Assembly: GCA_001767455.1 (NCBI GenBank)
Contig: MELC01000042.1
Span: 1-53,253 of the forward strand
Origin: Acidobacteria bacterium RIFCSPLOWO2_12_FULL_66_21
GTDB lineage: Bacteria > Acidobacteriota > Vicinamibacteria > Vicinamibacterales > 2-12-FULL-66-21
DNA: 53,253 nt
Reading direction: 5' to 3'
The position numbers and the translations under genes are program-made. Within the stretch, counting starts at the first letter, position 1. Every line of letters starts with the position of its first letter. This document shows, piece by piece, positions 1 through 53,253 of the stretch. The notes under the pieces are model-generated. The model saw only the letters and a program-made list of their open reading frames with translations, did not search any database and had not been told where the DNA came from.

Positions 1-420
1 GAACCGCCGGCGCTCGAGCCGGTACTCGCGGCGAGCGAGCTGAACGAGCTCTTTGGCCTCGTCGATGCCATCCACCTGCCTCGGGGTGTCGCGGCGTACA
101 TCGCGCGGCTGGTGGCCGCATCGCACCCGGCGTGCGCCGACGCGCCGGAGGCCGTGCGAACGTTCGTCAAGTACGGCAGCTCGCCGCGGGCCGCCATTTC
201 CATCGGCGCGGCGTCGCGCGGGCTGGCGCTGCTCCGCGGCAAGCCGAACGTCGGGTTCGACGAAGTGCGCCGCGTGGCGCCGCCGGCGATGGCGCATCGG
301 CTCGTGCTCGATTACGCGGCGCGTCTGGAAGGCTGGGACGGCAGGCGCGTTGTCGCCGCGCTGCTGGACGCCATACCAGAGATCGAACGAGGACTGCCGC
401 AAACACTGGAAGCGAGGTGA
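1..420 (+). CDS. MoxR-family AAA+ ATPase, C-terminal part (5' end outside window)
   Basis: An open frame runs from base 1 to a TGA at 418-420 and gives 139 residues. They read as the C-terminal lid of a MoxR-type AAA+ ATPase, with the segments YGSSPRAAISIGAASRGLAL and VRRVAPPAMAHRLVLDYAA. MoxR proteins act as chaperone-like ATPases and are usually encoded beside DUF58 and VWA-domain proteins, which follow here at 4.7-10.3 kb. The Walker motifs lie upstream of the window and cannot be checked. The next gene begins on top of this stop codon, which suggests translational coupling. Family identity is confident; the partner or substrate is unknown. Confidence 0.85.
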   Translation, partial: EPPALEPVLAASELNELFGLVDAIHLPRGVAAYIARLVAASHPACADAPEAVRTFVKYGSSPRAAISIGAASRGLALLRGKPNVGFDEVRRVAPPAMAHRLVLDYAARLEGWDGRRVVAALLDAIPEIERGLPQTLEAR

Positions 421-2264
421 ATGTGGAAACGCGCGGACGGCGCTTCCAGTGGCTGTACGCCCTCATCCTGCTCTTCTGCGCAGCCACGACCGCCCGAGCC
501 GCCGGCGAATACCGGACGGTCGAGATCGAATCGCTCAAGATCACGATCGATTCGGAATGGGGGATTCGTACCGCGCCGGGCTATCTGCCCGTCCGCTTCG
601 ATATCACCAATCTCGGCGAGGCGCGTGTCGTCGAGATCGTCGGTCAGGGCATGCGGTACATCAGGACCCTGAGGACCGGGCAGCCGGGAGGCCTCGTCGT
701 CCGGCAAGCCGTGCGGCTGGCCCGAGGCGATCGGGTACGGCTGACGATCCCGGTGCCGATCTTCGCCGACAGCGAGAACATCCGGTTCGAGATTCGCGAG
801 GACGACCGCACACTCGAACGCTTCAACTACACCGGGTTCCAGAGCCGGAGCCGCCCCGACGGCGCGTCTGCCCTGATCGTCGCCGATCCCGCCAGCGCGT
901 TCGGGCAAATGGCGCCGCGCCTGCCGCGAATGCTGCCGCCCCCGACGGGAGCCGTCAGCGGGAGATTCACCGTGGCCCCCGGAGGGTCGGCGGTCACCGT
1001 GGCCCCCGGAGGGCCGAGCGTCACCGTGGCTCCTGGAGGGCGGACGCTGGATTTCCTGCTCGACCCGTCGCGCCTCCCTGTCAACTGGCTGGGGTACACG
1101 TCACTGCGCGCGGTGGTCATCGGGCCGCAGGAATGGAAACAACTGAACGAGGCGCAGAAGGACGCGGTCCTCACATGGACCGCGTGTGGCGGCGACCTGA
1201 TGTTCGTCGACGGCGACATGAGCGCGCTCCTGCCCTCCGCGCAGACTGCGCGCGTGCTGTCAGAGCCGGCGGTCCGCGGCTATTTCTTCGGCCGGATTCA
1301 CCTGCTGACATCGCCGGCCCTCGAAGCGGCAGGCCTGGGAAGCGTGCTGGCGGCCGCGGAGAAGCTGCAGGACTCCAACTGGGCGCTGCCCGCGAACCGC
1401 GCGAGCGACTGGGGCGTCATCGCCGCGCGCGGCTTTCGCGTGCCGATTCCCGGGGTCGGCCGGGTTCCAGCCCGGGCCTATTTCTCGATCCTGTTCGTCT
1501 TCAGCATCCTGATCGGACCGGTCAATTACTGGGTCCTGCGGCGCAAACGCCGGCAGGTGCTGCTGGTGCTGACGGCGCCGCTCATCTCGCTGATCTTCAT
1601 CGTGTTGCTCGCCGGCTATGTCCTCGCCGGCGAGGGTCTGGGCGTGCGTGGCCGCGCGGTGACCTTCACGATGCTCGATCAGGTCAGGAAGCAGGCCTCC
1701 ACGCGCGCCAGCATTTCGCTGTACGCCGCCGGCATGACGCCCTCCGGCGGACTGCGCTTCGCGCGGGACGTCGCGGTGTTCCCGATTGGCCCCGACGGGG
1801 CCGGCAGCCGCGAACGACAGACCCTGGATCTCACCGACGCGCAGCGCTTCTCCACGGGGGTCATTCAAGCGCGGTCTCCAACCAACCTCGAGGAAATCAG
1901 TTTCCGGCCCGCCCGCGAGCGATTGAGCTTCAGCCGGGAGGCCGGCGGGATCAGCGTCGTGAATGGACTCGGAGCGCCGATCTCGGCACTCCTCTATCGC
2001 GATGGCGACACGGTGTACAGCCTGGCTGGCCCACTGCCGTCAGGCGGCAAGGCCATCCTGAGAACAGGTGCGGTTGAAGCCGGGACCGTGGTGCCGTCCG
2101 GCCTGCCGCTGTCCTCGAGATTCCTGCACCTCGTCGAGAATCAACCGAGGGGTTCGTACCTCGCCGTCCTCGAGCGCTCCCCGTTCTGGGATCCCGGCTT
2201 GTCGAGCGTTGCCGAACGAGACAGCTTCCATCTCGTGATCGGCTGGCCCGAGGGGCAGCCGTGA
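417..2264 (+). CDS. Membrane-anchored protein of unknown function in the MoxR/ABC/VWA operon
   Basis: This gene encodes 615 residues. The start is placed at GTG 417, overlapping the moxR stop; GTG 423 is equally possible. A hydrophobic N-terminal segment (WLYALILLFCAATTARAAGE, about residues 11-30) looks like a signal peptide or anchor. A beta-rich extracytoplasmic region follows. Two hydrophobic stretches near residues 350-400, around YFSILFVFSILIGPVNYWVL, flank a basic turn (RRKRR), and about 210 more residues follow. Residues 184-208 carry three copies of a VTVAPGG motif encoded by a 27-bp tandem repeat. I do not recognise the family. Its place between moxR and an ABC ATPase suggests a cell-envelope role in the same complex, which is inference. 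Confidence 0.8.
   Translation: MNVETRGRRFQWLYALILLFCAATTARAAGEYRTVEIESLKITIDSEWGIRTAPGYLPVRFDITNLGEARVVEIVGQGMRYIRTLRTGQPGGLVVRQAVRLARGDRVRLTIPVPIFADSENIRFEIREDDRTLERFNYTGFQSRSRPDGASALIVADPASAFGQMAPRLPRMLPPPTGAVSGRFTVAPGGSAVTVAPGGPSVTVAPGGRTLDFLLDPSRLPVNWLGYTSLRAVVIGPQEWKQLNEAQKDAVLTWTACGGDLMFVDGDMSALLPSAQTARVLSEPAVRGYFFGRIHLLTSPALEAAGLGSVLAAAEKLQDSNWALPANRASDWGVIAARGFRVPIPGVGRVPARAYFSILFVFSILIGPVNYWVLRRKRRQVLLVLTAPLISLIFIVLLAGYVLAGEGLGVRGRAVTFTMLDQVRKQASTRASISLYAAGMTPSGGLRFARDVAVFPIGPDGAGSRERQTLDLTDAQRFSTGVIQARSPTNLEEISFRPARERLSFSREAGGISVVNGLGAPISALLYRDGDTVYSLAGPLPSGGKAILRTGAVEAGTVVPSGLPLSSRFLHLVENQPRGSYLAVLERSPFWDPGLSSVAERDSFHLVIGWPEGQP
968..1040 (+). repeat. 27-bp in-frame tandem repeat, 2.7 copies
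   Basis: Copies at 968-994, 995-1021 and 1022-1040 begin CACCGTGGC and encode VTVAPGG-type repeats. Copies one and two are nearly identical, while copy three carries silent changes. The unit is a multiple of three, so copy-number change would keep the reading frame. Confidence 0.9.
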
Positions 2265-3199
2265 GCGACGCGATGCTGGAACTCGAGGGGCTCGTCCGGC
2301 ACTTCGACGGGGTGCGCGCCGTTGACGGCGTGTCGTTCAGCGTCGAGCGCGGGAAGGTCCTGGGCTTCATCGGACCCAACGGGGCCGGCAAGACGACGAC
2401 GATGCGCATTCTGGCCACGCTGGATACGCCCCAGAGCGGCGATGCGCGCATCGGCGGCTATTCCGTCGTGGACGACCCGGAGAAGGTGCGCAGAATCACC
2501 GGCTTCATGCCGGACTACGCCGGCGTGTACGTGAACACGACCGTCACCGAGTACCTCGACTTCTTTGCGCGCGCGCACGACCTGCGCGGCGAGGCCCGGC
2601 GGAAAGCGGTCTCGAACATCATCGAGTTCATGGGCATCGGCGATCTCAGGGATCGCAACGTCGAGAGCCTCTCGAAGGGCCTCAAACAGCGCGTGGCGCT
2701 CGGCCGCGCCCTCATCCACGATCCGCAGATGCTCATCCTCGACGAGCCGGCGGCCAACCTCGATCCGCGCGCGCGCATCGAGTTCCGGACGCTGATTCGC
2801 GAACTTGCCGCGGACGGGAAGACGGTGCTCCTCAGCTCCCACATCCTGACCGAGCTGTCCGAGATCTGCGACAGCGTGACGGTGATCGAGAAAGGCCACA
2901 TCCTGGCGACGGGTACGGTGCAGGACATCCTCGAGGGCATCCGCAGCCGGCGAATCCTGTCCGTGCGTCTCGCCGGGCAGAACGACGGCGCCGAGCGGTT
3001 CCTTCTCGAACAGCCCGGCGTGCTGAACGTCCATGAGGCGGGCGGCCACCTGCAATTCGAGTTCGGCGGCGGTGACGACGATCAGGTGGATTTGATCCGC
3101 CGCCTCCTGGCCGCTGGCTTTCCGGTCCTCGAGTTCAGCGCGCACAGCGCCGGCCTGGAGGATCTGTTCATCGAGATCACGGAGGGACAGGTGCAATGA
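2261..3199 (+). CDS. ABC transporter ATP-binding protein (ABC-2 type)
   Basis: The protein has 312 residues and starts at GTG 2261, sharing GTGA with the previous stop. It is a complete nucleotide-binding domain: Walker A GPNGAGKT at residues 38-45, signature LSKGLKQR near 137 and Walker B LILDEPA near 158, followed by a switch histidine in LLSSH. The C-terminal 100 residues resemble the accessory domain of CcmA/NatA-type ATPases. It overlaps the following permease gene by 4 bases, so the two very likely form one exporter. Substrate is unknown. The arrangement resembles gliding-type or NatAB-type ABC-2 pairs, but nothing in the sequence fixes the cargo. Confidence 0.93.
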   Translation: MSDAMLELEGLVRHFDGVRAVDGVSFSVERGKVLGFIGPNGAGKTTTMRILATLDTPQSGDARIGGYSVVDDPEKVRRITGFMPDYAGVYVNTTVTEYLDFFARAHDLRGEARRKAVSNIIEFMGIGDLRDRNVESLSKGLKQRVALGRALIHDPQMLILDEPAANLDPRARIEFRTLIRELAADGKTVLLSSHILTELSEICDSVTVIEKGHILATGTVQDILEGIRSRRILSVRLAGQNDGAERFLLEQPGVLNVHEAGGHLQFEFGGGDDDQVDLIRRLLAAGFPVLEFSAHSAGLEDLFIEITEGQVQ

Positions 3200-4731
3200 G
3201 CAGGCCCCGTGATTTTCTCGGCTGGCTCGAGAACAGGAGCGACAGCCTCAGTCCCATCGTCGTCAAAGAGGTGCGCCAGCTCGTACGCGCGCGGGAGTTC
3301 ATGTATTCATTCGGCGCCAGCCTGGTGGCCGGGCTGATGGTCGCGTCTTTTGGAGCCGGTGACGCGCTCACCGGAAAGGGCACATCCGGAAGCTGGACCT
3401 TCGCGGCGTTGATGGGCTGTCTGGCATTCCTCGGTTTGGCCGTGGTGCCGCTCGGGGCGTTCAGCGCGCTGCGCAACGAGCGCATGGAGCAGACGCTGGA
3501 GCTCATCACGCTGACAGCGCTTTCACCCCGCCGCGTCGTCATCGGGAAGCTCCTGACGCAGGGGGTGAAGCTGGCGACGCTCTTTGCCGCCATGGCGCCG
3601 TTCATCGCCATGAGCTTCGTCCTGGGCGGAATCGATTTCGTGACGATTCTGGTGTCGATTCTGGTCCTGTTCCTGTGGTCGGTCTGGGCCTGCGCGCTCT
3701 GCCTGTGCCTGTCCACGCTCTTCAAAGCGCGCGCGATGTCCGTCCTCGTCTTCGGCGCCGGGGGAGTCGTGCTGTTCGTGATATTGAGCATGGCGGGCAA
3801 CCTGTTCATGCTCGCGCGCCGCGGGGGTGTCAGCGGGCCCGTTGTCTTTGGTGCCGCCACCGGATCGGGGTCCTGGATGACGCTGGCCATCGCGACGTCG
3901 TTTTGCCTGGCGAGCATGGCCAACCTCGTCTTCCTCGCCGAGAACCGGCTTTCGCTGCCGAGTGAAAACAGAGTCACCCCGCTCCGAACAGGGTTCCTCG
4001 TGCAGTTCCTGCTGATTGCCGCGTGGACGCTCACGTCCATCAACGGACCGGCCGCCGACCGGTCGGGTGCCGTCACCGCGCTTGGGATCTTCGGCGGCTT
4101 GCATCTGGGAATGGTTGCGATCTTCACGGTGACGGAAGATCTGGTCGTCTCGCGGCGGGCATTTCTTCATATGAAGTCCACATCACGGTGGCGCTGGCTT
4201 CTCGCGATGTTTCGGCCGGGCGGCGGGCGCGGCGCCGTCTATGTGCTGGCGCAGATGGCCGTCTTGCTTTTCGCGGCGTGGATGCTGGGTGCGGACAGGT
4301 TCAAGGTGCGCTGGCTCGTTGCTGTTTGCGGGTACGTCTGCTTCTTCACCGGCGCGCCGGTGTTTTTCTTCCGGCTCCTGAGACCGGCGCGCGCTGCATC
4401 GCTGCAATTGCGGGTCGCCGTGATGGCGCTCGTGCTCGCATCCGTCTTGTTGCCCGACATCCTCTACTACCTGCTGTGGCGCCCGGATGTCTTCGATCTC
4501 AAATACTCCGCCCGCCATCTGCTCAACCCGTTCCGGACGCTGGCGAACTGGCCGCTCGTGGAGACGCGCGCGTGGTTCTCGGTGCCCGTCGCACTGGGTC
4601 TGACCGGACTGCTCGCGTACTTGGGGGTGATCTTCACGGGCATGGGGATGGCCGGGCAGCCGGCCACAATCGATCCGGACGGTTCGGGGGCGACAGCAGG
4701 AGAACCTGGCAGTGCCCACGTCCTCTATTGA
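3196..4731 (+). CDS. ABC-2 type transporter permease
   Basis: The protein has 511 residues and starts at ATG 3196 inside an ATGA overlap with the ATPase gene. It begins with a cytoplasmic stretch carrying PIVVKEVRQLVRAREF, which is typical of ABC-2 permease N-termini. Multiple membrane spans follow, for example LFAAMAPFIAMSFVLGGI, ILVLFLWSVWACALCLCL and VLVFGAGGVVLFVILSMAG. The motif SALRNERMEQTLELITLTAL is the coupling-helix region common in this family. It presumably pairs with the ATPase at 2261-3199. The 3' end overlaps the DUF58 gene by 20 bases, supporting a single transcript. Confidence 0.9.
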   Translation: MSRPRDFLGWLENRSDSLSPIVVKEVRQLVRAREFMYSFGASLVAGLMVASFGAGDALTGKGTSGSWTFAALMGCLAFLGLAVVPLGAFSALRNERMEQTLELITLTALSPRRVVIGKLLTQGVKLATLFAAMAPFIAMSFVLGGIDFVTILVSILVLFLWSVWACALCLCLSTLFKARAMSVLVFGAGGVVLFVILSMAGNLFMLARRGGVSGPVVFGAATGSGSWMTLAIATSFCLASMANLVFLAENRLSLPSENRVTPLRTGFLVQFLLIAAWTLTSINGPAADRSGAVTALGIFGGLHLGMVAIFTVTEDLVVSRRAFLHMKSTSRWRWLLAMFRPGGGRGAVYVLAQMAVLLFAAWMLGADRFKVRWLVAVCGYVCFFTGAPVFFFRLLRPARAASLQLRVAVMALVLASVLLPDILYYLLWRPDVFDLKYSARHLLNPFRTLANWPLVETRAWFSVPVALGLTGLLAYLGVIFTGMGMAGQPATIDPDGSGATAGEPGSAHVLY

Positions 4732-5557
4732 CTGGCCCGCGGTACGCGCGGCCGCCCCATTCCGGCTCGCGATGCCTCGGACGCCAATTGGTGGACGGGT
4801 CGGAGAGCGGCTTGGCTCGGGCACGGGCAGCTCGCTGGAATTTCAGGACTACCGGCCCTATGCGCCGGGTGACGACCTCCGTCATGTCGACTGGGCCGCC
4901 TACGCGCGGTCCGAGCTTCTCGCCGTCCGTCTGTACCGCGAGGAAGTGGCACCGCGCATCGATCTCGTGCTCGACATCAGCCGCTCGATGGCCGTGACGG
5001 AGCAGAAGCTCCGCGCCTACGGCGAGCTTTCAGGACTGCTGGCGTGCGCCTGCACGTCCACGGTGGCCGACACGCGCATTATCACGACATCCGCGGTCCA
5101 GCCGCAGCCCTTGCACGTCCCTGAGGACATCGAACGCGTGCTCGTCTGCGACGCCGGGCTTTCTGCGCTCGAAGAGGTCCACCTGCCGTTCCGGCGCCGC
5201 TCCTTGCGCGTCGTCGTGAGCGATTTCCTGTTTCCGCACGACGCCGACGTGCTCGTCTCGCGGCTGGCGCGCGACAGCGCGTTGCTTACGATCGTCCAAC
5301 TCACGTTGCGCGAGGAAGCCGAGCCGGTCGTCGAGGGCGCCCGCCGGTTGGTCGATGTCGAAGACCGGGGCGAGCTCGACATGGTCATCGACGAAGGCGC
5401 GATTCGGGACTACCGCGCACGGTTCAGCCGGCTGCGCCTCGGCCTCTCGAGGGCGGCCCGCCGCGCCGGCGCCCGCTTCGCGCACGTCGTCGCCGGCACG
5501 CCGATTCGCAGCGTCGCGCGTGAACTCGCGGCCGCGGGGATACTGGAAAGCTGCTGA
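4712..5557 (+). CDS. DUF58 domain-containing protein
   Basis: The protein has 281 residues and starts at GTG 4712 within the end of the permease gene. The DUF58 signature is clear near residues 45-75: FQDYRPYAPGDDLRHVDW followed by AAYARSELLAVRLYREE. A VWA-like strand with DIVLDISRSM character follows (LVLDISRSMAVTE), so the MIDAS-type DxSxS pattern is kept. DUF58 proteins are regular partners of MoxR ATPases. Here the gene sits 4.3 kb after moxR with an ABC pair in between. The exact biochemical role of the family is not established. Confidence 0.92.
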   Translation: MPTSSIDWPAVRAAAPFRLAMPRTPIGGRVGERLGSGTGSSLEFQDYRPYAPGDDLRHVDWAAYARSELLAVRLYREEVAPRIDLVLDISRSMAVTEQKLRAYGELSGLLACACTSTVADTRIITTSAVQPQPLHVPEDIERVLVCDAGLSALEEVHLPFRRRSLRVVVSDFLFPHDADVLVSRLARDSALLTIVQLTLREEAEPVVEGARRLVDVEDRGELDMVIDEGAIRDYRARFSRLRLGLSRAARRAGARFAHVVAGTPIRSVARELAAAGILESC

Positions 5558-5568
5558 AGAACGCAGCG

Positions 5569-5683
5569 TGTCAACTTCCAACGGCCAACTCCCAACTCCC
5601 AAGTGGCTCAGTTCCGGAGTTGGAAACTGCGGGGTTGGGAGTTGGCAAGTTGGGAGTTTGAAGTTGGGAGTTGGGAGTTGACA
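5569..5683. repeat. Inverted heptamer-repeat element (GGGAGTT type)
   Basis: The left arm (5569-5602) is built of CCAACTC-like units and the right arm (5633-5683) of GGGAGTT-like units. The outer ends are exact complements, TGTCAACT at 5569 and AGTTGACA at 5676-5683. The element fills most of the 137-base gap between the DUF58 gene and the VWA gene and could fold as a long hairpin. No T-run follows, so it is not a standard terminator. Confidence 0.85.
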
Positions 5684-5694
5684 GGGTCTTCCCG

Positions 5695-7503
5695 ATGATT
5701 TTCACGACGCCCCTGGGCCTGCTGGCCTTGCTGGCCATCCCTGCGATCGTGGCCATCCATCTGTTTCGCCGGCGCTTCCCCGTTCGTCCCGTGGCCGGGC
5801 TGTTCCTCTGGCAAATCCTGCGACAGACTCCGGAAGGCGGCGGCAGGATCGCCAGGCTGCCGATCACGACGAGTCTCATTCTGGAATGCCTGGCCGCGCT
5901 GGCCCTCGCGCTCATTCTGGCTGGCGCGCGGCTGTCGTCGGCCGGCGTGAGCCAGCATCTCGTCGTGCTGCTCGACGATTCGGCGTCCATGGCGGCAGTC
6001 AACGCCCGCGGCGAAAGCGCGCGCGACCGGGCGGTGCGACGCGTGCTCCGCGAGGTCGATCGTCTCGGGGCCGGGGCGCGCGTCACGCTCGTCCTCAGCG
6101 GCGATCGCCCCTCGGTTCTCTCAGGTCCGGCGGCGTTCGCCGTCGAAGCGCGGCGCGCGCTGGCCACCTGGAAGCCGGAAGCGTCGCATCATTCGCTCGC
6201 GCTCGGCATCAGGCTCGCGCGTGAGCTTGCGGGCCGAACCGGCACGCTGATGGTGATGAGCGACGTCCCCCCGGGCGCGGGCGGAGAAAGCGGGGCCCTC
6301 TGGGTGTCAGTGGGCGAACCGCTTGCCAATGTCGGCATCACGGCCGCTCAGCGCACCCTGTCACCCGAAGACGGTCGTGGCGCCGTTTCGCTGACGCTCG
6401 CAAACCACTCCGATTCGCCTGCCCGCCGGCGCGTGAGCGTGTCGGCCGGCGACAAGAACGTCCTCGCCAGGGACCTCGAGCTGCCACCAGGAGTCTCCTC
6501 GCTCACTCTCCCGCTCCCCCCTGGTCTGCCGCCCGTGCACGTCGCCTTTTCCGACGACGCGCTGTTGCGCGACAACGACGTGGTGCTGGCCGAGCCGCGC
6601 CCGCATGTGGTGGGTATTGAGAATCACCTGCGCGAAGGTCGAGGCAGCCAGGCGTTGATCAAGGCGCTTGGCGCCCTCTCCGGCGTGACGCAAGCCGAAC
6701 CTGGGCATCTGGTGTTTGCCGATGCGGGTGACCTCGATCGGTCACAGTCGCCCGGTGCGTGGCGCGTGGGCTTCGGCCGCGCGCCCGCGGCGTGGCTCGC
6801 CAAGGGCGAGCCCAGGGACTTCATCGGCCCGTTCGTGCTGGAGAAGCGCCATCCCCTGCTGCTCGGCATGACGCTCGATGGAGTGGTCTGGGCAGGAGCG
6901 ATGCCGCTCGCGGCAGGTGCGGTGCGTCCGCTGGTCTCCGCGGGAGATCAGGTGCTCATCGGCATGCCCGCCTTGACGGCGGCCAGAACGCGGACCGAGC
7001 CCGAGATTCTCTTCAACCTCGATCTCGATCGCACCAATCTGATCCGATCGCCGGACTGGCCGATCCTGATCTCGAATCTCATCGAGATGCGCAGGCAGAG
7101 CCTGCCGGGTCCCGAACGATGGAACTACCGTGTCGGTGAATGGGTACGGGTGCGCCTCGCGCGCGACCCGAAGAGCCCGCTGCGGTTCCGCTGCGGCGCT
7201 GTCGAGCGCGCACTGCCGGCTGGTCGCGAGCTGGAATTCATCGCGCCGTCGCCTGGTGGACTTCTGCAGGTTCTCGAAGGCGATGAGATGCTGTTCGAGC
7301 TCGGCGTGAACTTCCTCGACGAGTACGAGACGAACCTTCGCCATCAGGCGACCGCCGATGCCGGCGAGCTTGCGGACGTCGCCGGGCTGCGCGTCGAGAG
7401 CGGCCCCGCGTCCGATCCGCTGTTCTGGCTGCTGTTGACGATTGGCGGGTCGGCGATCGTGGTCAACTGGTGTCTGCTCCCGCAGGGCTCGAAGCGCGCA
7501 TGA
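5695..7503 (+). CDS. BatA-like VWA membrane protein
   Basis: The protein has 602 residues from ATG 5695. The N-terminus (MIFTTPLGLLALLAIPAIVA, then IHLFRRRFPVRPVAGLFLW) is the N-terminal membrane segment of the aerotolerance BatA family. A second hydrophobic helix lies near residues 60-80. A VWA domain with the MIDAS sequence LLDDSASMAA follows near residue 95. The C-terminal end has another helix (LFWLLLTIGGSAIVVNWCLL). It lies between a DUF58 gene and a second VWA gene, a common neighbourhood for MoxR systems. The start follows a heptamer repeat closely and no strong Shine-Dalgarno is visible. The stop overlaps the next start (ATGA). Confidence 0.87.
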   Translation: MIFTTPLGLLALLAIPAIVAIHLFRRRFPVRPVAGLFLWQILRQTPEGGGRIARLPITTSLILECLAALALALILAGARLSSAGVSQHLVVLLDDSASMAAVNARGESARDRAVRRVLREVDRLGAGARVTLVLSGDRPSVLSGPAAFAVEARRALATWKPEASHHSLALGIRLARELAGRTGTLMVMSDVPPGAGGESGALWVSVGEPLANVGITAAQRTLSPEDGRGAVSLTLANHSDSPARRRVSVSAGDKNVLARDLELPPGVSSLTLPLPPGLPPVHVAFSDDALLRDNDVVLAEPRPHVVGIENHLREGRGSQALIKALGALSGVTQAEPGHLVFADAGDLDRSQSPGAWRVGFGRAPAAWLAKGEPRDFIGPFVLEKRHPLLLGMTLDGVVWAGAMPLAAGAVRPLVSAGDQVLIGMPALTAARTRTEPEILFNLDLDRTNLIRSPDWPILISNLIEMRRQSLPGPERWNYRVGEWVRVRLARDPKSPLRFRCGAVERALPAGRELEFIAPSPGGLLQVLEGDEMLFELGVNFLDEYETNLRHQATADAGELADVAGLRVESGPASDPLFWLLLTIGGSAIVVNWCLLPQGSKRA

Positions 7504-10271
7504 GCCTGTCTCTCCTGTTTCCCGGTCTCCTGCTCCTGATCGTGCCGCTGCTGTTCGTGTATTTCTGGCGCGGCCGATCGCCAGCGCTCGGCGGGTTCGT
7601 GCGCATACTGATCCTCGCCGTGCTGGCGCTGCTCGCGGCGGTGCCGCTGGCGCCACTCGGCGGCAAGGGCGTCGACGTCGTGGTCGTCGCCGATCTCTCC
7701 CGTTCGATGCCCGCGGAGAGCCGGGGCCGCGCGTTGGAGATCGTCAAGCTGCTCGAGCACCGGCGGGCGACGGGCGACCGCGTCGGAATCGTCACGTACG
7801 GACGCGAGGCGCGCATCGAACGGCTGCCTGAGGAGTTCGGCGAGGCGGGCGTATTCGTGCAGGAGGTGGACCCGGACGGGAGCGATCTGGGTGCCGCGAT
7901 CGGCCTGGCCGCCAGCCTGATTCCGCGAGGCCGGCCGGGGCGTTTGATCGTTCTCTCGGACGGCGAGTCGAACGGGGCGCCGGTGATGTCGGCCGCACAC
8001 GAGGCGGCGGCGCGAGGGCTGCCGGTCGACTTCCGCCTCTTCAGCCGCGGTGAGGCGGCGGACGTCGCGGTCGAATCGCTCGACCTCCCGGGAATGGTCG
8101 ACGAGCGCGAGCCGTTTCAGTTCACGGCGTCGGTGCGCACCGACCGGACCGTCGAGACCGAGGCCGTCCTCCTCCGCGACGGCGTGGAGATTGCGCGGGC
8201 GACGCGTACGTTTCAACCCGGCGCGACGCAGTTGACGTTCCGGGATGTGATCGATCGGCCGGGCGTCGCGCGCTATCGCCTGCAGCTCGCCGCGAACGGC
8301 GACCGCGTGGTCGAGAACAACCTCGGGGAGGGGGCCGTGCGCGTCCAGGCGCCGGCCACGATCCTGCTGGTCAACGCCGGCGGCGGCCCGGACAATCTGA
8401 GCCGCGCGTTGTCGGCGGGCAAGCTCCATGTGAAGACAGTGACGGCATCGGCATTGCCCCACGACCTCGCCGGCCTCCTTGCCTATCGCGCCGTGATTCT
8501 CGAGAACGTGCCGGCCGGCCAGGCGGGACCGCAGGCTCTTGCCGTACTGGGGCGCTTCGCGACCGAACTGGGCGGTGGATTACTGGTGACCGGAGGGGGC
8601 GGGTCCTTTGGCGTGGGCGGGTACTTCAAGTCGGCGCTCGATTCGGACCTGCCGGTCTCGATGGAGATCAAGAACGAGCATCGCAAGCTGTCACTCGCGA
8701 TGGCGGTGGCCCTGGATCGGTCCGGCAGCATGGCCCTGCCGGCGGGCGACGGGCGGACGAAAATGGATCTGGCCAACCTTGGCACGTGCGCGGCGATCGA
8801 GACGCTCGGGCCGTTCGACGAGGTCGGGGTGATCGCTGTCGACAGCGCACCGCACGTGATCAGCCCGCTGGTAGCGGCGAGCGAAAAGGAGAAGATCTGT
8901 GACGATGTGCGGCGCATCCAGTCCATGGGCGGCGGCATCTTCACCTACACCGCGCTCGTCACGGCCGCGAGAATGGTCCAGGAATCCGACAAAGGGACCA
9001 GGCACATCGTCCTGTTCGCGGATGCGGCGGACGCGGAAGAGCCGGGCGATTACAAGCGCCTGCTCGCGACCCTCACGCCACTCGGTATCACCGTGAGCGT
9101 CATCGGGCTCGGCAGCGAGTCGGATTCGGACGCGGACTTCCTGAAAGACGTGGCCGCCCGCGGACAGGGGCGCATGCACTTCACGGCGAGCGCCGAAGAA
9201 CTGCCGCGGCTCTTTGCGCAGGAAGCCATCACGGTGGCCCGATCGAGCTTCGTGACCGAGCCCACGGCCGCCCGCGCGTTGCCCGACATGGTGCTGCTCG
9301 GCGAATTGCCGGCCTCACCGTTTCCGACCCTCGACGGCTACAACCTCACCTATCTCCGGCCGGGCGCGACGATGGGCGTGGTCACCACTGACGAATACAA
9401 GGCCCCCGTACTGGCGTTCTGGCATCGTGGGCTGGGGCGCATCGCGTCGCTGACGGCCGAAGTCGATGGACAGTATTCGCAGCGCTTGAATGCGTGGAGA
9501 GATTTTCACGGGTTTGCGATCGGACTGGGCCGCTGGCTGCTCGGCGGCAATCCGCCGTCCGGCGTGCAAGCCAGCATCGAACGCCAGGGTGCTCAGGGCA
9601 TCGTCCGGGTCGAGCTCGATCCCGGCCGCGCACGCGGCGGACCAGACGACGTGCGCGCGGCGACGGCGACGGTTGTGCCCCCGGACGATTCGGGCCTGCC
9701 CCGAGCGAGCGCACCACAGCGGCTGACCCTCGCATGGATCAGCGAGGACACTCTGGAGGCGCGTTTTCCGATCCAGAAAGCCGGCACGTACCTCGGCGCG
9801 GTTCAATTGGGGACAGGCGCCGTACTGCCACTCGCGCCCCTGAGCCTCCCCTACTCGCCGGAGTTCGAGCCGCGGCCGGATCCCGAAGAGGGCCGGAAGG
9901 CGCTGCGCGAGATGGCGCGCGTCACGGGGGGCATCGAGCGGTCGACGTGGGACGAGGTGTTCGACGCCAGCCGCCTGCGGAACCGTCAGGTGCGCGATCT
10001 TGTCATCCCGCTCGCGCTGATGCTGCTCGGGCTGCATGTCGCGGAGATCGGCGGCCGGCGGTTGTTGCTTTTCGCCGCTGCGCAAGCGTGGCTGCGAGCT
10101 CTGCGCATGCCGCCTTTGCGTTTGCCCAGGCTGCGGCGTGCGGCATCGCGCGCGGCGCCGCCATCTGCTGGCCCGGCGTCTGGTGAGACGTTGCCCGTCG
10201 CGCCGGCAAAGCCTGCGACGTCGCCGCTGGCGCGCGCCAAGGCCAAGGCGCGCGATCGGATGGGGAGGTAA
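7500..10271 (+). CDS. Large VWA / glutamine amidotransferase-like membrane protein
   Basis: The protein has 923 residues; ATG 7500 overlaps the previous stop as ATGA. It opens with a membrane helix (SLLFPGLLLLIVPLLFVYFW) and a second one near residue 40. A first VWA-like domain carries VVVADLSRSMPAESRG near residue 65. A middle part with LVTGGGGSFGVGGYFKSAL resembles the glutamine amidotransferase-like domain found in such proteins. A second, full VWA domain has ALDRSGSMALPAGDG near residue 405. Another hydrophobic helix lies near residue 840, and the tail is basic and Ala/Pro-rich. It closes the operon. Families of this layout are annotated as VWA membrane proteins without a proven reaction. 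Confidence 0.85.
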   Translation: MSLSLLFPGLLLLIVPLLFVYFWRGRSPALGGFVRILILAVLALLAAVPLAPLGGKGVDVVVVADLSRSMPAESRGRALEIVKLLEHRRATGDRVGIVTYGREARIERLPEEFGEAGVFVQEVDPDGSDLGAAIGLAASLIPRGRPGRLIVLSDGESNGAPVMSAAHEAAARGLPVDFRLFSRGEAADVAVESLDLPGMVDEREPFQFTASVRTDRTVETEAVLLRDGVEIARATRTFQPGATQLTFRDVIDRPGVARYRLQLAANGDRVVENNLGEGAVRVQAPATILLVNAGGGPDNLSRALSAGKLHVKTVTASALPHDLAGLLAYRAVILENVPAGQAGPQALAVLGRFATELGGGLLVTGGGGSFGVGGYFKSALDSDLPVSMEIKNEHRKLSLAMAVALDRSGSMALPAGDGRTKMDLANLGTCAAIETLGPFDEVGVIAVDSAPHVISPLVAASEKEKICDDVRRIQSMGGGIFTYTALVTAARMVQESDKGTRHIVLFADAADAEEPGDYKRLLATLTPLGITVSVIGLGSESDSDADFLKDVAARGQGRMHFTASAEELPRLFAQEAITVARSSFVTEPTAARALPDMVLLGELPASPFPTLDGYNLTYLRPGATMGVVTTDEYKAPVLAFWHRGLGRIASLTAEVDGQYSQRLNAWRDFHGFAIGLGRWLLGGNPPSGVQASIERQGAQGIVRVELDPGRARGGPDDVRAATATVVPPDDSGLPRASAPQRLTLAWISEDTLEARFPIQKAGTYLGAVQLGTGAVLPLAPLSLPYSPEFEPRPDPEEGRKALREMARVTGGIERSTWDEVFDASRLRNRQVRDLVIPLALMLLGLHVAEIGGRRLLLFAAAQAWLRALRMPPLRLPRLRRAASRAAPPSAGPASGETLPVAPAKPATSPLARAKAKARDRMGR

Positions 10272-10272
10272 A

Positions 10273-10290
10273 CGGAGGAGGAGGGATTCG
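10273..10290 (-). repeat. 18-bp copy of the tRNA-Ser 3' end
   Basis: These 18 bases are identical to 10388-10405, which hold the 3' acceptor strand and part of the T-arm of the nearby tRNA-Ser. The two copies lie 115 bp apart in the same orientation, with hairpin-rich sequence between. This is the pattern left by tRNA-targeted insertion or by partial duplication. No integrase gene is present here. Confidence 0.7.
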
Positions 10291-10384
10291 TCCGCCTTCG
10301 CGCTGCGCGCTTCGGCGGGATCTCACCCGCGTCGGAGCCCATCCCGCCGTAGCTCGCCTGAATTCTTACGCGAGCGCAGGCGGA
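10291..10384. repeat. Two GC-rich hairpins of a CCGCC/GGCGG family
   Basis: The segment holds CCGCCTTCGCGC facing GCGCTTCGGCGG, then CCGCCGTAGCTCGC facing GCGAGCGCAGGCGG around an AT-richer loop. Related words recur at about 10525-10555 and 12040-12083. They look like dispersed palindromic elements, not like a gene. Confidence 0.6.
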
Positions 10385-10474
10385 TGGCGGAGGAGGAGGG
10401 ATTCGAACCCCCGGTACCCTTCCGGGTACTGCGGTTTTCAAGACCGCCGCCTTAAACCACTCGGCCACCCCTCC
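10385..10474 (-). tRNA. tRNA-Ser (anticodon UGA)
   Basis: Read on the minus strand, the acceptor arm GGAGGGG (10474 side) pairs with CTCCTCC. The anticodon stem GCGGT/ACCGC encloses the loop CTTGAAA, giving anticodon TGA. A long variable arm (TACCCGGAAGGGTA) follows, as required for class II serine tRNA, and the T-loop is TTCGAAT. The 3' CCA is encoded (10385-10387) after discriminator G. It reads UCA and related codons. The seryl-tRNA synthetase gene is at 16032-17318 but is not linked transcriptionally. Confidence 0.96.
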
Positions 10475-10555
10475 GCACAGGCTTCGATCTTACGCCATGT
10501 TACCGTCGAGGCTCCGTCTGGCCCGCCAAAGCGCGTGAGCGCGAAGGCGGCGCGC

Positions 10556-10580
10556 TCGAGCCACGAGCCACGAGCCACGG
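10556..10580. repeat. Short CGAGCCA heptamer tract
   Basis: Three copies of CGAGCCA-like heptamers stand just upstream of the gntR promoter. The same heptamer returns in the same orientation at 12105-12140, on the other side of the decayed gntR/ABC locus. Confidence 0.75.
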
Positions 10581-10584
10581 CCTC

Positions 10585-10634
10585 TTGACATGCTGGTGTT
10601 CTAGTGTTACTAGTACACCTGTCAGTGTACTAGT
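10585..10634 (+). promoter_or_regulatory. Promoter and operator of the gntR-ABC operon
   Basis: A TTGACA box (10585-10590) is followed after 17 bases by TACTAG (10608-10613). Overlapping the -10 region is the near-palindrome GTGTTACTAGTACAC (10604-10618), with a partial second copy AGTGTACTAGT at 10624-10634. YtrA-type GntR repressors commonly bind such dyads in their own promoters, so autorepression is the likely logic. The operator role is inference. Confidence 0.65.
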
Positions 10635-10651
10635 CGGACTCATACACCACT

Positions 10652-11101
10652 ATGCTGCCGTTCAGCATCACCCTTCGCGCCGGCGTGCCCATCTACGAGC
10701 AGGTGGTCTATGCCGTCAGGCGGGCCACCGTGTCCGGCCAGCTTCGCACGGGCGACCCCTTTCCGTCCGTGCGGGCGCTCAGCCAGGAGCTTCGAATCAA
10801 TCCGAATACCGCGCACAAGATCGTGGCCGCGCTCGTGGAGGACGGCCTGCTCGAGGTGCGTCCGGGACTCGGAACCGTCGTGGGCGAGGGGAAGCGGGCG
10901 GGCGCCTCGGCGCGGCGGGATCTGCTGGAGCACGACGCGGAGCGGCTCGTCGTGGAAGCCAGGCGCGGCGGCGTGGGACTGCAGGACCTGCTCGCCGCGA
11001 TCCGGAAACACTGGTCGCGGACCGTCGCCCCTTCGACAGGCTCAGGATCGCCCCGAGCATCTCGAGAGGGCGAACGCGACGACGAGGAGGTGCGGCGGTG
11101 A
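10652..11101 (+). CDS. GntR-family regulator, YtrA subfamily
   Basis: The protein has 149 residues from ATG 10652. The winged-helix GntR domain occupies residues 8-75: PIYEQVVYAVRRATVSGQL, PSVRALSQELRINPNTAHK as the recognition helix region, and LLEVRPGLGTVVGEG as the wing. The short C-terminal part is typical of YtrA-type regulators that control a following ABC transporter, and an ABC ATPase gene does follow, overlapping the stop by GTGA. The last 25 codons contain the word CTTCGACAGGCTCAGG, a dispersed intergenic repeat in many bacterial genomes, so the tail may be repeat-derived. Confidence 0.9.
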   Translation: MLPFSITLRAGVPIYEQVVYAVRRATVSGQLRTGDPFPSVRALSQELRINPNTAHKIVAALVEDGLLEVRPGLGTVVGEGKRAGASARRDLLEHDAERLVVEARRGGVGLQDLLAAIRKHWSRTVAPSTGSGSPRASREGERDDEEVRR

Positions 11102-11772
11102 CACAGGCGATCGAGACCTTCGATCTCGCGCGACACTTCGGCACGACGGAGGCGGTGAACGGCCTCGACCTGGTCGTGCCGCAGGGCAGCGTCTTCGCGC
11201 TGATCGGACCGAACGGCGCGGGCAAGACCACGACGCTGAAGATGCTGATGAATCTGGTGCGCCCCTCGTCCGGCCGGGCCGACGTGCTCGGAGTCGATTC
11301 GGAGCGCCTTGGGCCGCGCGAGTTCCAGCGAATCGGCTACGTGTCGGAAAATCAAGACCTCCCGGACTGGATGACGCCCCGCGAGCTCTGCGGCTTCTGC
11401 CGGCCGCTCTATCGCACCTGGGACGGCGAGCTGCAGGCGACGCTCGAGCGCGACCTCGATCTCGACATGCGACAGCCGATCCGGCGGCTTTCCCGCGGCA
11501 CCCGCATGAAGGCGGCGCTGCTCGCCTCGCTCGCCTTCCGGCCCGAGCTCGTGGTTCTCGACGAGCCCTTCAGCGGCCTCGATCCGCTCGTGCGCGACGA
11601 GCTCACGCGCGGCCTGCTCGAGGCGTCCGGCCCACGCGAGTGGACGGTGCTCCTGTCGTCGCACGATATCGAAGAAGTCGAGCGGCCTGCGCCAGTCAAA
11701 CGCGGCGGCCCTATTCCCGCGCCGAGCGCACCCCGACTATGGCTTCAACCTTCGCGATCGGCGGCAGCGTGA
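11098..11772 (+). CDS. ABC transporter ATPase, C-terminally disrupted
   Basis: The protein has 224 residues from GTG 11098 (GTGA overlap with gntR). The nucleotide-binding domain is intact through the switch region: Walker A GPNGAGKT, signature LSRGTRMKAA, Walker B LVVLDEPFSGLDPL, switch LLSSHDIEEVER. After the last arginine, homology stops and a low-complexity tail (PAPVKRGGPIPAPSAP) leads to a TAA-free run ending in TGA. YtrB-like ATPases normally continue for 60-100 residues. The missing part, and probably the start of the partner gene, have been deleted. It may be non-functional; see the fragment at 11702-12055. Confidence 0.75.
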   Translation: MTQAIETFDLARHFGTTEAVNGLDLVVPQGSVFALIGPNGAGKTTTLKMLMNLVRPSSGRADVLGVDSERLGPREFQRIGYVSENQDLPDWMTPRELCGFCRPLYRTWDGELQATLERDLDLDMRQPIRRLSRGTRMKAALLASLAFRPELVVLDEPFSGLDPLVRDELTRGLLEASGPREWTVLLSSHDIEEVERPAPVKRGGPIPAPSAPRLWLQPSRSAAA

Positions 11773-12055
11773 GGCCGTTGGCGGCTACATCTTGTCCCAC
11801 CACCCGCGTTTTCTGTTCCCGTTCGTCGGGCAAATCGTCGATATGGCAAACCTCACGCCCGGCGTGACAACCACCGCGGATTCGCTGACCTTCCGCGGAA
11901 CCTTCAGCTCGACCGAATCCACCGTCGCGCTGACGCCTGAATGGCTGAGCACCACGGAGCTGGTGATCGTCCGGACGACCAACGCCGGCAGTGTTGAAAA
12001 ACAGCTCCAGATTGACGATTTCCGCTGGCCGGTAGCGCGGCCGCCTTCGCGCTGA
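11702..12055 (+). pseudogene. 3' remnant of a second gene, probably the ABC partner
   Basis: In the second forward frame an open stretch of 117 codons without a plausible start reads HPDYGFNLRDRRQREAVG, SHHPRFLFPFVGQIVDM and LTPEWLSTTELVIVRT. It looks like real protein, unlike the neighbouring frames, but has no N-terminal half and follows directly on the broken ATPase. I infer that a deletion joined the ATPase gene to the end of a downstream gene. The family is not recognised; a permease-operon partner is the natural guess. Its 3' end runs into a CCGCC/GGCGG repeat. Confidence 0.55.
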
Positions 12056-12058
12056 CGC

Positions 12059-12083
12059 GCCTCCGCCGTAGCCTGGCGGAGGC
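12059..12083. terminator. Perfect 9-bp hairpin, possible terminator
   Basis: GCCTCCGCC, a 7-base loop and GGCGGAGGC form a strong hairpin between the gntR/ABC remnant and the M61 gene. There is no T-run, so it may be a dispersed palindrome and not a true terminator. Confidence 0.4.
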
Positions 12084-12104
12084 TGGTCGGCGAGCCAGGC
12101 GAGC

Positions 12105-12140
12105 GCCGAGCCACGAGCCACGAGCTGCGAGCTGCGAGAG
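12105..12140. repeat. CGAGCCA/CGAGCTG heptamer tract
   Basis: The tract holds five or so heptamers, first GAGCCAC type and then GAGCTGC type, ending 20 bases before the M61 start codon. It is the same word family as 10556-10580 and 31434-31528. Confidence 0.75.
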
Positions 12141-12159
12141 TCGGTGTATCGTAAGCGGC

Positions 12160-13926
12160 ATGATTCGAGCACGTCGCCGCCCCGTATTCCTCGCAATCTT
12201 CATCTGCGTTCTCACCCTCTCTGCGCGAGCTGGCGCACAACAGCCCGAACCGATCCGTTACGTTGTCGGCTTCCCCGCGCCGCAGACGCACTACGCGGTG
12301 GTCCAGGCGGTGGTACCAACCGGCGGTCAGCCGGCCATCGAGCTGATGATGCCGGTCTGGACGCCCGGCTCTTACCTAGTGCGCGAATACTCCAAGAACC
12401 TCGAATCCGTCGTCGCGAAATCAATCGAGGGACGAGCGCTCCCGATCGCCAAGACCGCGAAGAATCGCTGGCGCATCACGACCGGCGGCGCGCCGCGCGT
12501 AGTGCTGAACTACCGCGTGTACTCGCGCGAGATGACCGTCAGGAACAACTGGGTGGATGCGGACTTCGCGATGCTGAATGGCGCCGCGACGTTCCTCACC
12601 CTGCCCGAGCGCGGGCCGCGTCCGCACGAAGTCACGATCCAGCTTCCCGCCGGGTGGAAGACGAGCGTCACGGGCATGGCGGATGCGCCCGACGGCGCGC
12701 CCAACCACTATCGCGCGCCCGATTTTGACACGCTCGTGGACTGCCCGATCGTCGCGGGCAACCCGGACATCTACACATTCCAGGTGGCGGGCAAGCCGCA
12801 CTTCCTCGTGAACGTCGGCGGCGACGGCCTGTGGGACGCCAGCCGCTCGGTCGCCGACATGCAGCGCATCGTCGAAACCGCCTTGAAGATGTGGGGCTCG
12901 CTCCCGTACGACAAGTACGTGTTCTTCAACGTGCTGACCGGAGGCGGCGGCGGGATCGAACACAAGAACTCCGTGATGATGATGGCCAGCCGCTGGGCCA
13001 CGACCACGCACGACGGCTACGTGCGATGGCTCGGTCTCGTCAGCCATGAGTTCTTCCACCTCTGGAACGTCAAGCGGCTGCGGCCGATCGAGCTCGGGCC
13101 GTTCGACTACGAGCATGAGGTCTACACGCGCAGCCTGTGGATCGCCGAGGGGTTCACCGACTATTACGGCGACGTCATCCTGAAACGCGCCGGTCTCGTC
13201 ACGGACGCGGAGTACCTCGCGCAGCTCTCCGACACGATTCGCTCGCTGCAGACCACGCCCGGCCGCCTCGTGCAGCCGGTGGAGCTCGCGTCCTTCGATG
13301 CGTGGATCAAGGAGTACAGGCGCGACGAGAACAGCCCGAACGTCAGCATCAGCTACTACACGAAGGGAGCGCTCATCGGGTGGCTTCTCGACGCAAAAGT
13401 GCGGCAGGCGACGAAGGGCGCGAAGAACCTGGACGACGTGATGCGCCTCGCGTTCCAGCGCTACTCGGGCGAGCACGGTTACACACCGGAGCAATTCCGG
13501 CAGGTTGCGTCAGAGGTGGCCGGGCAGGATCTCGGATCGTGGTTCGAGCGTGCGCTCGACACGACCGAGGAGCTCGATTACACGCCGGCGCTGGACGCGT
13601 TCGGATTGCGGTTCCGTGCGGCACGGCCCGCGCCCGACGATCCTCCGGGCTGGCTGGGCGCGCGCACCCGCGTCGACGGTGGGAGGCTGCTCGTCACCGA
13701 GGTGCGCCGCGGAACGCCCGCGTACGACGCCGGCATCAACGTCGACGATGAGGTCCTGGCGATCAACGACGTGCGGTTCCCCGCTGACCAGCTCGATGTG
13801 CGGCTGCGATCGTACCGCCCTGGAAACAAGGTGCAGGTGCTGGTCTCGCGCCGCGATCGGGTCCGGAGCCTGGACGTCACGCTCGGCGCCGCGCCGCGGG
13901 ACAGCTGGGAGCTGGAAAAGCGGTGA
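12160..13926 (+). CDS. M61 family metallopeptidase with PDZ domain, secreted
   Basis: The protein has 588 residues from ATG 12160. A signal peptide (RRPVFLAIFICVLTLSARAG, cleavage after about AQA/GAQQ) precedes an N-terminal beta domain typical of M61 glycyl aminopeptidases. The zinc site HEFFH is at residues 296-300, with the third ligand region WIAEGFTDYY (Glu 330) downstream. A C-terminal PDZ domain spans roughly residues 490-575, around RVDGGRLLVTEVRRGTPAYD. The length fits the family. It is probably periplasmic or exported and cleaves N-terminal residues of peptides. It stands alone after a heptamer tract. Confidence 0.93.
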   Translation: MIRARRRPVFLAIFICVLTLSARAGAQQPEPIRYVVGFPAPQTHYAVVQAVVPTGGQPAIELMMPVWTPGSYLVREYSKNLESVVAKSIEGRALPIAKTAKNRWRITTGGAPRVVLNYRVYSREMTVRNNWVDADFAMLNGAATFLTLPERGPRPHEVTIQLPAGWKTSVTGMADAPDGAPNHYRAPDFDTLVDCPIVAGNPDIYTFQVAGKPHFLVNVGGDGLWDASRSVADMQRIVETALKMWGSLPYDKYVFFNVLTGGGGGIEHKNSVMMMASRWATTTHDGYVRWLGLVSHEFFHLWNVKRLRPIELGPFDYEHEVYTRSLWIAEGFTDYYGDVILKRAGLVTDAEYLAQLSDTIRSLQTTPGRLVQPVELASFDAWIKEYRRDENSPNVSISYYTKGALIGWLLDAKVRQATKGAKNLDDVMRLAFQRYSGEHGYTPEQFRQVASEVAGQDLGSWFERALDTTEELDYTPALDAFGLRFRAARPAPDDPPGWLGARTRVDGGRLLVTEVRRGTPAYDAGINVDDEVLAINDVRFPADQLDVRLRSYRPGNKVQVLVSRRDRVRSLDVTLGAAPRDSWELEKR

Positions 13927-13933
13927 GCGAAGC

Positions 13934-14190
13934 GGCGTGACGGGGCCACGTCAGGACCGCAGCGCAATGCGGCCAGCGCGTATCGTCAGTTCGAAAACCG
14001 CACCGCAGGCGGTCCGATCCGCGCAGGCGCGCTTTCGTCCCTGGTGCTGGGAATACTACGCCGCCCAACCGATTCTTTACCGGCCCCCGAGGAACCCCAG
14101 CCGAAGCGGGACCGTCAGGCACGCGCCGGAGGTGCGGTTTTCCGCGCGTCCGGCCGAGGCGCGGCGGTCCTGATGTGGTCCCGACGCGTG
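13934..14190. repeat. Long imperfect palindrome, about 250 bp
   Basis: This is the main content of the 317-base gap 13927-14243, where I see no credible gene. The left arm (about 13934-14007) and right arm (about 14122-14190) are imperfect complements. Shared words include CAGGACCGC against GCGGTCCTG and GAAAACCGCACC against GGTGCGGTTTTC. The central spacer is about 115 bp. The structure resembles a MITE or a large stem-loop. Confidence 0.6.
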
Positions 14191-14243
14191 ATGGTCCGCT
14201 GCGGCACCCACTTCTGGCGGCGACACCGCCCAAGCGGCCAATG

Positions 14244-14612
14244 TCAGCGCCGATCGACCGAGAAGCGCCCGCCGCCGCGCGACGCGATGTACAAGAACGC
14301 GAAGCAATACAGCACGGCCAGCTCCCCCTGATTCACGACAGGCAATAAGCCCCTCGGCTGGTGAGCCAGGAAATACGCGACGGCCATTTCGCCACTCGCG
14401 ATGAACGCCGCGGGCCGCGTGAACAGCCCGATCGCGATCAATCCGCCCGCGACGAGCTCGATGACCGCTGCCGCCCCATACCGCGACATCAGCGGCATAG
14501 GACCTGGTCCGGCGACGATCCCGAACTTCTGGAGTCCGTGAAACAGGAACAGCAGTCCGAATACGATGCGGAACGCCGCATAGGCCTGCGGCGCGTAACG
14601 CTCAGGGATCAT
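14244..14612 (-). CDS. DoxX family membrane protein
   Basis: The protein has 122 residues; the start ATG is at 14612 on the minus strand (MIPERYAPQAYAAFRIVFGL). Four hydrophobic helices fit the DoxX/DoxD-like fold, with the signature LLFLFHGLQKFG near residues 20-32 and GGLIAIGLFTRPAAF near 60-75. The C-terminal region has the usual short polar end. Members are small integral membrane proteins linked in some bacteria to oxidative stress or quinone metabolism; function here is not established. It is divergent from the Tat-exported PLP enzyme, with 78 bases between starts. Confidence 0.85.
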   Translation of the reverse strand: MIPERYAPQAYAAFRIVFGLLFLFHGLQKFGIVAGPGPMPLMSRYGAAAVIELVAGGLIAIGLFTRPAAFIASGEMAVAYFLAHQPRGLLPVVNQGELAVLYCFAFLYIASRGGGRFSVDRR

Positions 14613-14690
14613 CGCTGCTAACCTCCGCTCGGCCGCGTGCAAAACAAGTGCCGGGAGCCTGTCGCGCCGCCTTCGGCGTATGATGCGCGC

Positions 14691-15971
14691 ATGCGCACAT
14701 CGCGACGAATCTTCCTTCGAACCGCGGCTGCCGGCGCCGCCGTGCCCTTCCTCGGCCCCCGGGTGCTCGACGCGCTCGAGCGCCGCATCGAACCATTCGG
14801 CGGTCTTTCGACCTCGCAGGCCGTCGGCCAGGACGCGCTCTGGGCGGAGATCCGCCGTGTCTTCCCGGTGCCGGCCGAGTACATCAACCTCGAGAACGGG
14901 TACTCCAGCCCGCAGCCCGCGCCCACGTTCGAGGCGCTTCAGAAATACCAGGCCACGATCAACGGCGGCCTGTCGTTTTACATGCGCCGTAAGTGGGCGG
15001 ACGACCGGATCGCCGTCAAGAAGGCGCTCGCGGAGCTTGCGGGCGTCCCGCCGGAAGAGATCGTCATCACCCGCAACACGACGGAGTCGCTCGGCACCGT
15101 CATCCATGGCCTGACCTACGCGCCCGGCGACGAAGCCGTCATGTGCGACCAGGATTACGGGTCGATGCTCCAGCAGTTCCGGCAGGAAGCGCGCCGCCAC
15201 GGCGTCAAGTGCGTGGAGATCTCGATCCCGCTGGCGCCGCGGGACGACCAGGAGATGGTGGACACGTACGCGAAGGCGATCACGCCGCGCACGAAAGTCA
15301 TCCTGCTCTCGCACATGGTGAACATCACCGGCCACATCCTGCCGGTGCGCAAGATCGCGGACATGGCGCATGCGCGCGGGGTCGCGGTCATCGTCGACGC
15401 CGCGCACTCCTTCGCGCACGTGAACTTCACCATCCCGCAGCTCGATGGCGACTACTTCGGCGCCAGCCTGCACAAGTGGCTGTGCACGCCGCTTGGCGCC
15501 GGGATCCTGCACCTCAAGAAGGCCAGGATCCCGACGCTGTGGCCGCTCCTCGGCGACACGAGCGTCGAGGACGGGGACATCCGGAAACTGGAGCGGACCG
15601 GGACGCAGCCGTCCTGGACGCCCCTGGCGATCGCCGATGCGATTCGCTTTCACAATATGATTGGCCCCCGCCGGAAAGAGGCGCGCCTGCGCTACCTGCA
15701 GCAGTACTGGACCGACAAGGTCCGGGGTCTGCCGAAGGTGTACCTCAACACCCCGACGGGCGACCGCGCGTGCGCCATCGCCAACGTCGGCGTCACGGGG
15801 ATGAAGCCGAAGGACCTGGCGGACGCCCTGTTCGACAAGTTCAAGATCTACACGGTCGCGATCGACACCGTCGCGGTGAAAGGCGTCCGCGTCACGCCGC
15901 ACCTGTACACCACGACCGCCGAGCTCGATGCACTGGTCAAGGCGATGACTGAGATTGCGCGCGGCGCGTGA
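14691..15971 (+). CDS. Class V aminotransferase-like PLP enzyme with Tat signal
   Basis: The protein has 426 residues from ATG 14691. The N-terminus has a twin-arginine motif (TSRRIFLRTAAAGAAVPFLG), so export as a folded, cofactor-loaded enzyme is expected. The fold is that of class V aminotransferases and isopenicillin N epimerase-like proteins: TRNTTESLGTVIHGL near residue 125, VIVDAAHSFAHVNF with the PLP-binding Asp, and Schiff-base Lys 262 in SLHKWLCTPLGAG. The reaction cannot be assigned. It is convergent with serS, with a GC hairpin between. Confidence 0.87.
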   Translation: MRTSRRIFLRTAAAGAAVPFLGPRVLDALERRIEPFGGLSTSQAVGQDALWAEIRRVFPVPAEYINLENGYSSPQPAPTFEALQKYQATINGGLSFYMRRKWADDRIAVKKALAELAGVPPEEIVITRNTTESLGTVIHGLTYAPGDEAVMCDQDYGSMLQQFRQEARRHGVKCVEISIPLAPRDDQEMVDTYAKAITPRTKVILLSHMVNITGHILPVRKIADMAHARGVAVIVDAAHSFAHVNFTIPQLDGDYFGASLHKWLCTPLGAGILHLKKARIPTLWPLLGDTSVEDGDIRKLERTGTQPSWTPLAIADAIRFHNMIGPRRKEARLRYLQQYWTDKVRGLPKVYLNTPTGDRACAIANVGVTGMKPKDLADALFDKFKIYTVAIDTVAVKGVRVTPHLYTTTAELDALVKAMTEIARGA

Positions 15972-15977
15972 GATGCC

Positions 15978-16001
15978 GCGGCAGCCCTAAAGGGCTGCGC
16001 A
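15978..16001. terminator. Hairpin between convergent genes
   Basis: GCAGCCCT, a two-base AA turn and AGGGCTGC (15981-15998) form a perfect stem 10 bases after the PLP gene stop and 34 bases before the serS stop. Its place between convergent genes suggests bidirectional termination, although no T-run follows. Confidence 0.5.
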
Positions 16002-16031
16002 ACACCGAGTCCATCAAATACGGGGAATCGA

Positions 16032-17318
16032 TCACCGGGGCGTGATGACCTCGAGGCCTCCCATGTACGGCCTGAGCGCCTCGGGCACGACCACCGATCC
16101 GTCCTTCCGCTGGTAGTTCTCCAGCACCGCGATCAGCGTGCGGCCGACGGCGAGGCCGGAGCCGTTCAGCGTGTGGACGAACTCCGCCCTGCCAGTCCCC
16201 TCGCGCCGGAACTTGATGTTCGCGCGCCGCGCCTGGAACGCCTCCGTGTTGCTGCAGGAGGAGATCTCGCGATAGGTCTGCTGGCTGGGCAGCCACACCT
16301 CGATGTCGTACGTTTTCGCCGAGGCGAAGCCCAGGTCGCCCGTGCAGAGCAGGATGGTGCGGTACGAGAGCCCGAGCCGCTGCAGGACCTGCTCCGCGTC
16401 GCGCGTCAGCGCCTCGAGCTCGTCGTACGACTGCTCCGGCGTGGTGAACTTCACGAGCTCCACCTTGTCGAACTGGTGCTGCCGGATCAAGCCTCGCACG
16501 TCGGCGCCGTGCGAGCCCGCCTCGGAACGGAAGCACGGCGTATACGCGGTGTACCGCAGCGGAAGCTGGCGGCCGTCGAGGATCTCCTCGCGATGGAGAT
16601 TCGTCAGCGGCACTTCCGCCGTCGGAATCAGGTAGAGATCCCACTCGCCGGCCACCTTGAACAGATCCTGCTCGAACTTCGGCAGGTTGCCCGTGCCGCG
16701 CAGCGCCGCCGCGTTGACGAGGAAGGGGGGCTCGACCTCGAGATAGCCGTGCTCGCGCGTGTGCAGGTCGAGCATGAAGTTGATGAGCGCGCGGGCGAGC
16801 CGCGCCCCCGCCCCGAGCAGCACCGAGAACCTGGCGCCGGACATGCGCGCGGCACGCTCGAAGTCGAGAATGCCGAGGGCGGGTCCGAGATCCCAGTGTG
16901 CTTTCGGCTCGAAATCGAACGCGGGCGGGTCGCCGTGGCGGCGCACCTCCTTGTTGTCGGCCGCGGTGGCGCCGGCCGGCACGCTGGAGTGCGGGAGGTT
17001 CGGGATCGCCATCAGCAGCGCCATGCGCTGATACTCCGTCTGGTCCACCTCGATCTCGAGCTGCCGGATCTTCTGCGCGCGCGCCTTGTTCGCGGCAAAA
17101 ATGCCCGACGCGTCGAGTCCCTGCCGCTTCGCCCTGGCAACCTCGTCGCCCGACGTGTTCTGCTCGCGCTTCAGCCCTTCCATCTCGGGGATGAGGCGGC
17201 GCCTCCGCGTCTCGAGCGTCGCGACCTGCTCCAGCTCGTCGTCGGCCTGCAGGCCGCGGCTGCGGAGCGCCGCACGCACCTCCTCGATGTGATCGCGGAC
17301 GAAAGCGGGGTCGAGCAT
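16032..17318 (-). CDS. serS: Seryl-tRNA synthetase
   Basis: The protein has 428 residues from ATG 17318. The N-terminal coiled-coil arm covers about residues 30-105 ([20 protein letters not shown]). The class II core has motif 2 in [20 protein letters not shown] and motif 3 in [19 protein letters not shown]. It charges tRNA-Ser and, in organisms with selenocysteine, also tRNA-Sec with serine, which matters here because selD in this window looks like a selenoprotein gene. It is the only gene in this direction in its neighbourhood, head to head with galU. Confidence 0.98.
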
Positions 17319-17389
17319 GAGCTAGATCCTATACCGGACGCACGGTCATGGGGTACGATGCGCCGTGTGGGACAGGCAGTGAGACAGAC

Positions 17390-18277
17390 ATGGTGATTCG
17401 CAAGGCGGTGTTCCCGGCTGCCGGCCTCGGCACGCGGTTCCTGCCGGCGACCAAGGCCCAGCCGAAGGAGATGCTGCCGCTCGTCGACAAGCCGATCATC
17501 CAGTACGGCGTCGAGGAGGCGGTCGCCTCCGGCGTCGACAACATCATTCTCGTCACGGGGCGCGGCAAGAACGCGATCGAGGATCACTTCGACGTGTCGG
17601 TGGAGCTCGAGACGTTCCTCGAAGCACGCGGGAAGAACGACCTGCTCGCCGAGATCCGGAAGATCTCGAACCTGATCAACTTCTCGTACGTCCGCCAGGG
17701 AGAGCCGCTCGGCCTCGGCCATGCCGTGCTCGTCACGCGCGCGCTGGTCGGCGACGAGCCGTTCGCGGTCATCCTGGGCGACGACGTGTACGATGCGGAC
17801 CCGCCGGCGCTGCGGCAGATGATCGACGTGTTCGAAGAGGTCCAGGGCCCCGTGGTCGCCGTGGAGCGGGTTCCGCCCGAGGACGTCAGCTCGTACGGCG
17901 TCATCGACGGCGAGGAGATCCGGCCGGGCGTGTTCAGGATTCGGGATTTGGTGGAGAAGCCGCCGCGCGACGAAGCGCCGTCCGATCTCGCGATCATCGG
18001 CCGTTATATCCTCACGCCCGACATCTTCCCGTCGCTCGAAGCGATCGCCACCGACCGCACGGGCGAGATCCAGCTCACCAACGGCCTCCGCCACCTGCTG
18101 AAGAAGCGTCCGATCTACGGGTTCCAGGTGGATGGCGTGCGGCACGACACCGGCAACAAGCTCGGATTCCTGAAGGCGGTCGTGTACTTCGCGCTGCGCC
18201 GTCCCGATCTTGCCGACCAGTTCCGCGAATACCTTCGCGCGATCGATCTCGAGCCCGCCCGCGGCTCTGACGCCTAG
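17390..18277 (+). CDS. galU: UTP--glucose-1-phosphate uridylyltransferase
   Basis: The protein has 295 residues; ATG 17390 is chosen because MVIRKAVFPAAGLGTRFLPA is the usual N-terminus. The nucleotidyltransferase signature GLGTRFLPATKAQPKEMLPL is intact, followed by DKPIIQYGVEEAV. It makes UDP-glucose from UTP and glucose-1-phosphate for envelope polysaccharides. Its TAG stop lies inside a short palindrome shared with the convergent zinc-ribbon gene. The distinction from other sugar nucleotidyltransferases rests on the strong N-terminal match and the length. Confidence 0.95.
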   Translation: MVIRKAVFPAAGLGTRFLPATKAQPKEMLPLVDKPIIQYGVEEAVASGVDNIILVTGRGKNAIEDHFDVSVELETFLEARGKNDLLAEIRKISNLINFSYVRQGEPLGLGHAVLVTRALVGDEPFAVILGDDVYDADPPALRQMIDVFEEVQGPVVAVERVPPEDVSSYGVIDGEEIRPGVFRIRDLVEKPPRDEAPSDLAIIGRYILTPDIFPSLEAIATDRTGEIQLTNGLRHLLKKRPIYGFQVDGVRHDTGNKLGFLKAVVYFALRRPDLADQFREYLRAIDLEPARGSDA

Positions 18278-18288
18278 TCCGGGACTAG
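18274..18288. terminator. Palindrome carrying both convergent stop codons
   Basis: CTAGTCC and GGGACTAG form an exact dyad that contains the galU stop (TAG 18275-18277) and, on the other strand, the FmdB-type gene stop (18285-18287). Only 7 bases separate the two coding regions. It is too short to be a strong terminator. Confidence 0.45.
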
Positions 18289-18617
18289 TCGGTCTTCTTC
18301 GTGGAGGACGGCGTCGAATCCTTGCTGCCGGAGTCCGCCTTCGAGTCCGTCTTCGAATCGGTGCTGGTCTTCGAGTCGGTGCCGGTTTTCGACTCGCTGT
18401 CCTTCACGCCTCCCGCCGTGCCGGCGTCCGACGACGATTTCTTCGCATAGTCGGTGATGTAGAACCCGGAACCCCTGAACTGAATGGCGGGCGACGAGGG
18501 AAGGCGCTTCGCGCTCCCGCCGCACGCCGGGCACGCGTCCTCGAGAGGGTCGGAGAACTTCTGGATCTTCTCGAAGCGGTGCTCGCACGCTTCGCACTGA
18601 TATTCGAACAAAGGCAT
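18285..18617 (-). CDS. FmdB/CxxC_CxxC family zinc-ribbon protein
   Basis: The protein has 110 residues from ATG 18617. The first 45 residues form the FmdB-type zinc ribbon: MPLFEYQCEACEHRFEKI with CxxC, then CPACGGSAKRLPSS with the second CxxC, then the conserved FRGSGFYITDY. The rest is a low-complexity Ser/Thr/Lys/Asp tail made of DSKT-like repeats, which is common in this family. The role is unknown; such proteins are often called putative regulatory proteins. It is convergent with galU. Confidence 0.92.
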   Translation of the reverse strand: MPLFEYQCEACEHRFEKIQKFSDPLEDACPACGGSAKRLPSSPAIQFRGSGFYITDYAKKSSSDAGTAGGVKDSESKTGTDSKTSTDSKTDSKADSGSKDSTPSSTKKTD

Positions 18618-18638
18618 TCTCTATTCCTGATCGGGTCC

Positions 18639-18713
18639 CGTGGCTCGTGGCTCGTGGCTCGTGGCTCGAACGAGGTCGATCTGCGAGCAACGAGCAACGA
18701 GTAACAAGCAACG
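18639..18713. repeat. Inverted heptamer element (CGTGGCT / CGAGCAA)
   Basis: The left arm (18639-18668) has four CGTGGCT units. The right arm (18684-18713) has four units of CGAGCAA type. Together they form an imperfect stem with a 15-base loop, between the FmdB-type gene start and the DUF885 gene stop. Confidence 0.85.
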
Positions 18714-18717
18714 ATGT

Positions 18718-20376
18718 CTATTCAATCATTTCACCGTTCTGTTCGCCGAGCATCAGCGCCCGATGGAGCCACATGGGAACCGTGCCGTTGGCGAGCAGCT
18801 GGTCGTGGAACGCGCGCAGGGAGAATCGCCCTTCCTGCCGGGCCTTGTAATCCTCGCGCAGCTTCAACACCATGAGCTTGCCGGCCGTGTAGAGAATGTA
18901 GGACGGGTCGAACGTCCCGCGTTCGGCCTCGCGGCGCGCGCTCGGCTCCTCGAGGAACGCCTCCTCCCGGAAGAAGCGGACCCCCTGCTCCACCGAGCAA
19001 TCCTCGCAGTGCAGGCGGATGCCCACGACGAACCGGCAGAGGCGGATCAGCGCCTCGGCGAGCTGCCCGAGGCGGACGTTGTCGTCGTCGCGCCTGAAGC
19101 CCTGCTCGATCATCATCTGCTCGCAGTAGTGCGCCCAGCCCTCGACAAAGGCGGTCGACGAGAACAGGATCGACTTGCGCAGCTTGGACCCGACCTGCCG
19201 CAGGTGCTGATAGTGCAGGAAATGTCCGGGAAACACCTCGTGGATCGAGATCGACCAGAGCGCGCCGTAATTGAAGTCGCGCAGGTGCTCGGCCTTGCGA
19301 TCGGCGGCCCATGCCGGATCGACGTCCGTGATGTAGTAGTACGCGCGCAACGGACGCGACTCGAACGGCCCGGGCGTCCACATGCTCGCGAACGTCCACC
19401 GGTAGAACCGCGGCGTCGGCGCGACGGCCACGGCGGCGCCTTCGGGCACCGTGACGATCCGCTGCCGGTTCAGGAAGTCGACCAGCTCGTCGAGCTGCTG
19501 CTGCGCGACGGGCACGAGCTGACCCGCCGGGGGATGATCGTCCTTGACCTTCGCCCACGCGGCCAGCGGATCGCCGCCGTTCATCCGTGACGCGACGCGG
19601 CGGAACTCCTCCTGTGTCGCGCGCAGCTCGCGCATCGCGATCGCCAGCAGCCGGTCCGCGTTGAGCGTGATGCCTTCGTCGAGCCTGAGCTTCTGCTCGA
19701 AGCGATCGCGTCCGAGCCGGAACGAGCCCTTGCTGCGCGGCGCGAGATCCCGCTCCAGGTACTCGACGTAGGCGCCGATCGCGGTGGCCGCTTCGGTCGA
19801 CGCATCCGCCAGATCGCCGAGCAGGTGCAGATCGCCAAGATCGCCGAACGCGCGCGGCAGATCCTCGTCGATGAAGCGCAGCGTCCCGCGCATGCTCTCG
19901 AGCCCGACCTTGACGTAGATGCCGGGGGGATCTTTGATGTTGTCGCGCGCCGCCTGAATGAGCCGCGGCACCTGGCGCAGCTTCGAAAGCACGCGGCGCG
20001 CGCGCTCGGCCAGCGGCGCGTAGTCGAAGACCGCCTGGCCGGCCAGGCTCGTCGAGAGGATGTCGGCGTAGAGCTGCGGGCTGCGCTCCCACGTGCGCAC
20101 CTCTTCCAGCTCGAACAGCCGCGCGCGCAGGCTTGCGTCGAGCGCGGGACGCTCCAGCCGTTCGACGTCGGTCAGCCGCGTCGGGTCGATCGCCGCAAGC
20201 CGGCGCGCGAGTCCTCCGAGATCGCGCATCTGCGCGTCAATCGACTGGCGGCTCAGATCCTCGAGCAGATCGTCGTGGAGGTGGACGCCGTCGAACGTGG
20301 CGTTGGTCGGGTGAACCTCGTAGAGATACGACAGGTACTCGTCGACAAAGTGCGGAAGCGGTTCGGCTGAGTACAT
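18718..20376 (-). CDS. DUF885 family protein, putative zinc carboxypeptidase
   Basis: The protein has 552 residues; ATG 20376 gives MYSAEPLPHFVDEYLSYL, the usual start of the family. The conserved HEVFPGHFLH motif is at residues 379-388, matching the HExxxGH-type metal site of DUF885 proteins. An EGWAHYCEQMM helix about 45 residues later supplies further conserved residues. No signal peptide is seen, so a cytoplasmic peptidase is likely. Related proteins are reported as zinc carboxypeptidases. It stands head to head with rsmI, with only 23 bases between the start codons, so each promoter must reach into the other gene. Confidence 0.9.
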   Translation of the reverse strand: MYSAEPLPHFVDEYLSYLYEVHPTNATFDGVHLHDDLLEDLSRQSIDAQMRDLGGLARRLAAIDPTRLTDVERLERPALDASLRARLFELEEVRTWERSPQLYADILSTSLAGQAVFDYAPLAERARRVLSKLRQVPRLIQAARDNIKDPPGIYVKVGLESMRGTLRFIDEDLPRAFGDLGDLHLLGDLADASTEAATAIGAYVEYLERDLAPRSKGSFRLGRDRFEQKLRLDEGITLNADRLLAIAMRELRATQEEFRRVASRMNGGDPLAAWAKVKDDHPPAGQLVPVAQQQLDELVDFLNRQRIVTVPEGAAVAVAPTPRFYRWTFASMWTPGPFESRPLRAYYYITDVDPAWAADRKAEHLRDFNYGALWSISIHEVFPGHFLHYQHLRQVGSKLRKSILFSSTAFVEGWAHYCEQMMIEQGFRRDDDNVRLGQLAEALIRLCRFVVGIRLHCEDCSVEQGVRFFREEAFLEEPSARREAERGTFDPSYILYTAGKLMVLKLREDYKARQEGRFSLRAFHDQLLANGTVPMWLHRALMLGEQNGEMIE

Positions 20377-20399
20377 TTGGTAATATCGGCCCGCCCGAC

Positions 20400-21239
20400 A
20401 TGACCGGCATCCTCTACGTGGTCGCAACGCCGATCGGCAACCTCGAGGATGTCACGCTGCGGGCCCTTCGGGTCTTGCGAGAAGTCTCCATTATCGCGGC
20501 GGAGGACACCCGCCGCACAGCACGTCTGCTTCAACACTACTCTATCTCGACACCCACGACGAGCCTCCACGAGCACAACGAGCGCAGCAAGACGCCGTCG
20601 CTCATCGCGCGGATGACCGCGGGAGAATCCATCGCGCTCGTATCCGACGCGGGCACGCCCGTCGTGTCGGATCCAGGAGCCCATCTTGTCGCCGAAGCGC
20701 ACCGACAGGGTGTTCGAGTCGAACCGATTCCAGGGCCCAGCGCGGCAATCGCCGCCTTGTCAGCATCTGGGTTTGCCGAGACGGAGTTTCTCTTCGCGGG
20801 ATTTCCACCACAGAGGTCAAATGCCAGAAAACAATGGCTAGCAGCCTTGGCGGACGAGCCAAGGCCGGTCATCATCTACGAAGCTCCGCACCGAATCAAG
20901 GGGACGCTGGAGGATATGCTGGAAGTGCAAGGTGACCGTCTCGTCGCCCTTGCTCGCGAGTTGACCAAAGCTCACGAGCAATTGGTTGTTAGACCTATTT
21001 CAGACTTGATTGGTGAGGTCGCGGAATTCACGAAGGGCGAGTACACGCTTGTGGTGTCACCCAGGGCAGCCGAGGTGACGGTTGGTGTGCTTCCAGGGCC
21101 ATTACAACTGCTCGATGAATTTGGTGAATTGACCAAAAATATAAGCACCAGTCGCCGGGAAGCGTTGCGTATCCTGGCGAAGCGGTACAACGTGCCGGTG
21201 AAGACTGTCTACGTCCGCATTGAGGAATCCCGTAAATAG
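20400..21239 (+). CDS. rsmI: 16S rRNA (cytidine1402-2'-O)-methyltransferase
   Basis: The protein has 279 residues; ATG 20400 gives MTGILYVVATPIGNLEDVTL, the hallmark N-terminus. Other family signatures are IIAAEDTRRTARLL, ALVSDAGTPVVSDPG and PIPGPSAAIAALSASG. It uses SAM to methylate C1402 of 16S rRNA in the decoding centre. Base composition is less GC-rich from about 20500 onward (for example AAAAATATAAGC near 21133) than in neighbours, a trend that continues to about 21500. That could reflect mutation history or transfer. A long palindrome follows the stop. Confidence 0.97.
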   Translation: MTGILYVVATPIGNLEDVTLRALRVLREVSIIAAEDTRRTARLLQHYSISTPTTSLHEHNERSKTPSLIARMTAGESIALVSDAGTPVVSDPGAHLVAEAHRQGVRVEPIPGPSAAIAALSASGFAETEFLFAGFPPQRSNARKQWLAALADEPRPVIIYEAPHRIKGTLEDMLEVQGDRLVALARELTKAHEQLVVRPISDLIGEVAEFTKGEYTLVVSPRAAEVTVGVLPGPLQLLDEFGELTKNISTSRREALRILAKRYNVPVKTVYVRIEESRK

Positions 21240-21325
21240 GTGGAACGACAAAATATAGATCTGATATTCACCCGCCTCACACATGACTTGACCCCGCCAG
21301 AGGTGATTTGCTACTGTCACCCCAC

Positions 21326-21520
21326 GTGTAGCGAAGCCCTTGGTGGTCCCGGGCATAATTACGGCGCGCACCGAGACCGGCGAGGCGCCCCGCTGAGAAG
21401 GCGCGACGACCGAGAATATTGAACATATTTGAGGGAGAAGCAACGCAGTCAGCGGGGATGCATCGCCGGTCGAATGCCGCCGTAATTATGTATGCCCGTG
21501 ACCACTTAGGGCTGCCACAC
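21326..21520. repeat. Long imperfect palindrome, MITE-like, about 195 bp
   Basis: The left arm 21326-21396 and right arm 21449-21520 are imperfect complements. Matching blocks include GTGGTC/GACCAC, CGGGCATA/TATGCCCG, ATTACGGCG/CGCCGTAAT, GACCGGCG/CGCCGGTC and CCCCGCTGA/TCAGCGGGG. The loop of about 52 bases is AT-rich. It fills most of the 296-base gap between rsmI and the TPR gene, where I see no other gene. Confidence 0.75.
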
Positions 21521-21535
21521 CCCGTCAGGAGTCGA

Positions 21536-22219
21536 ATGGCGAAGCAGCGCCGGGTCGCGAAGCCGACTCGGACCCATAAACCCAGGGCCGCCGCGAAGAA
21601 GGCCCCGCCCAGACGCAGCGCGGCTGTTGTGAAACGTGCGTCGCCACGGCGCCAGTCGGTGGTCGCTGCAACGGCCGTAGCGCCCCCTCGCGCCAAGCCG
21701 GGATTCTACGAGGCGGTCGCCATCTACGAACGGGGTGTTCAAGCCCTGCAGCGGCATGAATTCCAGGCCGCGGCGGGGTTCTTCAGGAACGTGCTCGACC
21801 ATTATCCGGACGAGCGGGAGCTCCTGGAGCGCGCGCGTCTTTATCTCCGGGTCTGCGAGCGCGAGACCGTGCGTCAGCCTCCCGCACCCAAGACTCCAGA
21901 AGAGCGTGTCTACGCCGCCACAATGGCCCTGAATGCAGGGGATTACGGGCAGGCGACGGATCATCTCCAGCGCGCCTTGGCGGAGAATCCGGACAGCGAC
22001 CACGCCCACTACACCATGTCGGTCGTGCTCGGGATAAGGGGCCGCATCGACGAAGGCATCGAGCATCTCCGGCAGGCGATTGCCCTTAATCCTGAAAACA
22101 GGGCGCTCGCCCGCCAGGATCCTGATCTCGAGAGTCTCCGCAGCCACTCGGCGTTCCGGGCAGCGCTCGACACCGCGCCTGCGTCGCCGCGCCGCCGGCC
22201 CCGGATTCGCCCGACCTAA
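21536..22219 (+). CDS. TPR-repeat protein with basic N-terminal tail
   Basis: The protein has 227 residues from ATG 21536. The first 60 residues are very rich in Lys, Arg and Ala (AKQRRVAKPTRTHKPRAAAK), resembling a histone-like or nucleic-acid-binding tail. Two or more tetratricopeptide repeats follow: VQALQRHEFQAAAGFFRNVL near residue 75 and ALNAGDYGQATDHLQRALAE with VVLGIRGRIDEGIEHLRQAI after it. No signal peptide is present. TPRs mediate protein-protein contact; the partner is unknown. It ends 43 bases before glmU and may share its transcript. Confidence 0.85.
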   Translation: MAKQRRVAKPTRTHKPRAAAKKAPPRRSAAVVKRASPRRQSVVAATAVAPPRAKPGFYEAVAIYERGVQALQRHEFQAAAGFFRNVLDHYPDERELLERARLYLRVCERETVRQPPAPKTPEERVYAATMALNAGDYGQATDHLQRALAENPDSDHAHYTMSVVLGIRGRIDEGIEHLRQAIALNPENRALARQDPDLESLRSHSAFRAALDTAPASPRRRPRIRPT

Positions 22220-22262
22220 ACGAACGACAAGGCTGCGCCGGGACGGCTACACTAGGTCGGTC

Positions 22263-23642
22263 ATGGCCGGCACCCACGTCGTCGTCCTCGCCGCGGGCAA
22301 GGGAACCCGGATGAAGTCCTCGGTTCCCAAAGTGTTACATCGTGCGGCAGGTTTATCCCTGATCGAGCATGTGCTCCGCCGGGCCGCTGCCCTCTCTCCT
22401 GCATCCATCGTCATCGTGGTCGGCCATGGGGCGCAGCAGGTCGAGCAGGCGCTTGCCAGACAGCCGGGCCTTGCTTTCGCGGTCCAGGAGCCGCAGCTTG
22501 GCACCGGCCACGCTCTGCTGCAGGCGGAGCCGATACTCCGGGGGGCGCGGGGTTCGGTGGTGCTGCTGTCGGGCGACGTCCCGCTCTTGAGTCCGGAGAC
22601 GCTGGTGCGGCTCCTGACCGTGCACCAGCAATCACGAGCGGCGGCGACCGTGGTCACCTCAGCGCTCGCCTCGCCCGATGGGTACGGGCGCATCGTCCGC
22701 GAGAACGGCCACATCGCCGCGATCGTGGAGCACAAGGACGCGTCGCCCGCCGAATGCGGGATCCGCGAGATCAACGGCGGGATTTACGCATTCGATCTCG
22801 AGCCGCTGTTCGATGCGCTCCGCGCGATCGGATCGGCAAACGCGCAAGGGGAGTACTACCTGCCGGACCTCGTGAGGATCTACAGGTCCCGCGGGCTGCG
22901 GGTCGAAACAATCAGCGTTGACGATCCCCGGGAGATCCTCGGGGTGAACAGCCGCAAGGAGCTGGCGGACGTGGCAACGATTCTCAACACGCAGAAGAGC
23001 GACGCCCTCATGGCCGCCGGCGTCACCATCATCGACCCGGCCACGGCGTACATCGATCCGGACGTGTCGGTGGGCGCCGACACCGTTCTGCATCCAGGCG
23101 TCTACCTCGAGGGACGCACGCGGATCGGCGCACGCTGCGAGATCCATTCCGGCGTGCGCATCGTCGACTCTGTCGTCGACGACGGTGTGGTGATCAACAA
23201 CTTTTGCGTCATCACCGATTCGCACGTGTCGAGCGGCGCCCGTCTCGGGCCGTTCACCCACATCCGGCCACAGTCCGATGTCGGCGAAGGGGCGCATGTC
23301 GGCAACTTCGTCGAGTTGAAGAAGACGTCGCTCGGCACGGGGTCGAAGGCGAATCACCTCGCGTACCTGGGCGACGCGACGATCGGCGAGCGCGTCAACG
23401 TCGGGGCCGGCACGATAACGTGCAACTACGACGGGGTCGCCAAGCACCCGACGGTCATCGAGGACGGCGCGTTCATCGGGAGCGACACGCAGCTCATCGC
23501 CCCGGTTCGCGTCGGCAAGGGGGCGTACGTCGCCGCCGGTTCCTCCATCACCGACGACGTGCCCGCCGACGCGCTGGCGATCGCGCGAGGCAAGCAAGTG
23601 AACAAAGAGGGATGGGCGACGAAGAGAAAGAAGAAATTGTGA
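22263..23642 (+). CDS. glmU: Bifunctional GlcNAc-1-P uridyltransferase / GlcN-1-P acetyltransferase
   Basis: The protein has 459 residues; ATG 22263 gives MAGTHVVVLAAGKGTRMKS. The uridyltransferase domain (about 1-230) has LAAGKGTRMKSSVPKVLH and later YGRIVRENGHIAAIVEHKDA. The left-handed beta-helix acetyltransferase domain (about 250-459) has hexapeptide repeats and the conserved GAGTITCNYDGV and GSDTQLIAPVRVG segments. It catalyses the last two steps to UDP-GlcNAc for peptidoglycan and lipid A. glmS follows 115 bases downstream, so the pathway genes are grouped, separated by an inverted repeat element. Confidence 0.98.
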   Translation: MAGTHVVVLAAGKGTRMKSSVPKVLHRAAGLSLIEHVLRRAAALSPASIVIVVGHGAQQVEQALARQPGLAFAVQEPQLGTGHALLQAEPILRGARGSVVLLSGDVPLLSPETLVRLLTVHQQSRAAATVVTSALASPDGYGRIVRENGHIAAIVEHKDASPAECGIREINGGIYAFDLEPLFDALRAIGSANAQGEYYLPDLVRIYRSRGLRVETISVDDPREILGVNSRKELADVATILNTQKSDALMAAGVTIIDPATAYIDPDVSVGADTVLHPGVYLEGRTRIGARCEIHSGVRIVDSVVDDGVVINNFCVITDSHVSSGARLGPFTHIRPQSDVGEGAHVGNFVELKKTSLGTGSKANHLAYLGDATIGERVNVGAGTITCNYDGVAKHPTVIEDGAFIGSDTQLIAPVRVGKGAYVAAGSSITDDVPADALAIARGKQVNKEGWATKRKKKL

Positions 23643-23743
23643 ATTAGTGAGTTAGTGAGTTGAGGCGCCCCGAGCCGCATGCCGTGCGTCGGGACGAAAT
23701 CCAGCAACCCACCAATTCACCAATTCACCAATTCACCAATTCT
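23639..23743. repeat. Inverted repeat element (GTGAATTA / ACCAATTC)
   Basis: The left arm starts at the glmU stop (TGAATTAGTGAGTTAGTGAG) and the right arm (23709-23742) has four ACCAATTC units. The spacer of about 45 bp is GC-rich. The element occupies nearly the whole glmU-glmS gap, leaving 14 bases before the glmS start. Confidence 0.85.
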
Positions 23744-23756
23744 CGGGGAACACACC

Positions 23757-25601
23757 ATGTGCGGGATCATCGGTTACATTGGGCCCAAGCAGGTTCTTCC
23801 GATCCTGATCGACGGGCTGCGGCGGCTCGAGTACCGCGGCTACGACTCGGCGGGCGTGGCCGTCGTGCGCGGCGGCACGATCGAGCTGCGGCGGAGCGCG
23901 GGCAAGCTCGCGCGGCTGGAGGAGGTGATTGCCGGGAATCCCCTCGACGGCGAGTACGGGATCGGGCACACGCGATGGGCGACGCACGGGCGGCCGACCG
24001 AAGAGAACGCGCATCCCCACCGCGACTGCACCGGGCGGGTGGTGGTCGTCCACAACGGCATCATCGAGAACTACCTGGATCTGAAGCATCAGCTCCAGAA
24101 GGAAGGGCACCACTTCGTCACGGAGACCGACACCGAGATCGTCGCGCACCTCGTCGAGCGCGAGATGAAAGACGACGGGCTCGAGAACGCGGTGCGGCGC
24201 GCGCTGCTGTACATGCGCGGGCTGTTCGCGCTGGTCCTGATTTCGGCCGACGACCCCAACAAGATCGTGACGGTCCGCAATGGCCCGCCGATTGTCGTTG
24301 GCCTTGGCGACGGCGAGTTCTTCGTCGCGTCGGACATTCCCGCGATCCTCGCCCACACGCGGGACGTGGTGTTCCTCGGCGACGAGGAGATGGCGATCAT
24401 CACGCCGCAGGGCGTGGAGTTCACCGACTACTCCGGCCGTGGCGTCTCCAAGAAGAGCAGCAAAGTGGCGTGGGATCCGGTCATGGCGGAGAAGGCCGGA
24501 TACAAGCACTTCATGCTCAAGGAAATCTTCGAACAGCCGTGGGCCGTCAAGGAGACCGTGCTCGGGCGCGCGTCTGCGGAGACGGGCCGCGTGTTCCTGA
24601 ACGAGATCGACATTCCGGACGAGGCGCTCCGCGCGATCGAACGCATCGTGATTCTGGCCTGCGGCACGTCGTGGCACGCGGCGCTCATCGGAAAGTTCCT
24701 CTTCGAGACGCTCGCGCGCGTGCCGGTCGACGTGGATTACGGGTCGGAGTACCGCTACCGCAATCCAATCGTCTCGGACAACACGCTTGCCGTGGTCATC
24801 ACGCAGTCGGGCGAGACCGCCGACACGCTCGCCGCGCTGCGCGAGGCGATGAAGAAGGGGGCCCGCAGCATCTCCATCTGCAACGTCGTCGGCAGCATGG
24901 CCACGCGCGAGACCGACGGCACCGTCTACACGCACGCGGGGCCGGAGATTGGCGTCGCGTCGACCAAGGCGTTCACGACGCAGATTGTCGCGCTGCACCT
25001 GCTGGCGATGTACCTCGGACAGATCCGCGGCACCCTTTCGCCGGAAGGGGCACGGCCGCACATCGAGGCGCTCTTCCAGTTGCCGCTCCTGCTCGAGCAG
25101 ACGCTGAAGTGCGAGCCGGCCGCCGAGGAGATTGCGCGCCGGTTCTACCAGCGCAGCGACTTCCTGTACCTCGGGCGCGGGGTGAACTACCCGATCGCGC
25201 TCGAAGGCGCGCTGAAGCTGAAGGAGATCTCCTACATCCACGCGGAAGGGTACCCGGCGGGGGAAATGAAGCACGGGCCGATCGCGCTCATCGACGAGCG
25301 GATGCCCGTCGTCACCATCGCGCCGCACGATCACGTGTTCGAGAAGATGATCGGCAACATTCAGGAGGCCAAGGCGCGCGGCGGCTCGGTGATCGCGCTC
25401 ACCACAGAGGCGCACAACGGCATCCACGACCTGCTCGACCCGGCACAGGATTTCCTGATCACCGTGCCGGACTCGCACCCGCTGCTCACGCCGGTTCTGA
25501 TGGTTGTTCCCCTGCAGCTCCTGGCGTATCACATCGCCGTCCGGCGCGGCTGCGACGTCGATCAGCCCCGGAATCTCGCGAAGAGCGTCACGGTCGAATA
25601 G
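23757..25601 (+). CDS. glmS: Glutamine--fructose-6-phosphate aminotransferase (isomerizing)
   Basis: The protein has 614 residues; ATG 23757 places Cys2 directly after Met, the N-terminal nucleophile of the glutaminase domain ([20 protein letters not shown]). [19 protein letters not shown] is the conserved glutaminase segment. Two SIS domains follow, with [16 protein letters not shown] and the C-terminal [11 protein letters not shown] end that is universal in GlmS. It makes glucosamine-6-phosphate and feeds GlmU upstream. No glmS ribozyme is seen before the start; that gap holds a repeat element. The TAG stop is part of an octamer repeat. Confidence 0.98.
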
Positions 25602-25625
25602 TCGATAGTCGATAGTCGATAGTCA
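25599..25625. repeat. TAGTCGAT octamer repeat between convergent stops
   Basis: Three to four copies of TAGTCGAT fill the 21 bases between glmS and leuB. The tract supplies the glmS TAG stop (25599-25601) and, on the minus strand, ends at the leuB TGA (25623-25625). Confidence 0.85.
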
Positions 25626-26693
25626 AAGTCCGGCTTCGCGGACCACGGCCGCGATGCGTTCGCCCATGCCCCGTGTGCCCACCGGGTGCCCGCCGGCGCT
25701 CGCCAGGTCCGCCGTGCGCAGTCCTTCTCGCAGCACGTCACCTATGGCGTTTTCCACGGCAGCCGCTTCGGCGTCGAGCTGCAGCGCGTGGCGCAGCAGC
25801 ATGGCCGCTGACGCGATGGCCCCGATCGGGTTCGCGATGTCCTTGCCCGCAATGTCCGGAGCGGAGCCGTGGACGGGTTCGAACAGGCCGCGGCCGTCGC
25901 CGAGACTTGCCGACGGCAGCAGTCCGAGCGACCCCACGATGGCGCCGGCTTCGTCCGAGAGGATGTCGCCGAAGAGGTTTTCGGTGAGGATCACGTCGAA
26001 GCTCGCGGGCGCCAGCGCGATCTTCATCGCGCACGCGTCGACGTACATGTGGTCGAGGGCGACGTTCCGGTAGTCGCGCGCCACCTCGGTCACCACTTGC
26101 CGCCACAACCGCGAGGTTTCGAGCACGTTGGCCTTGTCCACGGACGTGACGCGGCGGCGGCGCCGACGGGCGGCATCGAAGCCGCGCCTGGCGATGCGCC
26201 GCACCTCGCCGCGCGAGTACCGCATGGTGTTGAACGCGGAGTCGCCATCCGTGCCGCGCGGCTCTCCGTAGTACAGCCCGCCCGTGAGCTCGCGCACGAC
26301 GAGCAGGTCCGTACCGGCGAGCACCTCCGGCTTCAAGGGGCCGGCGTTCTCCAGCCCGGGCCACACCTTCGCGGGACGCAGGTTGGCATAGAGTTTCAGC
26401 TCCCGCCTGATTCCCAGGAGCGCGGACTCCGGCCGGCGAGACGAGTCGCCGCGATCGAATTCTGGATCGCCGACGGCGCCGAGCAGAATCGCGTCCGCGG
26501 CGTATGCGGCCTGCAGCGTCTCGGCCGGAAGCGGCGGCAGCCCACGGCGCAGGGCGGCGCCGCCGATGGGCGCTTCCGTCAGCGCGAATGCATGACCGAA
26601 CCGATCGCCCACCGCGCGCAGGACGACCACCGCGGCGGCAACGACCTCAGGACCGATGCCGTCGCCCGGCAACAAAAGGATGGTGGGGTTCAT
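25623..26693 (-). CDS. leuB: 3-isopropylmalate dehydrogenase
   Basis: The protein has 356 residues from ATG 26693. N-terminal MNPTILLLPGDGIGPEVVAA is diagnostic of the beta-decarboxylating dehydrogenase family. The substrate-binding segment VRELTGGLYYGEPRG and VTSVDKANVLETSRLWRQVV are kept, with the metal-binding GDILSDEAGAIVGSLGLLPS further on. An unusual run of arginines (AARRRRRRVTSV) precedes the active-site lysine segment. Linkage to leuA, leuC and leuD supports the isopropylmalate substrate over isocitrate or tartrate. Confidence 0.95.
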   Translation of the reverse strand: MNPTILLLPGDGIGPEVVAAAVVVLRAVGDRFGHAFALTEAPIGGAALRRGLPPLPAETLQAAYAADAILLGAVGDPEFDRGDSSRRPESALLGIRRELKLYANLRPAKVWPGLENAGPLKPEVLAGTDLLVVRELTGGLYYGEPRGTDGDSAFNTMRYSRGEVRRIARRGFDAARRRRRRVTSVDKANVLETSRLWRQVVTEVARDYRNVALDHMYVDACAMKIALAPASFDVILTENLFGDILSDEAGAIVGSLGLLPSASLGDGRGLFEPVHGSAPDIAGKDIANPIGAIASAAMLLRHALQLDAEAAAVENAIGDVLREGLRTADLASAGGHPVGTRGMGERIAAVVREAGL

Positions 26694-26708
26694 GAAAGGG
26701 GGATAGTC

Positions 26709-26899
26709 TCAAACTCCAAATTCCAAACTCCAAACCTCAAACCAACGCCAAACGCCAAATTCCAAATTCCAAATTCCAAATGCCAAACGCCAAACGCCAA
26801 ACGCCAAACGCCAAATTAGACTCGATTTCCAGGAGCTTGGGGTTTGGATTTTGCGGTTTGGAGTTGGTTTGGAGTTTGAAGTTTGGAGTTTGGAGTTCG
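26709..26899. repeat. Long heptamer element (CCAAACG/CCAAATT and TTTGGAG)
   Basis: The left arm (26709-26816) consists of about 14 heptamers, CCAAATT, CCAAACT and CCAAACG. The right arm (26836-26899) holds the complementary TTTGGAG/TTTGGCG type. A spacer of about 20 bases lies between. This is the largest such tract in the window and fills the leuA-leuB gap, ending at the leuA stop. Confidence 0.9.
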
Positions 26900-26902
26900 A
26901 TT

Positions 26903-28135
26903 TCAGACCCCGTGTCCGTATCCAGCGGGCGTGGCGGCGAAGTCGGGTGTCGGCACGGGGGTGACGGCGGGCTCCTGCCGGGTGCCCTGGACGTTCGCCA
27001 CGATGGCCGCGAGATCGCGGTCGCTGACGATCTTCTCGCGATCGGCGTGCGCGATCACGGCCCGATAGACGTCATCGAGCTGCTGGCGGGTGAGCGTGAC
27101 GCCGAGCTGCTCGCACCGGCGCTGCACGGCGTGACGTCCCGAGTGCTTGCCGAGGACGAGGGTCGCCTGCGGCACGCCCACCTCCTCGGGACGCATGATC
27201 TCGTAGGTCCGCCGATCCTTGAGCATGCCGTCCTGGTGAATTCCGGCTTCGTGCGCGAACGCGTTCCGCCCGACGATGGCCTTGTTGGCCTGGACACCCT
27301 CGCCCGTGAGGGCCGTGAGCAGCTGGCTCGCCGGAAAGATCTGGCGCGCGTCGATGCCGGTCGAGAACGGCAGCCGGTCGGCCCGCACTCTCGTCGTCAT
27401 CACGATTTCCTCGAGCGAGGCGTTCCCCGCGCGCTCGCCAATGCCGTTGATCGTGCACTCGACCTGGCGCGCGCCCGCGCCGACCGCGGCCAGCGTGTTG
27501 GCGACCGCGAGGCCGAGATCGTCGTGGCAGTGCGCGCTGAAGGTCGCGTGTGACGCGTTGGGAACACGTTCGAGCACGGCCCGGAAAAAGGCGGCGATTT
27601 CGTCGGGCGTCGAGTAGCCGACGGTGTCGGGCAGGTTGACCGTTGTGCACCCGGCAGAGATCACTTCCTGGATGACCCGACAGAGGAAGTCCATGTCGCT
27701 CCGTGTCGCGTCCTCGGCCGAGAACTGGACGTCGCCCGTGTACCGGCGCGCCTGGTGCACCGCGGCGACCGCCGCGTCCAGGCAATCCTCGCGCGTGATG
27801 CGCAGCTTGCGCTGGAGGTGCAGGTCGGAGGTGGCGATGAACACGTGGATCCGGCGGCGGTCCGCCGGCGCGAGCGACCAGCCGGCGCGATCGATGTCCG
27901 CCGCGTGGCACCTGGCGAGCCCGGCGATGACCGGGCCGCGCACGTGCGTCGCGATCATCCGGACCGCCTCCGCGTCGGCGTCCGACGCGATCGGGAAACC
28001 GGCCTCGATGATATCGACGCCGAGCGCCGCAAGCTGCCGGGCGAGCCGCAGCTTCTCGTCGATGCGCATCGAGAAGCCAGGCGCCTGTTCGCCGTCGCGC
28101 AGGGTCGTATCGAAGATGGTCAACCGATCGGACAT
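26903..28135 (-). CDS. leuA: 2-isopropylmalate synthase without C-terminal regulatory domain
   Basis: The protein has 410 residues; ATG 28135 gives MSDRLTIFDTTLRDGEQAPG. The DRE-TIM barrel is complete: TTLRDGEQ at the start, FSAHCHDDLGLAVANTL with the metal-binding HxH, and CTINGIGERAGNASLEEIVM. The linker subdomain HEAGIHQDGMLKD is present. The roughly 120-residue LeuA dimer domain, which binds leucine in ordinary LeuA (about 510 residues), is absent, and the tail ends TPDFAATPAGYGHGV beside the large heptamer repeat. Homocitrate or citramalate synthase activity is possible, but the leu cluster favours LeuA. Leucine feedback would be lost, which is inference. Confidence 0.85.
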   Translation of the reverse strand: MSDRLTIFDTTLRDGEQAPGFSMRIDEKLRLARQLAALGVDIIEAGFPIASDADAEAVRMIATHVRGPVIAGLARCHAADIDRAGWSLAPADRRRIHVFIATSDLHLQRKLRITREDCLDAAVAAVHQARRYTGDVQFSAEDATRSDMDFLCRVIQEVISAGCTTVNLPDTVGYSTPDEIAAFFRAVLERVPNASHATFSAHCHDDLGLAVANTLAAVGAGARQVECTINGIGERAGNASLEEIVMTTRVRADRLPFSTGIDARQIFPASQLLTALTGEGVQANKAIVGRNAFAHEAGIHQDGMLKDRRTYEIMRPEEVGVPQATLVLGKHSGRHAVQRRCEQLGVTLTRQQLDDVYRAVIAHADREKIVSDRDLAAIVANVQGTRQEPAVTPVPTPDFAATPAGYGHGV

Positions 28136-28230
28136 CGCGTCCCTCCGGGCCCAGTTGTACCTCCCCGTCCGTTGGCGCGTCAAATTTATAGTTTTTTATT
28201 TTTCATGCATATTGTTTATGATGGTGCCGG
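28136..28230. promoter_or_regulatory. AT-rich divergent control region, leuA / lysR
   Basis: The 95 bases between the leuA and lysR starts contain a sharply AT-rich core (about 28182-28222). For leuA (minus strand) TATAAA near 28190 is a -10 candidate. Dyad words such as ATGCAT and ATAAAC/GTTTAT suit a LysR-type binding site. Exact sites cannot be fixed by eye. Confidence 0.5.
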
Positions 28231-29121
28231 GTGCAGCTTCCGGATTTGAACGCCTTCGTGGTCGTCGCGGCCGAGCGCAGCTTCTCGAAGGCGGCGAGGA
28301 AGCTCGGGCGGACGCAGCCGGCGGTCAGCCAGGCCGTCCGGCGGCTCGAAGACGAGCTTGGCGAACGGCTGTTCGACCGCAGTTCCCGCAACGGCACGCT
28401 CACCGAGGCCGGAGTGCTGCTCCGAGACCATGCCGTGCGGCTCCTGCACCTTGCCGGCGAGGCCGAGGCCGCCGTACGCGAGTTACAGCAGGTGCGGAGC
28501 GGCCGGGTCGTGATCGGCGCCAACGAGGCGGCGGTGCACTCGCTGCTGCCGATCGTCCAGCGTTTCGCCGCGGAACACCCGAGCGCGACCGTCGACGTGC
28601 GGCGTGTGCTATCGCGCCAGATCGCCGCGGAGCTGCTCGCCCGCGCGCTCGATTTCGGCGTGCTGACGTTCCAGCCGGGCGACCGCGGCCTGCAGTCACT
28701 CGCGCTCGGTTCGGACGAACTGGTCATGCTGGCGCACCCGGCGCATCGCCTCGCGTCGCGCAAGCGCATCACGATTGAGGAAGTCGGCCGCGAGACCGTC
28801 ATTGCGCACAACGACCCGTCGCCCGCCCGCGAGCGCGTGCTCCGCTTGTACGAGCGGCGCCGCACGCCGATCAACATTCAGATCGCGCTGCCGAGCCTCG
28901 ACGGGATCAAGAGAGCGGTGGAAATGGGGGTCGGCGTCGCGGTCCTCCCCCGCCGGTGCGCGTTGACGGAGATTTCGCGCGGCCAGCTGGTCGCCGTCAG
29001 GATTCCGGGCCTGGGCTCGCCGCGCGCCGTCCGGCTGGTCTTCAGAAGATCGGGCGAGCTGTCGCATGCGGCGGCGGCGTTTCTCGACCTCGCGCGCGCG
29101 GGGGCGCGCGCCGTGTCTTGA
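28231..29121 (+). CDS. LysR-family transcriptional regulator
   Basis: The protein has 296 residues, starting at GTG 28231 (MQLPDLNAFVVVAAERSFSK). The N-terminal winged helix is canonical: AARKLGRTQPAVSQAVRRLE, then LGERLFDRSSRNGTLTEAG. A periplasmic-binding-like effector domain fills residues 90-290, with VVIGANEAAVHSLLPIVQRF at its start. It is divergent from leuA and lies between leuA and leuCD, so control of leucine genes is the natural inference. The effector is unknown. In-frame upstream ATGs are absent, which decides the GTG start. Confidence 0.9.
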   Translation: MQLPDLNAFVVVAAERSFSKAARKLGRTQPAVSQAVRRLEDELGERLFDRSSRNGTLTEAGVLLRDHAVRLLHLAGEAEAAVRELQQVRSGRVVIGANEAAVHSLLPIVQRFAAEHPSATVDVRRVLSRQIAAELLARALDFGVLTFQPGDRGLQSLALGSDELVMLAHPAHRLASRKRITIEEVGRETVIAHNDPSPARERVLRLYERRRTPINIQIALPSLDGIKRAVEMGVGVAVLPRRCALTEISRGQLVAVRIPGLGSPRAVRLVFRRSGELSHAAAAFLDLARAGARAVS

Positions 29122-29385
29122 CACGGAGACGCGGAGGCCACGGACACGCGCGGAGGCTGATCAGCTGCGGCCTCTTCGGAACAGGCCGGTCTGGCGCCGG
29201 CGATTGGCCAGCGATTCGTCGGCGTCTGGACGCGATCTGAAGATCCGCAGATGCAAGCACGCCTGTGCTCTTCGCGTGTTTGCATCTGTGGATCTCAGAC
29301 CGCGTCACCGCGCGAAGCGCGGCCAGACCGGCCTGTTCATTCTGGAGGCCGCCCGTGCGTCCCCGTGTTCTCCGTGACTCCGTGT
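29121..29385. repeat. Nested 265-bp palindrome
   Basis: The outer ends ACACGGAG and CTCCGTGT are complementary, and the arms stay largely complementary to the centre. Blocks include GAACAGGCCGGTCTGGC against GCCAGACCGGCCTGTTC, and CAGATGCAAGCACGC against GCGTGTTTGCATCTG at the tip. The outermost part is made of CACGGAGA-like octamers. The element fills the 291-base gap between lysR and leuD. No coding signal is visible. Confidence 0.85.
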
Positions 29386-29412
29386 AATGAGCTGCTCCGC
29401 GGCCTCCCAGGC

Positions 29413-30009
29413 CTATGACCAGCCGCGCAGGTACGGCAGGCGGCGCGCGACCGACTCGACCTCGTCGTACTTGTCCAGCAGCAATGCGGTGGCGTCCCAG
29501 GTGCCGTCCAGAAACGACTGGCGAGCCGCGGCAGGCATCGTGAGGGCAAACGACCGGTCGCCCGACACGACATGGAGGGCGTCCAGCGAGAGGCGCAGCT
29601 CACGCCGGGGATCGCGCTCGGCTTGCTGCATGAGCTCTTCGATCACCGCGCGGGCGGCCGTCAGGCAGGGCATGCCAAGCGCCACGGAATTGCCGAAGAA
29701 GATCTCCGAGAAGGACTCGCCGACAACGGCGCGGATGCCCCACCGGCGGATCGCCTGCGGCGCATGTTCTCTCGATGAACCGCACCCGAAATTGGCGTTC
29801 ACGAGCAGAATCGTCGCGCCGGCATGAGCGGGATTGGCGAAGGGATGATCCCCCGCCTGGGCGCGGTCGTCCTCGAACAGGTGCCGCTCCAACCCCTCGA
29901 ACGTGATCGCGCGCAGGAATCTCGCCGGGATGATGCGGTCCGTGTCGATGTTCCCGCCGCGAAGCGGAATCGCGGTGCCTTCGACGGCCGCAATCCTGTC
30001 AATCGGCAT
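29413..30009 (-). CDS. leuD: 3-isopropylmalate dehydratase small subunit
   Basis: The protein has 198 residues; ATG 30009 gives [20 protein letters not shown]. The signatures [13 protein letters not shown] and [15 protein letters not shown] are diagnostic of the aconitase swivel domain. It partners LeuC to interconvert 2- and 3-isopropylmalate. The start codon lies within the leuC 3' end (an 11-base overlap), so translation is probably coupled. Length is normal. Downstream lies the large nested palindrome, which could terminate the leuCD transcript. Confidence 0.96.
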
Positions 30010-31408
30010 GCGCGAACTCCCGCACGTCTGCAACTTCACCCGCAATCGCGGCGGCCGCGACCATTGCGGGGCTCATCAACAGGGTTCGCCCGGTTGGGCT
30101 CCCCTGCCGTCCTTTGAAGTTGCGGTTCGACGATGACGCGCAGACCTGGGTGCCCTCGAGGCGATCCGGATTCATGGCCAGGCACATGGAGCATCCGGCG
30201 CCCCGCCATTCGAACCCGGCCTCCGTGAACACCCGGTCGAGCCCCTCCCGCTCCGCCGCCAGTCTGACCGCCTGCGATCCCGGCACCACCAGCGCCGTCA
30301 CGTGCGCCGCGACATGCCGCCCGCGTATGATCGTCGCCGCTTCGCGCAGATCCGACAACCGGGCGTTCGTGCACGACCCGATGAACGCGACGTCGATCTT
30401 CGTGCCGCGAATCGGCTGCCCGTCGCGCAGCCCCATGAAATCGAGCGCCTCACGCAACGACGGCCGATCCGCCGCCTCTGCCTCATCGACGCGCGGCACC
30501 GTCTCGCTCACGTGCACCGACTGCCCGGGGTTGATTCCCCAGGTCACCGTCGGTTCGATGGCCGCCGCGTCAATCTCCACCTCGCCGTCATATCGCGCGT
30601 CCGGATCGGACGCCATCGAGCGCCACCAATCGCACGCCGCTTCGAACTCGTCCCCATCGGGTGCGAAGCGGCGGCCGCGCAAGTAGTCGAACGTCACCTG
30701 GTCGGGGTTCACGTAGCCGGCCCTCGCGCCCCCTTCGATCGACATGTTGCAGATCGTCATCCGCTCGTCCATCGACATGCGCTCGACCGTGTCGCCGGCA
30801 TACTCGTACGCGTAGCCGACGCCGCCGCTGACGCCAAGCCGCCGGATGATGTCGAGGATCACGTCCTTCGCGTACACCCCGCGCCCGAGGCGGCCCGACA
30901 CTCTGATGCGCCGGACCTTCAGCGGATCGAGCGCCAGGCACTGTGACGCGAGGACGTCCCGCACCTGCGACGTGCCGACGCCGAACGCGATCGCGCCGAA
31001 CGCGCCGTGCGTCGACGTGTGGCTGTCGCCGCACGCGATCGTCATGCCTGGCTGCGTCAGTCCCAGCTCCGGACCGATCACGTGCACGATCCCCTGTGCG
31101 CCGCCGCTGATGTCGAAGAGGCGGATGCCCGCCGCGCGGCAGTTGCGCTCGAGCGCCGACAGCATGTCCTCGGCCATCACGTCGAGGAACGGCCGTCGCT
31201 GATCGCGCGTGGGAACGATGTGATCGACGGTGGCGATCGTGCGCTCCGGAAAGCGCACGCCCCACCCGCGCGCCCGCAGCATCTCGAAAGCCTGGGGCGT
31301 CGTCACTTCATGAATCAGATGAAGGCCGATAAAGAGCTGGGTCTGACCGTTTCCGAGCGCCCGAACCGTGTGGGCGCGCCAGACCTTCTCGAACAGAGTG
31401 GCTGACAT
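29999..31408 (-). CDS. leuC: 3-isopropylmalate dehydratase large subunit
   Basis: The protein has 469 residues from ATG 31408 ([20 protein letters not shown]). Aconitase-fold signatures are present: [36 protein letters not shown], and the [4Fe-4S] cysteines in [16 protein letters not shown] and [15 protein letters not shown]. It forms isopropylmalate isomerase with LeuD, encoded directly after it. The spacer to the upstream heptamer tract is about 25 bases and no clear promoter was found. Confidence 0.97.
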
Positions 31409-31433
31409 GAACGCTTGATCGTACTACGAGACC

Positions 31434-31528
31434 ACAGCTCGCAGCTCGCAGCTCGCAAATCGCAGCTCGGCGGTCGGGGCTCGGGGCTCGGCACTCGTAG
31501 CTCGTGGTTCGTGGCTCGTGGCTCGTCC
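31434..31528. repeat. Heptamer tract (CGCAGCT, then CGTGGCT), left arm of an inverted pair
   Basis: About twelve heptamers drift from CAGCTCG to GGGGCTC to CGTGGCT types. The last forty bases are the inverted counterpart of 32006-32048, so the two tracts bracket the S23 pseudogene. Confidence 0.85.
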
Positions 31529-31555
31529 CTACGCCCCAACCATTCGGGAGGCACT

Positions 31556-31610
31556 CTTGCCTAATCCATGTGCGCAGTCCCGCCGGTCAGGTACTTAGCG
31601 TGATTAGGCG
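31556..31610. other. Short inverted repeat upstream of the S23 remnant
   Basis: GCCTAATC (31559-31566) faces GATTAGGC (31601-31608) across about 35 bases. It could be a hairpin or an old element end. No other signal is seen between the heptamer tract and the pseudogene. Confidence 0.4.
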
Positions 31611-31660
31611 CGAAATCTTCGACTTGGCGTCTTTCTGGCGTTGCAGAAAGTGAGATCCCG

Positions 31661-32005
31661 ATGGCGAGCTCAGCGATTCGGAGATTCCAGGACCTGGATG
31701 CATGGCAGGTCGCAAATGGATTTGGCAGTATCGACGTATGCCCTGGCAGCGCGCCTGCCATCCAACGAGCGTTTTGAGCTGAGCTCACACATGCGACGGG
31801 GCTGTTCGTCCGCCATCTGCGAATTGCCCTGGGGTCGACCGGAGAGCTGGAGACACTGCTCGCTCTGGCGGTACGGGTTCATCTGCTTTCAAACGCGGAC
31901 GTGGCGATTGCCGAAGAGCAGCTGACGCGAGCTGGCCAGTTGCTCCATGGATTGGTACGCTCGCTCGAGATAAGGCGAGCCGCAGGCTTCCCGATCGTCG
32001 GGTAG
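31661..32005 (+). pseudogene. Frameshifted four-helix-bundle (S23 / rRNA-IVP type) gene
   Basis: Three pieces in different frames rebuild one protein. ATG 31661 gives ASSAIRRFQDLDAWQVA. A frame change near 31712 gives MDLAVSTYALAARLPSNERF and ELSSHMRR. After further changes near 31797-31835 comes STGELETLLALAVRVHLLSN, then VAIAEEQLTRAGQLLHGLV, to the TAG at 32003-32005. This is the familiar layout of 23S rRNA intervening-sequence-type four-helix-bundle proteins of about 120 residues, some of which sit in rRNA introns and many of which are orphan. At least two frameshifts and a small deletion make it inactive. Sequencing error is a less likely explanation, since several events are needed. Confidence 0.75.
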
Positions 32006-32048
32006 ACGAACGACCCACGAGCCACGAGCTACGAGCCACGAGCCCCGA
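32006..32048. repeat. Heptamer tract (CGAGCCA), right arm of an inverted pair
   Basis: Five units of ACGAGCC/ACGAGCT type begin one base after the pseudogene stop. They mirror the end of the tract at 31434-31528. Confidence 0.85.
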
Positions 32049-32052
32049 CTGT

Positions 32053-32058
32053 TATACT
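32053..32058 (+). promoter_or_regulatory. Candidate -10 box of pcrA
   Basis: TATACT stands 18 bases before the pcrA ATG. No convincing -35 is present, since the repeat occupies that position. Confidence 0.4.
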
Positions 32059-32075
32059 GAAGCTCCTCTCGAACA

Positions 32076-34355
32076 ATGGACTTCCTGAACCGGCTCAACC
32101 CCGAACAACGTGAGGCCGTGCTGCACCGCGACGGGCCGCTGCTGATCCTGGCCGGGGCCGGCTCGGGCAAGACGCGCGTCATCACGTTCCGGATCGCGTA
32201 CCTCATCGGCGACGGGCATGCCGAGCCGGGCCAGGTCCTCGCGGTGACCTTCACGAACAAGGCCGCGCAGGAGATGCGGGAGCGCGTGGAGGCGCTCATC
32301 GGCTCGGAGGCGTCCGGTGTGTGGTTGTCCACCTTTCACGCGCTGTGCGCGCGGCTGCTGCGCCGCGAGGCGCCGAAGATCGGGCTGTCGCGCGACTTCG
32401 TCATCTACGACTCCTCCGACCAGGTCGCCGTCGTCAAACAGGCCGAGCGCGAGCTCGGCATCGACGACAAGTTCATCCCCCCACGCGCGGCGCTGGCGCG
32501 CATCAGCCAGGCCAAGAACCGCATGGAAGGGCCGGAGACGCTGCGCGCGACGTGGAACGTCCGCGACGAGCAAATCGCGAAGATCTACGAGCGCTACGTC
32601 GAGGCCCTGAAGGACTCGAACGCGCTCGACTTCGACGACCTGCTGCTGAAGACCGTGGAGCTGTTCGAGACGTCGGAGCAGACGCGCGACTTCTACGCGC
32701 GCAAGTTCAAGTACGTAATGGTCGACGAGTACCAGGACACCAACCGCCCCCAGTACATGCTCATCCGGCGCCTGGCCGGCCTGCATCGCAACGTCGCCGT
32801 CGTCGGCGATCCCGATCAGTCCATCTACAAGTGGCGTGGCGCCGACCTTCGAAACATCCTCGACTTCGAGCAGGATTTCGGCGAGGCGCGCGTCGTCAGG
32901 CTCGAGCAGAACTACCGGTCCACGCAGGTCATCCTGGACGCCGCCTCGGCCGTCATCAGCCAGAACCGGAACAGGAAAGAGAAGCGCCTCTGGACCGATC
33001 GCAAGGGCGGAAACAAGATTGTCTACTTCCGCGGCGGTGACGAGCTCGAGGAGGCCGACTTCATCTCGCGATCGATCAAGGGCGCCCGCGCCGAGGACGT
33101 CGACGCGACCATCGCTGTGCTGTATCGGACGAACGCGCAGTCGCGGGCGGTTGAAGAATCGCTCATGCGCGACGGCGTCCCCTACAAGATCATCGGCGGC
33201 GTCAGATTCTACGAGCGCAAGGAGATCAAGGACGCGCTGGCGTACTTGAAACTCATCATCAACCCGCACGACGATGTGAGCCTGCGCCGGGTGATCAACG
33301 TGCCCGCGCGCGGCATCGGCAAGGGCGTGATGGATTCGCTCCAGGCGATCGATCCGAACGCTGTGGTCGCCGAGGCGCCGCCGCTGATTGCGGCCGGCCT
33401 CCAGGAAATCAGTTCCGCCCGCTCGCTATGGGCGAAGCTGGTCTACGCCGTCGAGGACGGCAAGCTGACACCGCGCGCTGCCGCGTCGCTGCGCGTCTTC
33501 CGCGACCTGATCGTCGGATTGAGCGACGTTGCACGACACGATGCCGTTGCCATCACCATCGGGAAAACGCTCGATCGGACGGGCTACCTGCAGGATCTCC
33601 GCGACGAGAACACGGAGGAGGCCAACGAGCGGGTCGAGAACCTGATGGAGCTCGTGTCGGCGGCCGGAGAATACGAAACACGCGACCAGGAGCCGTCGCT
33701 TGGCGGCTTCGTCGATCGGCTGTCGCTGCTCTCGGAGGCCGACGAGGAGTCAGGGACGCGCGAGGCCAAGGTCTGGATGATGACGATGCACGCGGCCAAG
33801 GGGCTGGAGTTTCCAGTGGTCATCATCGCGGGGCTGGAAGAGGGATTGTTCCCGCACTCGAGATCGAGCGAGGACGATGACGAGCTGGAGGAAGAACGCC
33901 GCTTGTGCTACGTCGGCATGACCCGCGCGCAGTCGCAGCTCATTCTGACCGGGGCGGCACGGCGCCGCGTGTTCGGCGAATATCATTCGACCGACCCGTC
34001 GCGCTTCGTGAACGAGATCCCGCCGGAACTGGTCGAGGCCGTGGCGCCAGCCTACGCGACCGCTTATCAGAGCGCGCTCGGCCACGAGCATTACGCGTTC
34101 AGGACGAATCCTTACGGACGGAAGGGGCGCGGCACCGGGCGCGTCCGCGAGACGGAGGGGGCCTACAAGTACGAGGACGACGATCAGTCGGCGCCGGGCA
34201 TCAGGCCCGGCGCGCGCGTCCGCCACCCGCAGTTCGGCGTCGGGAGCGTCATCTCGGTCGAGGAGCACAACGACGATCTGAAGATCACCGTCCGCTTCAA
34301 CACGGTGGGGGTCAAGAAGCTGCTGGCCAAATACGCCAAGCTGGAGCTCGCATGA
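32076..34355 (+). CDS. pcrA: ATP-dependent 3'-5' DNA helicase, UvrD/PcrA family
   Basis: The protein has 759 residues from ATG 32076. All superfamily 1A motifs are visible: LNPEQREAVLH, Walker A AGAGSGKT, TFTNKAAQEMRER, VDEYQDTN, VGDPDQSIYKWRGAD, LEQNYRST, TMHAAKGLEFPVV and YVGMTRAQ. The C-terminus has the Tudor-like module that contacts RNA polymerase (PGARVRHPQFGVGSVISVEE). It acts in nucleotide excision and mismatch repair and in removal of stalled complexes. Placement between leu and gyr genes is not operonic. Its stop is followed immediately by an inverted repeat shared with gyrA. Confidence 0.96.
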   Translation: MDFLNRLNPEQREAVLHRDGPLLILAGAGSGKTRVITFRIAYLIGDGHAEPGQVLAVTFTNKAAQEMRERVEALIGSEASGVWLSTFHALCARLLRREAPKIGLSRDFVIYDSSDQVAVVKQAERELGIDDKFIPPRAALARISQAKNRMEGPETLRATWNVRDEQIAKIYERYVEALKDSNALDFDDLLLKTVELFETSEQTRDFYARKFKYVMVDEYQDTNRPQYMLIRRLAGLHRNVAVVGDPDQSIYKWRGADLRNILDFEQDFGEARVVRLEQNYRSTQVILDAASAVISQNRNRKEKRLWTDRKGGNKIVYFRGGDELEEADFISRSIKGARAEDVDATIAVLYRTNAQSRAVEESLMRDGVPYKIIGGVRFYERKEIKDALAYLKLIINPHDDVSLRRVINVPARGIGKGVMDSLQAIDPNAVVAEAPPLIAAGLQEISSARSLWAKLVYAVEDGKLTPRAAASLRVFRDLIVGLSDVARHDAVAITIGKTLDRTGYLQDLRDENTEEANERVENLMELVSAAGEYETRDQEPSLGGFVDRLSLLSEADEESGTREAKVWMMTMHAAKGLEFPVVIIAGLEEGLFPHSRSSEDDDELEEERRLCYVGMTRAQSQLILTGAARRRVFGEYHSTDPSRFVNEIPPELVEAVAPAYATAYQSALGHEHYAFRTNPYGRKGRGTGRVRETEGAYKYEDDDQSAPGIRPGARVRHPQFGVGSVISVEEHNDDLKITVRFNTVGVKKLLAKYAKLELA

Positions 34356-34443
34356 AATTGTGAATTGCGAGTTGTGAATTGAGTGGCAACGTGCCGTAAT
34401 CGTCCATCCGGGCGACACCAGCGCGTTGTTGATGACTCACAAT

Positions 34444-34460
<17 letters not shown>
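34356..34460. repeat. Inverted element (AATTGTG / CACAATT) between pcrA and gyrA
   Basis: The left arm (34356-34384) starts directly after the pcrA TGA. The right arm (34435-34460) contains the gyrA TGA stop and its last codons. Units are GTGAATT-like. The spacer of about 50 bp is unique. Confidence 0.85.
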
Positions 34461-36960
<2,500 letters not shown>

Positions 36961-37084
36961 TCGTGAATTCGTGAATTGGTGAATTGGTGAGTTGGTGAGT
37001 TGGTGAATGGGTTGCTGTATTGATGCCTCGGCGCCGGGAAGAACACCGGACGGCAATTCACCAGCTCACGAATTCACCACGTCA

Positions 37085-37087
<3 letters not shown>
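36961..37087. repeat. Inverted element (GTGAATTG / AATTCACC) in the gyrB-gyrA gap
   Basis: The left arm has about six GTGAATTG/GTGAGTTG units starting at the gyrA start codon. The right arm (37054-37083) has complementary units reaching the gyrB stop. The 124-base gap is therefore almost wholly repeat, inside a probable operon. Confidence 0.85.
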
Positions 37088-39751
<2,664 letters not shown>

Positions 39752-39762
39752 TCAAAAGAAAT

Positions 39763-39857
39763 TTTGTGAGTCTGCGAATTGGTGAATTTGTGAATTTGTA
39801 TGAAGCTCGGTTGGAGGCTAATCCGCTGATTCACCAACTCACGAATTCACGACTTCG
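39763..39857. repeat. Inverted element (GTGAATT / AATTCAC) in the dnaN-gyrB gap
   Basis: The left arm (about 39763-39800) and right arm (about 39828-39855) use the GTGAATT word family seen beside gyrA. The element fills the place where recF is usually found. No coding sequence is present between gyrB and dnaN. Confidence 0.8.
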
Positions 39858-39859
39858 GG

Positions 39860-40972
39860 TCACACCCTCATGGGCATGATCACATACGTGTAGTCGTAGC
39901 CTTCCGCGCCCACGGGCTTCATCACGGCCTGGCTCATTTCGTCCTTGAATTCGAGCCCGACCGAATCGGTCTCGACGACATTGAGGAAGTCGAGCACATA
40001 CTGCGCGTTGAAGCAGATCGTCACGGGAGCGCCGGCGTAGTCGACAATCAGTATTTCCTTCGCCTCACCGAATTCCGGGCTGCTCGAGGCAATCTCGACC
40101 TTGCCCTTGTCGACCGTGACCTTGATGGCGCGCGAGCGCTCGTTCGACAGTAGCGCGACGCGCTTGACGGCGTTCGTCAGCCGATCGCGGTCGAACTCGA
40201 CTCGCTTGTCGTTGCTCTTGGGGATCACCCGCTCGAAGGCAGGAAACTGCCCATCGATCATCCGCGAGATCAACAGGCGCCCGCCGACGTCGAAGAACAG
40301 GTGATTCTCGCCGCGCTCATACTGGATATCACCCTCGCCCTCGGCGAGGAGGCGCCCCAGTTCGAGCAGAGTCTTGCGGGGCAGAATGACCCGTTCTTCC
40401 TCGTCCTTCGTTTGCCCTTCCGCCCTTTCGCGCGGTACCGTGATCAACGCGAGACGGTGGCCGTCGGTCGAGACCAGTCCAAGCGAGTCGGATTTCTGGA
40501 TGAACAGCGCGCCGTTCAGAAAATACCGTGTGTCCTCTCCCGTGATCGCGAACTGCGTCTTCTCAATCATGTTCTTGAGAACATCGCGCGGCAGCGTCAC
40601 GGTGGCACCCGTCGCTTCCGGCAGCGTGGGGAAGTCCTCGCGCGGCAGCGTCTGCATGCGCGAGTCGAAACGATCGGCTGCAACCTTGACGCCGTTCTTG
40701 TCCTCCTCGATCCGGATGTCTGTCTCGGGCAGCGCTTTGACGACCTCGTACAGCTTCTTCGCCGGCAACGTCAGCGATCCACCTTTCGTCACCGACGCCG
40801 CGCACTTGCTGCGCAGGCCGACTTCGAGGTCGGTCGCGAGGAACTTCACCTGCTCGCCGGATGCCTCAATCAGCACGTTGGCGAGAATTGGAATCGTGTT
40901 CTTGCGCTCGACGATGCCCTGGAACAGTTGCAGTTCGCGCAGCAGATCCGTCTTGCGTACGACAAGTTCCAT
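39860..40972 (-). CDS. dnaN: DNA polymerase III beta subunit (sliding clamp)
   Basis: The protein has 370 residues from ATG 40972 (MELVVRKTDLLRELQLFQGI). The three-domain clamp pattern is clear, with RKNTIPILANVLIEA in domain 1 and the conserved C-terminus VMKPVGAEGYDYTYVIMPMRV. A GAGGT Shine-Dalgarno stands about 10 bases before the start. It tethers polymerase III to DNA. The gene lies downstream of dnaA as in most bacteria, 286 bases apart, with its own promoter candidate in the gap. Confidence 0.98.
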   Translation of the reverse strand: MELVVRKTDLLRELQLFQGIVERKNTIPILANVLIEASGEQVKFLATDLEVGLRSKCAASVTKGGSLTLPAKKLYEVVKALPETDIRIEEDKNGVKVAADRFDSRMQTLPREDFPTLPEATGATVTLPRDVLKNMIEKTQFAITGEDTRYFLNGALFIQKSDSLGLVSTDGHRLALITVPRERAEGQTKDEEERVILPRKTLLELGRLLAEGEGDIQYERGENHLFFDVGGRLLISRMIDGQFPAFERVIPKSNDKRVEFDRDRLTNAVKRVALLSNERSRAIKVTVDKGKVEIASSSPEFGEAKEILIVDYAGAPVTICFNAQYVLDFLNVVETDSVGLEFKDEMSQAVMKPVGAEGYDYTYVIMPMRV

Positions 40973-41048
40973 GTGGTGATGACCTCGTGGGAGATGGCGC
41001 CTCGCGGCGTCTCCCTCTTAGATGAAAGGGAGATTCTAAGAACAAAGA

Positions 41049-41054
41049 ATTATA
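41049..41054 (-). promoter_or_regulatory. dnaN promoter candidate
   Basis: On the minus strand TATAAT is a perfect -10 about 75 bases upstream of dnaN. A weak -35 (TTTTCA) is 18 bases further up, within the hairpin GCTGTT-GAA-AACAGC (41068-41082). Confidence 0.55.
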
Positions 41055-41229
41055 ACAAGAAAGAGGTGCTGTTGAAAACAGCCAAAGAGGGTAATTAGCC
41101 CTTGAAAATCTGTTATTTACGCTGTTGAGCGGACGCCGCTGCTGCGGCGGGTTTGGAGTGGAGGTTTCGGTGAGGACGAGGCGCGACTCGACGGCGCACA
41201 TCGAGCGGGGGAGCTGGTCCTTGGAGGGT

Positions 41230-41238
41230 TGTGGAAAA
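41230..41238 (-). other. DnaA box-like site in the dnaA-dnaN gap
   Basis: TGTGGAAAA, whose complement is TTTTCCACA, lies 20 bases downstream of the dnaA stop. The rest of the gap 40973-41258 is AT-rich around 41030-41065. I see no gene in it. Confidence 0.5.
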
Positions 41239-41258
41239 ACGACGAAACGCCGCTCTTC

Positions 41259-42605
41259 TCAGCGAAACGTTTCGAGGAAGGTGTTAATAAGTGTGTTGAA
41301 ATCTCCGTCGCGCTTGCGGAGATCTTCTATCTTCCGGATCGAGTGAATCACCGTCGAATGGTGCTTGCCACCGAAGCTCCGGCCGATCTCGGGCAGCGAC
41401 GCATTCGTCAGGGTTTTACACAGGAACATCGCAATCTGTCTCGGCATCGCGATCGACTTCGAGTTGTTGCGCGATTTCAACTCCCCGTGCTTCAGTTGGT
41501 AGTAGTCGGAGACGAACTTCTGGATGCCCTCGATGGTGACGGCGCGCTCGTCGTGCTGGAGCACGTTGCGCAAGACGTCCTGCGTGAGCGGCAGCGAGAT
41601 TTCCCGGCCGGTCAGCGACGCGTAGGCAATCAGCCGGATGAGCGATCCTTCGAGCTCCCGGATGTTCGACTTGATCTTGCCGGCGATGTAAATAGCCACG
41701 TTGTCCGGAAGAGGCACACCTTCGGTTTCCGCCTTCTTCTTGAGGATGGCGACCTTTGTTTCGAGATCCGGGGGCTGGATGTCGGCGATGAGGCCCCACT
41801 CGAATCTCGAGCGCAGCCGCTCTTCGAGCGACGGAATCTCGTGAGGCGGGCAGTCGCTGCTGATGACGATCTGCTTCTGCGAGTCGTACAACGCGTTGAA
41901 GGTGTGGAAGAACTCCGTTTGCGTCCCTTCCTTGCCCGCGAGGAACTGAATGTCGTCGACGAGCAGCACGTCGACGCTGCGATACCGCTCGCGGAAGTCC
42001 AGGATGCGGTCGTACCGGACCGCGTTGATCATCTCGTTCATGAAACGCTCGGACGAGATGTAGGTGAGTTTCAGGTTGCTCAGATGATTGAGGACGTAAT
42101 GCCCGATGGCGTGCATCAGGTGCGTCTTGCCAAGGCCCACGCCGCCATAGATGAACAGCGGGTTGTAGGAGCGCGACGGCGCCTCCGCGACAGCGCGGCA
42201 CGCGGCGTGCGCAAACTGATTGGACGATCCGACAATGAACGTGTCGAATGAATATCGCGGAGCGAGTCCGCCCGCTGGCGCTTCCTGTTCGGGCTCGAGC
42301 TCGAGGGGCGCGGTCAGGGAATTCTCGACGGCGGGCGGAATCACCGGCGGCGGCGCGACCCCCTCGTCGGTGACGAAAGAAAGCAGCGCGCCCTTGCGGT
42401 CGACTTCAGTGAGCGCCTCGTCGAGCACGCCTGCGTAGTGCTTCGTCAGCCAGTCGCGAAATAGGTTGTTCGGGACGCGGACGCGAATCGTCGTGCCGTT
42501 GTCGTTGACGAGCGCCGTCGGCTTGAACCACGTGTAGAAGCTGTGGCGATTGACTTTCGTCTCGACCCGGGAAAGGACCTGATCCCAAATGCTGCTGCCG
42601 GTCAT
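41259..42605 (-). CDS. dnaA: Chromosomal replication initiator protein DnaA
   Basis: The protein has 448 residues from ATG 42605 ([20 protein letters not shown]); a TTG nine codons upstream is an alternative. Domain I has [12 protein letters not shown]. The AAA+ core has Walker [15 protein letters not shown] and Walker [20 protein letters not shown]. Domain IV has the DnaA signature [18 protein letters not shown] for DNA binding. It binds DnaA boxes and melts the origin. The candidate origin is directly upstream (42606-42998) and a further box lies downstream. Confidence 0.98.
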
Positions 42606-42998
42606 GTTCACAGATCCCGTCCAATTGTCCAAAATTCCGGACTTTCGCCTGCCACCGACCCTTGCGAGTGCCTCGGTTCCCTAAGAATTCGCCGCAAAAC
42701 CTGCGAATTTGCCAATACTTTCGGCCTTCGCCCCATGGAAAGCGGCTTCACTCCAGCACCGGAGGCTGGAGCTCTAGCGAAAACCTTGGCTTTTCCACAT
42801 TTTTTTCCACAGTTGTGGAAAACTCGGGGGGAGACCCTACCGCCGCCGCAGGGGAGGCGACTGTAACACACGCTCCGGAACGCGGCAACCGGCTCGAGAT
42901 CGCGGGTAGTGGTCTAGGCGATTGACACTGCCGAGGGGCCTTGGTTACTATCTAAGTTTCTCCGCCATCAGTCGCTTACAGCAAAGGGATTCGACATC
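42606..42998. other. Candidate replication origin (oriC) between dnaA and rpmH
   Basis: This 393-base non-coding region separates leftward dnaA from rightward rpmH. Three DnaA box-like nonamers cluster at 42792-42800 (TTTTCCACA), 42804-42812 (TTTTCCACA) and 42815-42823 (TGTGGAAAA). A T-rich run lies between them. Gene orientation switches here, as expected at an origin. The consensus TTATCCACA is not matched perfectly, so the extent of the origin is uncertain. Confidence 0.65.
42922..42951 (+). promoter_or_regulatory. Promoter of the rpmH-rnpA operon
   Basis: TTGACA (42922-42927) and TACTAT (42946-42951) are spaced by 18 bases. This is a near-consensus sigma-70 type promoter 48 bases before the rpmH start. 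Confidence 0.75.
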
Positions 42999-43142
42999 AT
43001 GAGCGTCACGTTCCAACCTAACCGCCGGCATCGGCGCCGCACGCACGGTTTTCTCGTGCGGATGGCCACGAAGAACGGCCGGCTCGTGCTGAAGCGCCGC
43101 CGCGCCAAGGGGCGGAAGCGCCTCAGCGTCTCGTCCGAGTAG
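42999..43142 (+). CDS. rpmH: Ribosomal protein bL34
   Basis: This 47-residue protein from ATG 42999 reads [20 protein letters not shown] and then [20 protein letters not shown], an exact fit to bL34. It is a small, very basic large-subunit protein. A good promoter lies upstream. It is followed by rnpA, 42 bases on, the classic rpmH-rnpA-yidD-yidC order next to the origin. Confidence 0.98.
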
Positions 43143-43184
43143 GCGCCTGGCGACAGCCTGAAATGCGCCCCGGGATCCCTCGCC

Positions 43185-43574
43185 TTGGCAGCTCGCGCCT
43201 CCACGGAGTCCCAGCGTTTCCCGAAGGAGCGCCGTCTGAGACGGCGCAGTGAGTTTCAGCATGTCTTCGATCTGGCGCTTCGCGCCAGCGGCCGTTATCT
43301 GACCGTGCTTGTGGCGCCCAGCTCATCAGGCACATCCCGGCTCGGAATCGTCGCGTCGAAGAAGCTGGGCAATTCGGTCAAAAGAAATCGGGCTAAGCGT
43401 TTGATACGACAGGTTTTTCGGCGGATCCCCTCGCTGGATGACGGGGCCGTGCTCGACATCGTGGTCATCCCGCGGCGAGAGCTGTTCGACGCCGCCTATC
43501 CCAGCCTGGAGACCGACTTTCGCGGCGCGCTCAGGCGCTCGGCCGCGCGGCTTCCCCGTCATGACGTCCGCTGA
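43185..43574 (+). CDS. rnpA: Ribonuclease P protein component
   Basis: The protein has 129 residues. The start is taken as TTG 43185 because no ATG or GTG lies nearby in frame; this remains uncertain. The core begins [20 protein letters not shown]. The diagnostic RNR motif is in [18 protein letters not shown]. It binds RNase P RNA and helps process the 5' ends of tRNAs. The 3' end overlaps yidD by 14 bases. The RNA subunit gene is not in this window. Confidence 0.93.
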
Positions 43575-43818
43575 CTCCACCGCGTTGACCGGCGCGCAAC
43601 GGGCCGCGCTGGGGCTGCTGCGCATCTATAAAGTCCTTTTTTCACAACTATTTACTGGTTCCTGCCGTTTCCTGCCGTCCTGTTCCGACTATGCGGCGGG
43701 AGCGGTGGCGCGCTTCGGGGTCGTCCGCGGCTCCCTAATGGCCGCCCGGCGCCTGGCGCGATGCCACCCGCTCGGCGGCCACGGCCACGACCCGGTGCCA
43801 GACCGCTGGCGAGCCTGA
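43561..43818 (+). CDS. yidD: Membrane protein insertion efficiency factor YidD
   Basis: The protein has 85 residues from ATG 43561, inside the rnpA end. The signatures [31 protein letters not shown] and [18 protein letters not shown] are diagnostic, with conserved cysteines. It is a small amphipathic helper for YidC. yidC starts 6 bases downstream. Confidence 0.96.
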
Positions 43819-43823
43819 ATTTC

Positions 43824-45575
43824 ATGGAAAAGCGCGTTCTACTGGCGGTCGTCCTGTCGTTCATCGTCCTGTACGGGTACGAGGCCTTGTTCACTCCGCC
43901 CAAGCCGCGGCCGAAGCCGAATGCCGCGCCGGCAGCGGCTAACGCGCCGCCGCCGGCCGCGACGCCGGGCCAGGCGGCCGTCGCCACCGCGCCGGCCGCG
44001 CCGCCGCCGTCGGAGGCCCCGCAACCCGCCACGCCCGCTGTCGCGGCCATCGTGAGCGACACCGAAGAACGCGCCGTGATCGTCGAGAACGATTCAGTCC
44101 GCGCAGAGTTCAGCACGCGTGGCGGCGTCCTCAAGAGCTGGAGGCTGAAGAAATACGAGGACAGCTCGCGACAGCCCCTCGAGCTCGTTCCGACAACGGT
44201 TCCTCCCGGCAGCGTCCGGCCGTTCAGCCTGACTGTCGACGATGCCGCGATCACGGCGACGTTGCGACAGGCGCTCTACAAGCCGAGCGCGACGGAACTG
44301 CACCCCGGGAGTTCCCCCGCCACGCTGACCTTCGAATACCAGGACGCGTCGGGTCTGACGGCCAGGAAAGAGTTCGTCTTCACGCCCGATAATCCGTATC
44401 TCGTGCACTTTTCCGCGGACGTCCGGCGCGGCGACGCGGCGCTCCTGCCGACGGTCGAATGGGGCCCCGCGCTCGGCAGTGGAATCGTTGCGTCCTCGCG
44501 CACCTACAGCCCCGCGCCGCAGCCGATCTTCTACCGCGACGGCTCGGTGACGCGGGTGAAGACGACGAAGATCCAGGAGAACCCGCGGCAGGAGGGGGTG
44601 TTTGGTTTCGCGGGCGTCGACGATCACTATTTCCTGACCGCTGCTGTTCCAATCGGCCAGCCGCTGGTCGTCGCGTATCGTCCGGTCGACGTGCCGATTC
44701 CCGGCGGCGACGGGAAGACCGTGGCGCACTTCGTCGAGTGGTCGGCCCGCTACGCGTCGGCGCCGAAGCAGGCGCGATTCTTCATGGGGCCGAAGGACTT
44801 CGACGTGCTCGCGTCGATCGATCGGGACCTGGTCCGCTCGATCGACTTCGGCATCTTCGCGTGGATCGTGGTGCCGCTGCTGCGGGCGCTCAAGTGGGTC
44901 AACCACTACATCGGCAACTACGGCTGGTCGATCATCGCGCTCACCGTGATCATCAACCTCGTCATGTTCCCGCTGCGCCACAAGAGCGTCGTCTCGATGC
45001 GGCGGATGCAGGAGATTCAGCCCGAGGTGAAGGCAATCCAGGAGCGCTACTCGAAGCTGAAGATGAGCGATCCGGCGAAGCAGAAGATGAACGTCGAGCT
45101 GATGAACCTGTACCGGGAGCGCGGGGTGAATCCCGCGAGCGGGTGCGTGCCGATGCTGCTGACGCTGCCGGTGCTGTTCGCGTTCTACTCGATGCTGTCG
45201 GTCGCGATCGAGCTGCGCGGCGCGCCGTTCGTCTTCTGGATCAAAGACCTGTCGGTCCACGATCCGCTGTTCATCACGCCGGTGCTCATGGGCATCACGC
45301 AGTTCGTCCAGACGAAGATGACGCCGTCGACGGCGGACCCGATGCAGCAGAAGATGATGATGTTCATGCCGCTCGTCATGATGATCTTCTTCATCTGGGC
45401 GCCGAGCGGGCTGGTGCTGTACTGGACGGCGAGCAACGCGTGGGCGATCGGCCAGCAATGGCTGACGAACAAGCTGATCGGCCCGCCGCCGCCGCACGCG
45501 GTCCGGCCGCCGGCCGAGCGGCGGGTCAAGAGCGCGGGGGGCGGCAAGACCGACCAGGCGAAGGAGCGCAAGTAG
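43824..45575 (+). CDS. yidC: Membrane protein insertase YidC
   Basis: The protein has 583 residues from ATG 43824. TM1 is KRVLLAVVLSFIVLYGYEAL. An Ala/Pro-rich linker precedes a large periplasmic beta domain (about 85-330), as in Gram-negative YidC. The 60KD_IMP core carries IDFGIFAWIVVPLLRALKWV, GWSIIALTVIINLVMFPL and further helices (LLTLPVLFAFYSMLSVAIEL, MMFMPLVMMIFFIWAPSGLV). The periplasmic domain points to a diderm envelope. The stop is followed with no gap by jag. Confidence 0.97.
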   Translation: MEKRVLLAVVLSFIVLYGYEALFTPPKPRPKPNAAPAAANAPPPAATPGQAAVATAPAAPPPSEAPQPATPAVAAIVSDTEERAVIVENDSVRAEFSTRGGVLKSWRLKKYEDSSRQPLELVPTTVPPGSVRPFSLTVDDAAITATLRQALYKPSATELHPGSSPATLTFEYQDASGLTARKEFVFTPDNPYLVHFSADVRRGDAALLPTVEWGPALGSGIVASSRTYSPAPQPIFYRDGSVTRVKTTKIQENPRQEGVFGFAGVDDHYFLTAAVPIGQPLVVAYRPVDVPIPGGDGKTVAHFVEWSARYASAPKQARFFMGPKDFDVLASIDRDLVRSIDFGIFAWIVVPLLRALKWVNHYIGNYGWSIIALTVIINLVMFPLRHKSVVSMRRMQEIQPEVKAIQERYSKLKMSDPAKQKMNVELMNLYRERGVNPASGCVPMLLTLPVLFAFYSMLSVAIELRGAPFVFWIKDLSVHDPLFITPVLMGITQFVQTKMTPSTADPMQQKMMMFMPLVMMIFFIWAPSGLVLYWTASNAWAIGQQWLTNKLIGPPPPHAVRPPAERRVKSAGGGKTDQAKERK

Positions 45576-46025
45576 ATGGAAGTGCAGGATCGCGTCCGCG
45601 AGTTCATGCGCAACACGCTGGCAGCCATGGGCCTGCCGCTCGAAGTCACGGTCGTCGACACGCCCGAGAACATCCGGATCGAGCTGTCGGGCGAGGGAGG
45701 CGAAGAGCTGCTCCGGCGCAAAGGGGAAGCGCTCGATGCCCTGCAGCAGATCGTGAACTCCGGATTCCGGCGCGAGCTGGACGACGATCGCTCGTTCGTG
45801 GTCGATTGCCTGGAGTACCGGAAAGCCAAGGACGCCGAGCTGAAGCAGATGGCCCGGTACTACATCGAGAAGGCGAAGACGAGCGGCATGCCGCAGGAAA
45901 TGGGGCCGCTCAATCCGTACTCGCGGCGGCTCGTCCACCTCACGGTCGCGGAGGACCCGCTCATGTCCTCGGAGAGCATCGGCGACGCATTCCTCAAGAC
46001 GGTCATCATCTCCGTACGCAAATAG
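45576..46025 (+). CDS. jag: KH/R3H RNA-binding protein, Jag/KhpB type
   Basis: The protein has 149 residues from ATG 45576, immediately after the yidC stop. It contains a KH-like domain (about 20-80, IRIELSGEGGEELLRRKGEA) and an R3H domain (about 85-149, with MGPLNPYSRRLVHLTVAED). The N-terminal Jag_N domain of Firmicutes proteins is missing. KhpB-type proteins bind RNA and are linked to cell elongation in some species. It belongs to the yidC operon; a heptamer-type element follows. Confidence 0.93.
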   Translation: MEVQDRVREFMRNTLAAMGLPLEVTVVDTPENIRIELSGEGGEELLRRKGEALDALQQIVNSGFRRELDDDRSFVVDCLEYRKAKDAELKQMARYYIEKAKTSGMPQEMGPLNPYSRRLVHLTVAEDPLMSSESIGDAFLKTVIISVRK

Positions 46026-46026
46026 A

Positions 46027-46150
46027 GAAATTGGTGAGTTGGTGAATTGACGACCTTACCAGAATTCACCAATTCACTACTACTTCACCAATTCGCCAAG
46101 TCACTAATTCACCAACTCACTAATTCACCGATTCACTGATTCACCAACTT
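46027..46150. repeat. Inverted element (GGTGAATT / AATTCACC) before mnmE
   Basis: A short left arm (46031-46051) and a long right arm of about ten AATTCACC/AACTCACT units (46062-46149) fill the whole 126-base gap between jag and mnmE. The right arm ends within one to two bases of the mnmE ATG. Confidence 0.88.
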
Positions 46151-46151
46151 C

Positions 46152-47501
46152 ATGTTCTCCCCGGATGACACCATCGTCGCCGTGGCGACACCGCACGGGC
46201 GAGGCGGCATTGGCGTCGTCCGCGTCTCGGGTCCGGCGGCGCGTGCGGTCACACGGGCGGTCTGTGACGGCGGCGGCGATCTCGAAGCCCGCCACGCGAC
46301 GCTGACGGCCGTCCGCACGGGCGCCGGCGTCGTCGACCGCGCGGTCGTGACGTTCTTCCCCGCCCCGCACTCGTACACGGGCGAAGACGTGCTCGAAATC
46401 AGCGCGCACGGCAGTCCGGTGCTGCTGCGGTCGATCGTCGAGGCAGCGATGGCCGCAGGGGCGCGGCTGGCGGAGCCGGGGGAGTTCACGCTGCGCGCGT
46501 ATTTGGGCGGCCGGATCGATCTCGTCCAGGCCGAGGCGGTTCGGGATCTGGTCGAGGCCGTGACGCCGCTGCAGGCCCGCGCGGCGTTCGATCAGCTCGA
46601 AGGCACGCTCACCACGCGTATCCGCGAGACCGACGGGATGCTGTTCGAGCTGTCCGCTCGCCTCGAAGCGTCGCTGGATTTCGCGGAGGAGGGGTACCAC
46701 TTCGTCGGCGCGGATCGCGCCGCGGGGGAGATCGACGCGATCGTCGGCCGCCTGGACGATCTGCTGCGCGATCGCGCGCGCGGCCGGCTGGTTCGCGAAG
46801 GCGCGCACGTCGCAATCGTGGGACGCCCGAACGCGGGCAAGTCCAGCCTCTTCAACCGGCTTGCCGGCGCGGGACGCGCGATCGTGACGGACATCGCCGG
46901 GACCACCCGCGACCTGCTGACCGAGCTGGTGGATATCGAGGGACTTGCCGTCACGCTCGTCGACACGGCGGGCCTGCGCGAGACGGCGGGCGACATCGTG
47001 GAAGCCGAAGGGATGGCGCGCGCGCACGCGGCGCGAGGGGTCGCGGACGCGACGATTGTCGTGCTCGACTTGTCCACGGATCTGACGTCCGACGATCGCG
47101 ACGTGTTGAAGGCGACGAGCGGCTCGACGCGGCTCATCGTCGGGACCAAGGCGGATCTCGAGCCGTCGCCCGCGGCTCCATGGGGCATGGAGCCGCTGCG
47201 GGTCTCGTCGGCGACGGGAGCGGGCATCGACCGGCTGCGCGGGGCGATCGCGGGGATCCTCTGCGGTGCCGAGCCGTCGCGCGACACGCCGGCCATGACC
47301 AACGTCCGGCAGGCGGATCTCGTTTCCCGCGCGCGGGACGCGCTCGCCCGCGCGGCGGCCGCCGCGCGGGCCGGAACGCCCGAGGAGTTCGTGGCGGCCG
47401 ACGTCGCCGAGGCGCGCGGGCTGCTCGAGGAGGTGACCGGCGCGCGGACGCCCGACGACGTGCTGCGCGCGATCTTCGCGAGCTTCTGCATCGGGAAATA
47501 G
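46152..47501 (+). CDS. mnmE: tRNA modification GTPase MnmE
   Basis: The protein has 449 residues from ATG 46152. The N-terminal tetrahydrofolate-binding domain starts [20 protein letters not shown]. The G domain has [33 protein letters not shown] and VDTAGLRET. The helical domain ends with FCIGK, the conserved C-terminal motif with the catalytic cysteine region. With MnmG it adds the cmnm5 group to U34 of certain tRNAs. No Shine-Dalgarno is visible because the repeat touches the start codon. Confidence 0.98.
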
Positions 47502-47545
47502 TTTGCGATGCAAAGCAAGCGACGCCAGACTCCGAAGTACGGGCG

Positions 47546-47583
47546 GGGAGTTTGGGAGTTGGGAGTTGGCAGTTGGGAGTTGA
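47546..47583 (+). repeat. GGGAGTT heptamer tract overlapping the mnmG start
   Basis: Five heptamers of GGGAGTT/GGCAGTT type run from about 47546 into the first codons of mnmG. The tract has no inverted arm nearby. The same word occurs in the element at 5569-5683. Confidence 0.85.
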
Positions 47584-49393
47584 CTTCGATGTGATCGTGA
47601 TCGGTGCGGGCCATGCGGGCGTGGAAGCCGCGTGGGCGGCGGCGCGGCTCGGGCGGCAGGTCGCGATCTGCACGCTGTCGGACGCGACCATCGCGCACAT
47701 GCCGTGCAACCCCGCGATCGGCGGCACCGCCAAGGGCCACCTGGTCCGCGAAATCGATGCGCTCGGCGGCGTGATGGCGGCGGCGATCGACGCGACCGGC
47801 ATCCAGTTCAAGCTGCTGAACCGCAGCCGCGGGCCGGCGGTGTGGTCGCCCCGCGCGCAGGCCGACAAGCGCGTCTACAGCCGGTGGGTGACCGCCGCCC
47901 TCCGGCGAGAGCCGAACATTCAGTGGATTCTCGGCCGCGCCGGACGCATTCTCACGGACGCATCCGGGGTCACCGGGATTGAGCTCGAAAGCGGCGAACG
48001 GATGTGCTGCGCCGCGGTCGTCGTGACGACGGGGACGTTCCTCAACGGGCTGGTGCACATCGGGCGGGAGCGGCGGCCATCGGGCCGCGCGGGGGAGCCG
48101 CCGTCACGGGACCTGGCGGAGTCGCTCAAGAGTTTCGGTTTCCAGTGGGGACGCCTCAAGACCGGCACCCCACCGCGGCTCGATCGGCGCACCATCGACT
48201 TCTCGCGATTCAAGGAAGAGCGCGGCGAGGACCCGCCCGTGCCGTTCTCCTTCCTGACGGATGTCATCGACCGCCCGCAAGTCGCGTGTCACCTGCTCCA
48301 CACGAACGATCGCGTTCACGAACTGGTGCGGCAGAGCATCGCCGAATCCCCGCTGTTCAACGGCCAGATCTCCGGTATCGGTCCGCGGTACTGCCCGTCG
48401 CTCGAAGACAAAGTCATGCGTTTCCCGCACCGGGAGCGACACCAACTGTTCCTGGAACCAGAAGGTCTCGACGTCGACGAGATCTACGTCAACGGTTTCT
48501 CGATGAGCCTGCCTGCGGATCTGCAGGAGCAGCTCGTTCATGCTCTTCCGGGTCTCGAAGACGCGCGGATGCTGCGCCCGGGCTACGCGGTCGAGTACGA
48601 TTTCATTCAGCCGATTGAGCTCGGGCCCTCGCTCGAAGCGCATCGGGTCCCTGGCCTGTTCCTCGCCGGCCAAATCAACGGCACGTCCGGGTATGAGGAG
48701 GCCGCCGCCCAAGGGGTGATTGCGGGCATCAATGCCGCGCGCCGGGTGACGCGCGACTCGCCGTTCACCCTCGGCCGCGACGAGGCCTACATCGGAATCC
48801 TCGTGGACGACCTCACCACCAAGGGATGCCTCGAGCCTTACCGGATGTTCACCTCGCGCGCCGAGCACCGGCTCCTCCTGCGAATCGACAACGCCGATCT
48901 GCGTCTGACGGCTCGCGGGCGGGAGGCGGGCCTCGTCAGTGACGACCGCTGGGAACGGTTTCGAACGCGGCGCGACCGCTTCGAGCAGAACGCCGCGATC
49001 ATCAGGGGCGCCGTCGTGGCTGCGGCCTCCGGTGAACGGATGCCGGCTTCTCGCGCCCTGAAGCAGCCGGAGGTCAGTCTCGCCGCGCTGCTGGACGAAG
49101 GGCAGCTTGCGCTGGATGTGGCCGGCAGCGCGGATCTCTGGAGCCTCGAGACAGAATTCAAGTACGAGGGCTACCTGCGCCGGCAGACGATCGCCGTCGA
49201 GCGGCAGCGGCGCCAGGAGCAACGCGCAATTCCGGGGGCGCTCGTTTTTCAGGGGATTCCAGGACTTTCACGCGAGATGGTCGAGAGGCTGTCAGCGGTT
49301 CGTCCCGCCACGCTCGGTCAGGCGCTGCGCATTCCCGGTGTAACGCCCGCTGCGGTGGCTATTATCGCGCACCATGTGGAGCGCGGGCGCTGA
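47573..49393 (+). CDS. mnmG: tRNA uridine-5-carboxymethylaminomethyl modification enzyme MnmG
   Basis: The protein has 606 residues when started at TTG 47573; GTG 47591 is the only close alternative and would cut into the FAD motif. The Rossmann FAD site is [20 protein letters not shown], followed by [40 protein letters not shown] and [16 protein letters not shown] are other family signatures. It works with MnmE on tRNA U34. The start codon and first residues are part of a GGGAGTT heptamer tract, whose GGGAG words may serve as Shine-Dalgarno. Confidence 0.95.
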
Positions 49394-49394
49394 A

Positions 49395-49521
49395 GCAGGC
49401 AGCATGCATCTGGCAGCCGGCAGCGAGTTGCGCTGTCCCACTGGGTCAGAGTCAGAGTCGAACAGCCTGGCAGTTTGATTTGCTGCCTGCTGCCCACTGT
49501 CTACTGCCTACTATCTGATAG
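49395..49521. repeat. Inverted element (GGCAGCA / CTGCCTA)
   Basis: The left arm (49395-49427) has GGCAGC-type heptamers and the right arm (49478-49512) CTGCCTA-type heptamers. A repeat of TCAGAG words lies in the spacer. The element fills the 137-base mnmG-rsmG gap. Confidence 0.8.
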
Positions 49522-49530
49522 TCTGAAGCC

Positions 49531-50208
49531 GTGGCGCCGCGAGACTTCCGCACCCGGCTCACGCGTCGTGCAGCGAAGGCTGGACTCTACCCGTCTGATG
49601 GTGTGATCGAGCGGTTGATCGCGTACTACGAACTGCTGGCTCGCTGGAACAAGAAGATCAATCTCACCGCGCTGGACAACCCCGACGAAGCGATCGATCG
49701 GCTGCTTTTGGAGCCGATCGCCGCGACCCGACACCTCCGTCCCGCCGACATACACCAATTGGACATCGGCTCTGGGGGCGGCTCTCCGGCCATTCCCATG
49801 AAGCTGGTCATTCCGGGGCTGAACCTGACAATGGTCGAGGTGAAGGCGCGGAAGTCCGCATTCCTTCGTGAGGCCATCAGACAACTCGAGCTGGACCACA
49901 CGAGCGTCGAGACCGAACGGTACGAGGAACTCCTCGCCCGTCCCGAGCTGCACGAGCGATTCGATTTTCTTTCCGTCCGGGCGGTCCGTGTTGAGGCGCG
50001 AGTCCTCATGTCGCTGCAGGCTTTCGTCCGGTCGGGCGGGCACGTCCTGTTGTTTCGCGGGCCGAGCGGCCCGGAGGCTCCAGCGACCTTGGTCCCGCCG
50101 CTCGAGTGGATGGGCACGTACCCCTTGATTGATGGGCTGCAAAGCCGCCTGACAGTACTCAGTAAGCTGTCGCTTGGACATGCCGTGTTCCACGTGGAAC
50201 AATCTTGA
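49531..50208 (+). CDS. rsmG: 16S rRNA (guanine527-N7)-methyltransferase
   Basis: The protein has 225 residues from GTG 49531. Family signatures are LARWNKKINLTALDN, LDIGSGGGSPAIPMKLVIPG (SAM-binding) and VEVKARKSAFLREAIRQL. It methylates N7 of G527 in 16S rRNA. The usual GidB order (mnmE, mnmG, rsmG, parA, parB) is kept. The last codons FHVEQS are encoded by a perfect parS palindrome. Confidence 0.96.
   Translation: MAPRDFRTRLTRRAAKAGLYPSDGVIERLIAYYELLARWNKKINLTALDNPDEAIDRLLLEPIAATRHLRPADIHQLDIGSGGGSPAIPMKLVIPGLNLTMVEVKARKSAFLREAIRQLELDHTSVETERYEELLARPELHERFDFLSVRAVRVEARVLMSLQAFVRSGGHVLLFRGPSGPEAPATLVPPLEWMGTYPLIDGLQSRLTVLSKLSLGHAVFHVEQS
50186..50201. other. parS: parS centromere-like site
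   Basis: TGTTCCACGTGGAACA is a perfect 16-bp palindrome matching the ParB-binding parS consensus (TGTTTCACGTGAAACA class; this variant is known from other phyla). It lies inside the end of rsmG, 28 bases before parA. ParB encoded at 51025-51876 is the expected binder. Confidence 0.92.
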
Positions 50209-50228
50209 TTGTGGTCGAATGACCTAAA

Positions 50229-51032
50229 ATGGGAAACGTCCTGGCTGTTGCCAATCAAAAGGGAGGCGTGGGGAAGACCACCACAGCCATCAACCTCGCG
50301 GCGTCGCTCGCCCTGGCAGACCAGCGCGTGTTGCTCGTCGACATGGATCCTCAGTCGAACCTGACCAGCGGGATCGGACTGAAGGGGCAGGCCGCGCCGG
50401 CGGGCACCGTCTACCAGGCGCTCACCGCCGACATCGACGACCCGACCGCCTTCGTTCTTGCCACGCGCATTCCCGGCCTCGCGCTCGTCCCGGCGGATCG
50501 GAATCTCACGGGCGCGGAAATCGATCTCGTTCCGCTTCCGCAGCGCGAGCATCGGCTGCGCGATCTCGTCGACCGCGTCCGCGCCGACTACGACTACATC
50601 TTCATCGACACGCCGCCCTCGCTGGGGCTCCTGACGCTCAACGCGCTCGTCGCGGCCGACGCCGTGCTCATTCCGCTCAACTGCGAATACTTCGCGCTCG
50701 AAGGGCTCGCCGATCTGGTCGCGACGCTGCGCCGAGTGCGTGCCGCGTACAACCCGACGCTCGACATCGCGGGGGTGCTCATGACGATGTACGACGAGCG
50801 GACGAACCTGGGGCAGCAGGTGTCGCGCGACATCAGGGCGTTCTTCGGCGAGCGCGTCTACACGACCGTCATTCCCCGCAACATCCGGCTCGGCGAAGCC
50901 CCCAGCCATGGGCTGCCCGCCATCCTCTACGACGTGAAGTCGCGCGGCGCCGAGGCCTACGTCGCGCTCGCCCGCGAAGTCCTCGCGCGCGACAAGGCGG
51001 CCGGAGCCGCCACGGAGCAGCATCATGGTTGA
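50229..51032 (+). CDS. parA: Chromosome-partitioning ATPase ParA (Soj)
   Basis: The protein has 267 residues from ATG 50229. The deviant Walker A motif NQKGGVGKTTTAINLAASLA with signature lysine is intact. VDMDPQSNLTSGIG and IDTPPSLGLLTLNAL follow. It lacks an N-terminal HTH, so it is a chromosomal (type Ib-like) ParA. It moves ParB-parS complexes near the origin. It overlaps parB by 8 bases. Confidence 0.97.
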   Translation: MGNVLAVANQKGGVGKTTTAINLAASLALADQRVLLVDMDPQSNLTSGIGLKGQAAPAGTVYQALTADIDDPTAFVLATRIPGLALVPADRNLTGAEIDLVPLPQREHRLRDLVDRVRADYDYIFIDTPPSLGLLTLNALVAADAVLIPLNCEYFALEGLADLVATLRRVRAAYNPTLDIAGVLMTMYDERTNLGQQVSRDIRAFFGERVYTTVIPRNIRLGEAPSHGLPAILYDVKSRGAEAYVALAREVLARDKAAGAATEQHHG

Positions 51033-51876
51033 AAAACGACCCGCGCTCGGACGTGGCCTCTCCGCGCTGATCCCCGACGCGCCGCCGGCCGCGGCCGGCG
51101 ATCGCGCGCTCGAGATCGACATCGACCTCCTTCGCCCCAACAAGTTCCAGCCGCGAACGACGATGGACGAAGGAAAGATCGAAGAGCTCGCGCGGTCCAT
51201 TCGCGCCAACGGCGTCATCCAGCCGATCGTCGCGCGCAGGATCGACGGCGGGTACGAGATCGTGGCCGGCGAGCGGCGCTGGCGCGCCGCCCAGCGCGCC
51301 GGGCTGCTCAAAGTGCCGGTCGCCGTGCGCGACGTTCCGGAGGACCGGCTGCTCGCCGTGGCCCTCATCGAGAACATCCAGCGCGAGGATCTGAATCCAA
51401 TCGAAGAAGCGCACGCCTATCGCCGGCTGGCCGACGACTACCATCTCACGCAGGAGCAGATCGCGGACGCCGTCGGCAAGGACCGGTCGTCGGTGGCCAA
51501 CTACGTGCGGCTGCTGAAGCTGCCGCAGGAAGTGCGCGCGAACGTCGCCTCAGGGGCGCTCTCGATGGGCCACGCGCGCGCCATCCTCGGCCTCGCCGAC
51601 CAGTCCGCGCAGCTCCGCGCCGGCCGCGACGTGGTCGCGAAAAGTCTCTCCGTGCGCGAAACGGAAACGCTCGTGCGCAAGATCGCGCGGCCGCCAGCCG
51701 AAAAGGCCGCTCCGCAGAAAGACGTGCACACACGCGCGGCGGAGGAAAAGCTGCGCTTCGCGCTGGGTACGCGCGTGCGCATCGCGCGCAAAGGCAAGGG
51801 CGGCCGGATCGAGATCGATTTCGCGAACGAAGATGAACTCAACCGGCTGTACGACCAGTTGACCGAACGGCGCTAG
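51025..51876 (+). CDS. parB: Chromosome-partitioning protein ParB
   Basis: The protein has 283 residues from ATG 51025 (MVEKRPALGRGLSALIPD). The CTP-binding ParB/Srx domain includes PNKFQPRTTMDEGKIEELA and YEIVAGERRWRAAQRAGL. The HTH has LTQEQIADAVGKDRSSVANY. The C-terminal dimer region ends EDELNRLYDQLTERR. It binds parS and spreads as a CTP-dependent clamp. A parS site lies about 840 bases upstream. Confidence 0.97.
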   Translation: MVEKRPALGRGLSALIPDAPPAAAGDRALEIDIDLLRPNKFQPRTTMDEGKIEELARSIRANGVIQPIVARRIDGGYEIVAGERRWRAAQRAGLLKVPVAVRDVPEDRLLAVALIENIQREDLNPIEEAHAYRRLADDYHLTQEQIADAVGKDRSSVANYVRLLKLPQEVRANVASGALSMGHARAILGLADQSAQLRAGRDVVAKSLSVRETETLVRKIARPPAEKAAPQKDVHTRAAEEKLRFALGTRVRIARKGKGGRIEIDFANEDELNRLYDQLTERR

Positions 51877-51880
51877 AACG

Positions 51881-51930
51881 CGAGCGCAACGGAGCGGGGC
51901 GACGGGGCCCCGCGAGTGGAGCGAGCGAGG
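51881..51930 (+). repeat. Shortened copy of the GC-rich 69-bp repeat before selD
   Basis: The segment starting CGCGAGCGCAACGGAGCGGG matches the first two-thirds of the copies at 53065-53140 and 53181-53249, with one substitution and one missing base. It ends in GAGCGAGCGAGG, which stands 6 bases before the selD ATG and can act as Shine-Dalgarno. Confidence 0.85.
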
Positions 51931-51936
51931 TTAGAT

Positions 51937-52977
51937 ATGACCATCAAGAAACTGACCGACTATTCGTCCTGCGCCGGTTGAGCGAGCAAGCTCGCCGCCG
52001 GTGAGCTCGCCCAGGTGCTGGGCGGTTTGCCCGTCCACGACAACGACCGGGTCCTGATTGACTATCGGACATCGGACGATGCCGGTGTGTACAAGCTGGA
52101 TGAGAGCCGCGCGCTCGTGCAGACGGTCGATTTCTTCACGCCCATCGTCGACGATCCCTACGTCTATGGACAGATTGCCGCCGCCAACGCGCTGAGCGAC
52201 GTCTATGCGATGGGAGGCCGTCCGCTGACCGCGCTCGCGATCGCGGCCTTCCCCAAGGACCTCGATCGCGAGGTGCTGCGGCAGGTCTTCACGGGCGGCC
52301 TCGACAAGCTTCGCGAAGCGGGTGTGGCGCTGCTCGGCGGCCACACCGTGCAGGACACCGAAATCAAGTTCGGCTACGCCGTCACGGGGGAGGTCGATCC
52401 GGCGCGCGTCCTTGCGAACGCGGGAGCGCGCGCGGGCGATGTGCTGATTCTGACGAAGTCCCTCGGCACCGGGATCATCGCGACGGCGCTGAAGTACGGC
52501 CGCGCGCCGGCCGCGGCAGTGGACCGCGCCGTCCGTTCGATGACCGCATTGAACCGCGAGGCGGCCGCCGTCCTGCAGGCGCTTCCGCAGGGCGCCGTGC
52601 ACGCGTGCACCGACATCACCGGCTTCGGCCTGGTGGGACACGCATGCGAGATGGCCACGGCCAGCGGCTGCGCCATCGAGATCGACACGAGCCGCGTCCC
52701 GATTCTGGAGGGGGCGCGAGCGCTGGTGCAGGGGAACGTCCCGAGAGGCGGCCGGACCAATCGAGGGCACTTTGCCGCCAACGTCTCCGCGAGCGCGTCC
52801 ATCGACGCCGAGCTGGTCGAGCTCCTCTACGATCCGCAGACCTCAGGCGGGCTGCTCGCGGCGGTGGACGCCGCCGAGGCCGGCCGGGCCATCGATGCCC
52901 TGGTGCGCGCGGGCGTGGAAGGACACCGCATCGGCCGCGCCGTGTCTGCCGCTGCCGCCTGGATCGTCCTGGTGTAG
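51937..52977 (+). CDS. selD: Selenide, water dikinase; selenoprotein with in-frame UGA (Sec15)
   Basis: Reading through the UGA at 51979-51981 gives 346 residues from ATG 51937 to TAG 52975-52977. The N-terminus is MTIKKLTDYSSCAGU followed by ASKLAAGELAQVLGG. In E. coli SelD the catalytic residue is Cys17 followed three residues later by Lys20; here selenocysteine 15 and Lys 18 occupy these places, with Cys 12 forming a CxxU motif. The rest is a full AIRS-type kinase: VQTVDFFTPIVDDPYVYGQI, ALSDVYAMGGRPLTALAIA, GGHTVQDTEIKFGYAVTG and the C-terminal DPQTSGGLLAAVD. It makes selenophosphate from selenide and ATP. A later start would delete the catalytic loop. selA, selB and selC are not in the window. 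Confidence 0.93.
51982..52024 (+). promoter_or_regulatory. Candidate bacterial SECIS element of selD
   Basis: Just after the UGA, CGCCCAG (52008-52014), loop GTG (52015-52017) and CTGGGCG (52018-52024) form a stem whose loop starts 33 bases past the UGA. A second stem GCGAG/CTCGC (51982-51995) adjoins the UGA. Known bacterial SECIS loops lie roughly 16-37 bases after the UGA and often start with G. Which stem SelB would use cannot be decided by eye. Confidence 0.5.
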
Positions 52978-53064
52978 TCACTTCCGGACGACTAGCGACT
53001 ATTTCCGTGGTATAAATTGATGTTTTGTGCCGTCGCGCCGCGCCGCGACCGACACTGCGCGCAC
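52978..53064. other. Non-coding gap after selD
   Basis: The gap holds no visible gene. An AT-rich patch GTGGTATAAATTGATG near 53010-53025 could be a -10 region for a gene beyond the window. The right part becomes GC-rich and enters the repeat array. Confidence 0.4.
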
Positions 53065-53249
53065 GCGAGCGGAACGGAGCGGGGCGAAGGGGCCCCCGCG
53101 AGTGGAGCGAGCGAGGGGGTCCGGGGGAAGCGCCCCGAGCTCCGAGTTTTCGAGGGGCGATATTCCGCCGGATCAAGAAAGAACGGAGCGGGGCGAAGGG
53201 GCCCCCGCGAGTGGAGCGAGCGAGGGGGTCCGGGGGAAGCGCCCCGAGC
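53065..53249 (+). repeat. Two identical 69-bp GC-rich repeats, period 109
   Basis: Copies at 53072-53140 and 53181-53249 are identical, from GAACGGAGCGGGG to AAGCGCCCCGAGC. A 40-base spacer (53141-53180) separates them. Each copy contains GGGGCG facing CGCCCC, with GGGGCCCCC inside, so each can fold. The array continues to the window edge. Confidence 0.92.
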
Positions 53250-53253
53250 CCCG

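Follow-up and report, generated by a model that had tools for sequence, protein, structure and literature searches.

S23-type four-helix-bundle genes share a common anatomy across bacteria, in which the gene is enclosed by inverted arms built of tandem repeats. The locus described here lies in a window of 53,253 nt (G000:C42:1-53253) from an acidobacterial genome of 6.48 Mb, and it is likely a decayed copy of a compact mobile unit consisting of a heptamer arm, one S23 gene and an inverted arm. The arm-S23-arm arrangement is real and general; its mobility and the role of S23 remain unproven. Heptamer repeats are over-represented in many genomes and have been little studied (PMC4692102). Linking them to S23 genes provides a testable object: its ends are defined, one genus offers empty sites, and a relative of the protein has a solved structure. 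If this reading is right, the S23 gene-in-hairpin is a tiny, largely overlooked mobile unit.

Table 1. Parts of the broken S23 unit, in positions of the window.
Feature	Position	Strand	Basis
Left arm, GCTCGNN tandem heptamer tract	31434..31526	+	
S23 remnant, N-terminal stretch (MASSAIRRFQDLDAWQVA), first frame	31661..31714	+	By eye; no Pfam match when alone
S23 remnant, second frame, PF05635 positions 9-42	31713..31814	+	Profile match
S23 remnant, back in first frame, PF05635 positions 58-105	31805..31948	+	Profile match
Stop codon of the last S23 frame	32003..32005	+	
Right arm, inverted GCTCGNN tract	32010..32048	-	

Both heptamer tracts of the window locus (Table 1) are enclosed by leuC (29999-31408, minus strand) and pcrA (32076-34355, plus strand), gene names that were assigned from the reading frames without a database search. 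A TATACT box of the next gene, recognized by eye, directly follows the end of the right arm. Ungapped inverted alignment pairs the arms over 40 nt with 85% complementarity and over 53 nt with 79%, and in an RNA fold of the locus they were paired, with a z of -5.6, better than 20 of 20 shuffles. As a whole, the window holds 11 period-7 tracts, and none were found in three block-shuffled versions. Profile searches with PF05635 matched two fragments of the gene, the first with 20.4 bits (its limits in the window are approximate) and the second with 29.1 bits. Both fall under the cut-off of 33.8 bits because the gene is broken, so that membership of PF05635 is met through two sub-cut-off fragments; the relative at the same site in G004 scores 107 bits. 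Our own profile of 18 S23 proteins also matched both pieces (E of 2e-13 and 1e-8). Profile positions 43-57, which include the conserved SIPSNIAEG core, are absent from the remnant. Since the matches lie in two frames and these positions are missing, the window gene is frame-broken and internally deleted. The first-pass annotation, made from the sequence alone, had claimed that inverted heptamer tracts bracket a decayed S23 gene and that only this frameshifted gene lies between them. Both claims held, with the tract coordinates right, and the decay of the cargo is borne out for the window copy by its two frames and missing core; the internal deletion comes in addition. With regard to 23S rRNA intervening sequences (IVSs), the locus meets the criterion of an S23 frame enclosed by complementary ends and does not meet that of an rRNA location. 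Within window positions 31000-32500, Rfam gave a single match, below threshold, in which an archaeal snoRNA family aligned to the minus strand of pcrA.

Next, S23 loci were compared by an arm score, defined as the best inverted local alignment of the left versus the right flank, with a threshold of 35. The same-order sample, drawn from the window genome and its relatives, comprised 74 S23 loci, 73 of them distinct (L051 is the same locus as L077). When 320-bp flanks were taken from the profile ends, inverted arms were present at 55 of 71 loci (L035 and L054, with a flank under 150 bp, were left out), versus 1 of 400 control ORFs (drawn from a pool of 691) and 4 of 400 mispaired flanks. Similar results were obtained with 250-bp flanks taken from the gene ends: 43 of 69 loci reached 35 (L035, L054, L002 and L050 left out), whereas none of 250 other ORFs from these loci and none of 200 mispaired S23 flanks did. 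We also scanned named genomes with an S23 alignment and kept the best 80 of 586 confirmed loci, from which L154, L161 and L169 were left out for short flanks. Here, 52 of 77 loci from many phyla reached 35; among the controls, 1 of 254 ORFs did so, as did 6 of 400 mispaired flanks. The sources of the 80 kept loci include Planctomycetota, Chloroflexi, Acidobacteria, Proteobacteria, Bacteroidetes, Clostridia and Verrucomicrobia, as well as a Nodularia cyanobacterium and a Kaiserbacteria genome. In sets restricted to the best-scoring matches, arms were seen at 15 of 23 new S23 loci from six named genomes (21 of 29 when six repeats of earlier loci are included; L256 left out for a short flank), at 16 of 25 gammaproteobacterial loci (L337-L340 left out for short flanks, L322 as the same locus as L176) and at 22 of 30 loci of one gammaproteobacterial family. 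Intact S23 genes with similar arms in relatives, which the first-pass annotation had proposed as a check, were thus found far above control ORFs, and the case it named as a refutation, S23 homologues never flanked by such tracts, failed, arms being common at S23 genes. Under the threshold remained 16 of 71 same-order and 25 of 77 named loci. These are of two kinds, some with visible tracts and others without matched arms (for example, L050, L091 and L093). None of 40 S23 loci compared with Rfam at gathering scores matched an rRNA family, so a location of these units in rRNA was rejected.

The unit measures approximately 0.5-0.7 kb, and the S23 frame takes up most of the space between the arms. 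Among 107 arm pairs from the same-order and named sets, the period was a multiple of 7 in 76, of 8 in 12 and of 9 in 5; another value was found in 5, and no period was clear in 9. The repeat unit is therefore mostly 7 nt, with longer periods in L080 (18 nt) and L083 (20 nt), and arm sequence varies between elements. The median arm length was 36 nt in the same-order set and 32 nt in the named set. From the left arm end to the profile match the medians were 87 and 32 nt, respectively, and from the match to the right arm start 64 and 21 nt. In the 5' arm, G exceeded C in 85 of the 107 pairs and C exceeded G in 16. The motif G[TG][AG]G occurred in 54 of 123 left arms versus 10 of 123 on the opposite strand; a fixed terminal tetranucleotide was rejected, since this excess may reflect only the G-rich 5' arm. 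S23 is flipped in L065 and L074 and is not flipped in L047. Three of the four S23 loci of the window genome have inverted arms, each of a different unit, GCTCGNN at the window locus, AAACTCC at L003 and AGCTTCC at L001; in the fourth, L002, which scored 16, the contig ends only 158 bp away on one side. Likewise, each armed S23 of the Clostridia genome G064 has its own repeat unit, two of the units being alike. This genome (L235-L264) holds 16 S23 matches, and most of those that were read are armed. A Planctomycetota S23 unit (L115:1736-2630) has arms of approximately 247 nt, with an inverted score of 326.

At one site in Mesorhizobium, the whole arm-S23-arm unit is either present or absent. 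A single S23 unit was followed through 81 Mesorhizobium genomes, its own included, and 43 of these were classified; L268, L274, L286 and L292 were left out because the flank did not align on both sides, and L291, L293 and L294 duplicate L307, L305 and L308. S23 with octamer arms was found in 24 of the 43 (truncated in G069), and 9 carried an S23-less hairpin of another unit, AGCGAAT in six of them. The remaining 10 were empty, with 10-16 bp between the aligned flanks. Twenty of the 43 genomes were chosen by spacer size and the others were not sampled at random, so the proportions of the states carry no meaning. The states were scattered on a weak flank tree, with 15 changes versus a shuffled mean of 17, a pattern that could fit frequent turnover, recombination or poor resolution. 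When the site itself is counted, 11 of 14 of the genomes contained AGCGAAT tracts. The first-pass annotation had also asked for empty sites and for target duplications at the arm ends. Filled and empty versions of one site were met in Mesorhizobium and were not clean at the window's site. Inspection of the Mesorhizobium site by eye revealed no clear target duplication; the repeat-built ends hamper judgement.

A less simple picture was obtained at the window's own site. The genes leuC and pcrA adjoin in several relatives, and two of 11 leuC/pcrA spacers hold an S23 gene (G004 and G013), with arm units other than the window's; an S23 profile search of the other nine found none. The G002 spacer has inverted GGATGAC arms without S23, that of G010 has one tract, and those of G006, G007, G008 and G001 have no tract. 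In G004, a small native gene also lies inside the arms, and the same gene is arm-less in G006, G008 and G001; a variant of it was seen by eye between the arms of G002. Given this native gene inside the arms of G002 and G004, a single arm-S23-arm insertion is insufficient there. Possibly, the arms formed around the spacer or S23 came later, and it is conceivable that arms and S23 did not arrive together at this site. Arms without S23 as the ancestral state, which the first-pass annotation had named as a refuting case, are not excluded here, G002 being armed without S23. A native frame starting MSKNNNVNPGQYK or near it was observed between leuC and pcrA in G006, G010, G001, G008 and G004 (L096-L099 and L104), and no frame of this type was seen by eye in the window. 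A candidate clean empty site near pcrA in G055 was rejected, its neighbourhood being too different.

To what extent units descend with their sites was evident from a tree of 72 S23 proteins, in which seven of nine same-site groups form one clade each, with groups C, D, H and I fully supported. The pcrA-upstream and E groups each fall in two places, and a single origin at these sites remains possible, not being ruled out by well supported branches. Since same-site groups cluster, units persist at a site, and many S23 units are old and vertical; in the gammaproteobacterial family, 15 of 30 S23 loci sit at one shared site. We compared the score of each arm with its own partner and with orthologous arms. 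The own partner matched better in groups D (47/19), G (70/32), B (41/27), C (51/35), E (35/22) and I (34/22), and the two scores hardly differed in F (38/39) and H (54/49). Site group A was not used, its score being inflated by shared pcrA sequence in opposite orientation. For non-syntenic S23 pairs of at least 60% identity, arm sequence was shared (score of at least 30) in 6 of 27, and for pairs under 40% identity in approximately 1%. Over short distances, arms and gene thus remain linked, and the arms then change fast. No near-identical S23 copies were found at different sites of one genome, the paralogues being diverged.

Tracts and hairpins with the units of S23 arms and without an S23 gene are dispersed in S23-bearing genomes and are nearly missing from the sampled S23-free relatives. 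Short tandem tracts with a unit of 7 or 8 are abundant in the window genome, where 444 kb contained 61 period-7 tracts and the shuffled sequence contained none, and S23-less tracts far outnumber S23 units; the GCTCG-heptamer pattern alone gave 569 matches with at most one mismatch, overlaps counted. The count of 82 tracts in this genome includes the S23 arms and a 9-mer array in L005. Among matching tract pairs within 1.5 kb in the window genome and other S23-bearing stretches, 21 were inverted and 10 direct, and 8 of the 10 direct pairs came from that one array. Of 76 window-genome tracts away from S23 genes, 31 matched one of the genome's three own S23 arm pairs. In a control with three arm pairs drawn from relatives, the mean was 3.9 matches and the highest 26, none of 100 draws reaching 31. 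In 16 of the 18 S23-free relatives, which were sampled, one tract was found in 306,513 bp, versus 32 tracts in 400,000 bp of 20 S23-bearing relatives. Any tract was present in 1 of 16 S23-free versus 12 of 20 S23-bearing genomes (p of 0.0013). Further S23-bearing stretches (L211-L214, 8 tracts in 80 kb) are outside these 20.

A similar association was seen in the gammaproteobacterial family. Arms of GGGAATC had been predicted from the Xanthomonas literature before any were inspected, and of the 14 closest relatives found for XCC0516, an S23 protein of Xanthomonas, 13 had arms of GGGAATC, GGGATTC or close variants. Because all share one site, these arms represent one event, not thirteen. All 14 genomes with GGGANTC-like S23 arms contained GGGAWTC tracts, compared with 5 of the 20 other genomes of the family (p of approximately 1e-5, kinship uncorrected). 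Those five have the tracts without an XCC0516-like match, which counts against the link with S23. G544, not among the 34 family genomes, has an XCC0516-like S23 at the shared site with a sub-threshold arm score of 29 (L354).

Three S23-less inverted heptamer hairpins were observed in the window at 5572-5680, 18631-18714 and 26710-26900, with loops of 45, 11 and 44 nt, respectively. Tracts of an octamer family (CACCAATT) lie at 23698-23747, 36956-37013 and 46084-46149, and one CACCAATT octamer tract is at the start of a gyrA-like frame, a gene name given by eye.

Gain and loss of arm-S23-arm as a whole unit is the mechanism best supported by these data and probably the correct one, with movement unobserved. 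Points against it are the lack of near-identical copies within one genome, the vertical descent of many units, the S23 loci below the arm threshold, the native gene inside the arms of G002 and G004, and the weak Mesorhizobium flank tree. The suggestion of the first-pass annotation that arms and cargo form a small mobile unit largely held, and more widely than proposed. In the mechanism we infer, the transcript would form a long stem whose loop contains the S23 message, as in 23S rRNA intervening sequences, and the S23 protein may bind this stem, an inference from its kinship with Avd and from the arrangement, without binding data. The unit would insert into, and be lost from, intergenic and intra-operon sites, neither movement nor excision having been observed. 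The S23-less hairpins would be its non-coding relatives, spread or kept in trans, like MITEs or REPINs that rely on a coding partner. Tandem slippage and arm-to-arm copying may keep the arms matched as their sequence drifts. No enzyme has been identified for the cutting and joining that such a unit would need. Y1_Tnp was found in 35 of 42 S23-bearing versus 7 of 18 S23-free genomes (Fisher test; kinship and genome size uncorrected). It was not found in 7 of the 42 S23-bearing genomes, including G018, which has the most S23 matches (17). A Y1 transposase as the required mover was therefore rejected and is a lead only.

We considered four rival explanations. In the first, the hairpin comes first: the dispersed element is the tandem-heptamer hairpin, and its loop is where S23 genes settle, in the manner of intervening sequences replacing tetraloops of 23S rRNA helices. 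In its favour are the excess of S23-less tracts in the window genome, the armed G002 spacer without S23 and the position of rRNA intervening sequences at helix tips (PMC4990558). Against it, S23 keeps related arms across non-syntenic sites, and arms and S23 are jointly absent in the 10 empty Mesorhizobium genomes, as expected of self-armed arrival, although loss of a whole filled hairpin would look identical. We regard this rival as unlikely. The second, also improbable, holds that nothing moves: S23 with its arms is a long-established chromosomal gene, the flanking hairpin serves to regulate or process the S23 message, and slippage and template switching make the arms repetitive and matched. 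It is supported by the vertical persistence of units at many sites, by the 15 loci that share a single site, and by the match of an arm to its own partner with change between orthologous sites (groups D, G and B). However, the empty, hairpin-only and S23 states are interleaved within Mesorhizobium, dispersed tracts share units with S23 arms, and own and cross arm scores are near equal in groups F and H.

The third rival is a retroelement aided by a host reverse transcriptase, as Avd aids diversity-generating retroelements, and rests on the resemblance of PF05635 to Avd, which is essential to retrohoming (PMC10053308). We consider it very unlikely: RVT_1 occurred in 14 of 42 S23-bearing versus 6 of 18 S23-free genomes (p of 1), and none was found in the window genome despite its four S23 loci. 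A resident reverse transcriptase as the mover was largely refuted by this lack of association, and the criterion of a diversity-generating retroelement was not met. Finally, that common intergenic repeats flank S23 by chance is suggested only by the many GCTCG tracts of the window genome and is most improbable, since only 1 of 400 and 1 of 254 control ORFs were bracketed and arms hold in genomes with other units and in many phyla; chance is refuted for S23 genes generally and is not formally excluded for the window copy alone.

The closest known object to the whole-unit model preferred here is the 23S rRNA intervening sequence, in which an S23 gene likewise lies in the loop of a long inverted-repeat stem. 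In the IVS of Coxiella burnetii, two or three tandem GACAGAT heptamers, depending on the strain, directly precede the S23 start (PMC4990558), and rRNA insertions of CPR bacteria can likewise contain S23 frames (PMC11270868). However, IVSs are located within rRNA genes and excised by RNase III, whereas the units described here are outside rRNA, and the IVS literature examined describes no tandem-repeat build of both arms, S23-less relatives or intergenic spread. The function and origin of rRNA intervening sequences have been called unclear (PMC4990558). Dispersed heptamer repeats (GGGAATC in Xanthomonas, GGGGA(C/T)T in Nostoc, TAACTGA in Beggiatoaceae) have the same unit length and intergenic spread. 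Cyanobacterial STRRs are also dispersed heptamer repeats. Two Xanthomonas genomes contain 70 and 75 convergent inverted heptamer pairs; 90% of the Xanthomonas repeats reportedly have the same neighbouring genes in two species, and association with known mobile elements was generally not seen (Rehm 2015, PMC4692102), which counts against mobility. Unlike the arms described here, these repeats carry no link to S23 in the published accounts (PMC4692102, PMC4679880): the main text of the former mentions neither XCC0516 nor S23, and that of the latter does not mention S23. REPIN/RAYT and MITE systems combine a coding partner with many dispersed non-coding hairpins. The likeness is one of outline, with S23 as the coding partner and the S23-less hairpins dispersed, but S23 is not a known nuclease and its arms are tandem arrays without a fixed sequence. 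Avd is a related four-helix-bundle protein (PMC10053308), and solved sequence relatives of S23 exist (2gsc and 2rld); S23 differs in having no association with a reverse transcriptase. A search of the open-access literature (titles and abstract openings, without preprints and with few subscription papers) found no report that joins S23 to heptamer arms outside rRNA.

A bolder reading, for which the evidence falls somewhat short, is that S23 is the coding partner of bacterium-wide hairpin elements, with the dispersed heptamer repeats, which have long lacked an explanation, as their ends and S23-less offspring and intervening sequences as copies that landed in rRNA. In this scenario S23, for which no enzymatic function is known, would promote spread through binding to its own hairpin, while the cutting and joining would be done by an enzyme, possibly of Y1 type, borrowed from the host or from a different element.

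S23 genes are widespread and, in plasmid records, are usually labelled only 'four helix bundle protein' or 'S23 ribosomal protein'. On cyanobacterial plasmids, arms were present at 6 of 8 S23 loci picked from 30 records, two of the loci being identical. A Calothrix plasmid pair proved uninformative on transposition because the shared stretch is far longer than the unit. Three of the plasmid genes each lie between neighbouring genes of one system, namely, two ribonucleotide reductase genes (L378), cas6 and cas4 (L379), and cas10 and a Cmr3-family gene (L382).
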